Assembly (NCBI RefSeq): GCF_003324485.1
Contig: NZ_QODK01000001.1
Location: forward strand, 124,001-188,000
Source: Cohaesibacter intestini
Lineage (GTDB): Bacteria > Pseudomonadota > Alphaproteobacteria > Rhizobiales > Cohaesibacteraceae
Length of the DNA: 64,000 bases
Direction of reading: 5' to 3'
Position 1 is the first letter of the stretch, and each line of letters starts with the position of its first letter. Positions 1 through 64,000 of the stretch are shown one piece after another. A model generated the notes under the pieces. It saw only the letters and a list, made by a program, of their open reading frames with translations. It was not told the DNA's origin and did no database searches. Made by a program: the position numbers and the translations under genes.

Positions 1-351
1 CGCAGTTCCGACCCCACCACCGGAATAATGGACCGTCAGGCGTGCGGAATTGACAATGGTGTCCCCTTGTTTGGCGCGGACACTGCCTTTGAAGACGGCG
101 ATCTTCTCCTTGTCGAAGATATCGAGTTGATCGGCTTCGATTTCAATCGGCGCATCGGGATTGGTCCTCAGACCTGATGTGACTTGCGCCATGCCTTGCG
201 CGGATACCCCACCTGTCAGCAATGCAAGCATCAGCAACATGGCAAGGGTGAACGTAGCGAGTTGCATTTTGGCAGAGGTCGTTTCCGCCTTTGCCGTGAC
301 CTGCGCACGAGCCGTTGGACGGGGGCGATGATGCATACTGAAAGAATCCAT
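1..351 (-). CDS. lptA: LptA, periplasmic LPS-transport bridge protein (3' part beyond window)
   Basis: Reading the minus strand from the ATG at 351 gives 117 open codons running off the left edge. An N-terminal extension of about 28 residues precedes a signal peptide (MQLATFTLAMLLMLALL, then small residues ending VSAQG). The start of the OstA/LptA beta-jellyroll follows (APIEIEADQLDIFDKEK, then VFKGSVRAKQGDTIVNSARL). LptA forms the periplasmic filament that carries LPS from LptC to LptD. The start at 351 has a GGGAG Shine-Dalgarno inside the lptC 3' end and begins 2 bases after the lptC stop, so the genes are translationally linked. A downstream ATG at codon 29 would give a more usual N terminus. 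lptB and rpoN would be expected to the left of the window. Confidence 0.88.
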   Translation of the reverse strand, partial: MDSFSMHHRPRPTARAQVTAKAETTSAKMQLATFTLAMLLMLALLTGGVSAQGMAQVTSGLRTNPDAPIEIEADQLDIFDKEKIAVFKGSVRAKQGDTIVNSARLTVHYSGGGVGTA

Positions 352-353
352 GA

Positions 354-1250
354 CTAATTGCTCCCTTGTTGCGGTGCTGCACTGCTTTCACCATTGATCA
401 ATGCGGTGTCGATGCGCAGTCGAACATTGCCCGTAAAACGGATCAGATCTCCGCTATCAATCGCCTCGAGTGTGTCGGCTTGCAGCAAAATGTCCTTTGA
501 GGCAATGCGAACCGGCTCGGTGGTGCGCAGATAATTGTCCTTCATCTTCACTTCCACCGCTTCTGTCTTCAGGCCATAGCCCTGAGAAGATTTCACATCG
601 ACCGCGCCGCTCAGCTCCAAAAACTCGTCCTTCTGATTGAAGCGGCCTGCATTGGACGTGAAGGTGACCCAATCGGCGTTGGGCATGGTGATCCGGGCAG
701 ACAGATCTTCAAGATTGACCACGTCAGGCTCGGAGAGCTTCTGAATGGCCTTCACCGCCTTCACCTCATAGGCCCGGTCATCGGAAAAGCCGTTGAGGTT
801 CGGGTTTTGCATGATGATCTCATCCTGCTTGAAGGCCTCTTCGTTGCTGACAACCTCTTCAGGCAGCGGAACAGGTTTTTGATTGACGGCCCATGTGGTG
901 AAGCTTCCGATGATGCCAAGCGCAATCAGCGGCAACAGCCATTTCAGCCATGTCACCCGGCGGGTGTGGCGCTGGGCGGAGCGAAACGCCTTGTGCTGCT
1001 CATCTTCCGAAATGATGCGCATGTTGGAGAAGGTGGAGGCGCCATCCTTTGTCGGTTGGATTGATGTCGGATGTAGCGGTTCCGGCCCCAGATCTGCCGA
1101 GATATGATCGGCTTCGATGAGATCCGATTCAACTCGTTCTGCCTGTTCGTGTTGAACGCCCCCCTGACGAACAGCCTCGCGACGCGTCGGATCCGGAATG
1201 GCTGGGCCACGGCGCGTTTGAGGAAACGGGTCGTCCTTCGGGTCGGTCAT
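354..1250 (-). CDS. lptC: LptC, inner-membrane LPS-export protein
   Basis: 298 aa, longer than enterobacterial LptC (about 190) because of a roughly 90-residue polar cytoplasmic N terminus, common in Rhizobiales. One membrane helix lies at about residues 98-118 (WLKWLLPLIALGIIGSFTTW). A periplasmic LptC-type beta-jellyroll follows (about 150-285), with repeating strands such as DWVTFTSNAGRFNQKDEFLE and LLQADTLEAIDSGDLIRFTG. LptC docks the LptB2FG extractor to LptA. The gene sits between rnd and lptA, the usual alphaproteobacterial order. The start MTDPKDDPFP is the only sensible one upstream of the conserved part. Confidence 0.9.
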   Translation of the reverse strand: MTDPKDDPFPQTRRGPAIPDPTRREAVRQGGVQHEQAERVESDLIEADHISADLGPEPLHPTSIQPTKDGASTFSNMRIISEDEQHKAFRSAQRHTRRVTWLKWLLPLIALGIIGSFTTWAVNQKPVPLPEEVVSNEEAFKQDEIIMQNPNLNGFSDDRAYEVKAVKAIQKLSEPDVVNLEDLSARITMPNADWVTFTSNAGRFNQKDEFLELSGAVDVKSSQGYGLKTEAVEVKMKDNYLRTTEPVRIASKDILLQADTLEAIDSGDLIRFTGNVRLRIDTALINGESSAAPQQGSN

Positions 1251-1507
1251 GAATGGTCTCTCTGCTCTTCAGCTGTCTGAGGGGCGCACCAGATTTTGTT
1301 GGCAGTTCGGGCGACCGTCACAGGACGGGCACCTCCCATACAGGGGATCATGTCTGGCATATGGCGTATATAGCAGGGAAATCAAGGCGCAAATATGCTG
1401 TCTTCTGCCCCTGTCAGCCTGTTGCCGGGCCTTCCGATAGGGAATGTCGCCTGACAGGTTGAGGGGGGATGGCGCCCCCTCCCCGTGATCCCTTTGGGAC
1501 CATTCAA

Positions 1508-2128
1508 TCAGGAATGGGCGAAAATGTCACTCTCGTCCCAACCGGCCAGATCGAGCTTGGCGCGGGTCGGCAGAAAATCGAAACAGGCCTGTGCCATGTC
1601 CTTGCGATCCTCACGGGACAGGCGGGCCCGGAAAATCCCCATCAAACCATGCAGATACAGCACATCAGATGCCGCATATTTCTTCTGGGCATCGGTCAAC
1701 ATGTCCGCGCCCCAATCAGAGCTTTGCTGCTGTTTGGAGATATCCACTTCGAGAAACTCCCGACAGACATCCTTCAGACCATGGCGATCGGTGTAGGTGC
1801 GGGTCAGTTTGGAGGCGATCTTGGTGCAGAAGACCGGGTTCGGCATCACCCCGAAGGTGTGATAGAGCACGGCCAGATCAAAGCGGGCAAAGTGGAAGAT
1901 TTTGGTGACTTTTTCATTGGCCAGCAAGGTGCAGAGATTGGGCGCTTCGGTCTGTCCCTTGGCGATCTGGACCAGATCGGCAGATCCGTCTCCGGGGGAC
2001 AGTTGGACAACGCACAGGCGATCCCGATGCGGATCGAGCCCCATTGTTTCGGTGTCAATCGCCACCGCATTGACCTGATCATAATGGTTGAGGTTGGGGA
2101 GATCGCCTTGATGCAGCCGTATGGTCAT
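1508..2128 (-). CDS. rnd: Ribonuclease D, short 3'-5' exonuclease
   Basis: 206 aa. It holds only the DEDDy exonuclease domain: Exo I AIDTETMGL near residue 24, Exo II FHFARFDLAVL near 100, and Exo III YAASDVLYLHG near 170. The C-terminal HRDC domains of E. coli RNase D (about 375 aa) are absent; this short form is usual in Rhizobiales. The role is 3' trimming of tRNA precursors and small structured RNAs in the cytoplasm. It lies upstream of lptC on the same strand, with about 260 bases between them. A GC-rich hairpin without a U-run lies in that gap near 1455-1485, so read-through into lptC is possible. Confidence 0.9.
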   Translation of the reverse strand: MTIRLHQGDLPNLNHYDQVNAVAIDTETMGLDPHRDRLCVVQLSPGDGSADLVQIAKGQTEAPNLCTLLANEKVTKIFHFARFDLAVLYHTFGVMPNPVFCTKIASKLTRTYTDRHGLKDVCREFLEVDISKQQQSSDWGADMLTDAQKKYAASDVLYLHGLMGIFRARLSREDRKDMAQACFDFLPTRAKLDLAGWDESDIFAHS

Positions 2129-2324
2129 CTATTTGCAATACCTTGGATAATGAAACGGGGTAAGACCGCGTTGCATGATTGTCGAATGGGCGATGAGCCC
2201 GGATGGCCCATCGATGGTGAAACAAAGCTTAAAAGGTTCGTTAACGACTCTCAAGACTTGATCGGCAGTAGCGCACATGATCACCACCCTTTCGGTCACG
2301 CCTTATAATGATCGGGAGGCCGGC

Positions 2325-2702
2325 TCAATATTGCACCTTGCAGATGTAACGCTCGAAAACCCAGCCGGATGGATAGGCGTCATGGGGAGCAAAGAGATAG
2401 GTCAGCACCTGCACCTCGCGCCAGCCGGCAGTGCCGCTTGGCTCGAAACTGCGCAACGGCGTTTCCGGTCCAAGGCGCATGATTTCAGCGCAATGGGTTG
2501 CACCACAGCTGCGCAGAGAGAGATAATTGTCACCGTTGGGATCAAGACGGCAGGTGACATAATCCTCACCGTCATAAGCAACGGCCACAGGGGCAGAAAC
2601 GGTGATACCCGTCGCCAAGGCAATATCCACGGCGAGGATGATCGCCAGTTTGGTCAGTTGTGATTTGATAGAAGCCATCAACGCCTTCCTTCCAAGTCTC
2701 AT
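2325..2702 (-). CDS. Small secreted protein with bacterial SH3-like domain
   Basis: 125 aa. A signal peptide (TKLAIILAVDIALATGIT, cleavage likely near AVA-YDGED) leads to a mature domain of about 85 residues. Four cysteines are seen (CRLD, RSCGATHC, ICKVQY), probably forming two disulfides. The stretch NYLSLRSCGATHCAEIMRLG resembles the RT-loop region of bacterial SH3 (SH3_3) repeats, so a cell-envelope binding role is possible, but no function can be assigned. Translation could instead start at Met9 (2678), which would give a more compact signal peptide. It stands alone between rnd and the exopolysaccharide locus. Confidence 0.72.
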   Translation of the reverse strand: MRLGRKALMASIKSQLTKLAIILAVDIALATGITVSAPVAVAYDGEDYVTCRLDPNGDNYLSLRSCGATHCAEIMRLGPETPLRSFEPSGTAGWREVQVLTYLFAPHDAYPSGWVFERYICKVQY

Positions 2703-2814
2703 GCCAAGAATGTACCGGGATGCCCTGATCCTAGCATTGCGCAGTCCCCTGCATGAAGCGCAACTGCGGCAGCGCTACCATTGGGCGCAGGAAAAGCGGT
2801 CTTGATGCCCACAG

Positions 2815-4008
2815 CTAAGGCTTTGCGCTGGTGCTCGGCGCTGTCAGAGCCTCAAGCACATAAGGATCCGGCAGAGTTGTCTCTGGATTGACCATCGCAA
2901 ATCCATCAGAGAAATCCCAATGGGCCCAGCCCAGACAATGGCTTTCAGCCGCCTCGCGCACGGCGCGCAGCCAATCGGTGCGGGCAAAGCGGTCGACATC
3001 GAAGTCGAGAACCCCAAATTCGTTGATGATCACGGCGACCCTATGCTGACGCGCCCAAGTGGCGGTGGCCGACAGCTCGTCCCTGATGCGCACGGCATCC
3101 CATGGGGTTTCATAGGCATTGCGGATCTCCTCGACCGCATCCGTTTCTCCCGCCGCAGAGAACTGCCTGATCTGTTCCTGCACCGCTGGATGATCGATAC
3201 TGCCCGGGAAAGGCAGTTGCTTGAGACGGGACATTAAGGATCCCTCATCCCACGTCATGGCCTGATGGGTGAAGAGGAAGGGATCATAAAAATGGATCGC
3301 ATAGATGATGGTGTCGCCTTTGAGCGGGGGGGACTCCACCAACGGTTCGTGGCGCTGGAAGACAGCCGGGCCGACCACGAGCCGACGCCCCTTGTCCACG
3401 TCATTCAACCAGCTGACCAGCTTCTGGGCCTGTGGCCACCAGACATTCTGGGGCGGGGTCGGCTCGTTGAGCAGCTCGAAATAGACCTGTTCACGCGGCC
3501 AGTCGCGCCCGCGTTCAACAACATGCTGCCAGGCTTCCTGCAATTGTCCGAAGGCCCGTTTGGGGGCCATGCTGTGCAGCTTTTGAAAGCGGCCTGCTGG
3601 GTGCATGTCGACCGAGACCGCAAAGCCCAGCCCGACAAGGCGGGTGACGGTTTCATCAAGTTGATCAAGATAGGCCCGCCGGTGATCGGCGTCATGATAG
3701 GCCGATATCAAATTTTCGCCATCGACTGGCAGGCGGATATGTTGCAAGCCCTGCTGTTTGAGGGCGGATAGCAAGGCATCATCGGGCTTGAAACCACTAT
3801 AAAGTGGATCCCAGTTGGGCAGATTGAAACCACGCGCCAGCAAAGCCCGATCATTGCCCCGCCTGAATGGATGATCCTGCGGGCAGTGGGCATAGGGATC
3901 CGGGGGGGTGGTGCCTTCGTCTGCGTGAAGAATTGCAGCGGGCTGCCCCACCGAGATGGCCAACGCCAAAAAAACGGATTGCAGCCCGAGGGACAGAAAA
4001 GAACGCAT
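2815..4008 (-). CDS. Secreted glycoside hydrolase family 5 (cellulase-like)
   Basis: 397 aa. A signal peptide (LGLQSVFLALAISVG, cut near LHA-DEGT) precedes a GH5 TIM barrel. Landmarks are LARGFNLPNW, then GLQHIRLPVDGENL (the conserved Arg strand), the acid/base Glu in VYFELLNEPTPP, HFYDPF, and the nucleophile Glu in VAVIINEFGVLD. GH5 enzymes cleave beta-1,4-type glycans with retention. Lying at the end of the exopolysaccharide cluster and 8 bases after the WecG-type gene, it probably trims or releases the polymer made by the neighbours rather than degrading plant cellulose. Fine substrate specificity cannot be read by eye. Confidence 0.87.
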   Translation of the reverse strand: MRSFLSLGLQSVFLALAISVGQPAAILHADEGTTPPDPYAHCPQDHPFRRGNDRALLARGFNLPNWDPLYSGFKPDDALLSALKQQGLQHIRLPVDGENLISAYHDADHRRAYLDQLDETVTRLVGLGFAVSVDMHPAGRFQKLHSMAPKRAFGQLQEAWQHVVERGRDWPREQVYFELLNEPTPPQNVWWPQAQKLVSWLNDVDKGRRLVVGPAVFQRHEPLVESPPLKGDTIIYAIHFYDPFLFTHQAMTWDEGSLMSRLKQLPFPGSIDHPAVQEQIRQFSAAGETDAVEEIRNAYETPWDAVRIRDELSATATWARQHRVAVIINEFGVLDFDVDRFARTDWLRAVREAAESHCLGWAHWDFSDGFAMVNPETTLPDPYVLEALTAPSTSAKP

Positions 4009-4016
4009 GACTTACC

Positions 4017-4775
4017 TCAGTGGGTTTTTGTCAAAAGCAGCCAAACCGCATGGGGATTGGTGGTGACATAGCGCCAGAAAAGCCGTTTGGGTTCCTGTCC
4101 GATGCGGTAGACCCATTCGAGTCCCGATTTCTGCATCCATTGCGGCGCGCGTTTATTCTTGCCCGAGAGGAAATTGAACAAACCACCAGAAGTCTTGATG
4201 ACGCCAACACCGGTAAGGCGAGCCTTGTTGCGGGAGACGAAGTCCTGCTCGCGCGGCACCCCCATACCAAGCCAAAGGATATCCGGCTGGGCTGCATTGA
4301 CTGCCTCAATCACCGCATCCTCTTCCTCCGGTTTGACATAGCCGTTGCGGAAGCCTGCAAAAATCAGCTTGGGATAGAGCGCTTTCATGTTGGCCACAGC
4401 ACGTTCGATTTCATCTTGCGAAGCACCGAGGAAATAGAAGCTCACCTGTTCGGCCTCGGCCATACGCGCGGTGTTGTGCACCAGATCGGTGGTTGCAACC
4501 CGTTCAGGCAGTTTGGATTTGGCCAGTATTCTGGACGCCCTGACCAAGGGCTCGCCGTCGGCATGGATGATGTCAGCTTGCTCGAACAAAGCCTTCACAC
4601 CGGGCTCCAGCGCACACATGGAGAGCACCTGACCATTGGCAGAGGTGGAATAGAGAGGGGGCTGATCCATGCCCCTCGCCGCGACTGCGTGATCAATCAT
4701 CCGCCTGGCTGCGCCGTCCAGATCCTCGACGGTAATCGGCAGGCCACCAATGATCGGCTTGGAAAGGTCTGTCAT
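4017..4775 (-). CDS. WecG/TagA/CpsF-family glycosyltransferase
   Basis: 252 aa, the usual length for GT26. Family signatures are STSANGQVLSM, IIHADGEPLVRASRI, VSFYFLGAS, DILWLGMGVPREQDFV, GVIKTSGGLFNFLSG and the C-terminal SGLEWVYRIGQEPKRLFWRY. GT26 enzymes add a sugar (ManNAcA in WecG, ManNAc in TagA) to a lipid-linked intermediate at the cytoplasmic face. Here the acceptor is presumably the undecaprenyl-linked exopolysaccharide repeat unit. It is tightly followed by the GH5 gene and preceded by the Wzz-type gene on the same strand. Confidence 0.87.
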   Translation of the reverse strand: MTDLSKPIIGGLPITVEDLDGAARRMIDHAVAARGMDQPPLYSTSANGQVLSMCALEPGVKALFEQADIIHADGEPLVRASRILAKSKLPERVATTDLVHNTARMAEAEQVSFYFLGASQDEIERAVANMKALYPKLIFAGFRNGYVKPEEEDAVIEAVNAAQPDILWLGMGVPREQDFVSRNKARLTGVGVIKTSGGLFNFLSGKNKRAPQWMQKSGLEWVYRIGQEPKRLFWRYVTTNPHAVWLLLTKTH

Positions 4776-4836
4776 GCTTCTTCGAAATCCCCCAAATATT
4801 CGATTAGAATGTTTGGGGGATTATAGGCAGGAAAGC

Positions 4837-7566
4837 TTAATTTTGGGTTTGGTCCATCACCAGCCCGACGGCATTTTCCTCTGCCCAGTCCTGCCATTCG
4901 AGCATCTCGTCGGACGGCAAATTCTGCTCGTCGAGCACCAGAACGGCCGCATCGGCCAACTGGATCAGATCTTCAAGCACGGCCGGATGGGCAACCTGAT
5001 GGGTTTCGAGAATGACAAAGCCATAGCGATCCTTGCACAGGGTCAACAGGCTGGTCAGTTCGCGGGCAAGCTCGTCTTCAAGGCCGTTTTCCATCAGCAA
5101 GGCGGAGCCGATCAGGAAGGGTATCTGGTCGAACCCTTCAAATTCCTGCAAGCGGGCAACCCGCTCGGGGGCCGCAACCGTGCTGACTTTGCGGGGCGGC
5201 GGCAGGTCCTTTTCGGCCTGATCCTGCAGCGAAATGACCACCGGATGAAATCCCTCATCAATGGCGAATTCCCGGAACAGGTCGGAGGTGGCATCCTGAC
5301 GGACCCCATCCTGCGCGGCAGCAACAAGCAGGCAAACATGGTCTTCTGCCAATCCAGCGGCCAGAAATTGCTCCAGTTTGTCCTGATGCGTGTTGAGCAT
5401 GGTATCCAGAACCCGGTCCCGGTTATCCACGTCGTGATACGGCATGGACATCAGAACGGCAGAGGATGTGAGGCGGGTCCGGCGTCGAGACGGGCGCTTT
5501 TCCGCACGCGCGGCCTCACGGGTCCTCGTGGCAGCGGCGATCCGTTCTGCACGGGCGGATTGCCGGGATTTTGGCTGGGTCTGCTTCAGGTGAACCACTC
5601 GGTCTTCCAGCTCCCCTTCAGCGTCGACAGCGCTGAGATCGCCTTCGTTGGAAGTCAGCTGCGCTTCATCGAGGGAAAGCTCTGCCTCCAAAAGGGATAG
5701 ATCTTCCTGCAAGGCCGTGTTGTCGTTGTCGTCGGGCTGTTCAGTCACAAGGGTGGACTGAGAATGCGGTTCCTCCGCATCGGTATCCAGATCCACATCC
5801 GGGGTCGATACGACATCTTGATCGACGGTGTCCGAGACGGCAACGGTCTCATTTGCCTTGGTGGCATCATCTGCTATCGCCTCGTCCGGATGGGCCTCGT
5901 TCGGCTGCGTGTCGGTGTCTGACGGCAGCGATCGCAAATCGCGTGCCGCAACCGCCTCAAGCAGGGCTTCGGGCGGGCAATCCATCACATCCACCCGGCG
6001 GGCATCGGACGGTGCCATCAGAGGGGGATCTTGTGGCCGGTTTGCCGCATCCGCAGACCTCTGGTGCTGCAGTGAGTGTGGCAACGGCAGCGTCATTGCC
6101 TGCCGCACCATGGCCAGCAACAAACCAAGAAAGGCTCCCAGCACCACAAGAACCGGCAGAACCAGCTTCAGGGATGGCTTGTTGGACTTGATTGGCACTG
6201 GCGCAGGCGACACGATGCGGGCTTCGCTGAATTGGAAATTGCTCTGCTCGTCCGTGATCTTGTAACGCTCAAGAAACTGCTCATAGAGATTGCGGTTGGC
6301 GGTGGCCTGTCGTTCAAGATTGGCAAGCTCAACGCGGGCCGTGTTTTGCTTGATCGCGCGCTGGCGGGCATCGGCCAACTGGCTCTCAATGGATTGTTTC
6401 TTGGCTTTGGCCGTTTGATAGGCCTGATTGGTACGCTGAACAAGGCGGCGACGCTCCTGCGCAACCTGACCGGCAATGATGCGTTGCTGTTCGGCATTGG
6501 CAAGCACGCGTGGATGGCGTGAGCCAAGGGTCTGGTTCAATTCCGCAGCCTGACGGCGCAACCGGTCCTGCTCCTGCAACAATTGATCAAGATTGACAAA
6601 CTGGTTGCTCTGGCCATTGTTGGCACTGGCCGGTTCGCCATTCTTGCTGGCCTGCAAATAGCGGGCACGCGCTTCGGCCAACTCGGTTGAGACGGTTGCC
6701 AGTTGCTGGACCAGAGAGGTCAGCTGCTGGTCATCCAGCGTTCCCTGTGCCCCTGCATTGACGATGCCCGAACGGGCCTGAAAGGAGGCAACCGCATCTT
6801 CGGACTTTTTCAGATTGGCCTGCAACGCAGTCAATCGCTCCGAAAGCCAGCGGGAGGCATCGGCACTGGTCTCGGCACGAAAATCCCTCTGATCCCGGAC
6901 AAAGGCTTCTGCCACACCATTGGCGTATTTGGCGGCATTTTCCTTGTTTTTGGACTTGTAGTAGACCTCGACAATATAAGTAGCGCCCTGCCGATAGGCC
7001 GACAGGTTGCTGCGGAACATACCGATCAGTTCGGTCTTGCTGGTCGCCTTGGCAAAGGTGGGATCGGATTTTACATCCAGCTCATCAACCACCTTGCCAA
7101 GAAAGCCATCGCTGTTCATCACTTCGACATAACTGGTCAGGGCGGCGGCATCGCCACCGATACCGGAAAGCACCGCTTCGTTGTTGGTGACACGCGGCTG
7201 ACGCGGATCCACGAGAATGAGAGCCTTGGTGCCGTAGGTGTTCGGCACCAGCAGATAGATCCCCATTCCCACGATCAGCACAACGAGCGCAACTTTGATA
7301 ATGCTGCGCAAATTGCCAAGCAGGAATCGGGCAATGGACAAGGGGTGGATCAGTCCGGCCCACGTGTCGCCACCGGCTCCCTCACTGGCTGATGGATAAA
7401 GCGGCTCAACCCGTCGAGGTTGCGGATCGGTGTTGATGGGGGAATGCGCACGCACGTCCTGATCGTTGTTGACTGGTTCTTCCCCGGAAGGCTGCCAGTC
7501 CAGATCCTGTTTCCTGGTCTTCTTCTTGCGTCCAAACATTCCACTGATTCCGTTGTCAGAAGGCAT
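4837..7566 (-). CDS. Wzz/GumC polysaccharide co-polymerase with degenerate kinase-like tail
   Basis: About 909 aa from the ATG at 7566; a GTG 27 bases earlier (7593) and an ATG at 7539 (MFGRKKK) are alternatives. A cytoplasmic N terminus is followed by TM1 (IIKVALVVLIVGMGIYLL), a Wzz-type periplasmic domain rich in coiled coil (about residues 190-440), and TM2 (LVLPVLVVLGAFLGLLLAMV). A long acidic linker rich in Asp, Glu, Ser and Thr leads to a C-terminal alpha/beta domain of about 220 residues. That domain resembles bacterial tyrosine autokinases, but where Walker A should be it reads SAVLMSMPYHDVDN, with no GKS/T, and no Tyr-rich tail is present. It likely sets chain length and helps export, with the tail as a non-catalytic scaffold. 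Confidence 0.85.
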   Translation of the reverse strand: MPSDNGISGMFGRKKKTRKQDLDWQPSGEEPVNNDQDVRAHSPINTDPQPRRVEPLYPSASEGAGGDTWAGLIHPLSIARFLLGNLRSIIKVALVVLIVGMGIYLLVPNTYGTKALILVDPRQPRVTNNEAVLSGIGGDAAALTSYVEVMNSDGFLGKVVDELDVKSDPTFAKATSKTELIGMFRSNLSAYRQGATYIVEVYYKSKNKENAAKYANGVAEAFVRDQRDFRAETSADASRWLSERLTALQANLKKSEDAVASFQARSGIVNAGAQGTLDDQQLTSLVQQLATVSTELAEARARYLQASKNGEPASANNGQSNQFVNLDQLLQEQDRLRRQAAELNQTLGSRHPRVLANAEQQRIIAGQVAQERRRLVQRTNQAYQTAKAKKQSIESQLADARQRAIKQNTARVELANLERQATANRNLYEQFLERYKITDEQSNFQFSEARIVSPAPVPIKSNKPSLKLVLPVLVVLGAFLGLLLAMVRQAMTLPLPHSLQHQRSADAANRPQDPPLMAPSDARRVDVMDCPPEALLEAVAARDLRSLPSDTDTQPNEAHPDEAIADDATKANETVAVSDTVDQDVVSTPDVDLDTDAEEPHSQSTLVTEQPDDNDNTALQEDLSLLEAELSLDEAQLTSNEGDLSAVDAEGELEDRVVHLKQTQPKSRQSARAERIAAATRTREAARAEKRPSRRRTRLTSSAVLMSMPYHDVDNRDRVLDTMLNTHQDKLEQFLAAGLAEDHVCLLVAAAQDGVRQDATSDLFREFAIDEGFHPVVISLQDQAEKDLPPPRKVSTVAAPERVARLQEFEGFDQIPFLIGSALLMENGLEDELARELTSLLTLCKDRYGFVILETHQVAHPAVLEDLIQLADAAVLVLDEQNLPSDEMLEWQDWAEENAVGLVMDQTQN

Positions 7567-7721
7567 GACAAAGGGCGAGCTGACAGCCCACACTTGCGGC
7601 TAGTATCACTGGACGATATTGAGGTTTGGTTAACCATAAGTGGAAATGACGAGCCTTTCGCTTCCATCTCTTCTCATTGACAGCGAAGGGCGATGACACA
7701 AAGGCGTGCCGAATGCGTGGC

Positions 7722-9248
7722 TCAGCGCGAGCCTTTCGGGCGATAGATCCTCTCGGCAATCCAGCGCAGCAGGGACCATTTTGGCCGCAGAATCGCACCA
7801 TCAATCACTTCCAGATTGCCAGCCCGATTGAGCGTGTGGAGTTTGCGCCCCGGCCAGTGGCTGTTTGGTTCGAGCGTCTTGATAACCCGTTGCTCGTAAT
7901 GCTCCGGGGAGAGGTGTGTCACCTCGACCAGTTTCAGCGCGGCCCCATAGGAGGCCGTGCAATCCTGAACCGGGCGAAGCAGACTTTTGCCACGCACAAT
8001 CATATTGCCAGCCGGGCGAGCGGTTGCCTTGTCGATCAGCACCGGATTTTGCGCGTGCGGTTGCCATGGTCCAAACAAGTCGTCAGCATAAAAGAGCGAC
8101 AGGCAATCGGAATAGCCCCCAGCCCCGTCGCGGGTGACGCAGAAGATCCACCAGCGGCCCTCCCATTGAGCGATGGTCACATCAGCGGCATCAAGTCCGG
8201 TCAGAAGCACCTTTTCACGCTGCCAGCCAACAGGAAACGCCTCCGTCCTGTAGAGCGCCACGTCCCCATTGGCCGAGGTTTCCGGGATCATGTAGGTCTG
8301 ATCCTGATGGCGAAGGAGATAGGGATAGGACAGGTGATAAGGTTCTTCAAGGCAGCATTCGACAGGGCCGGGTTTGCCCGCCTCATCGAAGGTTACGACC
8401 GACAGGACCCCTTTCTGGGTGCGCTGATCGAGGTCTTCAAAGAACAGATAATGGCGGCCACCTTCTTCCCAAGGCACCGGGTCGGCATAGAAATGGGTTT
8501 CCTTGTCCCGCAGCACCTGCCATGTTTCGCCCGCCAAGGACTGACGGCTCCAGACATCCTCGTCCTCGACAAACCGCCAGCCGACCCGCCAGTGGCTGGG
8601 GCGAAAAAGGCGGTAATAGATCTGCTTGAGCCTGTCCTTGAAACGAGATTTGGCGGTTCGCTTCTTCAGGGTCCCGGCATCGGGCAGGCGGGCCGAACGG
8701 GAAATGAGCGGCTGAACCCAGCGGTGGGGATGACCAATCCAGGCATCAATAAGCGTGATGACCCGGGCGAAGACCTGATCCATCGAGCCTGTAACCCCAG
8801 CGGCCAACTCACCGGAAGGAGCTGCCGTCGCCACGATCTTTCCCGTACCGGTGCGCAAGGCAATCTGCGGCATACCGGAGGCCATGATCGAGGCGACCAG
8901 CGCTTTCTCCCCTGCATGGCCATTATATAGCAGCGTGACACTTTCCTTGCTGGAAGGAGGACGCCCATCTCCAACCAAATCGATCACCAGATCGAAGGTC
9001 TCGTCCGGTTGAGCCCGTTCGTGGAACCTTTCCAGCTCACAGACATCCATCGGCGTCGCACCATGGCGCTGATTTTTGTGATAATAGCCTTCCTCGGCTT
9101 GGAACAGTTGTTCGACATGCTCCGGCAGGGGGGACGCATCCGACACGGCAACATGAATGCTGGCAGCGTGATTTTCGGTCAGGCGACGGGCGAGGCTCTC
9201 CATCCATTGGCGACAATGGGATGGGTCGATGTAAAGTCCAATTTTCAT
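7722..9248 (-). CDS. GINT1-N-like beta-propeller protein of the exopolysaccharide locus
   Basis: 508 aa. The N-terminal third (KIGLYIDPSHCRQWMESLAR, later ALRTGTGKIVATAAPSGEL) looks like a divergent nucleotide-binding or formyltransferase-like fold. The C-terminal 280 residues carry repeated beta blades: FYADPVPWEEGGRHYLFFED, HLSYPYLLRHQDQTYMIPET, GRWWIFCVTRD, LFYADDLFGPWQPH. This blade pattern is that of the N-terminal domain of glucosamine inositolphosphorylceramide transferase-like proteins, which occurs in many bacterial polysaccharide loci without a settled function. Its start codon overlaps the stop of the upstream glycosyltransferase by 4 bases (ATGA), so the two are co-translated. It may modify or recognise a glycan; that is inference. 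Confidence 0.68.
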   Translation of the reverse strand: MKIGLYIDPSHCRQWMESLARRLTENHAASIHVAVSDASPLPEHVEQLFQAEEGYYHKNQRHGATPMDVCELERFHERAQPDETFDLVIDLVGDGRPPSSKESVTLLYNGHAGEKALVASIMASGMPQIALRTGTGKIVATAAPSGELAAGVTGSMDQVFARVITLIDAWIGHPHRWVQPLISRSARLPDAGTLKKRTAKSRFKDRLKQIYYRLFRPSHWRVGWRFVEDEDVWSRQSLAGETWQVLRDKETHFYADPVPWEEGGRHYLFFEDLDQRTQKGVLSVVTFDEAGKPGPVECCLEEPYHLSYPYLLRHQDQTYMIPETSANGDVALYRTEAFPVGWQREKVLLTGLDAADVTIAQWEGRWWIFCVTRDGAGGYSDCLSLFYADDLFGPWQPHAQNPVLIDKATARPAGNMIVRGKSLLRPVQDCTASYGAALKLVEVTHLSPEHYEQRVIKTLEPNSHWPGRKLHTLNRAGNLEVIDGAILRPKWSLLRWIAERIYRPKGSR

Positions 9249-10387
9249 GCGGCGGCCTCTTCGGCCCGTGTTTGTATTGCCTTGCCCTGATCCATGATGA
9301 GCTGATCATAGGCATTGATCATTGCGTCAAGGGAGTAGAGTTTCTTCAATTCTCGGGCCGATTCTGCCATTGCGGTGGCGCGTCCCTGATTGGAGAGCAG
9401 CTCGCGGATCGGCTCGATAAAGCTGTCCGGCTCATCAGAATTGGCAAAGAGAGCGCAAGGGCCAAGCTCGGTCTGTAGAACTTCGCGCAAAACCGGCAAA
9501 TCGTTGGCCACGATGGGCAAGCCGGCCTGAGCGGCTTCGACAGCGGCGAGGCCAAAGGTTTCGGCTTCGCTTGGAAAGACAAAGAGATCGAGGGCGGCGA
9601 GAAAATCCCCCACCTTGTCCGGTCCCATCTCACCGGTGAAATGCAACCGGTCAGCCACTCCCAACCCTTCGGCGATGGAGCGAAGACGCAACTCATCTGG
9701 CCCCTGCCCCCCAAGCGCAAGATGCCAGCATTCATTGTGGGTGAGCGCCCGGATGGCCACATCCAACCTTTTGAGCGGATTGAGACGGGCGACCGAGCCA
9801 AGCAGGATCACATCCTGTGGCAGACCAAATTGTTGGCGCGCGGCCGATCGGCCGAGATTGGAGCTTTTGTCGCGGAACCCGTGGGGCACATGAAGCATGC
9901 GCTTTTCATACCGGTCCGGATATCCTGCATAATCCCCTGCGGTGTCGGCGGAATTGACGGTGATCACATCATACATGCCAATCCGGCCCCACAGCTTGTC
10001 GATGGCGCGGATCTTGTCATTCATCGTCTTGGGTGCAGAGACCTGATTGGCAATCACATGACGCACCCCTGCCAGTCGCGCGGCGGGTGCGCCAAACAGG
10101 TTGCCATAATGCTGGAAGGTCAGCACCACATCGGGTTTGATGGCTGCAATCTGCCTGATCAGCCGGAACAAGAATTTGGCAAAAGCCATCGCCGAGCGAG
10201 GGCGATCCTCGACACAGAAGACCGTGTTGGGAGGCGCCTCGAAACTTGAGGATTTGCGATAAAAGAAAAGGTGATGGATGTCATAGCCCTTGGGATCAAG
10301 CCCCTCGCCCAACAGGCGCGAAATCTCCTGTGCTCCAGCATTCTCGGCCTGGGTCTGAATGAACAGAATCCGCGGTCGCGATGACAT
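9245..10387 (-). CDS. Glycosyltransferase family 4 (GT-B fold)
   Basis: 380 aa from the ATG at 10387, chosen because AGGGGAG lies 7-8 bases upstream and the frame then starts directly with SSRPRILFIQ; a longer frame opens at 10435. N-terminal Rossmann part: QAENAGAQEISRLLGEGL and VVLTFQHYGNLFGAPAARLA. C-terminal donor-binding part: LLGSVARLNPLKRLDVAIRA, LALGGQGPDELRLRSIAEGL, LFVFPSEAETFGLAAVEAAQ with the typical E-x7-E motif. It transfers a sugar from a nucleotide donor during repeat-unit assembly; donor and linkage cannot be told. Stop and next start overlap as ATGA. Confidence 0.88.
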   Translation of the reverse strand: MSSRPRILFIQTQAENAGAQEISRLLGEGLDPKGYDIHHLFFYRKSSSFEAPPNTVFCVEDRPRSAMAFAKFLFRLIRQIAAIKPDVVLTFQHYGNLFGAPAARLAGVRHVIANQVSAPKTMNDKIRAIDKLWGRIGMYDVITVNSADTAGDYAGYPDRYEKRMLHVPHGFRDKSSNLGRSAARQQFGLPQDVILLGSVARLNPLKRLDVAIRALTHNECWHLALGGQGPDELRLRSIAEGLGVADRLHFTGEMGPDKVGDFLAALDLFVFPSEAETFGLAAVEAAQAGLPIVANDLPVLREVLQTELGPCALFANSDEPDSFIEPIRELLSNQGRATAMAESARELKKLYSLDAMINAYDQLIMDQGKAIQTRAEEAAA

Positions 10388-10453
10388 GGCTAACTCCCCT
10401 TGGTCTTTCTCGTTCGAAAATACACGTTCAAACACATGAAGGCGTGATGTGGG

Positions 10454-11836
10454 CTATTGATCGGTTTCGGGCTGGACGTCCGGACTTTCATGCAGGAAGC
10501 GGAAGATGGACGGGTCCATGCCCGTCTTGCTGCGGCATTGGATATTGAGCCAGATTGCCATGATCACCATAACAGCCGCCGTCACCATGGCAGCCCCCGT
10601 GATGCCATAATGCGGGATCACCAGAAAGAAGCCAATCACCCGCAGCACAACCGACAGGGTGACCGTTGTCATATAGGGGCTCTCGTGGCCCGTTAACATC
10701 AGGAAACTCGGAGCCGGACCATTGGCCGCAGTGATTGCCGTGCCGATCGACAGGATCAACAGCACGTGGAAATAGTCCATATAGATGTCGCCAAACAGCA
10801 ACAGCATGTAATGGCCGAGCAGCAGCACGCAGCCCATGCCGCCCACCACGATGATCAGCGTCATGCCTGCCATCAGATTGAGGCTATGCTTCACGGCTTC
10901 GACGTCCCGGGCGAAATAGAGGCTTGGAACGCGGCGGGTGCCGAAGGTGTTGATGCCACTGGCGGCCAGTGCAAAGGCATTGGCCAGACGGGACGCCACA
11001 AAATAAGCCCCGGCAAGCATCGGATCGAGCAGCAGGCCGATCAGGAATACTTCCAGATGCTGATTGGAGGCTTCCATGATGGAAGCGAGCCATAGACGCA
11101 CAGAACGGGGCGTCCATTGGGCGAAATCATATTCGGGCGTCGGGGTGCCGATCTCGGCCCGGACGCGACGCCAAGAAAGATAGGCCTGCGAGCCAATGAC
11201 AAGGGTCAACCCCACCGCAAAGACGGCAAGGATCTCGGCCGTGTCGACCATTCGCCCCATAAGCAGACAGACAGCAAGAAAGACAATTGCCAATCCTCGC
11301 CATGTCAGCTCATAGTGGGCGTCGCCGAGTTTGATGCCGACCACCACACGGGCCACGTGCGAGCTGAACAGCGACAGGGTGTTGGTGGCCATGAAGGCGA
11401 TGACGGCCACCACAAGAAACCATTTTTCCAGTCCCGTTCGCTCGGTCCAGCTGTCACTGAATGCAAAGAACAGAAACAGCAAGGCGGAGACAATGATCAC
11501 CCCGAACACGGAAGAAATCCAGCCATAGCGCAAGGCCCCAAGCGCCAATCCATGCTGGCCGCTTGTGCGATATTCGCTCCAGTTGCGGACGATCTGCAGC
11601 TCTTGGCCGGCTGCAGCGACAATCGACAGCATTGAGGCGACAGAGAAAAGGACTGAAAAGTGCCCGAACTCTTCGGCACCGGCCGCGTTGGCTGCCAACG
11701 AGAAGAGGCCGAAGGCAATCACTGCACTGACCACCTTCATGGCCAATGTCCCGGCAATGCCCTGGGCAACCTTGTTGCCGATAATCTGTAGAAGACGCGC
11801 CCGCAAGGAGAGGGACGCCTGCGCAATATCTGTCAT
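10454..11836 (-). CDS. Polysaccharide flippase (Wzx/MOP superfamily)
   Basis: 460 aa with about 12-14 hydrophobic helices and an oligosaccharide-flippase N terminus (GTLAMKVVSAVIAFGLFSLA, then FGHFSVLFSVASML). Later helices include MTLIIVVGGMGCVLLLGHYM and VLRVIGFFLVIPHYGITGAA. Members move undecaprenyl-linked oligosaccharide units across the inner membrane. It is the first gene of the minus-strand exopolysaccharide run, with a 66-base gap before the GT4 gene. No Wzy polymerase or initiating phosphosugar transferase is visible in the window, so either they lie elsewhere or the locus is incomplete. Confidence 0.85.
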   Translation of the reverse strand: MTDIAQASLSLRARLLQIIGNKVAQGIAGTLAMKVVSAVIAFGLFSLAANAAGAEEFGHFSVLFSVASMLSIVAAAGQELQIVRNWSEYRTSGQHGLALGALRYGWISSVFGVIIVSALLFLFFAFSDSWTERTGLEKWFLVVAVIAFMATNTLSLFSSHVARVVVGIKLGDAHYELTWRGLAIVFLAVCLLMGRMVDTAEILAVFAVGLTLVIGSQAYLSWRRVRAEIGTPTPEYDFAQWTPRSVRLWLASIMEASNQHLEVFLIGLLLDPMLAGAYFVASRLANAFALAASGINTFGTRRVPSLYFARDVEAVKHSLNLMAGMTLIIVVGGMGCVLLLGHYMLLLFGDIYMDYFHVLLILSIGTAITAANGPAPSFLMLTGHESPYMTTVTLSVVLRVIGFFLVIPHYGITGAAMVTAAVMVIMAIWLNIQCRSKTGMDPSIFRFLHESPDVQPETDQ

Positions 11837-12005
11837 ACCTGTTTCCTGCCGAACCAGTCAGTTCCCCCAATGGCGCCTGCCGCATGCCCCCATAGGATCC
11901 AGCAGGCGAAAGACCTGAAATCAGAATGCAAGCATGCATGCTGGTGCGGCTCTTCAATAGAAAGACTATAAACAGGCTTATAGAATATTCCGTTACCTGA
12001 CATGT

Positions 12006-12020
12006 TTAACTAGGTCTTAA
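12006..12020. promoter_or_regulatory. CtrA-like box TTAA-N7-TTAA upstream of the exopolysaccharide operon
   Basis: Exact TTAA, 7 bases, TTAA. It lies about 170 bases upstream of the flippase start (11836) and past the stop of the SDR gene. The CtrA consensus is TTAA-N7-TTAAC; here the last base is not C on either strand. The site is intergenic and lies in the expected promoter zone of the exopolysaccharide operon, which makes cell-cycle control plausible. Confidence 0.4.
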
Positions 12021-12056
12021 TCGCGTTTGGTGTCGGCCACACCTGTCGTCAGCGCT

Positions 12057-12764
12057 TTACCAGTCGTGGGGGTCTCCGGTCCAATTGAGGAAGGATCCGG
12101 TGTCCTCAAGGGTCAGGCGATCGATGACGTCGGCCATCTGGCGGGCACTGTCTTGGGGTGTGATGTCGGCCTCAACGCCGCCCATATCAGTCTGGACCCA
12201 ACCGGGATGGAACAGGATGCAAGCGATATTCTCAGGCTTCAGGTCCGCCGCCATCAGCTTCATCACCATATTCACCGCTGCCTTTGACGACCGATATGCA
12301 TAGCGGCCTTTGCTTTGATAACTGAGTGCACCGAGCTGGCTGGAGATGGTGACGATCTTTGCCCCGTCCGTTTCTCGGGCGGCGGCTTTCAGGTTTGGCA
12401 GCAGGCTTTGGACCACACGCATCGGCGCCATGCTGTTGACCGCAAAGACGTGCGACCAGGCATCATAGTCCATGTCATCGATGGACTGTCGATCACCGCC
12501 CATGATGCCCGCATTGTTGATCAACAAATCAATGGCCTGCCCCTCAAGTCTTCCTGCCATGGCATCCAGACTGGCTTGGTCGGTGACATCGGCCTTGTGC
12601 AAGGTGACGCGGCCAAGATGATTGGTGACCAGTTGGCGCAAATCATCGGCCTTCTCTGGTGCCCGACAGCAGGCATGAATATGCCAGTCGGGGCGATCAA
12701 GATAAGCACGGGTCAATTCCAGCCCGATGCCGCGATTGCTGCCGGTGATGATGCAGTGTTTCAT
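12057..12764 (-). CDS. SDR oxidoreductase, C-factor/sniffer-like
   Basis: 235 aa short-chain dehydrogenase. The cofactor loop is CIITGSNRGIGLELTRAYL near residue 4 (TGxxxGIG), followed by LLINNAGIMGG (NNAG), the catalytic Ser in IVTISSQLGALS, and the Y-x3-K pair in YAYRSSKAAVNMVMK. The absence of an Arg-rich loop and the overall pattern match the CsgA/C-factor branch of NAD(P)-dependent SDRs. The substrate is unknown. It is divergent from ahcY across a 278-base region and convergent with nothing. Confidence 0.85.
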   Translation of the reverse strand: MKHCIITGSNRGIGLELTRAYLDRPDWHIHACCRAPEKADDLRQLVTNHLGRVTLHKADVTDQASLDAMAGRLEGQAIDLLINNAGIMGGDRQSIDDMDYDAWSHVFAVNSMAPMRVVQSLLPNLKAAARETDGAKIVTISSQLGALSYQSKGRYAYRSSKAAVNMVMKLMAADLKPENIACILFHPGWVQTDMGGVEADITPQDSARQMADVIDRLTLEDTGSFLNWTGDPHDW

Positions 12765-12912
12765 AATGCCTGGCCCCTGTGTGATCTGCCAACAAGTGAT
12801 TTCCCCCTGTTTGAACAGGATCCGGATGTCACAAGCAAGACAGTATTAACTTGCTTTCAGGAATTATTGCAATCCAGAGTAGATCTGACATAAAGAATTG
12901 TTTATATCCTTA

Positions 12913-12941
12913 TTGCTTTGTGCAAAGAGCCACGGTATAAC
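12913..12941 (+). promoter_or_regulatory. Probable housekeeping promoter of ahcY
   Basis: TTGCTT at 12913-12918, a 17-base spacer, then TATAAC at 12936-12941. The predicted start near 12948 lies immediately before the leader hairpin at 12951. The -35 match is weak and the -10 match good, as is usual in alphaproteobacteria. Confidence 0.45.
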
Positions 12942-12950
12942 AGGGCCAAC

Positions 12951-12981
12951 AAACGGGCTGATCGGTATATCGCGCCCGTTT
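12951..12981 (+). promoter_or_regulatory. 5' leader hairpin of ahcY
   Basis: AAACGGGC (12951-12958) pairs perfectly with GCCCGTTT (12974-12981) across a 15-base loop that can itself form a GAT/ATC helix. It is placed at the predicted transcript start. A second short stem (GGGCC/GGCCC, about 13007-13024) precedes the Shine-Dalgarno. It could be a stabilising 5' hairpin or a weak attenuator; no known SAH or SAM riboswitch consensus was recognised. Confidence 0.45.
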
Positions 12982-13042
12982 TCGTGCTTTATGTGACACA
13001 AAAGACGGGCCTTGATGCGGGCCCTCAGGCAAAGGAATGAAC

Positions 13043-14434
13043 ATGGCTGACTATGTTGTCAAAGACCTGTCCCTGGCGGACTGGGGCCGCAAGGAAATCG
13101 CAATCGCCGAGACCGAAATGCCGGGCTTGATGCAGACCCGTGCGGAATATGGCCCAACCCAACCGCTGAAAGGCGCCAAAATCACCGGCTCGCTGCATAT
13201 GACGATCCAGACCGCTGTGCTGATCGAAACCCTGCAGGCACTGGGCGCTGAAGTCCGTTGGGCGACCTGCAACATCTTCTCCACCCAGGACCATGCCGCT
13301 GCGGCCATCGCCGCCACCGGCACCCCTGTCTTTGCCGTCAAGGGCGAAACGCTGGTAGAATACTGGGATTATGTTGACCGCATTTTCGATTGGGGCAACG
13401 GCGAAGGCCCGAACCTGATCCTCGATGATGGCGGCGATGCGACCATGTATGTGTTGCTCGGTGCCAAGGTCGATGCCGGCGAAGAGATCATTCCAAATCC
13501 GGAAAATGAAGAAGAGCATGTGGTCAAGGCCCAGATCCTGAAGCGCGCCAAGGCGACACCGGGCTGGTTCACCAAAATCCGTGATGGCATTCTGGGCGTT
13601 TCCGAGGAAACCACAACAGGTGTGCACCGTCTCTATCATCTGGCGAAAGCCGGTGATCTGCCGTTCCCTGCCATCAACGTCAACGACTCGGTCACCAAGT
13701 CGAAATTTGACAATCTCTATGGCTGCCGTGAGTCCCTTGTTGATGGCATCAAGCGTGCAACCGACGTGATGATTTCCGGTAAAGTTGCCGTGGTCGCCGG
13801 ATTTGGCGATGTGGGCAAAGGGTCTGCGGAGTCGCTGCGCTCTCAGGGTGCCCGCGTGATTGTCACCGAGATCGATCCGATCTGCGCATTGCAGGCCTCC
13901 ATGCAGGGCTATGAAGTCACCACCATGGAAGATGCCGTGCCACAGGGAGACATTTTCGTCACCACCACCGGCAACAAGGACGTCATCACCATCGAGCATA
14001 TGCGTGGCATGAAAGATCGCGCCATCGTTTGCAACATTGGCCACTTTGACAGCGAGATCCAGATCGGTGCCCTGAAAAACCTGACCTGGCACAATGTCAA
14101 GCCGCAGGTTGATGAAGTCGAATTCCCCGATGGCAAGCGCATCATCGTTCTGGCCGAAGGTCGCCTCGTCAACCTTGGCTGCGCCACCGGTCACCCATCC
14201 TTCGTGATGTCAGCATCCTTCACCAACCAGACACTGGCCCAGATCGAGCTGTTCACCAATCATGGCGGCTATGGCAAGGATGTTTATGTCCTGCCCAAAG
14301 CGCTGGATGAGAAGGTTGCGATGCTGCATCTGGAAAAACTCGGCGTCAAATTGACTCAGCTGAGCAAGGACCAGGCAGACTATATCGGCGTGCCTGTGGA
14401 AGGACCGTTCAAGCCAGAGCATTACCGCTATTAA
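13043..14434 (+). CDS. ahcY: Adenosylhomocysteinase (SAH hydrolase)
   Basis: 463 aa. It reversibly splits S-adenosylhomocysteine to adenosine and homocysteine, clearing the inhibitor of methyltransferases. Seen: the substrate region [21 protein letters not shown], the catalytic segment [20 protein letters not shown], the NAD Rossmann motif [18 protein letters not shown], and the C-terminal [10 protein letters not shown] tail with the conserved Lys-x-x-x-Tyr. The start is set at 13043: AAGGA at 13032-13036 touches the ATG at 13037 but sits 6 bases before the one at 13043. A strong terminator follows. The position next to divL-tsaE matches other Rhizobiales. Confidence 0.97.
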
Positions 14435-14442
14435 CAGAAAAA

Positions 14443-14457
14443 TTAACCAAATGTTAA
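14443..14457. promoter_or_regulatory. CtrA-like box TTAA-N7-TTAA after ahcY
   Basis: Exact TTAA, 7 bases, TTAA, 9 bases past the ahcY stop and about 50 bases before its terminator. It lies almost 500 bases upstream of the DivL-like kinase, which in other alphaproteobacteria feeds into CtrA control. Because the terminator lies between, a direct role in divL transcription is uncertain. Confidence 0.35.
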
Positions 14458-14509
14458 GGAATGGCAGAAATCCAATAGGTTCGACTGCCTGAACCTTTCA
14501 TCTGTAATG

Positions 14510-14549
14510 AATGCGCCCTTTTCGTCAGTGAATAGGGCGCATTTTTTTT
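14510..14549 (+). terminator. Rho-independent terminator of ahcY
   Basis: AATGCGCCCT pairs with AGGGCGCATT (14534-14543) and is followed by a run of T. It is clear of any gene and 75 bases past the ahcY stop. Confidence 0.92.
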
Positions 14550-14939
14550 ACTCAAATGCATTGCGGACTCTTCTGCCGGAGTCCACGAAGCGGTAATGTA
14601 AAGTGATTCGATTGGAACCGGTGGAGGCCCCGGCTCCGGTCACCAAGATGCGTATTCAAGCTGTAACATTTGCGTGTGCCCGAGGCAGTCTTCATGAATC
14701 AATCGATTCAGGGATCGTGGGTGGATTCGGTCAGCGTCATGTGGATTGACCAGATTTTCCACACGCAAAAGTCATGTTGCAAACAGCGCAAACGAGATAA
14801 TGAACCGGCTTCGTCCGGTTCTGATCACCTGCTGAGATGGGGGCATCGATACAGGGGATCAAAGAGAGGAAGAAGATCACTCCGCACCGCCCAGAGCGCT
14901 GGAGGGTGGATCTGATCAAGCGGCGAAAGGGCGAGCAAG
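14550..14939. other. Intergenic region ahead of divL
   Basis: About 390 bases with no credible reading frame. A 7-base stem GAACCGG/CCGGTTC lies at 14801-14820, and a GC-rich imperfect stem lies near 14618-14642. The divL promoter should be here, but no confident -35/-10 pair was found. Confidence 0.6.
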
Positions 14940-17576
14940 ATGCCGATCAACGGCCTGTTCGGAAACAAGAGCAACAATAGACGTCTCAATTCTTCTATCA
15001 CCTCCTCCAACCGGACGAAGGGGTCTCGCACCTCCATACGCATCGGATTGCTGGGACTGATTGGCATCACCTTCACCAGTCTCATGGTGCAGGCGCAGGA
15101 AGGGATGACAAATCAGACCGTAACGACACCGTTGTCGCCAGAGGCGTCCGGTTTGTCGCTTGAGAGCGGTGCGGCGCTGATTGCGCCCTTGACCGGTATG
15201 GTCACAACAGCGGAATTGCTGGTGCTTGTCCTGCTCACGGCCAGTCTGTTGTTTGCTATCGGAGCGGGCGCAGCCTTCATCGGCGAACGGCGCCGCAATC
15301 GTGCCAATCTGCGCTCCGCCCATGAAGCCATCACCACAATCCAGTCCCGACTTGATCAATCCGAAAGCCTGCTCAATGCCCTCGACCAGCTGATGATCAT
15401 CTGGAATGGCGCCCAGCGCGATCCGGATTTTCGCGGCAATCTGGGCAACAATGCCCATTTGTTTCCGCAAGGCACGTCGATCCTTGCCTTCGGTAACTGG
15501 TTGCATGTGGAATGCGCTCAGGAAGTCGAGCTCGCCATCGAACAATTGCGCAGCACCGGACAGCGCTTTTTGCGCACCGTGGAAACCCTTGACAATGCGC
15601 TGGTCGAAATCAGCGGACGAACGTCCGGTGCACGAGCCATTGTCCAGTTGCGCATGCTTGATGGTGCGGAATATGACCGCGCCCGTCTCGATCACGAGGC
15701 CGCCCGTCAGGCCAGTGAACTGTCCCGCCTGAAGCATCTGCTTGATGCAGTACCAATGCCGATCTGGTCGCGCGATGAAGACGGTCATCTAAGCTGGATG
15801 AACAATGCCTATCTGTCGGCGGTCGAAGCGGACAGTCTCGATCATGCCCTGCGCAATCAAACGGAGTTGCTCGATCACCGCGGTCGGGATGCCGTTCAGC
15901 AGGCCCATGGCGACGGCTCCAGTCTTGATTCCATCACCCACCGCCTGCCGGTGATCGTTGCTGGCAAACGGCAGATTTTCGAGGTGCTCGACATCACTGC
16001 CCATATGGGCACCGTGGGCATCGCCATTGATGTTTCCGAAATCGAGGCAAAGGAAAAGGCACTTGAGCGCACCCAGGCCTTCCACACCTCAACAATGGAT
16101 CAGCTGACCACTCCGGTGGCCATTTTCGACTCCAATCAGAATTTGCACTATTACAATGCCGCCTACAGCCAGCAGTTCAAGCTGGATCCGGTCTTTCTTG
16201 ATGGCCATCCAAGCGAAAGCGCTGTTCTTGACCGAATGCGGGCCAATCGCAGCCTACCCGAGCAGGCCGACTTCCACGGCTGGAAACTCGATTTCCTTTC
16301 CGCCTATCGCAATGTAGACCCGAGCGAGCATTGGTGGCACCTGCCCGACGGCCAGTCTCTGCGCGTGGTGGCGACCCCCAACCCGGATGGTGGCGTGACC
16401 TATCTGTTCGACAATGTCACCGAACAGTTGGAACTGGAAAAGCGCTACAATTCCCTCATTCGCATTCAGCAGGAAACCCTTGATCATCTCAATGATGGCG
16501 TGGTGGTGTTTGGCTCCGGCGGACGCCTCAGGGTCTCGAACCCTGCCTTTTCCAAGGTTTGGAATTTCCCCACGGATCGTCTGGAAGAATCGCCACACAT
16601 CGCTGCCGTGCTTGAATGGTGTCGCCGCAAATGCAACGATGAAGTCGCCTGGAATGAATTGAAGCGCAGCATTGTCGGTCTGGAAGACAAACGCATGAGC
16701 GTGCAGGGCCAGCTGGAATGCAATGACGGCACCTTCCTTGACTATGCGTCGATCCCGCTGCCTGATGGTGCAACCATGGTGACCTTTGTCGATGTAACCG
16801 ACAGCGTCACCGCCGAGCGCAACCTGCAGGAACGCAACGAAGCGCTGTTGGCTGCCGATCAGCTCAAGAACACCTTCGTCCAGCATGTCTCCTACGAGCT
16901 GCGCTCGCCGCTCAACAGCATCAGCGGCTTTACCGAGCTGCTGCAAGGCGAGGCCTTTGGAACGCTCAACGAGAAGCAGCGCGAATATGTCGATCATATC
17001 ATGACCTCGAGTTCGTCACTGCGTGCCATCGTCAATGACATTCTCGATCTGGCGACCATCGATGCGGGCATCATGCAGCTCGAGCTGGAACAGATCGACC
17101 CGGTGGAATCCATCCGCGCCGCCGCCGAAGGCCTGCAAGACCGCCTTGCCGATAAAGAAATCCACCTCGATATATCGGTCGCCGAGAATATGGGCCAGTT
17201 TGTCGGTGACGAAAAACGCGTACGGCAAGTGCTTTTCAACCTCATATCCAACGCCATTGCCTTCTCTGAGGATCATGGCGAAATCTCGGTCCATGCGGAC
17301 CGGTTGAGTGATGCCATCACCTTTGCCATTCAGGATCATGGCTGTGGCATCCCTGAGGATTATAAAGAGACGATCTTTGATCGCTTCGAAAGCCGCAACA
17401 CGGCGGGGAACCGACGCGGGGTCGGGTTGGGATTGTCGATCGTCAAGAGCTTTGTCGAATTGCACGGCGGCAGCATACAGATTGATAGCAGCGAGGGAGG
17501 TGGGACAATTGTCACCTGCAGCTTTCCCATTGATCCTCATTTAGCCCGCGCCGGAGAAAGTGCGGCTGCGGAATAA
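14940..17576 (+). CDS. divL: DivL-like PAS sensor kinase with tyrosine in the H-box
   Basis: 878 aa. Two hydrophobic segments (about 33-52 and 91-114) anchor the N terminus. Several PAS-like domains follow (about 240-600; for example LDAVPMPIWSRDEDGHLSWM and LNDGVVVFGSGGRL). The dimerisation box reads VSYELRSPLNSISGF, so the phospho-acceptor His of ordinary kinases is Tyr652. The ATPase domain is intact: NLISNAIAFS, QDHGCGIPEDY, GVGLGLSIVKSF. In Caulobacter DivL this same His-to-Tyr change marks a pseudokinase-type regulator of the CckA-CtrA pathway, bound by DivK. Position between ahcY and tsaE and the Tyr support orthology. The symbol is given on that basis, without a phylogeny. Confidence 0.83.
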   Translation: MPINGLFGNKSNNRRLNSSITSSNRTKGSRTSIRIGLLGLIGITFTSLMVQAQEGMTNQTVTTPLSPEASGLSLESGAALIAPLTGMVTTAELLVLVLLTASLLFAIGAGAAFIGERRRNRANLRSAHEAITTIQSRLDQSESLLNALDQLMIIWNGAQRDPDFRGNLGNNAHLFPQGTSILAFGNWLHVECAQEVELAIEQLRSTGQRFLRTVETLDNALVEISGRTSGARAIVQLRMLDGAEYDRARLDHEAARQASELSRLKHLLDAVPMPIWSRDEDGHLSWMNNAYLSAVEADSLDHALRNQTELLDHRGRDAVQQAHGDGSSLDSITHRLPVIVAGKRQIFEVLDITAHMGTVGIAIDVSEIEAKEKALERTQAFHTSTMDQLTTPVAIFDSNQNLHYYNAAYSQQFKLDPVFLDGHPSESAVLDRMRANRSLPEQADFHGWKLDFLSAYRNVDPSEHWWHLPDGQSLRVVATPNPDGGVTYLFDNVTEQLELEKRYNSLIRIQQETLDHLNDGVVVFGSGGRLRVSNPAFSKVWNFPTDRLEESPHIAAVLEWCRRKCNDEVAWNELKRSIVGLEDKRMSVQGQLECNDGTFLDYASIPLPDGATMVTFVDVTDSVTAERNLQERNEALLAADQLKNTFVQHVSYELRSPLNSISGFTELLQGEAFGTLNEKQREYVDHIMTSSSSLRAIVNDILDLATIDAGIMQLELEQIDPVESIRAAAEGLQDRLADKEIHLDISVAENMGQFVGDEKRVRQVLFNLISNAIAFSEDHGEISVHADRLSDAITFAIQDHGCGIPEDYKETIFDRFESRNTAGNRRGVGLGLSIVKSFVELHGGSIQIDSSEGGGTIVTCSFPIDPHLARAGESAAAE

Positions 17577-17720
17577 ACTCGACAGACGCCCTCGCAATGG
17601 GATAAGACGGAGCCCGCATTTTTCTTTCGGGTTCCGGTCACTGACAGGCATCCTGCCATCCCCTCAAAGATCAGGCCGAAAGCCGTGCAAAATTCCGGTT
17701 GATAGCCCAGCAGGTTGCCA

Positions 17721-19322
17721 ATGTCAGACCCAACATGTCCCTCTTCCGAACGCAATGAAACCGTCTGGTCCTTTTGCTTTGCATCGCTGGATGAAGCGGC
17801 ATCCGTCGCTCTGGCCTTTGATCTGGCGGGCGTGATCGGGACCGGGGATTGTCTGGCACTGGACGGTTCCGTTGGCCTTGGCAAGAGCACCTTTGCCCGC
17901 GCCTTGCTGCGTGGCCGGGCGGAGGATCCCGCACTCGAAGTGCCGAGCCCGACCTTCACCCTCGTTCAAACTTACGACATGCCGAGCGATCAAGAGGATC
18001 AGGAAAGCCTGGAGATCAGCCATTTCGATCTCTATCGGATCGGTGACTTCGATGAGCTTTATGAAATCGGCCTTGAGGAAAGCTGGCTGCAGGGAGTGGC
18101 CCTGATCGAATGGCCAGACCGGGCCGAAGAACTGCTGCCTGAGGACGCCCTGTGGCTGCAATTCGAACCCGGAGCGGATGACGATCGCCGCAAGCTCACC
18201 CTGTCAGGGACGGGGGCGTGGGGTAACAGGCTGCAACGGCTCTGCCTCAAGCGCGCCTTGCTGATAGCATCGGGTTGGGGCGGCGGGATGATCACCCCGA
18301 TCAAGGGCGATCTGTCGCCGCGCAGCTATGGCCGCGTTTCGCTGAGTGATCAGGCATCGCAAGACAGCTTTGAGGTGGATAATGCGGGTGCGCAAAAACA
18401 CGCCATCCTGATGGATATGCCAGCCTGGCCCCCCGGCCCCATTCTTGCCGACGGTCGGGCCTATGATCTGGTGGCCCATCGGGTGACTGCGTTGGCTCCG
18501 ATGGTCAGCATCAGTGAAGGATTGACTGATCTGGGCCTCAGAGTACCAAATATTCACGGTGTAGATTTGACCAACGGCCTGATGCTGTGGGAGGATTTGG
18601 GCGGCGTCACCTTGGCAGACGGCCCGGAAAGCCCCGTTGCCGAGCGCTATATCGCGACTGCCCGACAATTGGCCCATCTGCACAGCCAGCCCTGCCCCAC
18701 TGCGTTTGATGGCACAGGCGGCACGCATCACCTTTCCCGCTATGATCGCGCGGCTTTTCTGGTCGAGCTGGACGTGTTTCTCGATCATTATTGGCCCCAT
18801 GTCAAAGGCAGGGCCTGTCCCCAAGAGGAACGGGCACGCTTTGCAGCCCTTTGGGCGCCTCTATTGAATCGACTGGAACGGGCAGAGCAGGTGCTTGTTC
18901 TGAGGGATGTGCAGGATCCCAACTGCTTTTGGCTGAGAGATGCACCAGATGGTCAGCCTGTCGGCTTCATCGATTTTCAGGACTGCCTGATCGGCCCGGT
19001 GGCCTATGATCTGGCCGCCCTTGCAACCGACGCCCGGGTCACCATATCCGATAGACTGGAAGAGGATATCCTGTCGGCCTATCATTCGGCACGCGATATC
19101 ACCGGGGAAAGTCGGGAAGGCTTCGCTGTCCTCTATTGCCTTTGCGTTGCCCAGCGCACTATGAAAAATCTCGGTGCTTTCGCACGCGCTGCCGATCAAT
19201 GGAACCGGCCTTCCTATCTGGCCCATATTCCTCGATCTCTGGGGTATCTTCGCAAGGCATTGGCCCACCCGCGGCTTTCGGACCTGAAAGACTGGTATGA
19301 CAGCCATCAGCTTGACGGCTGA
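17721..19322 (+). CDS. tsaE: TsaE-AmgK fusion: tRNA t6A ATPase joined to anomeric sugar kinase
   Basis: 533 aa. The N-terminal 165 residues are TsaE (YjeE): Walker A GSVGLGKSTF, then VPSPTFTLVQTYD, HFDLYRIG and LIEWPDRAEELLP. TsaE drives N6-threonylcarbamoyl-A37 tRNA modification with TsaB/TsaD. The remainder (about 205-530) is an aminoglycoside-phosphotransferase fold close to AmgK, with catalytic Asp/Asn in VLRDVQDPNCFWL and metal site GFIDFQDCLIGPVAYD. AmgK phosphorylates MurNAc/GlcNAc at C1, and the next gene encodes the partner MurU. The usual HRD His is Leu. The ATG at 17721 was preferred over the TTG at 17715. Confidence 0.88.
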   Translation: MSDPTCPSSERNETVWSFCFASLDEAASVALAFDLAGVIGTGDCLALDGSVGLGKSTFARALLRGRAEDPALEVPSPTFTLVQTYDMPSDQEDQESLEISHFDLYRIGDFDELYEIGLEESWLQGVALIEWPDRAEELLPEDALWLQFEPGADDDRRKLTLSGTGAWGNRLQRLCLKRALLIASGWGGGMITPIKGDLSPRSYGRVSLSDQASQDSFEVDNAGAQKHAILMDMPAWPPGPILADGRAYDLVAHRVTALAPMVSISEGLTDLGLRVPNIHGVDLTNGLMLWEDLGGVTLADGPESPVAERYIATARQLAHLHSQPCPTAFDGTGGTHHLSRYDRAAFLVELDVFLDHYWPHVKGRACPQEERARFAALWAPLLNRLERAEQVLVLRDVQDPNCFWLRDAPDGQPVGFIDFQDCLIGPVAYDLAALATDARVTISDRLEEDILSAYHSARDITGESREGFAVLYCLCVAQRTMKNLGAFARAADQWNRPSYLAHIPRSLGYLRKALAHPRLSDLKDWYDSHQLDG

Positions 19323-19366
19323 CCCAGCCGACACTCAAACAAACCAAAGACAGACGGAACTCTGCA

Positions 19367-20110
19367 ATGACGACATTTTCGCGGCCCACAACTGGCATGA
19401 TCCTCGCAGCAGGCCTTGGCAAGCGCATGCGCCCTTTGACAGCGATCACGCCCAAACCCCTGATCCCGGTGGGCGGGCGTGCGATGATTGATCGGGCACT
19501 CAACGCCTTGATCGAAGCTGGCGGCGAGCGGGCCGTGATCAATGTGCATTATCTCGCTGATCTTGTGGAGGTGCATGTGCGTCACCGCAAAGACATTGAC
19601 ATCAAGATTTCCGACGAACGGGAAGAATTGCTGGAAACCGGTGGTGGCATCACCAAGGCACTGCCGTTGCTGGGTGATGATCCCTTCTATTTGCTCAATT
19701 CGGACAGTTTCTGGATGGAGGGGTCGATCCCCAACCTCGATTTGCTGGCCCAGCATTGGCTGTCAGATGATATGGATGGTCTGCTTTTGCTGTCCCCTAC
19801 GGTGGATGCGGTTGGCTATCATGGCCGAGGGGATTTTCAGATGGATCCGTTTGGCCGTCTGCGCCGCCGCAAGCCGCATGAAGTCTCACCTTATATCTAT
19901 GCGGGAGCTGGCATCTTGCATCCACGGCTGTTCGAGGGGTCCGTTGCAACCCCCCACTCTCTCAACGTACAGTTTGACAAGGCAATCGAATCGGGGCGAC
20001 TGTTTGGCCTGATCATGGATGGCCAATGGCTGCATGTGGGCACGCCCCACGCCATTCCATTGGCCGAACGTGCCATTGCCCATAGCGCAACACGGGGACT
20101 GAATACCTGA
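19367..20110 (+). CDS. murU: MurNAc-1-phosphate uridylyltransferase-like nucleotidyltransferase
   Basis: 247 aa nucleotidyltransferase of the RmlA/GlmU type. The pyrophosphorylase loop is MILAAGLGKRMRPLTAITPK, with PLIPVGGRAMIDRAL after it; ETGGGITKALPLLG and LLNSDSFW form the nucleotide and metal site. In Pseudomonas AmgK-MurU convert MurNAc to UDP-MurNAc, bypassing de novo synthesis and giving fosfomycin tolerance. The immediately upstream AmgK-like half-protein supports the same role here. A gap of 44 bases separates the genes. Confidence 0.85.
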   Translation: MTTFSRPTTGMILAAGLGKRMRPLTAITPKPLIPVGGRAMIDRALNALIEAGGERAVINVHYLADLVEVHVRHRKDIDIKISDEREELLETGGGITKALPLLGDDPFYLLNSDSFWMEGSIPNLDLLAQHWLSDDMDGLLLLSPTVDAVGYHGRGDFQMDPFGRLRRRKPHEVSPYIYAGAGILHPRLFEGSVATPHSLNVQFDKAIESGRLFGLIMDGQWLHVGTPHAIPLAERAIAHSATRGLNT

Positions 20111-20144
20111 GGCGCGCCTCCCAGACCAATTGTCAGGACCCAAA

Positions 20145-23100
20145 ATGGACGCCGCGCCCTCGATTTTTTCCATCTCGCCCGCCAGCCCCTTTCTGGCGAC
20201 CCTGATTGATGCCTTGATCGAGGGGCGATTGCTGCCGCATTTTCGGGCCGACAGTCCGGCTGATCTGGGACGCGCCATTGTCTATGTGCCGACCCAACGT
20301 ACGGCGGATGCGCTCAAAGAAGCGTTTCTGCCGCACCTTCAAAGCCGTGGCTGGCAAAGCGTCATCTTGCCCAGAATCCATGTCATCGGCGACATGGATG
20401 AGGATCTGATGCCGTTCAAGGTGGCGGCTGGCGGCGATGATGGCTTTTGGCAATTGCCAACCGCGATGGACAGTCTGCAACGGCGGCTTTCCATGACATC
20501 GCTCGTCCATCGCTGGGCGCAGAATTATGCCCGCGAAGCCCTGTCCCTATCGGCCAGCGAGACGCTGCATGTGTCCAACACACCCTCGGATGCAGCTTAT
20601 CTGGCAATTGATCTGCTGGCCTTGATTGATGCGGTCCATCGCGAGCGCTCCGACTGGGCCTTGCTGGAAGGGTTGGTGCCCGAGGACTACAGCGCCTTTT
20701 GGCAGATCAGTCTCAAATTTCTTGAAACCGCCACCAGCCTCTGGCCGGATTATCTCAAAGCTTTGGGGCTGGTTGATCCGGTCGAGCGGCGCAATGCAGT
20801 GCTGAAGGCCGAGATCGAAGCCATCAAGGCCCACGATGGTCCGGTGATAGCCGCAGGCTCCACCGGTTCCATTCCTGCCACTGCTGATCTGTTGCAGGCG
20901 GTTGCCCATCATGCTCAGGGCGCGCTGATCCTGCCGGGGCTTGATTTCCATCTTGACGAAGAAAGCTGGCAGGCCATCGGCGCTTTGCATCCGGCGATTG
21001 GTCAGGCCGCAGGTGTGGCGGGGCATCCGCAGTTTAACCTCAAGCAATTGCTCGACCAGATCGGCGCGAAACGCACGGACGTGGTCGATCTCTCTAGCCT
21101 TTCCCAGACGCAAAGCGACCGGATCCTATTGGTCAGCGAAGCCCTAAGGCCTGCGGAGACCACCGACAAATGGGGCGAGAGCCTTGGCCGCCTCAGCGAT
21201 GCAATGCGCCAAGAAGCGCTGGCCGGTGTGGCCTTGGCAGAAGCGGAAAATGAGCAGGAAGAGGCCCGCATTGCGGCGCTGGCCCTGCGGGAAGTGTTGG
21301 AGCGGCCTGACGCGCGCGCGGCTTTGGTGACCCCGGACCGGGCGTTGGCGCGGCGGGTGCTGCTGGAGCTGAAACGCTGGAAGATCGACGTCGAGGATAC
21401 TGCCGGGATGCCACTGGCGGAGACACCACCTGCCCTGCTGCTACGCTTGATGGTGGAATGCGTCATTGATCGCTTTGACCCGGTGCGGCTGCTGGCTTTG
21501 CTCAAGCATCCGCTGACCAGCTTTGGCCTGCCGCGCAGTGAAGTGCGTCGAGCGGCACGCTTTTTGGAGTTGCAGGTGTTGCGCGGGCCACGGCTTGGTG
21601 CGGGCATTGCACCGATCCGCAAAGAGCTTTTCCGCAAGTGTGAAGAGGCGGAAAAGCGTCATCAAAGCGGCGACTTCAAGACCGAAATCTGGGATCTCTG
21701 TGCGGGCCTGATTGATCAGCTGGAAGCCTCTGTCGCGCCTTTGTTGGTACTGACGGAGCAAGAAGACAGCGCCCAATTTGCCCAATGGGTGGAAGCGGCG
21801 ATTGCCTCCCTTGAGACACTGGCAGCCGATCAGGAGGGCACACCGGACCGACTGTATGATGAGGCAGCAGGCCGTGCCTTGCTCAGCTTTTTTGATCGGG
21901 CGGGGCAGTGGAATGAAGGATCCTTGCCGCTCGATGGCCGCGATGTGCCGCCCTTCCTTGTGGCAATGATGTCCGGCGAGACGGTTCTTTCCCATGGCGA
22001 AGGGGATCCGCGTCTGCAATTGCTCGGCACGCTTGAAGCCCGACTGCTGGATGTGGACCGGGTGGTGATTGGCGGGCTGAATGAAGGCTCGTGGCCGGCG
22101 GAAACCAAGAGCGATGCATGGCTGTCGCGCCCGATGCGGGCCGGGATGCTGTTGGAGCCGCCCGAGCGAAGGATCGGTCTTGCCGCTCACGACTTCGCGC
22201 AAGCAATGGGACGGGCGGAGGTGGTGTTGATCCGATCTCTGAAAACAGGCGGACAGCCGACCGTGCCCAGCCGCTGGCTGCAACGACTGGAAGCAGTGTC
22301 CGGTCCTCTGGCCCGTGCCGCCATGCGTGAGCGCGGGGCCTGCTATGGTCGCTGGGCCAAGGCGCTCGATGCCCCACAGCGAACCATCTCATTGCATCGC
22401 CCTGAGCCCGTGCCACCGCTGGATGCCCGACCGCGTCATCTGTCAGTAACCGAAATCGAGACATGGGTGCGCGATCCTTACGCGCTTTATGCCAAGCATG
22501 TGTTGGGCTTGCGGCCCTTGGATGACATTGGCACCGCACCGGGCGGGGCAGAAAAAGGCTCGATCATTCATGATATTCTGGGGGACTTCACCCAGAGCTG
22601 GACCGGCCCTTATGATGAAAGCGCCGTCGAAAAACTGTTGGAACTGGGGCGCGAGGCCTTCAAGCGGCTGGAACATTTCCCCGAGCTATTGGCCTTTTGG
22701 TGGCCGCGTTTTGAGCGGATTGCCCGCTGGTTCGTGCTGGACTGGGAAGCCTCTCGGACGGGCGAGATTGCCGGGCGCTATGCGGAAATTTCCGGCGCCA
22801 TCACCTTGCCGGTGCGCGGCGGGGATTTCCATTTGCGGGGTCGGGCCGACCGGCTTGATATTAGCCTTGATGACCGATTGCATGTGATTGACTTCAAGAC
22901 CGGCACGCCGCCAAGCGCCAAGCAGGTACTGCCCGGCTTTGCGCCGCAATTGGCGTTGGAAGGCTATATGGCCAAGCTCGGTGGCTTTAGCGACATTCCA
23001 CACGGCATCGAGATGGCTGACATGGCCTGGATCCGTCTGTCTGGCGGGCGCAAACCCGGCGAAGTGAAGAGCGGTGTCGAGAAAGACTATGCCGCAGAAG

Positions 23101-23267
23101 ATGTGGTCGAGCTGATTGGCAAGCGCCTGCTGGCGCTGATCACGGCCTATGACGACCCGTCCAAGGGCTATCCATCGCGGGCGCGACCGATGTTTGAGCG
23201 GTTTGAAAGCCCCTATGACCATCTGGCGCGGGTCAAGGAATGGTCTTTGCATGGGGAGGAGAGCTGA
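20145..23267 (+). CDS. addB: AddB, double-strand break repair nuclease subunit
   Basis: 1040 aa, alphaproteobacterial AddB type. An inactive helicase-like N-terminal half (IVYVPTQRTADALKEAFLP; GSTGSIPATADLLQAVA) and a middle region with VVIGGLNEGSWPAET are followed by a C-terminal PD-(D/E)XK nuclease (LSVTEIETWVRDPYALY, then LHVIDFKTGTPPSAKQ). With AddA it processes double-strand ends to 3' tails for RecA. The ATG at 20145 is chosen because AGGA lies 7 bases ahead; a TTG at 20130 is the alternative. The addB stop and addA start are separated by 2 bases, so expression is coupled. Confidence 0.95.
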   Translation: MDAAPSIFSISPASPFLATLIDALIEGRLLPHFRADSPADLGRAIVYVPTQRTADALKEAFLPHLQSRGWQSVILPRIHVIGDMDEDLMPFKVAAGGDDGFWQLPTAMDSLQRRLSMTSLVHRWAQNYAREALSLSASETLHVSNTPSDAAYLAIDLLALIDAVHRERSDWALLEGLVPEDYSAFWQISLKFLETATSLWPDYLKALGLVDPVERRNAVLKAEIEAIKAHDGPVIAAGSTGSIPATADLLQAVAHHAQGALILPGLDFHLDEESWQAIGALHPAIGQAAGVAGHPQFNLKQLLDQIGAKRTDVVDLSSLSQTQSDRILLVSEALRPAETTDKWGESLGRLSDAMRQEALAGVALAEAENEQEEARIAALALREVLERPDARAALVTPDRALARRVLLELKRWKIDVEDTAGMPLAETPPALLLRLMVECVIDRFDPVRLLALLKHPLTSFGLPRSEVRRAARFLELQVLRGPRLGAGIAPIRKELFRKCEEAEKRHQSGDFKTEIWDLCAGLIDQLEASVAPLLVLTEQEDSAQFAQWVEAAIASLETLAADQEGTPDRLYDEAAGRALLSFFDRAGQWNEGSLPLDGRDVPPFLVAMMSGETVLSHGEGDPRLQLLGTLEARLLDVDRVVIGGLNEGSWPAETKSDAWLSRPMRAGMLLEPPERRIGLAAHDFAQAMGRAEVVLIRSLKTGGQPTVPSRWLQRLEAVSGPLARAAMRERGACYGRWAKALDAPQRTISLHRPEPVPPLDARPRHLSVTEIETWVRDPYALYAKHVLGLRPLDDIGTAPGGAEKGSIIHDILGDFTQSWTGPYDESAVEKLLELGREAFKRLEHFPELLAFWWPRFERIARWFVLDWEASRTGEIAGRYAEISGAITLPVRGGDFHLRGRADRLDISLDDRLHVIDFKTGTPPSAKQVLPGFAPQLALEGYMAKLGGFSDIPHGIEMADMAWIRLSGGRKPGEVKSGVEKDYAAEDVVELIGKRLLALITAYDDPSKGYPSRARPMFERFESPYDHLARVKEWSLHGEES

Positions 23268-23269
23268 TC

Positions 23270-26200
23270 ATGGCCTTTGACATTCCAGCCGACACGCTGC
23301 TGGCGCAAGCCAATGCCTCCCACCCTGATTATTCTGCATGGGTGAGCGCCAATGCGGGCTCGGGCAAGACCTTTGTCTTGGCCCGCCGGGTGATCCGCTT
23401 GTTGCTCAATGGCACCGAACCCTCGCGCATTCTTTGCCTGACCTTTACCAAAGCGGCGGCGGCGGAAATGTCGAACCGGGTCTTTGCCGAATTGTCCGGC
23501 TGGACCGAATTGTCTGACGCGGCGCTGAAGGACAAGCTTACCGAGATTGAAGGCAAGGCCCCGTCTGACGCCACATTGCAGCTGGCCCGGCGTCTGTTTG
23601 CGCGGGCGTTGGAAACGCCGGGCGGCCTCAAAATCCAGACCATCCATGCCTTTGCCGAACGCTTGCTGCATCAGTTCCCGCTGGAGGCCAATGTTCCGGC
23701 GCACTTTGAAATTCTCGATGACCAATTGGCCACAGAACTCCTGCAAGCAGCCCTTGGCCATGTGATGCGCTCGGCGCGGCTGGGCAAGCGCCCCGACTGG
23801 CAACAGGCGCTCAATCTGCTGATTGATCATATGGGCGATGGGGACATCCAGACCGCTTTGGCCGATCTGGTGCGAAGGCGCGATGGCTTTGGCCGCTTCC
23901 TTGAAATGAGCGAAGGGACAAAGGCCGCTGGTGGCGAAACCGGGCTGGAAGCGGCGTTGGCCGCGCTCGCCCAAGGGCTGGATCTCAGTCCCTCTGACAG
24001 CCTTGCCGCGCTGACAGCCAGCATTCCGTTCGGCCCCGGCTTTGATCGCGATGCGATTGCGGCACTTGCCCCGTTGTTTGAGACCGGCGGCAAGCGCGAC
24101 AAGGATCAGGCGGCCTTGATGCGGGTTTTGCTGGCAGCCGACAGCGAGGCAGTGCAGGTCAGCCTGTGGCAGCAGATTTTCCGCAAGAAGGACGGTGCGG
24201 CCAAGGCCGACAGCACCTTTGCGTCCAAAAAGATGCGCGAGGCGGAGCCGTCCCTTTCGGGCCGCACCGACCGAGAACAGACGCGTCTTGATGCCTTGGC
24301 CGACAAAAGCAATGCCCTTGTTACTCTTGAGGTCAGCCGGGCTTTGTTCACATTGGCGGACGGCGTGATTGGCCATTATGAACGGGCCAAGGCGGCGCGT
24401 GGGTTGATGGATTTTGACGATCTGATCCTCAAGGCAGCCGACCTGCTGCGCCCGGTCAATGCGGCCGCCTGGGTGCATTACAAACTCGATCAGGGGATCG
24501 ATCATATTCTGGTCGATGAGGCGCAGGATACCAACCCGCATCAATGGGCGATCATTCGCCAGCTGGGGGAAGAATTTTTCTATGGCGACAGTGGGCGGGC
24601 CGAAAATCGGACGATTTTTGCGGTTGGCGACGAGAAACAATCGATCTATTCCTTCCAAGGGGCCGAACCCAAATGGTTCGCTGACATGCGCCGCTTCTTC
24701 AAGCAGCGTGCCAACGAAGCGAAAAAGCCGTTCCATGACATCAAACTGCGGCTGTCTTTCCGCTCGACGCCGCATGTGCTGCGCTCGGTGGATTCGGTCT
24801 TCTCGATTGAGAGCACCTATGATGCCTTGTCGTCGGACAAGGAAGCCACGGTGCATGAACCGATCCGTCAACGCGACCCCGGACTGGTGGAAATCTGGCC
24901 GCTTTATGAGCCGGTTGAGCAAGAGATTGATGAGGATTGGGCCAAGCCGCTCGATGCGCAGGGGGATCTCAGCCCGCCGGTCCAATTGGCCCGAACCATT
25001 GCCCGCACCGTGCGCCATTGGATTGAAACGGGCGAGCGGCTGGAAGGCAGCGGACGCGCCATCACGGCTGGCGACATTCTGGTTTTGGTGCGCAAACGCG
25101 GGGCCTTCGTCACGGCGGTCAATCGGGCGCTGAAGGAAGAAGGCCTGCCGGTGGCAGGCGCCGACCGCTTGGCGTTGCTTGATCATATTGCGGTGATGGA
25201 TTTGTTGTCACTGGGGGATGTGATGCTGTTGCCAGAGGATGATCTGTCGCTCGCCGCTGTGCTAAAAAGCCCGCTTTTCGGCCTGTCGGAGGAGCGGCTG
25301 TTTGACCTCGCCCATCAATCGGGTGGACGCCGCCGCAGCCTGTGGGACAGCCTGAAGAAACGCGCCGAAAGCGGGGCCGCGGCGGATGCGGATTTCGCCG
25401 AAATTTTCGCGCAATTGTTCCGCTGGCAGAGCCAGATCGACTTCCAGCCTCCTTTTGACTTTTTCGCCCAAGTGTTGGGGCCGGATGGCAAAAGGCAAGC
25501 CTTTGTTGAACGGTTGGGACCAGAAGCCGATGAAGTGATCGACGAATTGCTGTCACGGGCGCTCGATTTTGAAAAGACCCAGACGCCGAACCTGCAGGCC
25601 TTTCTTGCTGCGATGCGACAGGGTGGCGCGGAAATCAAGCGCGATATGGGCGCCGCCGATGACCAGATCCGCGTCATGACGGTGCATGGCTCGAAGGGTC
25701 TGGAAGCGCCGATTGTCTTTCTGGTCGATGGCACCGGACAGCCAGCCAATGCACGCCACCATCCGCACTTGGTGACGCTGACCCATGACGATCCTGATCC
25801 TCTGTCCGACCATCCCGACCTGATGGTCTGGAAAGCGCCGACCGCCAACCAGCCAAGTCCGGTGAAGCAGAGCCTGAGCAAGCTTGACCGGGAAGCGGAA
25901 GAGGAATATCTGCGTCTGCTTTATGTCGGCATGACACGGGCCGAAGACCGGCTTTATCTCTGCGGCTATCGCGGCAAACGCGAGGCTTCAGAAAATTGCT
26001 GGTATGAAGTGGCCCGCCGGTCCCTGTCGGACAAATTGCTTGAAGTGGCCCATCCGCTGAGCGGCGATGTGGTTCATCGCTGGCAATTGGAGGGGAGCTT
26101 TGTTGCCAAGGATGGCAAACAAGAGGGGCCAAAAGGCGCTGATATCCCACACGCTCCCTTGCCGGACTGGCTTAGGCAACCGGCAAGCCCTGCCCCGACG

Positions 26201-26854
26201 GCTCAGTCGATGCTGCAGCCTTCGCGTGCTGCGGATATGCAAGAGGCCGAGCACAGCCCTGTGCCAACCCTTGGTTCTGATTTGGCCGGGACGCGGACAC
26301 CACAGATCCACGATTGGGAACCACGGCGGCGCGGGTTGCTGATGCATGCTCTGTTTGAGCATCTGCCACAGGTGAACCAAGCGGATCGGTCTGCGGCAGC
26401 GGATGCCTATCTCGCCCGGATGGCAAGCGACATGCCTGCCCCCGCCCGCAAAGCCCTGCTCGAGGAAGTCGAACGCCTGCTCGATCACCCGGACTACGCG
26501 GCTCTGTTCGGCAAGGACAGTCTGGCAGAAATTTCCATTTCCGGTCAGGTGGTGATCGAGGGAGAAATACGGTCGGTTTCCGGCCAGATCGATCGGCTGC
26601 TGGTGGAAGAGGATCAGGTGACCTTGGTCGATTACAAGACGAATCGTCACGTTCCGACCGACCCGCGCGACATCCCCTTTGCCTATCAGGTGCAGCTGGC
26701 GCTTTATGGTCATTTGCTGGCACCGCTCTATCCCGGCAAGGCAATCACATGTAAACTGTTGTGGACGGCCTCCCCTGCCATGATGGCGCTTTCGGCGGAT
26801 CAGCGGCATTCAGCATTGCGTGAGATCGGCGTTGATCTTGCTATTGGTTCTTGA
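23270..26854 (+). CDS. addA: AddA, helicase-nuclease subunit
   Basis: 1194 aa UvrD/Rep-type (SF1A) helicase with C-terminal nuclease. Walker A is VSANAGSGKTFVLARR, followed by ILCLTFTKAAAAEMSNRV. Motif II is HILVDEAQDTNPHQW, motif III FAVGDEKQSIYSFQGAEP, motif V IRVMTVHGSKGLEAPIVF and motif VI LLYVGMTRAEDRLYL. The nuclease motif is LVDYKTNRHVP near residue 1120. Start at 23270: GGGGAGGAG lies 8-10 bases upstream, inside the end of addB. With AddB it replaces RecBCD in this lineage. Confidence 0.96.
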   Translation: MAFDIPADTLLAQANASHPDYSAWVSANAGSGKTFVLARRVIRLLLNGTEPSRILCLTFTKAAAAEMSNRVFAELSGWTELSDAALKDKLTEIEGKAPSDATLQLARRLFARALETPGGLKIQTIHAFAERLLHQFPLEANVPAHFEILDDQLATELLQAALGHVMRSARLGKRPDWQQALNLLIDHMGDGDIQTALADLVRRRDGFGRFLEMSEGTKAAGGETGLEAALAALAQGLDLSPSDSLAALTASIPFGPGFDRDAIAALAPLFETGGKRDKDQAALMRVLLAADSEAVQVSLWQQIFRKKDGAAKADSTFASKKMREAEPSLSGRTDREQTRLDALADKSNALVTLEVSRALFTLADGVIGHYERAKAARGLMDFDDLILKAADLLRPVNAAAWVHYKLDQGIDHILVDEAQDTNPHQWAIIRQLGEEFFYGDSGRAENRTIFAVGDEKQSIYSFQGAEPKWFADMRRFFKQRANEAKKPFHDIKLRLSFRSTPHVLRSVDSVFSIESTYDALSSDKEATVHEPIRQRDPGLVEIWPLYEPVEQEIDEDWAKPLDAQGDLSPPVQLARTIARTVRHWIETGERLEGSGRAITAGDILVLVRKRGAFVTAVNRALKEEGLPVAGADRLALLDHIAVMDLLSLGDVMLLPEDDLSLAAVLKSPLFGLSEERLFDLAHQSGGRRRSLWDSLKKRAESGAAADADFAEIFAQLFRWQSQIDFQPPFDFFAQVLGPDGKRQAFVERLGPEADEVIDELLSRALDFEKTQTPNLQAFLAAMRQGGAEIKRDMGAADDQIRVMTVHGSKGLEAPIVFLVDGTGQPANARHHPHLVTLTHDDPDPLSDHPDLMVWKAPTANQPSPVKQSLSKLDREAEEEYLRLLYVGMTRAEDRLYLCGYRGKREASENCWYEVARRSLSDKLLEVAHPLSGDVVHRWQLEGSFVAKDGKQEGPKGADIPHAPLPDWLRQPASPAPTAQSMLQPSRAADMQEAEHSPVPTLGSDLAGTRTPQIHDWEPRRRGLLMHALFEHLPQVNQADRSAAADAYLARMASDMPAPARKALLEEVERLLDHPDYAALFGKDSLAEISISGQVVIEGEIRSVSGQIDRLLVEEDQVTLVDYKTNRHVPTDPRDIPFAYQVQLALYGHLLAPLYPGKAITCKLLWTASPAMMALSADQRHSALREIGVDLAIGS

Positions 26855-26892
26855 CGCGCGCTGGGGGAATACCTACCTTCAAGGCAACAGAC

Positions 26893-26918
26893 CAATATTC
26901 ACTTATCAATGAATATTG
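26893..26918. promoter_or_regulatory. 9-base dyad upstream of trxA
   Basis: CAATATTCA (26893-26901) and TGAATATTG (26910-26918) form a perfect inverted repeat with an 8-base spacer, 68 bases before the trxA start. AT-rich and intergenic, it could be an operator; no matching regulator is known to me. Confidence 0.4.
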
Positions 26919-26986
26919 ATGAATAACCAGCCCTGACCGTTTCAATATCCCGATCGGCAAGGGCGCATATGGAAAAGAGGCATGTT

Positions 26987-27304
26987 ATGGCTATCGTAAA
27001 TGCGACAGACGCGAATTTTGCTGAAGAAACCCAGGGCGATGTGCCTGTGGTCGTGGACTTCTGGGCAGAATGGTGCGGCCCTTGCAAAATGATCGCTCCG
27101 ATCCTGAATGAAATCGACACCGAGAAAGCCGGTGCGGTGAAAATCGTCAAGGTCAATGTTGATGAGAATCCGAACACTGCTGCTCAGTATGGCGTTCGCT
27201 CCATCCCGACCCTGCTGCTGTTCAAAGGCGGTGAGCCGGTTGCCATGAAAGTTGGCGCGGCTCCAAAATCCGACCTTGAAAAATGGATCGAAACCGGCGC
27301 TTGA
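26987..27304 (+). CDS. trxA: Thioredoxin 1
   Basis: 105 aa, standard thioredoxin length. Active site [15 protein letters not shown] near residues 26-40, cis-Pro region [15 protein letters not shown], and C-terminal KSDLEKWIE. It is a general cytoplasmic disulfide reductase supplying ribonucleotide reductase, Msr and others. The start at ATG 26987 is preferred over 26969: AGAGG lies 6 bases upstream and MAIVNATD is the typical alphaproteobacterial N terminus. It follows addA, as in many Rhizobiales, with its own upstream region and terminator. Confidence 0.96.
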
Positions 27305-27331
27305 GCCGTCGATCCCATTCTCGGTTAGTAC

Positions 27332-27367
27332 AAAACCCGGTCAGCCCAGCTGATCGGGTTTCTTTTT
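27332..27367 (+). terminator. Rho-independent terminator of trxA
   Basis: AAACCCGGTCAGC and GCTGATCGGGTTT pair (one G-T) around CCA, followed by CTTTTT. It lies about 28 bases after the trxA stop. Confidence 0.88.
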
Positions 27368-27523
27368 GGGCACATTCCACCTCACAAAAGCCGGAGGTTC
27401 AGAAAGTCTGGTGGCAAGGGAGATCGCCCGCAAGGCACGACAGCACGATCGCCGCCACAAATTGGGCGACACGGCGTGCGGATGGGGTATGTTTTCGGGA
27501 AAAGTCTCCCCAAAATAACGAAA

Positions 27524-27551
27524 GCCCACCGGGGGAGGAGGTCCGGTGGGC
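27524..27551 (-). ncRNA. CCTCCTCCC-loop hairpin 1 (CcsR/cuckoo-like sRNA, last of array)
   Basis: Stem GCCCACCGG/CCGGTGGGC, 9 perfect pairs. On the minus strand the loop is ACCTCCTCCC. The stem is followed on the minus strand by TTTCGTTATTTT, so it can also end the transcript. The loop is complementary to a Shine-Dalgarno GGAGG. It is the third motif-bearing hairpin downstream of the DUF1127 gene. Confidence 0.75.
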
Positions 27552-27561
27552 TTCGTTGCAA

Positions 27562-27593
27562 GATCCAAAACCGGGAGGAGGATGTTTTGGATC
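27562..27593 (-). ncRNA. CCTCCTCCC-loop hairpin 2
   Basis: Stem GATCCAAAAC/GTTTTGGATC, 10 perfect pairs; minus-strand loop ATCCTCCTCCCG. It is separated from hairpin 1 by 10 bases and hairpin 3 by 3 bases. The stem sequence is unrelated to that of its neighbours while the loop is conserved, the hallmark of a loop-selected family. Confidence 0.75.
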
Positions 27594-27596
27594 TAT

Positions 27597-27625
27597 CAGG
27601 CTTTTTGGGAGGAGAAGAAAGCCTG
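27597..27625 (-). ncRNA. CCTCCTCCC-loop hairpin 3
   Basis: Stem CAGGCTTT/AAAGCCTG, 8 perfect pairs, extendable; minus-strand loop CTTCTCCTCCCAA, which keeps CTCCTCCC. It lies 17 bases beyond hairpin D, which directly follows the DUF1127 stop codon. Confidence 0.72.
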
Positions 27626-27642
27626 AATTTGCTGAAACTGTG

Positions 27643-27676
27643 GGCTTTCGCTTGAGACAAGTCAGAAGCGAAAGTC
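27643..27676 (-). other. Hairpin without the motif at the DUF1127 3' end
   Basis: GGCTTTCGCTT pairs with AAGCGAAAGTC (one G-T) around a 12-base loop, starting 4 bases after the DUF1127 stop on the minus strand. The loop reads CTGACTTGTCTC and lacks CCTCC. It may protect the mRNA end or mark the processing point between the mRNA and the small-RNA part. Confidence 0.6.
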
Positions 27677-27680
27677 TTTA

Positions 27681-27833
27681 TTACACGCGGGCAGCTTCCC
27701 GAGCGATAGAGGTGATGTCTGCGCGGGAGATACCCAGATCGTTCAGATCGCGGTTGCTCAAGCGGCTCAGTTCATCAACAGTGTCACGGTAGTTGCGCCA
27801 CTGACGGTAATTTTTCACAACGTTATCAAGCAT
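27681..27833 (-). CDS. Small DUF1127 protein, CcaF1-like
   Basis: 50 aa: MLDNVVKNYRQW, then DTVDELSRLSNRDLNDLGIS and a basic end, the classic DUF1127 pattern (YRxxxxELxxLsdReLxDIGisRxdI). The start at 27833 is chosen because AAAGGATG lies about 8 bases upstream; the longer frame to 27890 adds an unrelated Arg-rich stretch. In Rhodobacter sphaeroides a DUF1127 protein (CcaF1) is encoded with CcsR small RNAs and binds RNA. The same pairing is seen here, so a role in RNA turnover is likely. The AT-rich 650 bases upstream suggest complex regulation. Confidence 0.9.
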   Translation of the reverse strand: MLDNVVKNYRQWRNYRDTVDELSRLSNRDLNDLGISRADITSIAREAARV

Positions 27834-28480
27834 GATAATCATCCTTTCACTGTGGCTTCGGTATCGAGTTCTTTTTGTTTCTCTTTGCAACGAAGCGGGC
27901 CGTAACTCGATTTAAAGCGTCGCTCCGTTGTGTTGATTTGTATATAGCTCATAGCTCGGGCATTTACATCGCTCAGTTTTGCATAGCTGTCTTGCGAAAC
28001 ATGCAAAACCATTGTTACTCATTTTTTATCCATGCATAAAACGCATAGCTTGAGGTGCTCAAGAATATTATTCAATTTTTTCAATTACTTAACTCGATTT
28101 ACTACGCAAATCACCTTACAACCTTGGTTTAAGACAAGCGTTTGTATTTTACAGGTTTGGAGCGTTTTAAACCGGCATTTGGGGTCCAAACGCAAAATTT
28201 TGAAGTAATTCTAATTAGTTACGGAGCTGCGTCCTTCTGACCCACGCTAGAAGCATTCAAAATTGTAACGATTTCCATTCCAACCGACGGAACGGGTCTC
28301 CGGAAGTTTCAAGCAAACGTTTGCGCGAAATGCTGCTTTTTACGGCATTTGCCTAGCCGAATGGAGCGGTTATTGAGCACGCACTCCAGTTTCTTGTCAA
28401 AAAATGCATATCTCGAAAAAAGTTTTGGCCGTGATGTACGGGGCTTGACCCTGTGCGAAACTCGTTTTGCAGCGCTTTTT
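27834..28480. promoter_or_regulatory. Long AT-rich regulatory region upstream of the DUF1127-sRNA operon
   Basis: About 650 bases with no credible gene. It contains GTTTTGCAT/ATGCAAAAC (27976-27984 and 28001-28009), a 9-base dyad; CTTGAG-GTG-CTCAAG at 28049-28063; and three copies of CATAGCT at 27950, 27982 and 28044, spaced 32 and 62 bases, close to three and six helical turns. A TATATAC on the minus strand near 27940-27946 could be a -10. The right end adjoins the folC stop. No RpoH-type promoter could be assigned with confidence. Confidence 0.5.
28313..28324. promoter_or_regulatory. Perfect palindrome GCAAACGTTTGC
   Basis: A 12-base perfect palindrome with an AAACGTTT core, the shape of LacI/GalR-family operators (AAnCGnTT). 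It is intergenic, about 480 bases upstream of the DUF1127 start and downstream of folC. No LacI-type regulator is in the window. Confidence 0.3.
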
Positions 28481-29791
28481 TTACACAGGCGGGGTGCCAT
28501 TGGCCGCCAAAACGGCGCCTGCGAGATAAAGAGATCCACAAATCAGGATGCGTGGAGCCCCCTGAAGCTTCTGTAGATCGAGTTTTTTGAGGGCTTCTTC
28601 CAAAGATCCAGCGGCGGAAGCCGGGATTCCGGTTTCCTGAGCAATGCGCGCCAGCTCCACCGGTTCGATTCCGGCGGCTGACCCGGAGACCGGGACGGTG
28701 ATGATCTCTTTTGCCAACCCCTTGAAAGGCGTAAAATAGCCCGACGGATCCTTGGTGCTGAGCATGCCAACAATCATATGCAGCGGTCGGGGGGCTTTTT
28801 CTTCCAGATCCGCCAAGGCCGAGGCCAACGCCAAACCGGCTTGCGGATTGTGGCCACCATCGAGCCACAGTTCGACCTCGCGCGGCAACAGATCAAGCAA
28901 TTGACCCTGTGCCAGCCGCTGCAGACGCGCTGGCCAGCGGACATTGATCAGCCCGGCTTCGATCGCTTTGTCATCAAAATCCGGCATGACCGCTTTCAAG
29001 GTGGCAATTGCCACCCCGGCATTCATCAACTGATGACGCCCGCCGAGGCGTGGCAGAGGCAGATCGAGCAATCCCCTTTCGCCCTGAAAAACCATGCGGC
29101 CATGCTCTTCATAGCTCATCCAGTCCTGGCCGCCGATCAGCACAGGCCCGGCGCGCACGGTACGGGCTTCAGCCTCAAGCACTTTGCGGACCACATCGCC
29201 CTGTGATGCAAAAATAGCCGGCACACCAGGTTTGAGAATACCGGCCTTTTCCCGCGCGATGCCCTCAAGATCAGGCCCGAGAAAATTCTCGTGATCATGG
29301 GCGATCGGGGTAATCACACTGGCAAGCGGCTTGTCGATGACATTGGTGGCGTCAAGGCGTCCGCCCAACCCCACTTCGAGCACCAACAAGTCGGCGGGAT
29401 GTTGGGAGAAGAGCAGAAAGGCCGCCACAGTGGTGATCTCAAAGAAGGTGATTGGTGCACCGTCATTGGCTTTCTCGCAGATCTGCAAGGCCTCCACCAA
29501 GGCTTCGTCGCTGACAAAGCTGCCCGCAAGACGGATCCGCTCATGGAAATGAACCAGATGGGGCGAGCTGTAGACATGAACCTTGAGGCCCGCCGCTTCC
29601 GCCATGGCGCGGATGAAGGCTGAGGTCGACCCTTTGCCATTGGTTCCGGCCACATGGATGGTGGGCGGCAGGGCATGGTGCGGATTGCCCAGCTTGTCGA
29701 GCAGGACATGCATGCGTTCCAAGCCCAGATCAATGCTTTTGGGATGCAGCGCGATCATGCGCTCGAGTATCGCTTCTGCCTGTTCCATCAT
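28481..29791 (-). CDS. folC: Folylpolyglutamate synthase / dihydrofolate synthase
   Basis: About 436 aa from the tandem ATG at 29791/29788; a longer frame to 29860 adds residues not typical of the family. Mur-ligase fold: P-loop HVAGTNGKGSTSAFI, then SSPHLVHFHERIRLAG, LEVGLGGRLDATNVI, SVITPIAHDHENFLG and C-terminal LWLDGGHNPQAG. It adds Glu to dihydropteroate and later to tetrahydrofolates. It lies downstream of accD on the same strand but beyond a terminator, so it probably has its own promoter or partial read-through. Confidence 0.95.
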   Translation of the reverse strand: MMEQAEAILERMIALHPKSIDLGLERMHVLLDKLGNPHHALPPTIHVAGTNGKGSTSAFIRAMAEAAGLKVHVYSSPHLVHFHERIRLAGSFVSDEALVEALQICEKANDGAPITFFEITTVAAFLLFSQHPADLLVLEVGLGGRLDATNVIDKPLASVITPIAHDHENFLGPDLEGIAREKAGILKPGVPAIFASQGDVVRKVLEAEARTVRAGPVLIGGQDWMSYEEHGRMVFQGERGLLDLPLPRLGGRHQLMNAGVAIATLKAVMPDFDDKAIEAGLINVRWPARLQRLAQGQLLDLLPREVELWLDGGHNPQAGLALASALADLEEKAPRPLHMIVGMLSTKDPSGYFTPFKGLAKEIITVPVSGSAAGIEPVELARIAQETGIPASAAGSLEEALKKLDLQKLQGAPRILICGSLYLAGAVLAANGTPPV

Positions 29792-29897
29792 TGCCGACCA
29801 GTGTGTTGGATTTTGGATCGGTTCTGTATATCCGTCGGCCAAGCCCGTGGCAATCGACAAGTGTGGCTCTCACGTCAGGCCAAACGGGGCGTCACCA

Positions 29898-29928
29898 CAA
29901 AAAAGCCCGGCCTCTTCCGAGGTCGGGC
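29898..29928 (-). terminator. Rho-independent terminator of accD
   Basis: On the minus strand a 10-base stem GCCCGACCTC/GAGGCCGGGC (one A-C mismatch) around GGAA is followed by TTTTTT. It lies 45 bases past the accD stop and before folC. Confidence 0.85.
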
Positions 29929-29973
29929 CGTACGATAGCAGGTAGGCAAGCCATACCACCAACAAGAAAGGGC

Positions 29974-31005
29974 TTAGCCCTTGTTGTTGGCTGTTTCTTC
30001 CGCAGCCTCGTCAGTTGCCTTTGGCTCGTCCTCAGCGGCAACCGTCTCTGCTGGATCAGCGGCCTGTGCAGCGACCGGGGCTTCTTCAACTGCCTCGACC
30101 GGGGCTTCTTCAACGAGATCAGCCATGGGCACGGGGGCCTCTTTGGGCTCTGGGGTGTCGGTGTTGGTGAAGAAGCGGCACAGGCGGGCAATGGTGCTTG
30201 GCAGATCATGACGATGGACAACCATGTCGACCATGCCATGCTCCTTGAGATATTCGGCACGCTGGAAGCCTTCTGGCAGTTTTTCGCGGATCGTCTGTTC
30301 GATCACGCGCTGACCGGCAAAACCGATCAAAGCCCCCGGCTCGGCCAGATGAATGTCACCAAGCATCGCGTAAGAAGCAGTCACGCCACCGGTCGTCGGA
30401 TCGGTCAGGACCAGAATGTAAGGCAATCCTGCTTCGCGCAAAGCCTGAACGGCGACGGTCGTGCGCGGCATCTGCATCAGCGAGAGAATGCCCTCCTGCA
30501 TGCGTGCACCACCAGAAGCGGTGAACAGAACGAAAGGCGTTTTGTCTTCGACGGCACGCAGCATACCGGTGATCAAGGCTTCACCGGCGGCCATGCCAAG
30601 GGAACCGCCAAGGAAGGTGAAATCCTGCACGGCGGCGGTGAGCAACAGGCCCTCGACCGTGCCTTGCGCGACAGAGACCGAATCCTGCTTGCCCGTTTTG
30701 GCGCGCGCATCGCGCATGCGGTCGACATAGCGCTTGGTGTCGCGGAACTTCAGCGGATCCATCGACGCTTCTGGCAACTCCAGCAGGCTATAGTCGCCAT
30801 CATCAAACAGGAAGCCGAAGCGCTGGGTTGCATTCAGCCGCATGTGGAATTCAGAGTTCGGCACGACGAACTGATTGTTTTCCAAATCCCGATGGAACAC
30901 CATTTCTCCGGTGACCGGGCATTTGATCCAGAGATTTTCCGGTGCTTCCCGCCGGTTCAAAATCGAGCGAATTTTCGGTCTGACGACAGTGTTAATCCAG
31001 TTCAC
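29974..31005 (-). CDS. accD: Acetyl-CoA carboxylase carboxyltransferase beta subunit
   Basis: 343 aa. The carboxyltransferase core shows [35 protein letters not shown] and [20 protein letters not shown]. With AccA it moves CO2 from biotin to acetyl-CoA to form malonyl-CoA. The N-terminal region aligns with the CxxC-CxxC zinc finger of E. coli AccD but keeps only the first Cys: KCPVTGEM has Thr, and VVPNSEFH has Val and Ser at the other positions. This loss is typical of Rhizobiales. A C-terminal tail of about 65 residues rich in Ala, Glu and Pro (from [10 protein letters not shown]) extends past the usual end. It follows trpA as in other rhizobia. Confidence 0.95.
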
Positions 31006-31457
31006 GAACCACTTCCTGATCTATGCCCTTTTGGGCTTGTTCTGCTGCATCCCTTTCCCGGCTAGGATGAAGCCAGGATGAAATGCCTTCCCGTTCTGTT
31101 GCATCCCGCCCGAACCATGCCCTTACATGAAGGTCACTGGCAGCGTAGGCGTGGCCCTGACCCCATGAGACCGCCAGCCCCTGCAAGTGGGACGGGTTCC
31201 TCTGATCATGAGACCGAGCAAGGTCAATCCCCGCAGCAGCGCGAGGTGTTCACAATGTTGGTGGCTAACAAAAAGGCCTCAAACGAGGCCTTTGTCAGGC
31301 CGTGCCATACAATACACGCAAATGTGACGATGGCACGACCTTATTTCAATGCCTGAAGCGGGTTTCAGGGTCAGTTATTGACGAAAATCCCCCTAAAGGG
31401 CAGGGTGACCTTCCCTAACGTAATTAGATTCAGACCCGATTGATCGGGCCTTGACGG
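31006..31457. other. Intergenic region between trpA and accD
   Basis: About 450 bases without a supported gene. It holds the trp terminator (31266-31293) and a short CCCGAT/ATCGGG stem (31435-31448) right after the trpA stop. The accD promoter is expected between about 31010 and 31260 on the minus strand, but no clear motif was seen. Confidence 0.6.
31266..31293 (-). terminator. Terminator of the trpFBA operon
   Basis: AAAGGCCTC/GAGGCCTTT, 9 perfect pairs, loop of 4, followed on the minus strand by TTGTT. It lies 165 bases past the trpA stop. Confidence 0.8.
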
Positions 31458-32288
31458 TCAGCTTCTGGCGTCAGCGCAGCCCTTGGCAAGGCCTGCAACA
31501 ATGTCCGTTACAGCGCTAACGGTGGTGGCAGTGGCTTTGCCATTGTCATCGAGGCTTTCGCGAATGGCATTGACCAGCACCGAGCCGACCACAACCCCGT
31601 CAGCGGTCGCGCCGACAGCAGAGGCTTGCTCTGGGGTTTTCACACCAAAACCGACGGCAACGGGCAGATCGGTATGGCCTTTGATCTGCTTGACCGCAAC
31701 CGCCACTTTGTCGGCATCCAGTGCGCCGGTGCCGGTGATACCGGTGACCGAAACATAATAGACAAAGCCGGAGGTGTTCTGCAGCACTTTGGGCAGGCGG
31801 GCATCATCGGTGGTGGGCGTTGCCAGACGGATGAAGTTGAGGCCGCCATCACGGGCCGGAAGGCACAGCTCGTCGTCATGCTCAGGTGGCAGATCAACGA
31901 CGATCAGGCCATCGACGCCCGCAGCCTTGGCATCAGCGACGAACTTTTCCGGTCCCCAAATATAGATGGGATTGTAATAACCCATCAGGATGATCGGGGT
32001 GTCGTTGTCTTCCTTGCGGAAATCCCGCACCATCTGCAAGGTCTTTTCCATCGTGTGACCACCGGCCAGCGCGCGCTGGGTGGCGAGCTGGATCGGCACG
32101 CCCTCAGCCATCGGATCGGAGAAAGGCATGCCCAACTCGATCACGTCAATGCCAGCCTTTGGCAAGGCCTTCAACAGGGCCAGCGAGGTGTCGAGATCCG
32201 GATCCCCGGCGGTGATGAAGCCGACCAGAGCGGGACGATTTTCGGCCTTGCAGGCAGCAAAGCGGGTATCGATACGAGTTTTTTCCAT
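31458..32288 (-). CDS. trpA: Tryptophan synthase alpha chain
   Basis: 276 aa TIM barrel. Catalytic Glu in [16 protein letters not shown] (Glu near residue 50) and catalytic Asp in [27 protein letters not shown] region; phosphate loops [12 protein letters not shown] and [10 protein letters not shown]. It cleaves indole-3-glycerol phosphate to indole, passed to TrpB. It begins 18 bases after the trpB stop, last gene of trpF-trpB-trpA. Confidence 0.97.
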
Positions 32289-32306
32289 TGCTTTTGTTCC
32301 TGCTGC

Positions 32307-33539
32307 TTATTCCGAAATCGAGCCAAGGCCGAGATGCTTGCTGACGGTGTTGACATCCTTGTCACCACGTCCGGACAGGTTGACCACGATGATCTGGTCC
32401 TTGTCCATGCTCGGTGCCCGCTTGATGACTTCGGCGATGGCGTGGGAGCTTTCGAGCGCCGGAATGATGCCTTCGGTGCGGCAGAGCAACTGGAACGCGT
32501 CGAGGGCTTCTTTGTCGCTGGCCGAGACATAGTCCACACGGCCGGAATCGCGCAGGTAGGAATGTTCCGGTCCGATGCCCGGATAATCAAGACCGGCAGA
32601 GATGGAATGGCCTTCCAGGATCTGGCCGTCGTCATCCTGCAGCAAATAGGTACGGTTGCCATGCAACACACCCGGCTTGCCTGCATTCAATGAGGCGCAG
32701 TGGGCTTCGGTATCAAGACCGTGACCGGCCGCTTCGACGCCGACAATCTGAACGCCTTCATCCTCAAGGAAAGGATGGAACATGCCAATGGCATTGGAAC
32801 CACCACCAAGGCAGGCGACCAGCATGTCTGGCAAGCGCCCTTCAGCAGCCTGCATCTGCTCTTTGACTTCCTGACCAATGATCGACTGAAAGTCCCGCAC
32901 AAGGCGCGGATAAGGATGCGGGCCAGCGGCGGTACCAATGATATAATAGGTGTTGTCGACATTGGTGACCCAGTCGCGCAGGGCTTCGTTCATGGCATCC
33001 TTGAGGGTGCCAGCACCAGCGGTCACCGGATTGACCTTGCCGCCAAGCAGTTCCATGCGGAAGACATTCGGCGCCTGACGCTCCACATCGGTCGCCCCCA
33101 TATAGACTTCGCAGGGGAAGCCAAAGCGGGCGCAGACGGTGGCGGTGGCCACCCCGTGTTGACCGGCACCGGTTTCGGCGATGATCCGGGTTTTTCCCAT
33201 CCGTTTGGCAAGCAGGATCTGGCCAAGGCAGTTGTTGATCTTGTGGCTGCCGGTATGGTTCAGCTCTTCGCGCTTGAGATAGATTTTCGCGCCGCCCAGC
33301 TCTTCGGTCAGGCGCTCGGCATAGTAAAGCGGGCTCTGACGACCGACATAATGTTTGTGCAAGTCGGCCAGTTCGGCATGAAAGGCCGGGTCGGCCATGG
33401 CTTCATTATAGGCCTTCTCGAGCGAGAGGATCAGCGGCATCAGGGTTTCGGAGACAAACTGGCCGCCATAGATCCCGAAAAAGCCGCGCTCGTCCGGTCC
33501 CTGAAAGCGGGAGTTTGGCAGGGTCGATGTATCTGTCAT
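32307..33539 (-). CDS. trpB: Tryptophan synthase beta chain
   Basis: 410 aa. PLP lysine in [15 protein letters not shown]; substrate loop [14 protein letters not shown]; phosphate loop [15 protein letters not shown]-terminal GRGDKDVNT. It joins indole and serine to make tryptophan, in an alpha2beta2 complex with TrpA. The start at ATG 33539 is chosen because AAGGAAA lies about 7 bases before it; an earlier in-frame ATG at 33593 would add 18 atypical residues. It is 65 bases downstream of trpF. Confidence 0.97.
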
Positions 33540-33604
33540 GGCAATTTCCTTGCGCATATCTGGCTGTCTTTGGCGGAAGGCTGACGCCTTCAATCCGGCA
33601 CCCT

Positions 33605-34249
33605 TTATGCGGCGCCTTTGGCTGCAAAGACAAAATCAATGATCTTTTGCCGGTCCTTGACGCCCGGCTCACTTTCCACCCCGGATGACACATCCACCCC
33701 TTGGGGATGGATCAGGCGGATTGCCTCGGCCACATTGTCCGGGTCAAGACCACCTGCCAGGATGAGCGGTTTCGATAGCTTGAGATTCTTGATCAGTTGC
33801 CAGTCAAAGCTGATGCCATTGCCGCCCGGAAGATCGGTTTTCATCTCCTTGGGGGGCTTGGCGTCCAACAACAGCATGTCGCACACGGCTTCATAGGAAG
33901 CGATGGGTGCCAGATCTGTTTCATCCCGAATGGCAAGCGCCTTCATGACCGGACGGCCGAAGCGCGCCTTGATGTCTGCCACTCTTTGAGGGGATTCAGA
34001 CCCGTGCAATTGCCAGATATCGGGATTGATCGACTGGTCGATGGCCTCAAGCTCATCGTCACTCGCATTGACAGTGAGGGCGACTATGGACGCTTTGCCG
34101 CGTACCGGACCCACCAGTTCCTTCGCTTTCCCATATTCCACATGCCTCGGGCTTTTTGGAAAAAACACAAACCCAATCCAGTTTGCACCGGCTTGCAGGC
34201 AGGTCTCGATCATATCCGGTGTCGATAGCCCGCATATCTTTACATACAT
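33605..34249 (-). CDS. trpF: Phosphoribosylanthranilate isomerase
   Basis: 214 aa TIM barrel. [13 protein letters not shown] carries the catalytic Cys; [44 protein letters not shown] and [16 protein letters not shown] (catalytic Asp) are all family motifs. It isomerises PRA to CdRP in tryptophan synthesis. The start at 34249 has GAGAGGG about 8 bases upstream; a TTG 6 bases earlier is possible. A tract of CCCC/AAAA blocks on the minus strand lies directly upstream in the leader. Confidence 0.96.
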
Positions 34250-34270
34250 GGCCAACCCTCTCGATGCAAT

Positions 34271-34296
34271 GGTTTTGGGGTTTTGGGGTTTTGGGG
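34271..34296. repeat. G4T4-type tract between trpF and the cyclodeaminase-family gene
   Basis: GG, then three exact TTTTGGGG units. The plus strand has three G4 runs plus a GG, enough for an intermolecular or imperfect G-quadruplex. On the transcribed minus strand of trpF it appears as CCCCAAAA repeats ending 21 bases before the trpF ATG. It resembles the Oxytricha telomere repeat purely by sequence. Confidence 0.85.
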
Positions 34297-34313
34297 TGAT
34301 GGCCCGGATGCGC

Positions 34314-35279
34314 CTAGGTCATCTGTTCGTATATATATCGTGCCGCGGCCAGATCCTCAATGGCGGTGCCAACCGACTTGAACAGGGTGATGTCTTCGTC
34401 ACGAACCCGTCCCTTGCATTTACCCTGTGTGAGGCCAAACAGATCACCGCGAATGTCGTCAGGCTCCAAAATACCGGTTTGCAGAGGCTGGACGATATCG
34501 CCGCCCTCCTTGGTCGCCCCGGCAATCGTGTCCAGATAGACCTCGGCACGTGTGATGCATTGATCGTCCGATTCCCGCATATCCGGCCGGAAGGCGCCGA
34601 CCAGATCGAGATGGGCACCGGGCTTCAGCCATGCACCATCAATCAACGGCTGGGTTGCCATGGTGGCACAGGAAATGATGTCGCCTTCCGCCACGGCCTT
34701 GGCCCGGTCATCGGCCACCTCAATCGTCACATCCAGGCCATCGAGCCCAGCGGCAACCCGTTCGGCCTTGCCTTTATTGCGGCCCCAAATGATGATCCGC
34801 CTGATATCGCGCACGCTCATATGGGCGCGGATCAGATGCTCGGACAGCGCACCGGTCCCTACCATGGTCAGGGTCTTGGCATCCTTGCGCGCCAGATAGT
34901 CGGCAGCAAGCGCTGAGGCGCAGGCGGTGCGCCAGACTGTTAGCGAAGGCCCATCCATAATGGCGCGCACCGTGCCGCTTTGTTGATCGAGCAGAAAATA
35001 GGCTCCAAGGATCGATGGCAAACTGACGCGCACCTCATTGTCCGGGAAGACTGTCACCATCTTGATGCCGATATAGCCATTGTAGGAGGTGCCGTTGGCT
35101 TGAGCATCACTCCATGCAGGCATTAGCAACAGGGTTGCGTCGGACTGATCCGGCAGGGAAATGGTATGATGATGGCGCACTGGCGTCACATAGCGCGCCT
35201 GAAAGGCCTGCCGGAGTGCCTCCACTAGCGCCTTGTAATTCATGGCCCGGTTGATGGTGGCGGCATCCAGAAACTGCAT
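34314..35279 (-). CDS. Ornithine cyclodeaminase / mu-crystallin family protein
   Basis: 321 aa from ATG 35279 (AAAGGG about 6 bases upstream); the longer frame to 35423 lacks family features. Seen: MQFLDAATINRAMNYKALVE at the N terminus, conserved Lys in GIKMVTVFPDN, SLTVWRTACASALAADYLAR, the Rossmann loop MVGTGALSEHLIRA and the HLDLVGAFRPDMRE motif. Members include ornithine cyclodeaminase, alanine dehydrogenase (archaeal type) and imine reductases; the exact substrate cannot be fixed by eye. It ends 64 bases before trpF on the same strand, so it may be co-transcribed. Confidence 0.85.
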   Translation of the reverse strand: MQFLDAATINRAMNYKALVEALRQAFQARYVTPVRHHHTISLPDQSDATLLLMPAWSDAQANGTSYNGYIGIKMVTVFPDNEVRVSLPSILGAYFLLDQQSGTVRAIMDGPSLTVWRTACASALAADYLARKDAKTLTMVGTGALSEHLIRAHMSVRDIRRIIIWGRNKGKAERVAAGLDGLDVTIEVADDRAKAVAEGDIISCATMATQPLIDGAWLKPGAHLDLVGAFRPDMRESDDQCITRAEVYLDTIAGATKEGGDIVQPLQTGILEPDDIRGDLFGLTQGKCKGRVRDEDITLFKSVGTAIEDLAAARYIYEQMT

Positions 35280-35404
35280 GGAGGACCCTTTCTTGGATTG
35301 GATACAATGTTCAGCTGTCTCTTTATATAACGAGCCTGTCTCCCCGGCGCAATCGCCTCGCGCATCAACAAGGGCCCACATGCGGACATAGGGGTCAGCT
35401 GAAT

Positions 35405-35433
35405 ACAAAAATGCCAGCCTCAAAGGCTGGCAT
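35405..35433 (-). terminator. Terminator of the ihfB-lapA unit
   Basis: ATGCCAGCCT/AGGCTGGCAT, 10 perfect pairs around a 3-base loop, followed on the minus strand by TTTTGTATT. It lies about 90 bases beyond the lapA stop. Confidence 0.88.
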
Positions 35434-35520
35434 CTTCACTCGCATTTCCAAGCTTGCGCCTTTCTTGCCTGACGTCTTCTATGTGCCGCGGTCTGTGACA
35501 GCAGACATCGGCCGGAATGG

Positions 35521-35910
35521 TCAGGCCGCCGGGCGGGCGATATTATCGTCCGAAGGCGCAGGCAGAGCCGGCGCGTCACTTTGCGGTAGCGTGGTCAGCT
35601 TCTCGACCCGCTTCTGCTGGCGATCGGCTTCATTGCGCCATTTGCGTGCTTCATAGCGTTTTTCGCGGGCTGTGCGGCGGTGGCGTCCCTGCTTCATCCA
35701 AGCCATGAAGCCACCAATCAGGATGCCCACCAGAAGGGATCCGAACATGACGACATAGAGCGGGACCGAGAAGTCCAAAGCAGGCTGCTCTGGCGAAAAG
35801 GGATCGAGCGCCAGATGGACATTGTGACGGTTCGCAACCGCCAGCGATACAAGCACAATGCCGACTGGCACCAGTATGAGCAACTGGAAGAGACGCTTGA
35901 TAGCTTTCAT
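35521..35910 (-). CDS. lapA: LapA-domain (DUF1049) inner-membrane protein
   Basis: 129 aa. Two membrane helices (LFQLLILVPVGIVLVSLAVA at about 7-26 and LYVVMFGSLLVGILIGGFMA at about 51-70) enclose HNVHLALDPFSPEQPALDF, the standard LapA layout, followed by a basic, coiled cytoplasmic tail and a Pro/Ala-rich end. In E. coli LapA acts with LapB to adjust LpxC and LPS levels. It begins 33 bases after ihfB, the usual Rhizobiales pairing. Symbol given by domain only. Confidence 0.82.
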   Translation of the reverse strand: MKAIKRLFQLLILVPVGIVLVSLAVANRHNVHLALDPFSPEQPALDFSVPLYVVMFGSLLVGILIGGFMAWMKQGRHRRTAREKRYEARKWRNEADRQQKRVEKLTTLPQSDAPALPAPSDDNIARPAA

Positions 35911-35943
35911 GATCGTGTGAAATCCAAGTTAGCGGCCAAGGAG

Positions 35944-36240
35944 TTATTCTCCCGCATCTTCGCCATCATTGAGGCGTTCGCGCATTTCCTTGCCGGTTTT
36001 GAAGAAGGGAACAAATTTCTCGGCCACAGGTACTTTCTCACCGGTTCTCGGATTTCGGCCGACTCGCGCCGGACGATTCTTGACAGAAAAGGCCCCGAAG
36101 CCACGCAACTCGACCCTGTCGCCGCGCGCAAGCGCATCGGAGATTTCATCAAGTATGGCATTCACGATATGCTCAACATCCCGTTGATAGAGATGTGGGT
36201 TCTGTTCTGCGATAGTCTGTACCAGTTCGGACTTTATCAT
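35944..36240 (-). CDS. ihfB: Integration host factor beta subunit
   Basis: 98 aa from ATG 36240; a longer open frame to 36399 is not conserved. HU/IHF fold: [40 protein letters not shown], then the minor-groove arm [20 protein letters not shown] with the intercalating Pro, and [16 protein letters not shown]. It bends DNA at specific sites as a heterodimer with IhfA, in the nucleoid and at promoters. Lies between sppA and lapA. Confidence 0.95.
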
Positions 36241-36325
36241 CGTCCGCTCCCCTTCGTTCCTGTGCCCTATATGGCGAGATACGTACGCGCCATGTCCCCG
36301 GCTGATGCAAAAGCGTAATATGCTA

Positions 36326-37291
36326 TTATTGTTCGCTTTTTTGAGCCTGCCAAACTGAAACCAGTCCGTCAAGTTTCCCAACCTGTTTTCGTGTGTCAAT
36401 CAGGTCAAAAAGTGGTGCTGGCACCCATTTTGAGAGGAATTTGCTGGCCAAACCGAACGGAAGGTCGTCCCGCAGTGGGGCAGGCTTCCATTCTATGACC
36501 TTCAGATCGGCGCTCAAATCATGCTGTTTGATCAGCCAATCCTTGGCTGTTTCCGGCCCTCCGAGCTCATCGACCAGCTGCAACTCGACCGCCTGACCGC
36601 CGGTTACAACCCGACCATCAGCCAGCTTGAGGGTGGTTTCCCTGTCGAAAGGACGGCGGTTGGCGACAAGATCGACAAACCATTGATAGGAATCGTCAAT
36701 CATCCGCTGGATCATTGCTTCGGCTTCGGGATTGCGCTTTGAGAAGGGATTCGGCTCCGCCTTCAAGGGCGTGCTCTTGATGGCACGCATTTCAACTCCC
36801 ACCGTGTTCATCAGCTTGGTCACATCGGTATATTGGAAGATCACACCAATCGAGCCGGTGATGGTCGAGCGTCGGGCGAAGATCCGTTCCGCTGGCAGGG
36901 AGACCATATAGCCAGCAGAGGTCGCGATGCCGTCCATGCTGGTGACCAGAGGTTTTTTCTTGGCCAGCTTGCTCAGGGCCTCATACATGGCTTCACCGCC
37001 AGAGGTGGAACCGCCGGGACTGTTGACCGACAGGATCACTCCCTTGACCGCATCGCTTTGCTCGAGCTTGCGGATCAGGTCGAGCTTGCGCTGTTCCCCG
37101 AGAATCACGCCGTCGATTGTCAGCTTGGCGATATGCGGGCTGTTGCGCTTGAGATCGGGACTGTTGGCCACAACCGAGTAGCCGGCAACAGCTACCAACA
37201 AAATGAGAGACAGGATGGCAACAATGCGCCAGATGGACAGTTTGCGGCGCATTTGGCGCCGTTCGAGCGCGTGGTCTGTATCGAATATCAT
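36326..37291 (-). CDS. sppA: Signal peptide peptidase SppA (S49), short form
   Basis: About 321 aa from ATG 37291 (GGGAAG 5 bases upstream); an ATG 15 bases earlier is also open. One N-terminal membrane helix ([20 protein letters not shown]), then an S49 domain: [20 protein letters not shown], the catalytic Ser in [29 protein letters not shown], and the Lys in the following [12 protein letters not shown] region. It degrades cleaved signal peptides in the inner membrane. Half the size of E. coli SppA (618 aa), as in many bacteria. Confidence 0.92.
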
Positions 37292-37622
37292 CTTTGCTTC
37301 CCGCATCGCTCAGCCATGGCTGCGCAAGGCTCCAAGTCTTTGTTGGTTTCAGTCGTTGGCTTGATGGACGGATCCTAACCAAGAGTATCGGCTATGATTT
37401 AATACCCGCCTTGGACGGATTTGCAACGATCTTGACCGGTCGAGTTTAAGAAAGGGTTTGGGTGAACGGCAATTGGGCAGATTTTCGCATCAGGCAAAAG
37501 TCTCGCTTGATCAGCCGCATCGCCCATATTCCGCTCTGCCGCAAGGCAACAAAAAACCGCAGATGCAAGGCATCTGCGGTTTCTCATTTCAAATGTCATC
37601 CCTTGCGGGGCGACAGCAAATC
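37292..37622. other. Intergenic region between rpsA and sppA
   Basis: About 330 bases. The strong rpsA terminator lies at 37549-37581, so sppA needs its own promoter in about 37300-37540. No clear promoter or gene was recognised. Confidence 0.6.
37549..37581 (-). terminator. Rho-independent terminator of rpsA
   Basis: AACCGCAGATGC/GCATCTGCGGTT, 12 perfect pairs around a 3-base loop, followed on the minus strand by TTTTGTT. It lies 40 bases beyond the rpsA stop. Confidence 0.93.
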
Positions 37623-39317
37623 TTAGTCGTCGTCGCGGGCTTTCAGTGCAGCACCGAGAATGTCGCCAAGGGATGCGCCAGCATCGGAAGACCCGAACTG
37701 TGCAATGGCTTCTTTCTCTTCTGCAACTTCCAGCGCCTTGATGGAGACGGACAGTTTGCGGTTTTTCTTGTCGAACTGGGTGATGCGTGCGTCGACTTTT
37801 TCACCAACCTGGAAGCGGTCGGTGCGCTGGTCGCCACGGTCACGAGCAAGGTCACCACGGCGAATGAAGGCGGTCATGTCGCTGTCAACAACTTTGACTT
37901 CGAGACCGTTTTCTTTCACTTCGGTGATTTCACAGGTTACGATTGCACCACGCTTCATGTCGCCGGAAGCTTCCTCGAACGGATCGCTTTCAAGCTGCTT
38001 GATGCCAAGGGAAATACGCTCTTTGTCGACATCCACATCGAGGATGACGGCTTTGACCATATCGCCTTTGTTGTATTCTTCGAGAACCTGCTCGCCAGGA
38101 CGGTTCCAGTCCAGATCGGACAGGTGAACCATGCCGTCGACTTCGCTTTCGAGGCCGATGAAGAGACCGAATTCGGTCTTGTTCTTGACTTCGCCTTCGA
38201 CAACGGTGCCGGCTGGGTTTTTGTCAGCAAAGACAGCCCATGGATTGTCGAGAGTCTGTTTCAGGCCGAGGGATACGCGGCGTTTCACAGGATCGACTTC
38301 CAGGATCATCACTTCCACTTCCTGAGAGGTGGAAACGATTTTGCCCGGATGAACGTTCTTCTTGGTCCAAGACATTTCAGAAACGTGGATCAGGCCTTCG
38401 ATGCCTGGCTCCAGTTCAAGGAATGCGCCGTAATCGGTGATGTTGGTCACGCGACCGGTGAATTTGGAACCAACAGGGTAACGCTGTTCGATCTCGGTCC
38501 ATGGATCAACTTCAAGCTGCTTCATGCCGAGGGAAATGCGGTGCGTTTCCTGATTGACGCGAACGATCTGAACCTTGACGGTCTGGCCGATGGTCAACAC
38601 TTCGCTTGGATGGTTGATGCGGCGCCATGCAATGTCGGTGACGTGCAGCAGGCCGTCGATGCCACCCAGATCCACAAATGCACCATAGTCGGTGATGTTT
38701 TTGACAACACCCTCGACGGTCTGGCCTTCTTTGAGGTTCTGAACCAGCTCGGTGCGCAGTTCGGCGCGGGTCTCTTCCAGAATGACACGGCGAGACACAA
38801 CGATGTTGCCACGACGCTTGTCCATTTTCAGGATCTGGAAAGGCTGTGGGTTGTGCATCAGTGGGGTCACGTCGCGAACCGGGCGGATATCCACCTGGGA
38901 GCGCGGCAGGAAGGCAACAGCGCCATCCAGATCGACGGTGAAGCCGCCTTTGACCTGGTTGAAGATGACACCCTGAACTTTTTCTTCTGCTTCGAAGGCT
39001 TTTTCCAGCTTGCCCCAGCTCTCTTCACGACGTGCTTTGTCGCGGGAAAGGACAGCTTCGCCCATCGCATTTTCGATACGCTCGAGGTAGACTTCAACCT
39101 CGGAGCCAATCTCAAGACCACCGTCTTTTGCCTGTGCACCAAACTCCTTCAGCGCAACACGGCCTTCGACTTTCAAGCCAACATCGATGATTGCCATGTC
39201 TTTTTCGATGCCGACAACCGTGCCTTTGATCACGGAACCTTCATGTGGCTCCGTTTCACTGAAGGACTGGTCGAGCAGCGCGGCAAAATCGTCCATGGTC
39301 GGATTAAGATCGCTCAT
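37623..39317 (-). CDS. rpsA: Ribosomal protein S1
   Basis: 564 aa with six S1 (OB-fold) repeats, for example VIKGTVVGIEKDMAIIDVGL, VEGVVKNITDYGAFVDLGGI, FTGRVTNITDYGAFLELEPG and VEGEVKNKTEFGLFIGLESE. It binds mRNA near the 30S platform and is needed for initiation on most messages. The start at 39317 has AGGAG 5-6 bases upstream and gives MSDLNPTMDDFAALL, the family N terminus; the longer frame to 39374 is not conserved. It is preceded by a leader of nearly 300 bases and followed by a strong terminator. Order aroA-cmk-rpsA is widely conserved. Confidence 0.97.
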   Translation of the reverse strand: MSDLNPTMDDFAALLDQSFSETEPHEGSVIKGTVVGIEKDMAIIDVGLKVEGRVALKEFGAQAKDGGLEIGSEVEVYLERIENAMGEAVLSRDKARREESWGKLEKAFEAEEKVQGVIFNQVKGGFTVDLDGAVAFLPRSQVDIRPVRDVTPLMHNPQPFQILKMDKRRGNIVVSRRVILEETRAELRTELVQNLKEGQTVEGVVKNITDYGAFVDLGGIDGLLHVTDIAWRRINHPSEVLTIGQTVKVQIVRVNQETHRISLGMKQLEVDPWTEIEQRYPVGSKFTGRVTNITDYGAFLELEPGIEGLIHVSEMSWTKKNVHPGKIVSTSQEVEVMILEVDPVKRRVSLGLKQTLDNPWAVFADKNPAGTVVEGEVKNKTEFGLFIGLESEVDGMVHLSDLDWNRPGEQVLEEYNKGDMVKAVILDVDVDKERISLGIKQLESDPFEEASGDMKRGAIVTCEITEVKENGLEVKVVDSDMTAFIRRGDLARDRGDQRTDRFQVGEKVDARITQFDKKNRKLSVSIKALEVAEEKEAIAQFGSSDAGASLGDILGAALKARDDD

Positions 39318-39608
39318 AAAATCTCCTAAATAGCCCCCGATGGGGCCCGGCGCGCCAATTGGTTCGTGTTTCACAAAGCTTCCTTCCGACCCTGTCTTTT
39401 TACAAAGACAAGCCCACCCTTTTTGAAAAAGGTATGGTCCGGCGCGTAAACGGCCGGTCAGAAGCCGAATTTTTTGATATTCCGTCCCGAATCCAGGGAG
39501 GGTGTGGACAGGCCCGTCAAGGTCCCCTTGCTCAACTTGCCCGCATCCCCCGTTGCATCCTGCCGTACATATCAGAAAAAGATCAAACGATCAGTCACTT
39601 AGCGACGA
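39318..39608 (-). other. rpsA 5' region
   Basis: About 290 bases between the cmk terminator and the rpsA start, with no supported gene. The rpsA promoter and possibly an autoregulatory leader lie here. No specific promoter pair was assigned. Confidence 0.55.
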
Positions 39609-39630
39609 CAAAAAGGGCACATCTGCGCCC
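39609..39630 (-). terminator. Terminator of cmk
   Basis: On the minus strand GGGCGC-AGAT-GTGCCC (one G-T pair) is followed by TTTTTGT. It starts 8 bases after the cmk stop, separating cmk from rpsA. Confidence 0.75.
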
Positions 39631-39637
39631 TCGCCTG

Positions 39638-40270
39638 TCAGAGACTGCGATTTTTCTTTTCCTCAACGATGCGCACGGCATGCTGGAATGCGCTTTCTAT
39701 ATCCAATTTTGATGTATCAAGCAAGTGGGCATCTGCTGCAGGCACCAGCGGCGCAACCGCGCGGTTTTGGTCACGTTCGTCCCGCTGTTTGACGTCGGCG
39801 AGCACCTGCTCATAGTCAGCCGCCTCGCCGCGGGAGAGAATCTCATCCGTACGGCGGCGCGCGCGCACCTTGGCACTAGCGGTGACAAACAGCTTCACAT
39901 CCGCATCCGGGCAGACGACCGTACCGATATCGCGACCATCAAGCACCGCACCGCCAGGGCGGTTGGCAAAGGTGCGCTGGGCTTCCAGCAAGGCTGTGCG
40001 CACCTTTGGCATGACGGCGACCTTGGAGGCTGCATTGCCAATTTCATGGGCGGACAGAACCGAGCGATCAAGACTGGCAAGGTTAAGCGCTGCCGCCGCT
40101 TCGGCAGCCAGATCCTCGTTATCCAGAGGCAGGCCAGCGCGCAGCAAGGCGTGCGCCACGGCGCGGAAGGTCAGACCCGTATCCAGATGAGGGATCTCAA
40201 GCATCGTAGCGAGTTTGCGTGCCATGGTCCCTTTGCCCGATGCAGCCGGGCCGTCAATTGCGATAATCAT
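39638..40270 (-). CDS. cmk: Cytidylate kinase
   Basis: 210 aa from ATG 40270: [20 protein letters not shown] is the P-loop. Further motifs are [36 protein letters not shown] and [15 protein letters not shown]. It phosphorylates CMP and dCMP. Upstream codons in the same frame (to 40423) encode the translation of an 11-base tandem repeat and are not conserved, so the start at 40270 is preferred even though the Shine-Dalgarno is weak. Confidence 0.95.
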
Positions 40271-40284
40271 GCACCAATGTCTTT

Positions 40285-40328
40285 CCAATGGATGGCCAAT
40301 GGACGGCCAATGGACGGCCAATGGTCGG
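40285..40328. repeat. Four tandem 11-base repeats in the cmk leader
   Basis: CCAATGGATGG, CCAATGGACGG, CCAATGGACGG, CCAATGGTCGG: four contiguous units differing only at position 8-9. The array ends 15 bases upstream of the cmk ATG (minus strand), where it reads as repeated CATTGG. The leader has no good Shine-Dalgarno otherwise. Confidence 0.9.
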
Positions 40329-40461
40329 CATGCGGGCCTCAGAGTGGGCCTCTGCATAGTCAGGCATTCATGTATCCGAGTCGCCGTGCGAGGGACAGGC
40401 CTTGGAAGCGAGAAACTTGGCATGGGGTAACCTTATCCGTGCAACGGTGAGGATACCGCGA

Positions 40462-42607
<2,146 letters not shown>

Positions 42608-42800
42608 TCAGGGGCCGTAATTATGATCAAACAGGCACCGACTTACACCAAATGACGCACTACGTCACGCCACTACACATATAAAAACGCAAATTGGCCC
42701 CGGTTTCGCCTTTTAGCTTTTGACAGGCAGCGCAAGGTTAGATAAGGGAGATGGTCAAACTCACACAAGATTCAACAATTCAAGTCGAAGAGGCAAAGCT

Positions 42801-43184
42801 GTGGCACGACCAGAATTGGGTACAAAGCGCGTCTGTCTGGAATGCGGCGCCAAATATTATGACCTGAACCGCGATCCCATCACCTGCCCCAAATGTGGCA
42901 CCATCTTTGAAATGGACACTCCGAAACCCGCCGAAGTGGCAGAGGTGGAAGAGCAAGAAGATGAAGTCGTCGCCGAAAGCGATGATGCTGCAGAAGAAGC
43001 TGGGGCAGAAGTCATTTCTCTGGAAGACGCCGACGCAGAACAGGCATCAGACATTGATGTTCCTGATCTCGACGACGATGACAGCAATGATGACGATGAC
43101 GTTTTCCTTGACGATGAGGAAGATGAAGAAGCGCTTGGCGCCATCGGTCTCGACGTTGCGGTTTCTTCCGACGACGAAGACTAA
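42801..43184 (+). CDS. FYDLN-acid family (TIGR02300) zinc-ribbon protein
   Basis: 127 aa from GTG 42801 (AGAGG about 7 bases upstream); an ATG-less longer frame to 42720 is not conserved. RPELGTKRVCLECGAKYYDL and PITCPKCGTIF form a treble-clef Cys4 zinc ribbon at residues 11-40. The rest is almost entirely Asp, Glu and Ala. This family is alphaproteobacterial, sits next to aroA on the opposite strand, and has no proven function. The acidic tail suggests interaction with basic proteins or nucleic-acid mimicry, which is inference. Confidence 0.88.
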   Translation: MARPELGTKRVCLECGAKYYDLNRDPITCPKCGTIFEMDTPKPAEVAEVEEQEDEVVAESDDAAEEAGAEVISLEDADAEQASDIDVPDLDDDDSNDDDDVFLDDEEDEEALGAIGLDVAVSSDDED

Positions 43185-43242
43185 GCTGAACAGGTGCGCT
43201 TCGGCGCAAATGACCAGATCCGGACCACCCAACCGGACCCCC

Positions 43243-43275
43243 AAAAAGCGCGACGCTTGCCGTCGCGCTTTTTTT
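43243..43275. terminator. Bidirectional-looking terminator after the FYDLN gene
   Basis: AAAAAGCGCGACG/CGTCGCGCTTTTT with a 5-base loop and T-run on both sides. It lies 59 bases past the stop. Confidence 0.92.
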
Positions 43276-43474
43276 CGTATGAGCCTTGTTCAAGCATTCA
43301 CGCCATCTTCCGGAAGGGTGCGACCAGCATCTCACTCCACAAGCTGTGGCTTGTGACGCCCTTGATTTTTCACAAGCTTTGGAAAAATCACAAACTGATG
43401 AAATTGGCTATTGATTTCACTGAAACCGTTCAATATGTTCCGCTCACCACCGACGGACACCCGTCACAAAATGT

Positions 43475-43550
43475 GGGGCTATAGCTCAGTTGGGAGAGCG
43501 CGTGAATGGCATTCACGAGGTCAGCGGTTCGATCCCGCTTAGCTCCACCA
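43475..43550 (+). tRNA. tRNA-Ala (anticodon GGC)
   Basis: 76 bases with encoded CCA. Acceptor GGGGCTA pairs with TAGCTCC, leaving the G3-U70 wobble that is the alanine identity element. The D-arm has AGCTCAGTTGGGAGAGC, the anticodon stem CGTGA/TCACG holds ATGGCAT, and the T-arm has GCGGTTCGATCCCGC. An upstream region with several short hairpins (43338-43355, 43363-43390) precedes it. Confidence 0.97.
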
Positions 43551-43613
43551 TTTCTTCCCATGCCATCGATATCTCTAATTACCGTTTGATTTCAGGCGTT
43601 TAGTTTGCTGTAT

Positions 43614-43636
43614 TGGTACACAACACTGGTACACAA
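43614..43636. repeat. Direct repeat TGGTACACAA downstream of tRNA-Ala
   Basis: Two exact 10-base copies separated by CAC, 64 bases past the tRNA. Short direct repeats of this kind flank attachment sites of tyrosine-recombinase elements as arm-binding sites. No integrase gene remains. Confidence 0.6.
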
Positions 43637-43680
43637 AGACAGAGAACACCCCTTTGTCACGCGCCGCTCGCTTGGCTCGT

Positions 43681-43794
43681 TCAGAACGCAATCTTGGCTT
43701 TGAAATCGGCGGAATAGCGCTTTCTCTTCGTCATGTCGGATCGTCTTTCTTCTCAGGCAATCCACCTTAACATATGGTCCAAATTCCAGGACCA
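43681..43794 (-). pseudogene. Left-end stump of an IS3-family element (OrfA start)
   Basis: On the minus strand, from ATG 43734: MTKRKRYSADFKAKIAF then a stop. This matches the N terminus of IS3-family OrfA, a helix-turn-helix transposase subunit. Sixty bases upstream lies TGGTCC/GGACCA, a likely end of the element. All downstream OrfA and OrfB sequence is missing, so it is a deletion remnant. Confidence 0.62.
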
Positions 43795-44059
43795 CCTCTC
43801 TAGGTCGATCTTGGTGAGCATCTCAGCCATCTTCCCGGCCCACCGGTAAGCACGACGTTTTCAGCATTTTCTGTGAACTCGCCGCGATGGAGTTGTCGGA
43901 CGATGAGTTGATGAAATGTTGCGTCTCAATCGAATGTCCCGAATGTGGAAACTGGCTACAGGGAAGAAGCCCCGTGCGAGGGTCCGCTGAGGGCCGCGAT
44001 TGCTAATGCAGTCGCAAGCTATGTCCCCGGGCCAGAGGACGAGGCTCCTTCCCTGCAGC
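43795..44059. other. Non-coding stretch between IS stump and epimerase-like gene
   Basis: About 265 bases with only short frames that overlap neighbours. No repeat of the tRNA-Ala 3' end was found here, so a right attachment site is not visible. Confidence 0.5.
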
Positions 44060-44947
44060 CTAGCTTCCCAGATACATGCGCCAATTATATTCGGGCCGGA
44101 AGCCAAGCATCCTCTTGGCTTTGTCATTGGAATAGAAGGTCTCCGTGGGACCCATATCTCGACAAGGCACACCCTGATAATATGTCTCGATCAGTTCAGA
44201 TGTGCTTGCTGCAACCGAATGATCGTCATTTGATACGTTGAAGATCTCGAAGCCGAGTCCATCGGTTTTAAGGCAACGATCAACCATCTGCCCCAAATCC
44301 CGCGCATCGATATAGGCAAAGATATTGCGTCGCCGCAGCGAAGCGTCGGCCAGATAGGCCGGGAAATCCTGTTCATATTCGTGGGGTTCGATCACATTGT
44401 TGATGCGCAACCCATAGATATCGAACCCACTGCGCCGCTGAAACGAGCGGGCCGTTACTTCATTGGCAACCTTCGACATGGCGTAGCTGTCTTCGGGAAT
44501 GACAGGATGTTCTTCATCGATCGGCAAATAGTCCGGTTTGCGCTCGCCGTCTGCAAAACAGACGCCATAGGTCGTCTCGGACGATGCGAAGATGATCTTG
44601 CGCACACCGAATTTCACCGCCGCATCGATGACGTTGTAGGTGCCGATCGTATTGACCCGATAGCATTCATTGTCCGAGGTCAGCAGCAAGCGCGGCACCG
44701 CCGCGAAATGCACAACAGCATCGAACTTTGGCACCCCTTCGCCCGGCTCCAGTTCGTCAAATCCGGCATAGCTTGCCATGACATCGAACATTTGACCTGC
44801 ATCGGTCACGTCGGCCAAACGGTTCTCGACACCGGGTAGATCCAGTGGAACCCGATCAACATTGAGCACACGATGGCCTTTTTCAACCAGATAAGACACA
44901 GCATGGCGTCCCGCCTTGCCCGATCCGCCGGTAAACAAAATCCGCAT
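44060..44947 (-). CDS. NAD-dependent epimerase/dehydratase family protein
   Basis: 295 aa extended SDR. MRILFTGGSGKAGRHAVSYL is the dinucleotide loop (GGxGxxG), followed by VVHFAAVPRL, IFASSETTYGV (Ser/Thr) and the Y-x3-K of SYAMSKVANEV, then VSNDDHSVAASTSEL. This is the UDP-glucose 4-epimerase/dTDP-glucose dehydratase superfamily; substrate unknown. It may act on sugar nucleotides, but there is no polysaccharide cluster beside it. The 445 bases upstream hold nothing recognised. Confidence 0.85.
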   Translation of the reverse strand: MRILFTGGSGKAGRHAVSYLVEKGHRVLNVDRVPLDLPGVENRLADVTDAGQMFDVMASYAGFDELEPGEGVPKFDAVVHFAAVPRLLLTSDNECYRVNTIGTYNVIDAAVKFGVRKIIFASSETTYGVCFADGERKPDYLPIDEEHPVIPEDSYAMSKVANEVTARSFQRRSGFDIYGLRINNVIEPHEYEQDFPAYLADASLRRRNIFAYIDARDLGQMVDRCLKTDGLGFEIFNVSNDDHSVAASTSELIETYYQGVPCRDMGPTETFYSNDKAKRMLGFRPEYNWRMYLGS

Positions 44948-45392
44948 GAGAGTCCCCCTCCAATTTTACAGGCATCACCATACGCCCAAATCCCTGACCA
45001 CTCAAATGGATGCAACCAGAGAATGAGCAGATTGGTGGGGAAAGGCACGAGCATGCTGCCCTTCGATCCCCCCCTTCAATCCAAACAACTCAGCAGATCG
45101 ATAGAGGCATAGCGAATGTCTCGAACGGTCGTTCTGGCTGCCCAGCGGTCACAGGGCCACAGGAAATGCTGCACTCCGTTCGAATGGCAGAACATCAGAA
45201 GCTGAGGTGTGTCCATCACGCAGGATTTGCCCTTTGTACCTTTCCGTGAAGGCGTAAAGGTCCATTATCTCTGGAGCGTAGAAATGCAAATTGGTCACGG
45301 ACGGTGTCAAGTCTTGCTCGCTGGCAGCGCTTGAACGCATGGCAATTTCTAAGGGCAACCTATTGCACCATTTGGACACCGGCAAAAGCTTG
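44948..45392. other. Intergenic region with no recognised gene
   Basis: About 445 bases. A frame at 45149-45433 (minus strand) encodes 94 residues but overlaps the end of the ABC ATPase gene and shows no family features, so it is not called. Promoter elements for the epimerase-like gene are expected near 44950-45050. Confidence 0.45.
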
Positions 45393-46151
45393 TTAATCGG
45401 GCCTGAAGCGGATGTGCAGCGCGCCGTTGTCATGTGTCACTTCGGCATTGGTTCTGAAAACATCCTGTATCAAGTCTTCCGTCAATACCGCGTGTGGCGT
45501 GCCGCATGTGTGCATGGCTCCGGCTTCAAGGATCATGATCCGGTCGCAGAACATGGCTGCGAGATTGAGATCATGCAGGGCAATCACACTGGTCAGATCG
45601 AGGTCGCGCACCAGTCGCAAGATTTCGATCTGGTGGTGGATATCGAGGTGATTGGTCGGCTCGTCAAGGAACATCACTGTCGGGTCTTGAGCCAAGGCTC
45701 TGGCAATATGGACACGCTGGCGCTCGCCGCCCGAGAGGGTTTGCCAGGCTTGCCCGCTGTGGCTTGACATATCCACGCGCTCAAGGGCTGTCACCACAGC
45801 AACCTCATCAGCATCCGTCCAACCGGACAAAGCGGAGCGATGCGGCGTCCGGCCCAATCGCACCACATCGCGCACCGTCACATTGGTATCTGTTGCTGCA
45901 TTCTGATGCACAAAGGCGATTTCACGCGCCAAGGCACGCCTTGGCACTTTGGCAATATCCCTGTCGTTGATTGCCACCTGACCGGACTGCGGCGATTTGA
46001 GACCTGCCAGCAACCGCAGCAGTGAAGACTTGCCGGACCCGTTTGGGCCGATGAGGCCGAGGGTTTCCCCTTCGCTCACATCAAGGGAAATGTCCCGCAC
46101 GATCTCTCTGCGCTTGACGCCCCAGACGAGATTTTGGGCTTTCACGCTCAT
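45393..46151 (-). CDS. ABC transporter ATPase, FecE/HmuV type
   Basis: 252 aa. Walker A is LIGPNGSGKSSLLRLLAGL; Q-loop VHQNAATD; signature LSGGERQRVHIARAL; Walker B PTVMFLDEPTNHLDI; H-loop ALHDLNLAAMF. It powers uptake of a ferric siderophore, heme or cobalamin with the two upstream proteins. Its start overlaps the permease stop by 4 bases. Confidence 0.92.
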   Translation of the reverse strand: MSVKAQNLVWGVKRREIVRDISLDVSEGETLGLIGPNGSGKSSLLRLLAGLKSPQSGQVAINDRDIAKVPRRALAREIAFVHQNAATDTNVTVRDVVRLGRTPHRSALSGWTDADEVAVVTALERVDMSSHSGQAWQTLSGGERQRVHIARALAQDPTVMFLDEPTNHLDIHHQIEILRLVRDLDLTSVIALHDLNLAAMFCDRIMILEAGAMHTCGTPHAVLTEDLIQDVFRTNAEVTHDNGALHIRFRPD

Positions 46152-47188
46152 GATTGTGGCCTCGCACGATAGAGAATGATGGCAAAGAATGGCACACCAA
46201 CCAGCGCAGTCACGACCCCGATGGGAACCGTTTGCTGACCTGCGACCACGCGCGATGCGATGTCGGCAACCACCATGAAGATGGCCCCCACAATGGCTGA
46301 GGCCGGCAACAGGCGCAGATGCATCGGCCCCACCACATAGCGTGCTGCATGGGGTACCACCAATCCGACAAATCCGATTGCCCCGACCATGCTGACGATG
46401 GTTGCTGTCATCAAGGCGGTCACCGCAAACAGGATCAGACGGATCCGCGCCACCGGCACGCCAAGAGCGGCGGCATCCTCATCACCAAATGTGAAGGCGT
46501 CAAGCGCCCGTCCCATCCAGATGCAGATTGCAAGGCTGGTCGCGATAACAATCAGCAAAAGCTGGAAATCGGGCCAGCGAACACCGCCAAAGCTGCCCAG
46601 AAGCCAGAACATCACATCCCGGGCCTGCTGGGCATTGCCCGACGTTGTGACAATATAGGAGGTCAGCGCATTGAACAGTTGGGAGGCTGCGACACCGGCA
46701 AGAATGGTATGGTTCGGTCCGCTGGTGGCGCCGTTCGAAAGCAAAGCCACCAAGCCGAATGCGGCAAAGGCCCCAGCAAAGGCGCCGAACGGCAAGGACA
46801 TGCTCCCCGCACCGATCCCCAGCACGATCACGCAAACCGCACCAGTGGATGCGCCTGCGGAAATGCCAAGCACAAATGGCTCAGCAAGGGGATTGCGCAG
46901 CAAGGCCTGCAAAATGGCCCCACAAATGGCCAAACCGGCCCCGGCGAGGGCCGCCACAAGCGCACGGCTCAGGCGCAAGCTCCAGACCACGCTTTGCTCG
47001 ATCGCAGGAATATCGGCGTGTGTGAAGCCAAGCTCATTGGTGATGGCCAGAAACACTGTCCGGAGGCTGATATCATAAGCGCCAATCGCCGTCGCAAAGG
47101 CGACGGCGAGAGCGAGTGCAGCCATTGACAGGCCCAGAAGCACAAACAAACGAAGGGCTCCGGGTTCCGGCTTTTTAAGTCGTGTCAC
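46148..47188 (-). CDS. FecCD-family ABC permease
   Basis: 346 aa with about 10 membrane helices. Family motifs include SLRLSRALVAALAGAGLAIC, AILQALLRNPLAEPFVLGIS and VGLVVPHAARYVVG near the C-terminal coupling helix. Transports a metal chelate across the inner membrane. A single permease gene is present, so it works as a homodimer. Overlaps both neighbours by 4 bases. Confidence 0.92.
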   Translation of the reverse strand: MTRLKKPEPGALRLFVLLGLSMAALALAVAFATAIGAYDISLRTVFLAITNELGFTHADIPAIEQSVVWSLRLSRALVAALAGAGLAICGAILQALLRNPLAEPFVLGISAGASTGAVCVIVLGIGAGSMSLPFGAFAGAFAAFGLVALLSNGATSGPNHTILAGVAASQLFNALTSYIVTTSGNAQQARDVMFWLLGSFGGVRWPDFQLLLIVIATSLAICIWMGRALDAFTFGDEDAAALGVPVARIRLILFAVTALMTATIVSMVGAIGFVGLVVPHAARYVVGPMHLRLLPASAIVGAIFMVVADIASRVVAGQQTVPIGVVTALVGVPFFAIILYRARPQS

Positions 47189-48195
47189 GGCAAATCAAGC
47201 GTCTTGAGTTGTTCGGCAACCTGCTCCGCCCCATAAAGTGTGCGGATGCTTGGATTCATCGCCGCACCGCTCATCACCACGATACGCCCTGATTTAACGG
47301 CCTCCATTTGGCTGACGGTCGGGTCGGACTTGAGGAAGTTGATCTTATTCTCTGCCGTATCCAGATCCCAGCGATTGCGGTCGACTTGAGCGGCGACAAA
47401 CACCGTTGGTTTGGCAGCGATAATGCCTTCCCAGCCAAGGGCGGGCCAATCGGCTTTGGTCTGTACCGCGTTTGATCCGCCAAGAATGCTTGCAATATAA
47501 CCAGACGGCCCGTTTCCGCCACCCAGATAGGCATCGTCTGCGGGCGATGGGCTGGAGAACCAAAACAAAAAGGTCAGATCCTTCTGGTCGGCAAATTCGG
47601 CGCGCAACTTGGCTTCGCGTGCCTTGAAATCTTCGATCAATGCCTGACCGCGATCGGCCACATCGAAGATCCGGGACAGATCGTCAATCTCCTCGTAAAG
47701 CAGATCCATGCTCCACAATGCGTCGCGGGAGCCATAGGCATCACCAGCATCGAGTTTGGTGGAACAGGCGCTTGGGGAGAGATAGGATGGAACGCCGAGC
47801 GCAGTCAAATCGTCTCTTTTGGCCACCTTGCTGTCAGGGCCAAGCAGGGTTGTCAGCATCGCTGCCACGAAATCCGGCTGCTTTGAAAGCACGGCTTCCA
47901 ATGTCGGGAATTCAACAGAGAGCAGATCGACCTTGCTGTTGGCTTCAGAGAGGTCAGGCAACACCTTGTTCGGCCAGAAGGCGGTTGCAGCCATGCGGTC
48001 TTCAAGGCCGAGCAGCAACATGATTTCAGCGCTGTTCTGCCCCAGAGCAACAGCCCTCTGAGGTGCCTTCTGGAACGTTACAGACTGACCGCAATTCTCG
48101 ATCGTCAGAGGGTAGGTTGTTGGTTCCGCATGCACGGCAGAAGAGGCGATGGCGACTGCAGCGCTGGCAACAAGAGTGATGGACCTGAGGGACAT
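47185..48195 (-). CDS. Periplasmic binding protein for metal chelate (FepB/FecB-like)
   Basis: 336 aa. A signal peptide (VASAAVAIASSAVHA) precedes TYPLTIENCGQSVTFQKAPQ, the usual siderophore-binding N lobe (…aPqRaVALGQNSAEIMLLLGL). The long interdomain helix and C-lobe with SILGGSNAVQTKADWPALGW follow. Ligand class (ferric siderophore versus other chelate) cannot be fixed. It is the first gene of a three-gene operon whose promoter region holds a 13-base palindrome. Confidence 0.88.
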   Translation of the reverse strand: MSLRSITLVASAAVAIASSAVHAEPTTYPLTIENCGQSVTFQKAPQRAVALGQNSAEIMLLLGLEDRMAATAFWPNKVLPDLSEANSKVDLLSVEFPTLEAVLSKQPDFVAAMLTTLLGPDSKVAKRDDLTALGVPSYLSPSACSTKLDAGDAYGSRDALWSMDLLYEEIDDLSRIFDVADRGQALIEDFKAREAKLRAEFADQKDLTFLFWFSSPSPADDAYLGGGNGPSGYIASILGGSNAVQTKADWPALGWEGIIAAKPTVFVAAQVDRNRWDLDTAENKINFLKSDPTVSQMEAVKSGRIVVMSGAAMNPSIRTLYGAEQVAEQLKTLDLP

Positions 48196-48260
48196 AATAC
48201 TTCCTAATTATGAATACCAAATTCAGGTTATCGACTACAAGCATTCCATTTTTAAATCAA

Positions 48261-48273
48261 GAGTATCATACTC
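48261..48273. promoter_or_regulatory. GAGTATCATACTC dyad upstream of the ABC operon
   Basis: A 6-1-6 inverted repeat, GAGTAT-C-ATACTC, 66 bases upstream of the binding-protein start. Fur-superfamily operators (Fur, Irr, Mur, Zur) have this 6-1-6 geometry, but the bases do not match the classical GATAAT half-site. Confidence 0.4.
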
Positions 48274-48421
48274 AAGTTTACACGGTTTTGGATAGGGTTT
48301 GCAGGATTGATCTGTTCCTCCAGCATTCACTCGGCCGGGAGATACCGGTTTTCAAACCAGATGCAGCCAAGTGTCGAAGCGACCAACGGGGTTTTCTGGC
48401 CACTTCGACAGCAAGTCACAA

Positions 48422-49291
48422 TCAGGCCGATTTGGCGATGCGTTTGACGGCGTCATCGGTCCACCAGACGCCATTGGCGACCATGCGGAAATTGATGATC
48501 GCCGCGAGATAGCCGTCACCTTCGGGCACCTTGGCCCCGGCGGTGGCATCGCGCACCACGGCGACTTCATAGCCAAGCTCGAGCAGATCATAGAGATGGG
48601 CCTGGGTGCAGAGATTGGCCGACATGCCAGCCAGAATGACCTTGTCGATGCCGCGCTTGCGCAGCTGTAGATTCAAGTCATTCTGCGCCGGGCTATAGAC
48701 CTTGTGCGGCGAGCAGACGATGGTCTCGCCATCTTCGATATATTTCTTGTATTGCGGCATCCAGTCGGCACCGGACCCTTCGAAATTCTCGACATTCAGC
48801 GGCCCGAGACGATCGAACATGCCGATCGAATGCATGGTCTTTTCCAGCGTCCCCTCAAACTGCCATTTATGGTCATGGGGGTAATAATAGTGCGGTGAGA
48901 TGAAGACCGGCATGCCAGCAGCTTTGGCCGCTTTGAACAAGCGCTCGATATTGTCGACGGTGCCCTGCTCGGTCACGCTTTCGCCAACCACACCCCAGGT
49001 CACGCCTTTTTCTGACAAAAAGTCGATCTGCGGATCGGTGACAACCAGAGCCGTGCGGCCCGGCTCGATGTCCATATCCACTTGCGGCAAGCCCGGCTTT
49101 TCTGGGTCAGCATAAAGCGCCATGGCTTCTTTGGTGGCGGCCATGGCAGTGCCAGCAGATGAGGCCATGCCAACGGCACCGACAGCGGCGGCCCCTGCGG
49201 CACGCGCCAAAAGGCGACGGCGAGCCAGATCAACGGATTCTTGCGTGACATCGCATCCGCATTCGTGGTGATGATCGTGTTTGATGGTCAT
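48422..49291 (-). CDS. Exported isochorismatase-family cysteine hydrolase (Tat type)
   Basis: 289 aa. A metal-binding-like N terminus (HDHHHECGCD) precedes an Arg-rich Tat-type signal (LARRRLLARAAGAAAVGAVG). The hydrolase domain follows: RTALVVTDPQIDFLSEKGV with the catalytic Asp, and AGMSANLCTQAHLYDLLELG with the catalytic Cys. Members cut amides or enol ethers; the substrate is not known. It stands downstream of the orphan kinase, on the same strand but about 200 bases away. Confidence 0.83.
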   Translation of the reverse strand: MTIKHDHHHECGCDVTQESVDLARRRLLARAAGAAAVGAVGMASSAGTAMAATKEAMALYADPEKPGLPQVDMDIEPGRTALVVTDPQIDFLSEKGVTWGVVGESVTEQGTVDNIERLFKAAKAAGMPVFISPHYYYPHDHKWQFEGTLEKTMHSIGMFDRLGPLNVENFEGSGADWMPQYKKYIEDGETIVCSPHKVYSPAQNDLNLQLRKRGIDKVILAGMSANLCTQAHLYDLLELGYEVAVVRDATAGAKVPEGDGYLAAIINFRMVANGVWWTDDAVKRIAKSA

Positions 49292-49487
49292 GATTTGCTC
49301 CTTGAAACTGTTGAAGAAAAGGTTGTCTTTCTTTGGCTTGGTCTTGAAGGCAGAGAGGAGAAAAGCCGTTGGTCAGGACACAGCTTTCCCGATCGCGGGC
49401 ATCAACGCCCACGGCTTGTTGTTCGCAGTCCACTTTCCAGTTGGGTTGGCACCCGGCAGTTCTCAGCTGGAGGCCGAAGGTCAGGGG

Positions 49488-50390
49488 TCAGCCAGCCATT
49501 GGAGGCTGGATGAGCTTTTGTTTTGGCCCGACCTGATAGCGCTTGAGGCCACAGGCATTCGGGCGCGAAGGCTCTTGCCGTCTGTCCTGCGCGTCAGGGC
49601 GTTGGGCGGGGATCCAGAGGGTCATTGAAGCCCCCTGCCCGCCGGGTCTGTTGTGGGCTGCCACGCGCCCCCCATGGCGTTCGGCGATCAGGCGGGTGAT
49701 CCATAAGCCAAGGCCACTGCTCTCTTCCCCGTTCCTTGCCCGCGCCGACAGCCGGGTGAAGGGGCGAAAGGCCCTGTGCAAGTCGCCCTCCTGAAAGCCC
49801 GGTCCTTCATCGTCGACCCGCAGGTAAGCCGTGCCATCGGTCTCAAGCCCCACTTCACACCGGATATTGCTGTTGGGGTGGCTATGGCGGACCGCATTGC
49901 CGACCAGATTGTCGACCGCTTCGAACAGCAGCTCCTGATCGCCGGAAACAGTCACCTGATCAAGGGCACAGCTTTCAAAGGTGATCCCACGCAGTCGTGC
50001 CCGGGGTTGATTGACCGCCATGGCCAGTTCCAGCACGTCGATCAGGTTGACCCTGTCCTGACGGCAGGAGAGCGGGTCCCGCCCTTCGCGGGCCCGTTCC
50101 AGCACCGCACTGAGCATTTTGCTCAGCTGGGAGATGATCACATCCGCCTTGGCGGCATTGCGAGCGGTGCGGCTGCCGGCTTCTGCGCTGTCCTCGATGG
50201 ATTCGATGAGCAGCGACAGATTGGCCAAAGGTCCCTTCAGATCGTGGGTGACAATCGACAGGGCATTGGCATACGCGGACGGATCAGACGTCTCGTTCAG
50301 CGCGTCTGTCTTGGGAGGATTGATGCCGCGAAGCAAGGCAGCCATATTGGCCGTGCCTCCGCCACTGTCTCGATAGTTGTTGGTATGCAT
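49488..50390 (-). CDS. Orphan cytoplasmic sensor histidine kinase
   Basis: 300 aa. H-box SIVTHDLKGPLANLSLLIE with His49; ATPase motifs AVDNLVGNAVRHS, VDDEGPGF and SSGLGLWITRLIAERHGG. No transmembrane helix or PAS/HAMP domain is seen; the 40-residue N terminus is short and low-complexity. No response regulator lies nearby, so its input and partner are unknown. Confidence 0.85.
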   Translation of the reverse strand: MHTNNYRDSGGGTANMAALLRGINPPKTDALNETSDPSAYANALSIVTHDLKGPLANLSLLIESIEDSAEAGSRTARNAAKADVIISQLSKMLSAVLERAREGRDPLSCRQDRVNLIDVLELAMAVNQPRARLRGITFESCALDQVTVSGDQELLFEAVDNLVGNAVRHSHPNSNIRCEVGLETDGTAYLRVDDEGPGFQEGDLHRAFRPFTRLSARARNGEESSGLGLWITRLIAERHGGRVAAHNRPGGQGASMTLWIPAQRPDAQDRRQEPSRPNACGLKRYQVGPKQKLIQPPMAG

Positions 50391-50541
50391 GGATAGACCC
50401 CTCTTGGCAACTTCAAGAGCCTGACGCCAGCGGCGTTTGCTCTCATTTGCGATAGGGAGACGTTAACCCAAATGGTGGGGGCAAGACTTGGCAGCATCCG
50501 CCAACATCATTGCAGTTTCTGCCAATGGTATATATGCGTAT

Positions 50542-51549
50542 TCAGGAAGGTGTCGCTTGCCGGTAGCGCGCGGGCGCCTGCCCTTCCCATCGCTTGAAGG
50601 CGCGACTGAAGGTGCTCTGTTCCGAGAAGCCGGTCAGGAAGGCGATTTCGGCAATGGACGCTTTGCTCTCGCGCAGCAACTCTCTGGCTAGCGCAGATTG
50701 TGCCTGTTCAACCACATCGCGATAAGTCATCCCTTCCTCGGACAAGCGGCGGTAGAGGGTTCGCTCACTCATGCCCATATCGCGAGCCATCGCCGCTGCA
50801 TGCGGCACGCCACTGCTCAAGTTCGCAGTCAAGCGGTGGAGCAGTTCATTACGCGTGGCGGAGGTGTCGGCAAGAGATTCGATTTCTGTTTCGAGATGGC
50901 CGACCATGAAGTCGAAGACCGCCTTGTCCCCCACACGATTGGGCAAATCCAACATAGTGGGATGCATCGCGATGCTATTTTGCTCTGCCTCGAAAATGAC
51001 AGGACATTTGAAATAGTCTGCATATCGTTGCGGATCGGAGCGGCACGCATGGCGGAACGAAACAAAATCCAGTGTCAGCGATGGGCCAACAAACTGGTAC
51101 ATATTGCGAGCAAAAGCTGCTAGCGCACATTCATTGCGCAGATCAAGCGCCGTGTGATGCTCGGTTTGCTCTTCAAACAACAACGCCGCACGATCTGTCT
51201 CTTCCTTTAATCGGTAGATGGCTGTGTCTGTGGCCAAACGATAATAGCGCTCAAGACGCGCCAGAGAGGTGCGTAGGGTCGGCGCAGTTTTGATCGCCAG
51301 CCCCAAAACACCCAGATCTTCGGCTTGGAGCAAATTGGCATAGGTGGCAACAAGTGCCACTTCATCTCTCTGATGGGTGCGTATCCATTCAATCAGATCG
51401 AAATATTCCGTGCCGATGAGACGCCCGTCCGCCGGTTGAGCAACCCGGTGAACAATTTCACCATCGCTCCAAAGGCAGCCATCTTCCGATAACGACATGC
51501 CAGCAGCTTTGGCCATTGTGCGGGCAAATACAAATGTAACGTTGGGCAT
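50542..51549 (-). CDS. AraC-family regulator with Arabinose_bd-type ligand domain
   Basis: 335 aa from ATG 51549 (the frame opens at a TTG 27 bases earlier). The long N-terminal domain (RTMAKAAGMSLSEDGC, then NLLQAEDLGVLGLAIKTAPT) is of the ligand-binding type seen in ArgR/OruR-like AraC members. C-terminal double helix-turn-helix: DMGMSERTLYRRLSEEGMTY and FLTGFSEQSTFSRAFKRWEG. It lies just downstream of the terpene-cyclase operon, separated by about 240 bases, and could regulate it; that is inference. A 12-base palindrome lies upstream. Confidence 0.87.
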   Translation of the reverse strand: MPNVTFVFARTMAKAAGMSLSEDGCLWSDGEIVHRVAQPADGRLIGTEYFDLIEWIRTHQRDEVALVATYANLLQAEDLGVLGLAIKTAPTLRTSLARLERYYRLATDTAIYRLKEETDRAALLFEEQTEHHTALDLRNECALAAFARNMYQFVGPSLTLDFVSFRHACRSDPQRYADYFKCPVIFEAEQNSIAMHPTMLDLPNRVGDKAVFDFMVGHLETEIESLADTSATRNELLHRLTANLSSGVPHAAAMARDMGMSERTLYRRLSEEGMTYRDVVEQAQSALARELLRESKASIAEIAFLTGFSEQSTFSRAFKRWEGQAPARYRQATPS

Positions 51550-51702
51550 GCGGCAAATGACATCAGAAAGAAACAAATTGAATGGAGTTCAAACGTCAAT
51601 AGAATTGGGCAAAAATAACAGCCCCGTTCAAACCGACGATGCAAATAGCGCGAGACTGGGACACTGCCCAAAGATCACAAATATTTGAATATCTCAAATC
51701 TA

Positions 51703-51714
51703 GCAGTTAACTGC
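51703..51714. promoter_or_regulatory. Palindrome GCAGTTAACTGC ahead of the AraC gene
   Basis: A perfect 12-base palindrome about 150 bases upstream of the AraC start and about 80 bases beyond the stop of the secreted-protein gene. Candidate operator; nothing specific can be said. Confidence 0.35.
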
Positions 51715-51791
51715 ATTGGTCGCAACTTTGTTTGGTGCTGATGGAAGCTGGCTGAATTGGTCTGCAGAGGCAATAGTCAGACGGGATCGTG

Positions 51792-52355
51792 TTACGGTCT
51801 ATAGGGCTCCAGAATGATGGGTTCGGCAATGATCTCCGGCGACTTGAGGGTCATTATCAGATTGTCCTGCTCGGCGAGCAATGTCATCTGGCCATTCCGG
51901 CTGTCTTGGAGGGTCAGGATGGCACCGGACCAGCTCACAACAGGCTCCTCCTTGAGCGGCGGGGCAGACCATGTGATGAAGCTTTGCAGAATATCCTGAC
52001 GATCATGCACCATTTTCAAGGTGATGGACCTTTTGTGCCCTAGACGAGCGCAAAGGATCTTCAACTCCAGCAGGGTGGCTTTGGGATTGGTGCCGGTGAT
52101 CTGGCAATGAAGTGTGCGGGTGATGCCATCTTCTGTCTGGGTGACAGATCCAGACCCGCGCCATTGCCCCGTGTAAAGGTCAACCACTTCGGCAGCATTC
52201 AGCAGCTCCCCTTCGGTCGCGCCGATGGGCGTCGTGGGGAGAAGATTGACCGCTTGCGTGGCATGGGATGGCCTCAGGACAGCCAAGGTGACGCATATGA
52301 TCATTGCAAGCCGGGCAAATGGCATCAGGTTTTTATTGGTCATGATCGCGTTCAT
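51792..52355 (-). CDS. Secreted beta-rich protein of the terpene-cyclase operon
   Basis: 187 aa. A signal peptide (LMPFARLAMIICVTLAVLRPSHA) leads into YTGQWRGSGSVTQTEDGI and alternating strands up to the end (ATLLELKILC, SITLKMVHDRQ, VVSWSGAILTLQD, LLAEQDNLIMTLKS). This beta-barrel-like pattern, starting with W-x-G-x-G, is seen in lipid-binding lipocalin-like proteins, so a periplasmic carrier for the cyclase product is attractive but unproven. Overlaps the exporter gene by 23 bases, showing co-translation. Homologues were not recognised. Confidence 0.7.
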   Translation of the reverse strand: MNAIMTNKNLMPFARLAMIICVTLAVLRPSHATQAVNLLPTTPIGATEGELLNAAEVVDLYTGQWRGSGSVTQTEDGITRTLHCQITGTNPKATLLELKILCARLGHKRSITLKMVHDRQDILQSFITWSAPPLKEEPVVSWSGAILTLQDSRNGQMTLLAEQDNLIMTLKSPEIIAEPIILEPYRP

Positions 52356-54378
52356 TCCTTGGAAAGACAGGTCCTCGACAGGCTGGTTTGAGTAAGGTTG
52401 GTTTGAGTAAGGCTGGCAAGATCAGCAAATCTGCGATCCATGCTGCAATCAAGGCAAGGGCAATTGCGGCCCCCATCAAAAACAGGCCGGGCAAGGCACT
52501 GGAGAGCAGCAGGCCAAAGCTGATGATCAGCACGAGGCTGGTCAACGTGATCGGCTCATGGGTTGCAAGGATGCCTTGGCGAATGGAAAATTGCTTGTCC
52601 GCCCTTTGCTTGCTGTTCCAGATCAAATGCGCCGTATCATCCACAATAATGCCTGACGCAATGATCATTGCAACTGCCATTGCGACATTGATGGAACCGA
52701 CAGTCAGGGCAAACAGAGCATGGACCAGCAGCAACGGCAGGGCGTTGGCGACCAGAGCGGCCAATCCCATGCGAGCAGAGCGATAGAGCACCGCAAAGAA
52801 GGCCGACTGCAACAAAACTGAGATGGCCAGAACAATTTGCAATCGCTTGATGGAGCGGGTGACTGAATCAGCGACCAGAACAGGATAGCCGGTGATATCG
52901 GCCTGATAGTTTGGACCAATTCGACTTTTCACATCCTGCATCAAGGCATTCATTTGCCGGGCATCGGAGGCAATCGGCATGTGGATTGGCGCAATCAGAC
53001 GATTGTGCTCCGTGACATTTCTGAGCAAAGGATCGATCTGGGCTTTGGAAAGTCTTTGATGATAGAGCCGGTCCAGAACAACTCTGGCATTCTCTACAGT
53101 GATATTGGGTATGGTTGCGAAGACCGGTGCCAGAGCGAGATCGGCCTTGGCTGCGACATGCAGCCCCTGTTTGACGGATCCGTCGGGCAGATTTTCGTCA
53201 AACTGAAAGTTGACCGGGGTCAGCACAGTTACGACAAAGGCGAGGGATATAAAGCTGAAGGATGCGAATTGTATGACCCGTTTGCTGCGCATGGTGGCTC
53301 TGATGAGCCTCAGGAGGTGCGCCAGTGATTTTCGTTTGAAATCCGACTTGGCTATGGCGGCCGGAGTTGCAGCAATGCAGATGTCGCTGACAAGCAGGAT
53401 TGCGCCATACAAGCAGACCATGCCCAATGCACCGCAGAGGGCCAGACGATTCAAAATCTCGCTACCCTCGAAGGCCAGTGACCCAAAGGCTGCTGCTGTG
53501 GTCAGAGTGGTGAAGGTGATGGCAGGCAGCACATCAACCATTGCCGCTCTGGCATCGCGCCGTGTGGCCATCCTGTGGTGCATGGCGCGCTTGATATGCA
53601 ACATATCGCAAAGCCCGAGGGTCAGCGCGATGCTGGGAATTAGGCTGTTGAAGCTGTCGAGGGGGATGCCGAAAAAGGAGAGTGCGCCAACATACCAGAT
53701 CACCCCGATGGCGGGGGGCACGAGGAGCAGGAAACCGGTCTTTGCGCTGCGAAACCAGAAGGACAGGATGGCAAAAACAACCAGCCCGGTTATGGCGGGC
53801 AAATACTTGTTCTCAAAGGTCAGCTGGCTGGTGATGGCCTGCTCGATCGAAATCATCCCGATGCCTTTGACACAGTGCTGGTTGGGATTTTCACAGGATA
53901 GATGGGGCTTCAAGGATGCTTCCAGCCCTTCCTTGGGGCCCTGAAGAATGATGACACTGGTTCTGAGATCGGGACCAAGAAGAGACTGAGCCAGCATATT
54001 GTTCTGCCGAAAGGCACTCAGAACCGTCTGTGCGTCGCCCTTGCCCCCCAAAGCCTGCTCGAGATCCTGATCTGGCGACGAGGCTGGCACGGAAAAGATC
54101 GAGACGACCTGTTCGATGTTGGGATCGAACTGAAGGTCGAGAACCAGATTGCTCAGAAAGGTCAGATAGTCCGCGGCTGAGGCGTCTTTCGCAGTGACCA
54201 GCAGAGCGGCTGACGGATTCTGCCAACCGCTCAGCTCGTGCTTTTCCACAGCCTTTGGGCGCTGGATGATGGCGCTCATGTCGGCTTCTATTCTGACATC
54301 AAACGCATGGATCGAACAGGTCAGGGTCAAACCAATCAGCACAAGAAGTCGAGCCAGAAAAGCCGCTTGCCTCGCCAT
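52333..54378 (-). CDS. MMPL/RND-family lipid exporter, HpnN-like
   Basis: 681 aa. Two halves each begin with a periplasmic domain followed by membrane helices: ITGLVVFAILSFWFRSAKTG, IPSIALTLGLCDMLHIKRAM, then IVLAISVLLQSAFFAVLYRS, MAVAMIIASGIIVDDTAHLI. The sterol-sensing-like, Asp-rich helix (GIIVDDTAH) is typical of RND proteins. HpnN members move hopanoids between membranes; this one is shorter (681 versus about 870), mostly in the first periplasmic domain. A TGGTTTGAGTAAGG repeat encodes LKPTLLKP near the C terminus. Starts 2 bases after the monooxygenase stop. Confidence 0.8.
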   Translation of the reverse strand: MARQAAFLARLLVLIGLTLTCSIHAFDVRIEADMSAIIQRPKAVEKHELSGWQNPSAALLVTAKDASAADYLTFLSNLVLDLQFDPNIEQVVSIFSVPASSPDQDLEQALGGKGDAQTVLSAFRQNNMLAQSLLGPDLRTSVIILQGPKEGLEASLKPHLSCENPNQHCVKGIGMISIEQAITSQLTFENKYLPAITGLVVFAILSFWFRSAKTGFLLLVPPAIGVIWYVGALSFFGIPLDSFNSLIPSIALTLGLCDMLHIKRAMHHRMATRRDARAAMVDVLPAITFTTLTTAAAFGSLAFEGSEILNRLALCGALGMVCLYGAILLVSDICIAATPAAIAKSDFKRKSLAHLLRLIRATMRSKRVIQFASFSFISLAFVVTVLTPVNFQFDENLPDGSVKQGLHVAAKADLALAPVFATIPNITVENARVVLDRLYHQRLSKAQIDPLLRNVTEHNRLIAPIHMPIASDARQMNALMQDVKSRIGPNYQADITGYPVLVADSVTRSIKRLQIVLAISVLLQSAFFAVLYRSARMGLAALVANALPLLLVHALFALTVGSINVAMAVAMIIASGIIVDDTAHLIWNSKQRADKQFSIRQGILATHEPITLTSLVLIISFGLLLSSALPGLFLMGAAIALALIAAWIADLLILPALLKPTLLKPACRGPVFPRNERDHDQ
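52384..52412. repeat. 14-base direct repeat inside the exporter gene 3' end
   Basis: Two exact copies of TGGTTTGAGTAAGG, 15-base period, in frame, coding for LKPTLLKP. A slippage-prone spot near the C terminus. Confidence 0.8.
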
Positions 54379-54380
54379 CC

Positions 54381-55637
54381 CTATTTATCCTTGAGAGCAA
54401 GCAACGGCGCGTCCGGCTCAAGGGAATGCGATTTCATGTGGCTGCCACTGGCCAATCGCACCAGCAAATAGCGCAACAGAGGCAGACTGTGCATCACCAC
54501 AAAGCCCAGACGACGAAAGCAGGTCATTGTGAAGCCACGCAGGGAGAAAACAAACAGCAGCATATCGGTGGTGGCAGACATCAACCGGGCATCGCGTGTG
54601 CGCCGCGCATTGTAAATATCCAAAGCAGCCGCCAGATCCGTTGTTTCCCATTGGTTCGTCAAACCCTGCCGGATCACCGGAATCAGCTCTGCGATGTCTC
54701 GGAAGGTGTAATTCACGCCCTGTCCGGTGATCGGGTGGAAGGTGTGGGCAGCATCACCAACCAATGCCAGTCGCTCAGCAACAAATGCGCTGGCCATACT
54801 GGTGTTGAGAGGAAAGCTGCCGATCTCGCCTGCCAGAGCGCAGTCACCCAGATGACGTTTCAAGTGGGGCGCACAAGCAGCCATAAAATCCTGTTTCGAC
54901 AAAGCCTTTAAGCGCAGCATCTCTGCGGTGGGGACACTCCACATGATGGAGCTTTTGGACACACTGAGCGGTAACACAGCCAGTTGCCCGCCTTTGAAAA
55001 AGGTCTGGTACGCCGCGCGCCTGTTCTGCATGGCATGGGAGACCGTGAAGACAAAGGCATGCTGATTGCGGGCCTTTTGCGTGCGCTTGATGTTCATCTT
55101 AGCCGCAGTATGGGAATTCTTTCCGTCACACCCCAGAACCAGCCCTGCGGACAGGCTTTTCCCCGAATCCAACCGCGCCAGACAGCCCTTCTGCGCCAGT
55201 TCGTAGGTTTCGACAGCGCAATCGAACAGAATAGTGATGGATGAATAGGAAGAAATTCTGGCGATCAGAGCCTCCATCAAGACATGCTCCCTGACGATGT
55301 AGCCAACTTTTTCCGATTGGCTGCGATCATGGCTGAAGGACAGAGATTGCATCCAGCCAAAGCCATGGTCTTTGATGGCTGTGCCAAGGCCGTCATAGAT
55401 CCGGATGGTGGTGATTGGATAGTCTTTTCCCTGCAAATCGTCCCAGATACCAAGGGCTTCGAGAATCCGCCGGGTATAGTCAGACAGGATGAAAACACGG
55501 TTGCCAGATGTTGCGAAACCTTGCTGCTTTTCAACGATTGTAACGGAAGCGCCCAACTGAAGGGACACCAGAGCGGCGGTCAATCCGGCAACGCCCGCGC
55601 CTGTGATCAATAAATCGGAACGAATAATTTGCTTCAT
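54381..55637 (-). CDS. FAD-dependent monooxygenase (UbiH/squalene-epoxidase-like superfamily)
   Basis: 418 aa. GxGxxG loop DLLITGAGVAGLTAALVSLQ, second FAD motif LVLGCDGKNSHT, and the GD motif LVGDAAHTFHPITGQG. The C-terminal 60 residues are hydrophobic and probably membrane-associated (TMCFRRLGFVVMHSLPLLRY). Class A flavin monooxygenases hydroxylate rings or epoxidise alkenes; next to a terpene cyclase it may oxidise the polyprenyl substrate or cyclised product. It is 80 bases downstream of the cyclase and 2 bases upstream of the exporter. Confidence 0.84.
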   Translation of the reverse strand: MKQIIRSDLLITGAGVAGLTAALVSLQLGASVTIVEKQQGFATSGNRVFILSDYTRRILEALGIWDDLQGKDYPITTIRIYDGLGTAIKDHGFGWMQSLSFSHDRSQSEKVGYIVREHVLMEALIARISSYSSITILFDCAVETYELAQKGCLARLDSGKSLSAGLVLGCDGKNSHTAAKMNIKRTQKARNQHAFVFTVSHAMQNRRAAYQTFFKGGQLAVLPLSVSKSSIMWSVPTAEMLRLKALSKQDFMAACAPHLKRHLGDCALAGEIGSFPLNTSMASAFVAERLALVGDAAHTFHPITGQGVNYTFRDIAELIPVIRQGLTNQWETTDLAAALDIYNARRTRDARLMSATTDMLLFVFSLRGFTMTCFRRLGFVVMHSLPLLRYLLVRLASGSHMKSHSLEPDAPLLALKDK

Positions 55638-55717
55638 GCATCCTGCCCGAAAAATATATATGCTTTTTAAATACCTTATATCGAAATATTTGTCGACTTT
55701 GACAAAAATGGCAAGTC

Positions 55718-57637
55718 CTATCCGTTCTGGACGGCTGAAGGTCCACGGGCTTCAAGGCTTTCCTGATAGAGAGATAGAGCAAGGGTTGCATAAAAGGTCG
55801 CAGTACCAGCGTAACAGCAATACCAGACCCCAGCGACTCCGGAGGAAAAAAAGTCTATGTCATGCCATCCGCCATCGGCTTCTTGTCGCCGGATCAGCCA
55901 CTGGGCGGCCTGTTGCGCCTCAGGGCAACCAGCCTCCCCTGCCGCTACATAACACATCAGGACAGATGCGGTATGAACGGTGCTTGATGGCGCTGGTACA
56001 TACTGCTTGGCATGGAATGAGCCGATGCTTTCGCCATAGCCTCCATCTTCCTGCGCGATGCTCTTGAGCCATCGGACGGCCCGCTTGACGCTTGGTGAAT
56101 CGGCTTCTCCCGCACTGCAAAGGGCTTCAATGGCCGCGCAGGTGGCCGCGAGATAATGGACGAACCAGGAGCAAACCCATTTGTCTTCTTCTTGGGATGC
56201 ATGAAGATAGGCCACCCCGTCCTGCATGGCTTGCCTCGCCTTGGGGATGTGCGCCTCCAGCCCCGCATAGGTCCGGGCAATCAACTGGGCATTCAAACAG
56301 ACATTTCTGGCGGTGATGAAGGGGCATGACGGATCATACATGAACCAAGCGCCCCCTCTTAGGAATTTAACCCAGTTTTTCTCCCCCCTGCTCCAGCTGG
56401 CCCATGCTCCCTTCCCGTCTTGCATCGCCCAGAGCCAATGAAAGGCCGAGAGGACCGAGCGCCGTTGCTCCGGCGTGTTTTGCCAATTGGTCAACACACC
56501 CATCACGGCCAAAGCAGTATCATCGGCATCAGGGCAATAAAGCCCATAGCGGTGGAACGTCCAGGCACCGCTTTTCGCCGGATCGTAGCTGCGATCACGG
56601 GTCACCAGTTTGTGCTCGACATCAAACACATGAAAACTCTGGCTGGATATCAAGAAATCGCTGCCTCTGGCGATGGCTTCGGCTGAGTCTTCCTTTGACA
56701 TATGTTCAAGGGCACGCAGGGCATGGCCTGTGTCCCATGTGGCCGAGTCACAAAAGCCCTGCGCTCGGCCATCCGGGGTGTCGACCTGCCATGTCTCAAG
56801 CGCCCTCAAGGCCCGATCAATGACCGCTCGATGGGCATCGGCATCGGCACAATAGAGGCTATGAGCAGAAAAGATTGTCATGTGAACCAGCGAGAAGAAA
56901 GTGCCATCCTCTTCCACATGGTCCAGCAGCCACTGGATAGCCTTTTCAAAGTGCTTTGGTGTTCCAATCAGGGCACTGACACCCTTGAGCACCCCATTAA
57001 CCAGACGGGGACCTCTACCGAAATTGCGGCGGGCACTTGCAAGCCAGTTGGACTGCCATTGCGCCGTCGGAATGCGGGTCTTGGTGTGGGGGGCAGTGCA
57101 GGCAAACCCGCTCTGGATGATACTGAGCGGGATCAAGCCCCATTTCAAAACCCCGATGTCATAAATATTCGGATGCCACCAGTGCGGCAGGGAGACAATC
57201 CATGTGGGACAGAAGGGAATATCGTCATAGGAGAGGTGGCCCGTGAAGGCAAAATACCCCAGCCAGAAAGCATCCAGTTGCGGGGTTGGCTGACTGTCCA
57301 GCCAGTCCCGCGCCTTCAAACCCGCCTCGCGCCCTTCTCGGGTTTGTGCCTGTTCCAGCGCAATCGCGCAAATGGCCGTGACATCCGGATCCGCCACGCC
57401 ATCAGGCAGGGCTGGCCATGCACCGCAGGCAAGCTGACTGTTGGCCAGATAAAGCTCCAGCGGCACAACAGGAAAAGTGTCATATCTGCCCATGGCCTGT
57501 AGGCCTTGCAGATAGAAACCCGTCGTGCGCGCATCATTATAGACCGGCCGGTCCCACGATCCGTCGGCCAGTTGCCAAGTATGGAGTCTGTCTCGCGCCT
57601 TCTGCAAAACATCTTCAAGTGTCTTGAGGGCCATCAT
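55718..57637 (-). CDS. Squalene-hopene-cyclase-like class II terpene cyclase
   Basis: About 639 aa. The protonating DXDD motif is present as PDADDTA (residues 370-373 counted from ATG 57637). QW-type repeats are seen: LADGSWDRP, QDGKGAWASW, QEDGGYGES, QEADGGWHD. The N-terminal SHC-type GAWPALPDGVADPDVTA is also recognisable. Class II cyclases protonate a polyprene end and form polycycles such as hopene. The rest is quite divergent from hopanoid-pathway SHC (for example WWHPNIYDIGVLKWGL), so the substrate may not be squalene. Start: GTG 57649 or tandem ATGs 57637/57634. It heads the operon of monooxygenase, exporter and secreted protein. Confidence 0.85.
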   Translation of the reverse strand: MMALKTLEDVLQKARDRLHTWQLADGSWDRPVYNDARTTGFYLQGLQAMGRYDTFPVVPLELYLANSQLACGAWPALPDGVADPDVTAICAIALEQAQTREGREAGLKARDWLDSQPTPQLDAFWLGYFAFTGHLSYDDIPFCPTWIVSLPHWWHPNIYDIGVLKWGLIPLSIIQSGFACTAPHTKTRIPTAQWQSNWLASARRNFGRGPRLVNGVLKGVSALIGTPKHFEKAIQWLLDHVEEDGTFFSLVHMTIFSAHSLYCADADAHRAVIDRALRALETWQVDTPDGRAQGFCDSATWDTGHALRALEHMSKEDSAEAIARGSDFLISSQSFHVFDVEHKLVTRDRSYDPAKSGAWTFHRYGLYCPDADDTALAVMGVLTNWQNTPEQRRSVLSAFHWLWAMQDGKGAWASWSRGEKNWVKFLRGGAWFMYDPSCPFITARNVCLNAQLIARTYAGLEAHIPKARQAMQDGVAYLHASQEEDKWVCSWFVHYLAATCAAIEALCSAGEADSPSVKRAVRWLKSIAQEDGGYGESIGSFHAKQYVPAPSSTVHTASVLMCYVAAGEAGCPEAQQAAQWLIRRQEADGGWHDIDFFSSGVAGVWYCCYAGTATFYATLALSLYQESLEARGPSAVQNG

Positions 57638-57704
57638 TGAGCGTTCCACATATCAGATCACATCCAGCAGAGGAGAAACCCTGCAAAGCCCGGTTCTTTG
57701 CCTG

Positions 57705-60089
57705 CTAATTCAGCGCCCTCACGATACCGGACTTGATGTCCTTGCCATGGGACAGGCCCTGTACCTTCTCTACGATCGCAGCGGCATCAATCCCGTGGTG
57801 GCGGTACAGATCGCCGATGGTGCCCGTCTGGCCAAAATGCTCGACCCCGAGCGAGATGGTCTGATGACCAATCACACCGCCCAACCAGGCCAATGTGGCC
57901 GGATGGCCGTCGATCACCGTGATGATCTTGCAGTGGGATGGCAAGGCACTGAGCAAGCTTTCGATGTGGGAATAGGCCGCCAGATTGCCACGGGAGCGGG
58001 CGCGTTGCGCTGCGGTCCAGCCGGCATTGAGGCGGTCTGCCGAGGTGACGGCCAGCACCCCGATGTCGCGACGGGCTTCGGCGATGGCGCCAGCCGCCTT
58101 GATCGCTTCACTGGCAACCGCGCCCTGATAGGCAATCACCACCTCGCAGTTGGGGCCCGGCTCGCGCAGCCAATAGGCGCCGTCAATCACCCCTTGGCGA
58201 TAGGTGTCATTGGCTCGCTTGACCGGTTGCTCGATCGGGTTGGTGGTCAGGCGCAGATAGACCGAACCGCCGGTCTCATCGCGCAGCCAAGTGCGTTCAT
58301 CCGGGTCCCCTTCCCCATCGCGCTGCATATAGTCAAAGGCCCATTGCATGATGATGCCAAGCTCGTCGGCAAAGGCCGGTTCAAAGGCCGCCAGCCCATC
58401 CTGACTCATGCCGATCAGCGGTGTACCGACCGACTGATGCGCCCCGCCCTCAGGGGCAAGGGTCACACCGGATGGCGTGCCGACAATCATGAAGCGGGCA
58501 TCCTGATAGCTGGCATAATTGAGTGCATCCAGACCACGGCAGACAAAGGGATCATACACCGTGCCAATGGGAATCAGCCGTTTGCCGAAAAGGGAATGGG
58601 ACAGGCCTGCGGCACCCAGCAGCAGAAACAGGTTCATTTCCGCGATGCCTAGTTCGATATGTTGCCCAGCCGGATCAAACACCCATTTTGCCGTCGAGGG
58701 AATGCGATGCTCGATAAAGGCATCTGCCAGTGCTTTACGCGCAAACAATTTGCGGCGATTGACCCACGGGCCAAGATTGGTTGTACCGGTCACATCCGGT
58801 GATGTGGTGACAATGCGGGCCGCCAACTCGCTGTCCCCCTTGGAAAGATCATCGAGGATCTTGCCAAAGGCGCCTTGTGTCGAGATGGCACGTTCTGTGG
58901 TCAGCTCGATGGCTGGCACAGCAATTTTGTCGTCGTGATAGCGGCGGGTGCCCTTGGCAAAGAAGGGCACGTTATCCAGAAAGGCCTTGAAGGCCTCGAC
59001 ATTGTCGATTGTAGCAAGGGGGTCCCATTCGTCGCCCTTGGGGACACCCATATGGGATTGCCAGTCTGCCATCTGGCTTTTGTTCATCAGGCCGCCGTGA
59101 TTGTCCTTGTGGCCGGCAATCGGCGTCCCCCACCCCTTGACGGTGTAGGCAAGGAAGCAGGTCGGCCGGTCATGGGTCACAGAAGCGAAGACATCGGCCA
59201 TCGTGGTGACGCAGTTGCCACCAAGATTTTCCATCAATGCGGCAAGTTCGTCATCTGACCGCTTATCAATCAGAGCGGACACATCCCCCTGATCGCCCAG
59301 ATCATCCATCAGACGCTTGCGCCAGACCGCGCCGCCCATGAAGGTCAGCGCCGAATATTGCTGATTGGGGCAGGCGTCGATCCAGTCGCGGAGCTTGTTG
59401 CCGCCCGGCTCTTCGAAGGCCTCTCGCTGGAGCTTGCCATATTTGACCCGGACCACGTCCCAGCCGAACGCATCGAAGATCTTTTCGATCCGCTCGAACA
59501 GGCCCTCCCTGACGATGCCATCAAGGGACTGTCGGTTATAGTCGATGATCCACCAGCAGTTTCGCAGGTCGTTCTTCCAACCTTCCTGCAGGCATTCGTA
59601 AATGTTGCCCTCGTCCAGTTCGGCATCGCCCACCAAAGCCACCATGCGGCCCAAGGCCTGATCCTGTCCCCAGTTTTTGGCTGCGATATAGTCCTGAATG
59701 AGAGAGGCAAAGCTGGTGATGGCCACCCCAAGGCCGACCGAGCCGGTGGAGAAGTCGACATCATCGCTATCCTTGGTGCGCGACGGATAGGACTGCACCC
59801 CGCCAAAGCCACGGAAATTCTCCATCCGCTCACGGCTGAGATTGCCCATCAGATATTGCATGGCATGAAAGACCGGAGAGGCATGCGGCTTGACCGCAAC
59901 GCGATCTTCGGGTTTGAGGGCCGAAAAATAGAGTGCGGTCATGATCGAGACCATCGAGGTCGAGCTGGCCTGATGGCCACCGATCTTGATGTCATCGGTC
60001 TTGGGGCGAATATGATTGGCGTGATGGATCATCCAATGCGAGAGCCACAACAGGCGCTGTTCGATGGTCTTGAGGTGGTCGTGGCTCAT
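57705..60089 (-). CDS. AceE/MdeB-like thiamine-dependent E1 dehydrogenase
   Basis: 794 aa. It aligns in layout with homodimeric pyruvate dehydrogenase E1 (AceE, about 887 aa): HASPVFHAMQYLMGNL, TGSVGLGVAITSFASL and the TPP motif LVGDAELDEGN … IIDYNRQSLDG. The C-terminal part shows VIAYQGAVASEAIKAA and SADRLNAGWTAAQRA. Shorter members such as P. putida MdeB oxidise 2-oxobutyrate beside an amino-acid lyase. Here the neighbour is ACC deaminase, which releases 2-oxobutyrate, so that is the favoured substrate. No E2 or E3 gene is in the window. GGAGAGA precedes the ATG. Confidence 0.82.
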   Translation of the reverse strand: MSHDHLKTIEQRLLWLSHWMIHHANHIRPKTDDIKIGGHQASSTSMVSIMTALYFSALKPEDRVAVKPHASPVFHAMQYLMGNLSRERMENFRGFGGVQSYPSRTKDSDDVDFSTGSVGLGVAITSFASLIQDYIAAKNWGQDQALGRMVALVGDAELDEGNIYECLQEGWKNDLRNCWWIIDYNRQSLDGIVREGLFERIEKIFDAFGWDVVRVKYGKLQREAFEEPGGNKLRDWIDACPNQQYSALTFMGGAVWRKRLMDDLGDQGDVSALIDKRSDDELAALMENLGGNCVTTMADVFASVTHDRPTCFLAYTVKGWGTPIAGHKDNHGGLMNKSQMADWQSHMGVPKGDEWDPLATIDNVEAFKAFLDNVPFFAKGTRRYHDDKIAVPAIELTTERAISTQGAFGKILDDLSKGDSELAARIVTTSPDVTGTTNLGPWVNRRKLFARKALADAFIEHRIPSTAKWVFDPAGQHIELGIAEMNLFLLLGAAGLSHSLFGKRLIPIGTVYDPFVCRGLDALNYASYQDARFMIVGTPSGVTLAPEGGAHQSVGTPLIGMSQDGLAAFEPAFADELGIIMQWAFDYMQRDGEGDPDERTWLRDETGGSVYLRLTTNPIEQPVKRANDTYRQGVIDGAYWLREPGPNCEVVIAYQGAVASEAIKAAGAIAEARRDIGVLAVTSADRLNAGWTAAQRARSRGNLAAYSHIESLLSALPSHCKIITVIDGHPATLAWLGGVIGHQTISLGVEHFGQTGTIGDLYRHHGIDAAAIVEKVQGLSHGKDIKSGIVRALN

Positions 60090-60137
60090 TCATTCTCTCC
60101 GGTGGCTGATCCAATCTGGACGATGCTTCAACCGTCC

Positions 60138-60175
60138 CTGCGTCTCAAGGGGCCGATGCACCGCTTGAGACGCAG
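60138..60175. repeat. 12-base inverted repeat between acdS and the E1 gene
   Basis: CTGCGTCTCAAG (60138-60149) and CTTGAGACGCAG (60164-60175) pair perfectly around 14 bases, 10 bases after the acdS stop. No U-run follows on the minus strand, so it is a processing or partial-termination hairpin rather than a full terminator. Confidence 0.85.
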
Positions 60176-60184
60176 TTAATCACT

Positions 60185-61204
60185 CTAGCCGTCTTTGTAA
60201 TAGTAGCTATAGCCATTGAGGGCCGGTGCGCCACCCAGATGTGCATAAAGCACCTTCGAGCCTTTCGGGAAAAAGCCCTTCTTGGTCAGATCAATCAGGC
60301 CCTGCATGCTTTTGCCTTCATAGACAGGGTCCGTCATCATTGCTTCAGTGCGGGCCGCAAGGCGGATGGCATCGTTGGTCTCATCCGAGGGGACACCATA
60401 GGCCGGGTAGGCATAGTCCGGATTGATCACGATTTCATCTTCTCGCACCTTGCGGCCCAACCCGACAAGCTCTGCAGTGTTATCAACAATGGAGCGAACC
60501 TGTGAACGGGTTTGTTCAAGCGTGAAAGAGGCATCGATGCCTATCACACGATCCGCGCGATCCTGCGCCGCAAAACCGACAATCATGCCCCCTTGCGTGG
60601 AACCGGTCACCACACAGACGACGATATAGTCGAACTTGAAGCCAAGCTCTTCTTCCTGCTGGGCCACTTCCTCGGCAAAGCCTATATAGCCAAGAGCGCC
60701 AAATTTGTGCACCGATGCCCCGGCCGGGATAGGATAAGGTTTGCCCCCGGCATCCTTGACCGACTGGATGGCATCTTCCCAGCTTTTGCGGATACCGATG
60801 TCAAATCCGTCATCCACCAGACGGCTGTCAGCCCCCATCAATTTGGTCATCAGGATGTTGCCCACACGATCGTAAACCGCATCATAGTGCGGCACCCATT
60901 TTTCCTGAATGACCACGCATTTCATGCCAATTTTGGCGGCCGTCGCCGCCACCATGCGCGTATGGTTGGATTGCACCCCACCGATGGAGACAAGTGTGTC
61001 TGCCCCCGAGGCAATCGCATCGGGCACGATATATTCCAGTTTTCTCAGCTTGTTGCCACCCATGGCAAGGCCGGAATTGCAATCATCGCGCTTGGCATAG
61101 ATCTCAACATCTCCGCCCAATGCGTCCGTGAGGCGTGGCAGATATTCGATCGGCGTGGGACCGAAGGTCAGGGGATATTTCTCGAATTTATCAAGTAACG
61201 ACAT
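60185..61204 (-). CDS. acdS: 1-Aminocyclopropane-1-carboxylate deaminase
   Basis: 339 aa from ATG 61204 (AGGAG 7 bases upstream). PLP Lys in [45 protein letters not shown]; Glu in [14 protein letters not shown] region and Leu in [14 protein letters not shown], the residues that separate true ACC deaminases from D-cysteine desulfhydrases. It opens the ring of ACC, the plant ethylene precursor, to 2-oxobutyrate and ammonia. The divergent Lrp-type regulator and downstream E1 fit this. Confidence 0.92.
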
Positions 61205-61357
61205 GAGCAGGTCTCCTGTTGGAATTGCCCCAAACGCTAGCAATTTTTCCATGAAAGGTGCTCTCTAATTTTCCTCATAAATTTCCTTGAACTATCGAAT
61301 TTTTATCCATATTCTCAGATCTTCTCCATAAATTGAACAGATTTGGAAGATTCTTTC
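61205..61357. promoter_or_regulatory. Divergent acdS-acdR promoter region
   Basis: 153 bases, AT-rich. Four variants of a CCAT/TCAT-AAA motif (near 61249, 61275, 61307 and 61326; for example TTTCCATGAAA, CTCATAAATTT) could be AcdR/Lrp half-sites. Spacing is 26, 32 and 19 bases. Confidence 0.45.
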
Positions 61358-61819
61358 ATGCCAGAACTGGACCGGATAGACCGAAACATCCTGCGAGCGC
61401 TGCAAGAGGAAGGTCGCCTGTCCAATGCGGACCTTGCAAGCCGGGTCAATGTCAGTCCCGCGACCTGCCATCGTCGCACCCAACGCCTGTTTGACGATGG
61501 CTATATCGAAGGGGTGAGTGCACGCATCAATCCCGAACAGGTCGGCATGGGGGCATTGGTCATGGTGGGCGTGGTTCTTGACCGCTCCACGCCAGAAAGC
61601 TTCGCCGAGTTTGAACAGGCCGCAAACAGGATGCCCGTCATTCTGGACTGCAATCTGGTGGCTGGAGACTTTGACTATCTGCTCAAGATCAGAGCCCGCG
61701 ATATGAACGATTTCAACAAGTTGCACGGAGAGCAACTGATTGCCTTGCCGGGCGTGCGCCAAACGCGCACCTTCTTCGTCATGAAGGAGGTCAAGAACAA
61801 CGCCCCGCTCACCTTCTAA
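61358..61819 (+). CDS. acdR: Lrp/AsnC-family regulator, AcdR-like
   Basis: 153 aa from ATG 61358 (a TTG lies 15 bases earlier). N-terminal helix-turn-helix: LDRIDRNILRALQEEGRLSN, ADLASRVNVSPATCHRRTQR. C-terminal RAM ligand domain: MGALVMVGVVLDRSTPESF, LVAGDFDYLLKIRARDMNDF. Known AcdR proteins activate acdS when ACC is present. Divergence from acdS supports that role. Symbol given on position and family. Confidence 0.86.
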   Translation: MPELDRIDRNILRALQEEGRLSNADLASRVNVSPATCHRRTQRLFDDGYIEGVSARINPEQVGMGALVMVGVVLDRSTPESFAEFEQAANRMPVILDCNLVAGDFDYLLKIRARDMNDFNKLHGEQLIALPGVRQTRTFFVMKEVKNNAPLTF

Positions 61820-61867
61820 AAGTCAGGCCTATTGAGATCCCGACATTCTGAAGCCGTGCACAGGTAT

Positions 61868-63112
61868 CTAGTGGGCGAGGACAGATCGCCCTTGTGGCAT
61901 CAGCGCCCGGGTCCAGTGCGCAGCCGAGCCTTCCATCATGTCGGCGAGGATCAATCCGGTCGTCGGCCCGAGGGTCAAGCCCTGATGCCCATGGCCGAAA
62001 TTGAACCACAGGCCCTTGTGGGCCGGAGCGGCCCCTACCATGGGCAGCATGTCCGGCAGGCAAGGGCGATGGCCGAACCAGACATCGTCCGGTCTTTCCT
62101 CTCCGACCTTCAGAATCTGTCTGGCGCTGTTCAAACCGTGGCGCAGCTGCTTGAGATTGACGCCTCGATCCCGTCTGGTCAGTTCCGCGCCGGTCACAAT
62201 GCGCAAAGCGTCACCGATCGGGGCCAGTACAACGCCATTGGCAAAATCATGCAGGGGTCGGGTGGGAGCATCCGTCACGTCATACTGCTTGTGATAGCCC
62301 CGTTTCCAGACCATTTTCAGTCGATAGCCGTGCCTTTCAAGAAGGTCCGGAGCCCATGGGCCCAGCGCGATGACAATATCGGATGCTGTGATTTTGCCTT
62401 CGGCGGTGGTCACCGCCCATCCCGCCCCTTCCGGGGTCAGGCTCATCGCATCGCCCTGCAGCAGCTGTCCTCCACGCCGCACAAACAAGGCCTTGTAGGC
62501 CATTGTCAACGCCAAAGGATCTGTGAGGCTCCAGCTGTCGCACCAATGGATCGCACCGGCCAGCTGTGTGGTGATTGCCGGTTCTTCCTTGGCCAGCGTC
62601 TGGCCATCAATCACGCGCAACGGCACATCATAATGGGTCTGAAGATAGTCGGCCTCCAACGCCTTGGCATCCATCGCTTTCTGATCACGGCAGATCGAGA
62701 AAAAGCCGTCGCGGCGGATCAGGTCTTGCGCCCCTGACGCATCAATGAAGGGGGCGTGATCACGCGTTGCCCGATAGGCAAGCTGGGCGTAGGTTTTGGA
62801 GATTTCTGCATGCTTGCCAGCTTCAGAATAGCGATAATAGGTCGCCAACGCGGGCAACAGTCGGGGCAGATCGCGCCAATGATAGACAATGTCATTGGTC
62901 AGCCCGAGGCCATAGCGCAGCAACGTCGGCAGATGATGGGTGATGTTGTAAGGCTCAACCGCCTCTCGCTGGATGATCCCTGCATTGCCATAACTGGTCT
63001 CCATACCGGCCTGTTGCCGGTCGAGCAGGGCAACGGAATGTCCACGCTCTTGCAGGGCGAGCGCGGAGCTGAGTCCGACGATGCCCGCTCCGAGGATAAG
63101 TGTCTCGGTCAT
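61868..63112 (-). CDS. D-amino-acid dehydrogenase-like FAD oxidoreductase
   Basis: 414 aa. FAD loop LILGAGIVGLSSALALQERG, then MGET-type ETSYGNAGII, LAKEEPAITTQLAGAIHWC, and C-terminal PMVGAAPAHKGLWFNFGHGH. This is DadA-type, transferring electrons from D-amino acids to the quinone pool; exact substrate unknown. Convergent with acdR and 140 bases downstream of dsdA on the same strand, so D-amino-acid use is likely. Confidence 0.86.
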   Translation of the reverse strand: MTETLILGAGIVGLSSALALQERGHSVALLDRQQAGMETSYGNAGIIQREAVEPYNITHHLPTLLRYGLGLTNDIVYHWRDLPRLLPALATYYRYSEAGKHAEISKTYAQLAYRATRDHAPFIDASGAQDLIRRDGFFSICRDQKAMDAKALEADYLQTHYDVPLRVIDGQTLAKEEPAITTQLAGAIHWCDSWSLTDPLALTMAYKALFVRRGGQLLQGDAMSLTPEGAGWAVTTAEGKITASDIVIALGPWAPDLLERHGYRLKMVWKRGYHKQYDVTDAPTRPLHDFANGVVLAPIGDALRIVTGAELTRRDRGVNLKQLRHGLNSARQILKVGEERPDDVWFGHRPCLPDMLPMVGAAPAHKGLWFNFGHGHQGLTLGPTTGLILADMMEGSAAHWTRALMPQGRSVLAH

Positions 63113-63252
63113 AGCCTGTTCGTCTTTCTTCTTTCTTCCCGTTCCCCGATAACGGGGCTTTTCCCATTGGCGTCAATCATCAAGGCGCAACCGATTATCG
63201 GTCTCACTGACAATTGTTGGTCTCACTGGCAGCGCGTTGGCTGGATCGGAGC

Positions 63253-64000
63253 TCATGTCGCAGTCTCTTTTGAAAGACTGGTAGGGTGTCCCAATTCCAT
63301 ACCCCGGTCAACAAAGGCCTGAAATTTCAATTCCGGCACAAAGGTTCCTCCCGTTGCCCAGACCACATGAATGGCGTTCGAGAGGGGCTTACTGAGCAGA
63401 TGCCGATCAGCGAATGCCTGTCCCTCCAGACTGTTGGCAATGAAGTGCGGCCCCGCGAAGCCGATGGTCGCAGAAGGTTCCAATTGCAGCGAAGCGCCAT
63501 GATAGGCCGTGGCGACCCAGCGAAACAGATCTTCATCGCCAACCGTATAAACACCAGCCAGCCGGGTCTGCATGCGTTCAGCAACCAGATCCGACATGGT
63601 TGCCACTGCCATGCCATCGGCTTCTGTCCGATTGGTCAGGCCAACATCATAGACTGAGATCCGGGCGTCCCGGCCATGCATCATGCGCAGCATGGCTGAG
63701 GCAGATTGGCAAGGTTCGGCAAAAAAGCAATGAACATGCGCCCCGAACAGACCGCGCGCGCCGTAGGCAATGCCGCCGGGGGCTCCGCCGATGCCGCAGG
63801 GCAAATGAAGAAACAAGGGCCGATCAGGACCAACAACAATGCCCGCCTCGCGCAGCTGTATGTCCAGTTCGCCAGCCGCTGCCATATAGCCTTGGAACAA
63901 CAGCTCTGAATGCTCGTCATCGACAAAATAGGCCAGAGGATCATACCGGGCTGCATCCCTTGCCACGGCAACCGCATGATTATAGTCGCCGCGATGCTGC
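63253..64000 (-). CDS. dsdA: D-serine dehydratase (5' part beyond window)
   Basis: 249 codons in frame to the window edge (coding begins beyond 64000). Seen: HRGDYNHAVAVARDAARYDP, YFVDDEHSELLFQGYMAA, the PLP phosphate loop LPCGIGGAPGGIAYG, HVHCFFAEPCQSASAMLR, DGMAVATMSDLVAERMQ and HVVWATGGTFVPELKFQAFV, all characteristic of DsdA. The PLP lysine lies in the missing part. It turns D-serine to pyruvate and ammonia. Downstream lies the DadA-like gene. Confidence 0.9.
   Translation of the reverse strand, partial: QHRGDYNHAVAVARDAARYDPLAYFVDDEHSELLFQGYMAAAGELDIQLREAGIVVGPDRPLFLHLPCGIGGAPGGIAYGARGLFGAHVHCFFAEPCQSASAMLRMMHGRDARISVYDVGLTNRTEADGMAVATMSDLVAERMQTRLAGVYTVGDEDLFRWVATAYHGASLQLEPSATIGFAGPHFIANSLEGQAFADRHLLSKPLSNAIHVVWATGGTFVPELKFQAFVDRGMELGHPTSLSKETAT

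Follow-up and report, generated by a model that had tools for sequence, protein, structure and literature searches.

A DUF1127 gene followed by an ar14-family small RNA array behind a conserved LysR-type box in Cohaesibacter intestini

Organisation of the locus

The window analysed here is a stretch of 64,000 nucleotides from Cohaesibacter intestini (contig NZ_QODK01000001.1, positions 124,001 to 188,000). Its minus strand carries a DUF1127 gene and, 3' of this gene, three hairpins with a shared loop motif; putative promoter elements lie upstream (Table 1). The locus is flanked by a folC-type gene (minus strand) on one side and by the thioredoxin gene trxA (plus strand) on the other, with an accD-type gene beyond the former and an addA-type helicase gene beyond the latter, the folC, accD and addA-type names being assigned from Pfam families. 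The small, arginine-rich protein passes the Pfam DUF1127 test at 58 bits (cut-off 23.3), which bears out the first-pass annotation in placing a DUF1127 gene beside the hairpins. Its stop codon occupies 27683-27681 on the minus strand, and an alternative in-frame ATG is found at 27842.

Table 1. Features of the locus in window coordinates; hairpin limits are those of the centroid structure of the predicted fold.
Feature	Position	Strand	Basis or remark
Composite LysR-type box	28005-27980	-	TGCA-N6-GCA and CAAGACAGCTATGCA, overlapping; 37-promoter alignment
LsrB form TGCA-N6-GCA	28005-27992	-	Published box, sequence match
VtlR form CAAGACAGCTATGCA	27994-27980	-	Published box, sequence match
Putative -10 element CTATAT	27942-27947	-	TAT conserved in promoter alignment
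DUF1127 gene, 50 residues	27681-27833	-	Pfam PF06568, E 7.4e-16
Spacer hairpin without motif	27645-27674	-	Predicted fold; 8-pair stem
ar14 hairpin 1	27596-27626	-	Loop motif CTCCTCCC at 27607-27614
ar14 hairpin 2	27561-27594	-	Loop motif at 27573-27580
ar14 hairpin 3 and T-rich tail	27512-27557	-	Hairpin 27557-27517; loop motif at 27533-27540
Whole ar14 match, Rfam RF02344	27517-27631	-	Model positions 1-123, 88.5 bits
addA-type helicase gene, GGGAGGAG ribosome site and ATG	23254-23272	+	Possible target

Three hairpins with a shared loop

Each of the three minus-strand copies of CTCCTCCC lies inside a predicted hairpin loop, with mean unpaired probabilities of 0.97, 0.99 and 1.00. The motif is not unusual by itself, with four occurrences in the window against 2.44 expected and a count of four reached in 23 of 100 shuffles; the fourth occurrence arises from the ribosome site of addA (23254-23261), read on the opposite strand. 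A run of three copies with the spacing of hairpins is found once in the window and in none of 100 shuffles, and the fold of 27505-27690 has a z-score of -5.75, equalled by none of 200 shuffles. These figures confirm the central claim of the first-pass annotation, that three adjacent hairpins expose a common loop. The claim that the loops are identical holds for the 8-mer, which is present in all three, but not for the loops as a whole; loop 1 reads TCTCCTCCC whereas loops 2 and 3 read CCTCCTCCC, the first C of the 9-mer being replaced by U in loop 1. The layout around them also differs from that first described, in that the first motif hairpin begins ∼55 bases after the stop codon rather than 4, and the hairpin without the motif sits directly 3' of the stop codon instead of at the end of the mRNA.

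The stems of the three motif hairpins are unrelated to one another, as had been noted, but this divergence does not extend to the orthologs within the genus, in which the stems are well conserved (mean column identity 85% over 19 sequences); the same loops on different stems are seen between families. Across the 19 window-type loci the four helices comprise 43 pairs with 99.0% of cells paired, and the loop motifs are invariant in all 19. Changes on both sides of a pair occur at five pairs, in 16 cells, where shuffles give 4.0 and slid versions 0-1; five such pairs are also reached in 17 of 500 shuffles, making this measure alone a modest one. The eight-pair stem of the spacer hairpin is identical in all 19 loci, with a variable loop, and so provides no covariation evidence for this hairpin; it suggests that the stem itself may be recognised. 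We conclude that the three motif hairpins are real, non-random and conserved. Directly after the third comes TTTCGTTATTTT and, given this and its shape, hairpin 3 may double as a terminator; a terminator scan of the minus strand, which permits loops of up to 8, does not list it.

Assignment to the ar14 family

The covariance-model search matches the array over the full length of Rfam ar14 (RF02344), 88.5 bits comparing with a cut-off of 58.8. The score for CcsR1 (RF02791) is 22.8 bits, below its cut-off of 65.3, and rules out CcsR as the nearest family; an orphan copy of the array elsewhere in the same genome (L002, see below) scores 29.1 bits with this model. The CcsR/cuckoo identification originally proposed is therefore right about the kind of RNA, a DUF1127-linked array of anti-Shine-Dalgarno hairpins placed, as in CcsR, 3' of the DUF1127 gene on the same strand, but not about the family, the nearest being ar14. 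The first-pass annotation had looked to a below-threshold covariance score and to relatives lacking the hairpins as grounds for doubt; the ar14 score is above threshold and the relatives carry the hairpins. Matches at the array to Rfam 6C (34.8 bits) and RNAI (25.9 bits) are both below the cut-off of 47, and we regard the likeness, between C-rich hairpins, as fortuitous.

The closest known relative is NfeR1 of Sinorhizobium meliloti, reported to have three hairpins with divergent stems and an ultraconserved CCUCCUCCC anti-Shine-Dalgarno motif (PMC10746234). According to the same report it silences ntrB, the silencing being lost upon mutation of the three loops, has transporter targets and is Hfq-independent, its chaperone, if any, being called an open question by the authors. 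The window array shares the three hairpins, the CCUCCUCCC loops (with the U variant in loop 1) and the unrelated stems. Together with the whole-model match, this makes its assignment as an ar14 small RNA, of the NfeR1/SmelA075 anti-Shine-Dalgarno family, well supported at the sequence level. SmelA075 and SmelA099 were described in 2011, with three and four hairpins, as stress-induced RNAs with several processed forms, a Rhodobacter RNA, RS0680a, being named as similar (PMC3927594); no mention of DUF1127 was found in the text of that paper.

Copies within the genus

All 18 genomes of the genus that were searched contain ar14, with 37 matches over the cut-off and six weaker ones. For 35 of the 37 copies the same strand carries a DUF1127 frame whose end is 0-52 bases before the ar14 copy; 34 of these frames were recognised by Pfam and one, at L030, from reading frames. 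Nine of the 34 score 22.7 bits and were treated as passing the cut-off along with their frame neighbours. The two orphans, L002 in the window's genome (G000) and L027 in G015, are trmFO copies from which the DUF1127 gene is gone. Judged by neighbouring genes, 17 copies belong to the trmFO site, uvrA being the gene on the opposite side in most of them, and L018, which is cut by its contig, is assigned to it by a DUF1127 protein identical to that of L019; each of the 18 genomes has one trmFO-site copy. The window copy, at the folC-trxA locus, is distinct from these uvrA-trmFO copies. Its site holds 14 copies in 14 of the 18 genomes, L028 with folC only and the rest also with trxA, and a further five copies, in five genomes, have neither folC, trxA, trmFO nor uvrA as neighbours.

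Over 37 codons, and with L030 excluded from both trmFO groups, pN/pS of DUF1127 is 0.159 for the 14 folC-type copies, 0.180 for the five unplaced copies, 0.236 for six full-length trmFO copies and 0.037 for nine divergent trmFO copies. We conclude that the DUF1127 protein is real and is maintained by purifying selection. The nine divergent copies (e.g. L033-L039) have ECEVSISR in place of DLNDLGISR and are one codon shorter; the idea that DUF1127 is decaying in them was dropped, since their pN/pS indicates strong constraint.

A tree of the 35 DUF1127-plus-array sequences, with the two orphans excluded, places the trmFO copies on one side of a branch with support 94/89 and gathers the five unplaced copies in one clade with support 98/99; the folC site alone requires two changes. 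As the root is the midpoint, we infer the direction of change rather than read it from the tree. Given that trmFO copies occur in 18 of 18 genomes and that ar14 lies near trmFO or uvrA in other families, the most likely origin of the window cassette is a duplication of the trmFO cassette that included its promoter.

Several of the six weaker matches (L040-L045, 31-35 bits) show two hairpins with CTCCTCC-type loops and no DUF1127, and are possibly more small RNAs of the same kind. A 67-position pattern of the array, sought in a collection of named genomes from which very near records may be omitted, was found in C. marisflavi and C. haloalkalitolerans only; in each of them, parts of the surrounding 11 kb can be aligned, at 68-76% identity.

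S. meliloti and wider distribution

Three ar14 copies are present in the S. meliloti record CP090106.1 (109.2, 108.5 and 87.2 bits). Two stand in tandem, and ∼600 bases beyond them come two DUF1127 genes and then trmFO; no DUF1127 is annotated close to the third. Copies near trmFO are common to S. meliloti and the genus. The order of the parts differs, ar14 being directly 3' of DUF1127 here whereas in S. meliloti the tandem ar14 copies come first and the DUF1127 genes after them. The window protein is 50% identical to both S. meliloti DUF1127 proteins over 46 residues. TGCATCACTTGCA stands 71 bases before the second tandem copy; the literature locates the nfeR1 LsrB site at -72 to -60, and we infer that this copy is NfeR1.

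Among 121 genomes sampled from the order, 40 have an ar14 match at E 0.001 and 15 have one over the cut-off. Outside the genus there are 31 over-cut-off copies in 12 genomes, 20 of them with a DUF1127 frame upstream on the same strand when second and third arrays in tandem are counted with their cluster and gaps of up to 219 bases are allowed. The other 11 are without one, indicating that the ar14 RNA can do without DUF1127. Two or three whole arrays occur in tandem in G086, G121 and G032; those at L103 1501-1975, L104 1501-1815 and L112 1501-1833 (reverse) are complete arrays in direct tandem behind DUF1127, with six to nine anti-Shine-Dalgarno loops consecutively.

The exact triple-loop pattern was found in 4 of 289 genomes in a class-wide scan, namely the window's own, G140 and G254 (short tandem repeats) and G385 (ambiguous); this pattern is stricter than the family and nearly all the genomes listed are outside the order, so that it supports no wide conclusion. 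A DNA similarity search of a plasmid collection gave no match although an S. meliloti record in it holds ar14, which makes the method too weak for this RNA.

Promoter and candidate regulator

When the promoters of all 37 copies in the genus are aligned, 26 columns stand out, those of the composite box of Table 1; their mean identity is 0.850, compared with 0.614 in 182 other columns. Two published forms overlap in this box: TGCA-N6-GCA, which is the LsrB site of nfeR1, and, beginning 12 bases after it, a VtlR form that fits the boxes given in print as CAATGCAGCCATGCA and, on the other strand, GCAT-N3-TG-N3-T (the VtlR box, VtlR control of DUF1127 genes and DUF1127 proteins are treated in PMC12218461, PMC12595884, PMC12501420, PMC7486931 and PMC8625941). 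The VtlR form is present in 35 of the 37 promoters, the LsrB form in 22 and both in 21. At the aligned place the VtlR fit is A-N3-CA-N3-ATGC in the window and 34 other promoters, and the two promoters without it are those of the orphans.

At loci outside the genus, the 600 bases upstream contain TGCA-N6-GCA in 14 of 16 cases linked to DUF1127 and in 6 of the 13 orphans, a set that includes two from S. meliloti; 2.09 of 29 would be expected. The motif is not confined to ar14 promoters, being present in 7 of 29 control stretches taken downstream. The VtlR form is found in only 7 of the 29 upstream stretches, and both forms at the 12-base offset occur at four loci (the second array of L105, L106, L108 and L112).

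As in nfeR1, the TGCA-N6-GCA match is placed about 70 bases before the estimated start, and the distance from box to putative -10 element agrees with that of S. meliloti nfeR1. We estimate that transcription would start near 27935. A sigma-70 scan lists no minus-strand promoter at the putative -10 region, and no separate promoter for the ar14 RNA was seen at the window locus.

A candidate for the regulator is encoded in the window's genome directly after trxB (L123 2558-3517, plus strand). This VtlR/LsrB-type LysR protein is 60.5% identical to a protein annotated VtlR in R. leguminosarum and likewise 60.5% identical to the S. meliloti LysR protein encoded after trxB; its best solved relative is 9hh1 (416 bits). 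Just behind the gene is a weak match to ar15, which we take to be the AbcR family (L123 3671-3805, plus strand; 32.5 bits, cut-off 40); a VtlR-form box precedes this match by 60 bases, as expected of a VtlR target.

LsrB and VtlR have been described as redox-associated (PMC11975290), and the published accounts have LsrB switching on nfeR1 and VtlR switching on DUF1127 genes; nfeR1 is also under NtrC control in S. meliloti. The box and the position of the regulator gene beside trxB are both as in the VtlR/LsrB regulon (AbcR RNAs, DUF1127 genes, VrsA), and the ar14-DUF1127 unit is probably under VtlR/LsrB control. The difference is that DUF1127 genes and small RNAs are described as separate targets in that regulon, whereas here they would form one unit.

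The promoter also bears on a second reading, in which the locus would be of true CcsR type, a stress operon driven by RpoH and resembling ccaF1-CcsR1-4 of Rhodobacter sphaeroides (CIN1/cuckoo), and would give rise to several separate short RNAs instead of a single three-hairpin ar14 RNA. At ccaF1-CcsR an RpoHI/RpoHII promoter is reported to precede the DUF1127 gene and CCUCCUCCC hairpins, the DUF1127 protein CcaF1 is an RNA-binding protein that helps the small RNA encoded after it to mature, and the linkage of DUF1127 with such RNAs in alphaproteobacteria is called CIN1 (PMC10253847). The gene order, on one strand, is the same here, and the processed forms of SmelA075 are likewise in keeping with several RNAs. 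Against this stand the low CcsR1 score, an array of three ar14-type hairpins where ccaF1 is followed by four CcsR RNAs, and a promoter that, with its conserved LysR-type box, looks different from the RpoHI/RpoHII type, and we consider a CcsR-type locus unlikely.

Candidate targets

The pattern GGGAGGAG-N3-9-ATG has 18 sites in the genome compared with 3 reversed, and the control AAGGAGGT-N3-9-ATG has 9 compared with 5, counts that are too few for an enrichment test, so that the targets stay suggestive. Of the frames behind the 18 sites, 13 reach 100 residues or more, and ten of these were searched against Pfam as 120-residue N-terminal pieces; L134 and L139 stand outside this batch, as does addA, which was typed in the Pfam search of the window. 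Among the ten are a DctP solute-binding protein (twice), a DUF2291 periplasmic lipoprotein, DUF2147, an FGGY kinase, Fe-ADH and a rhodanese; a polysaccharide lyase match is just below the cut-off and two have none. Nine close orthologs of one DctP gene, 80-100% identical and from nine of the 18 genomes, keep GGGAGGAG (seven) or GGGAGGAA (two); a remoter paralog is without it, and the other nine genomes yielded only remote relatives of this gene. At the DctP site the loop pairs better than an assumed 16S tail (-15.9 compared with -13.5 kcal/mol). The agreement of these candidates with the transporter targets reported for NfeR1 is only suggestive.

The addA gene, two genes away, is a possible target with a perfect 8-base complement of the loop at its ribosome site; it was set aside, as the assumed 16S tail pairs better there than the loop (-18.2 compared with -15.9 kcal/mol). 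The idea that the loops regulate their own DUF1127 gene was rejected, as the pairing is poor (-4.2 kcal/mol).

A proposed mechanism

We think it likely that DUF1127 and ar14 form an operon-like unit that is activated by VtlR/LsrB and whose RNA loops block GGGAGGAG ribosome sites. The LysR regulator encoded beside trxB would probably bind the composite box, switching on one transcript from about 27935 that would span both DUF1127 and the array, and from which DUF1127 would be translated. A cut would probably fall between the spacer hairpin and the array (from about 27631), RNase E acting with CcaF1 on ccaF1-CcsR being the model for this step; DUF1127 may itself act on the RNA. The spacer hairpin would then shield the 3' end of the DUF1127 mRNA, and the freed RNA would display three CUCCUCCC loops that could pair with the GGGAGGAG ribosome sites of target mRNAs, probably including several for periplasmic or transport proteins, and so block their translation.

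The hairpins could instead be only the 3' end and terminator of the DUF1127 mRNA, guarding it against decay with no action in trans. The T-rich stretch after hairpin 3 and the invariant spacer stem past the stop codon would fit such a role, but the loops are invariant in 19 of 19 loci and some stem pairs co-change, the orphan copies retain their loops without DUF1127, and an S. meliloti target is silenced by related loops; a purely protective function thus seems quite improbable. We give very little weight to the view that the RNA is chiefly a sponge for G-rich small RNAs or a protein and not an mRNA repressor, which three identical loops would suit and for which an RNA sponge published from another alphaproteobacterium offers a precedent (PMC12559287), in view of the reported loss of ntrB silencing when the three NfeR1 loops are mutated.

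DUF1127 and NfeR1

On the preferred reading, a VtlR/LsrB-activated unit with repressor loops, the locus would bring together two literatures that are apart in the papers searched, one reaching NfeR1/ar14 through LsrB and the other reaching DUF1127 through the homolog VtlR or tying it to CcsR RNAs. Here both products lie behind one promoter matching both published boxes, and the trmFO locus ties them to nfeR1. The RNA family itself is well known, and the joining of DUF1127 with NfeR1 appears to be the new part; in the literature searched, neither DUF1127 together with NfeR1 nor Cohaesibacter together with a small RNA was found, and the original cuckoo and CcaF1 papers, which lay outside that search, may contain the link.

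DUF1127 may be the missing partner of the Hfq-independent NfeR1 RNAs, and the gene order names it as a testable candidate for the NfeR1 chaperone. More tentatively, the DUF1127-ar14 unit under VtlR/LsrB might represent the ancestral nfeR1 locus, with DUF1127 as a dedicated chaperone or maturation factor of these RNAs. For DUF1127 proteins elsewhere, protein contacts are reported in Agrobacterium, and the published description of Salmonella YjiS gives no evidence of RNA binding. As S. meliloti keeps two DUF1127 genes between the tandem ar14 and trmFO, the question of an NfeR1 chaperone is directly testable there. The S. meliloti record used here, CP090106.1 (L144, L148), is labelled pSymB; at 3.7 Mb and carrying tig, trmFO and trxB, it is probably a mislabelled chromosome.
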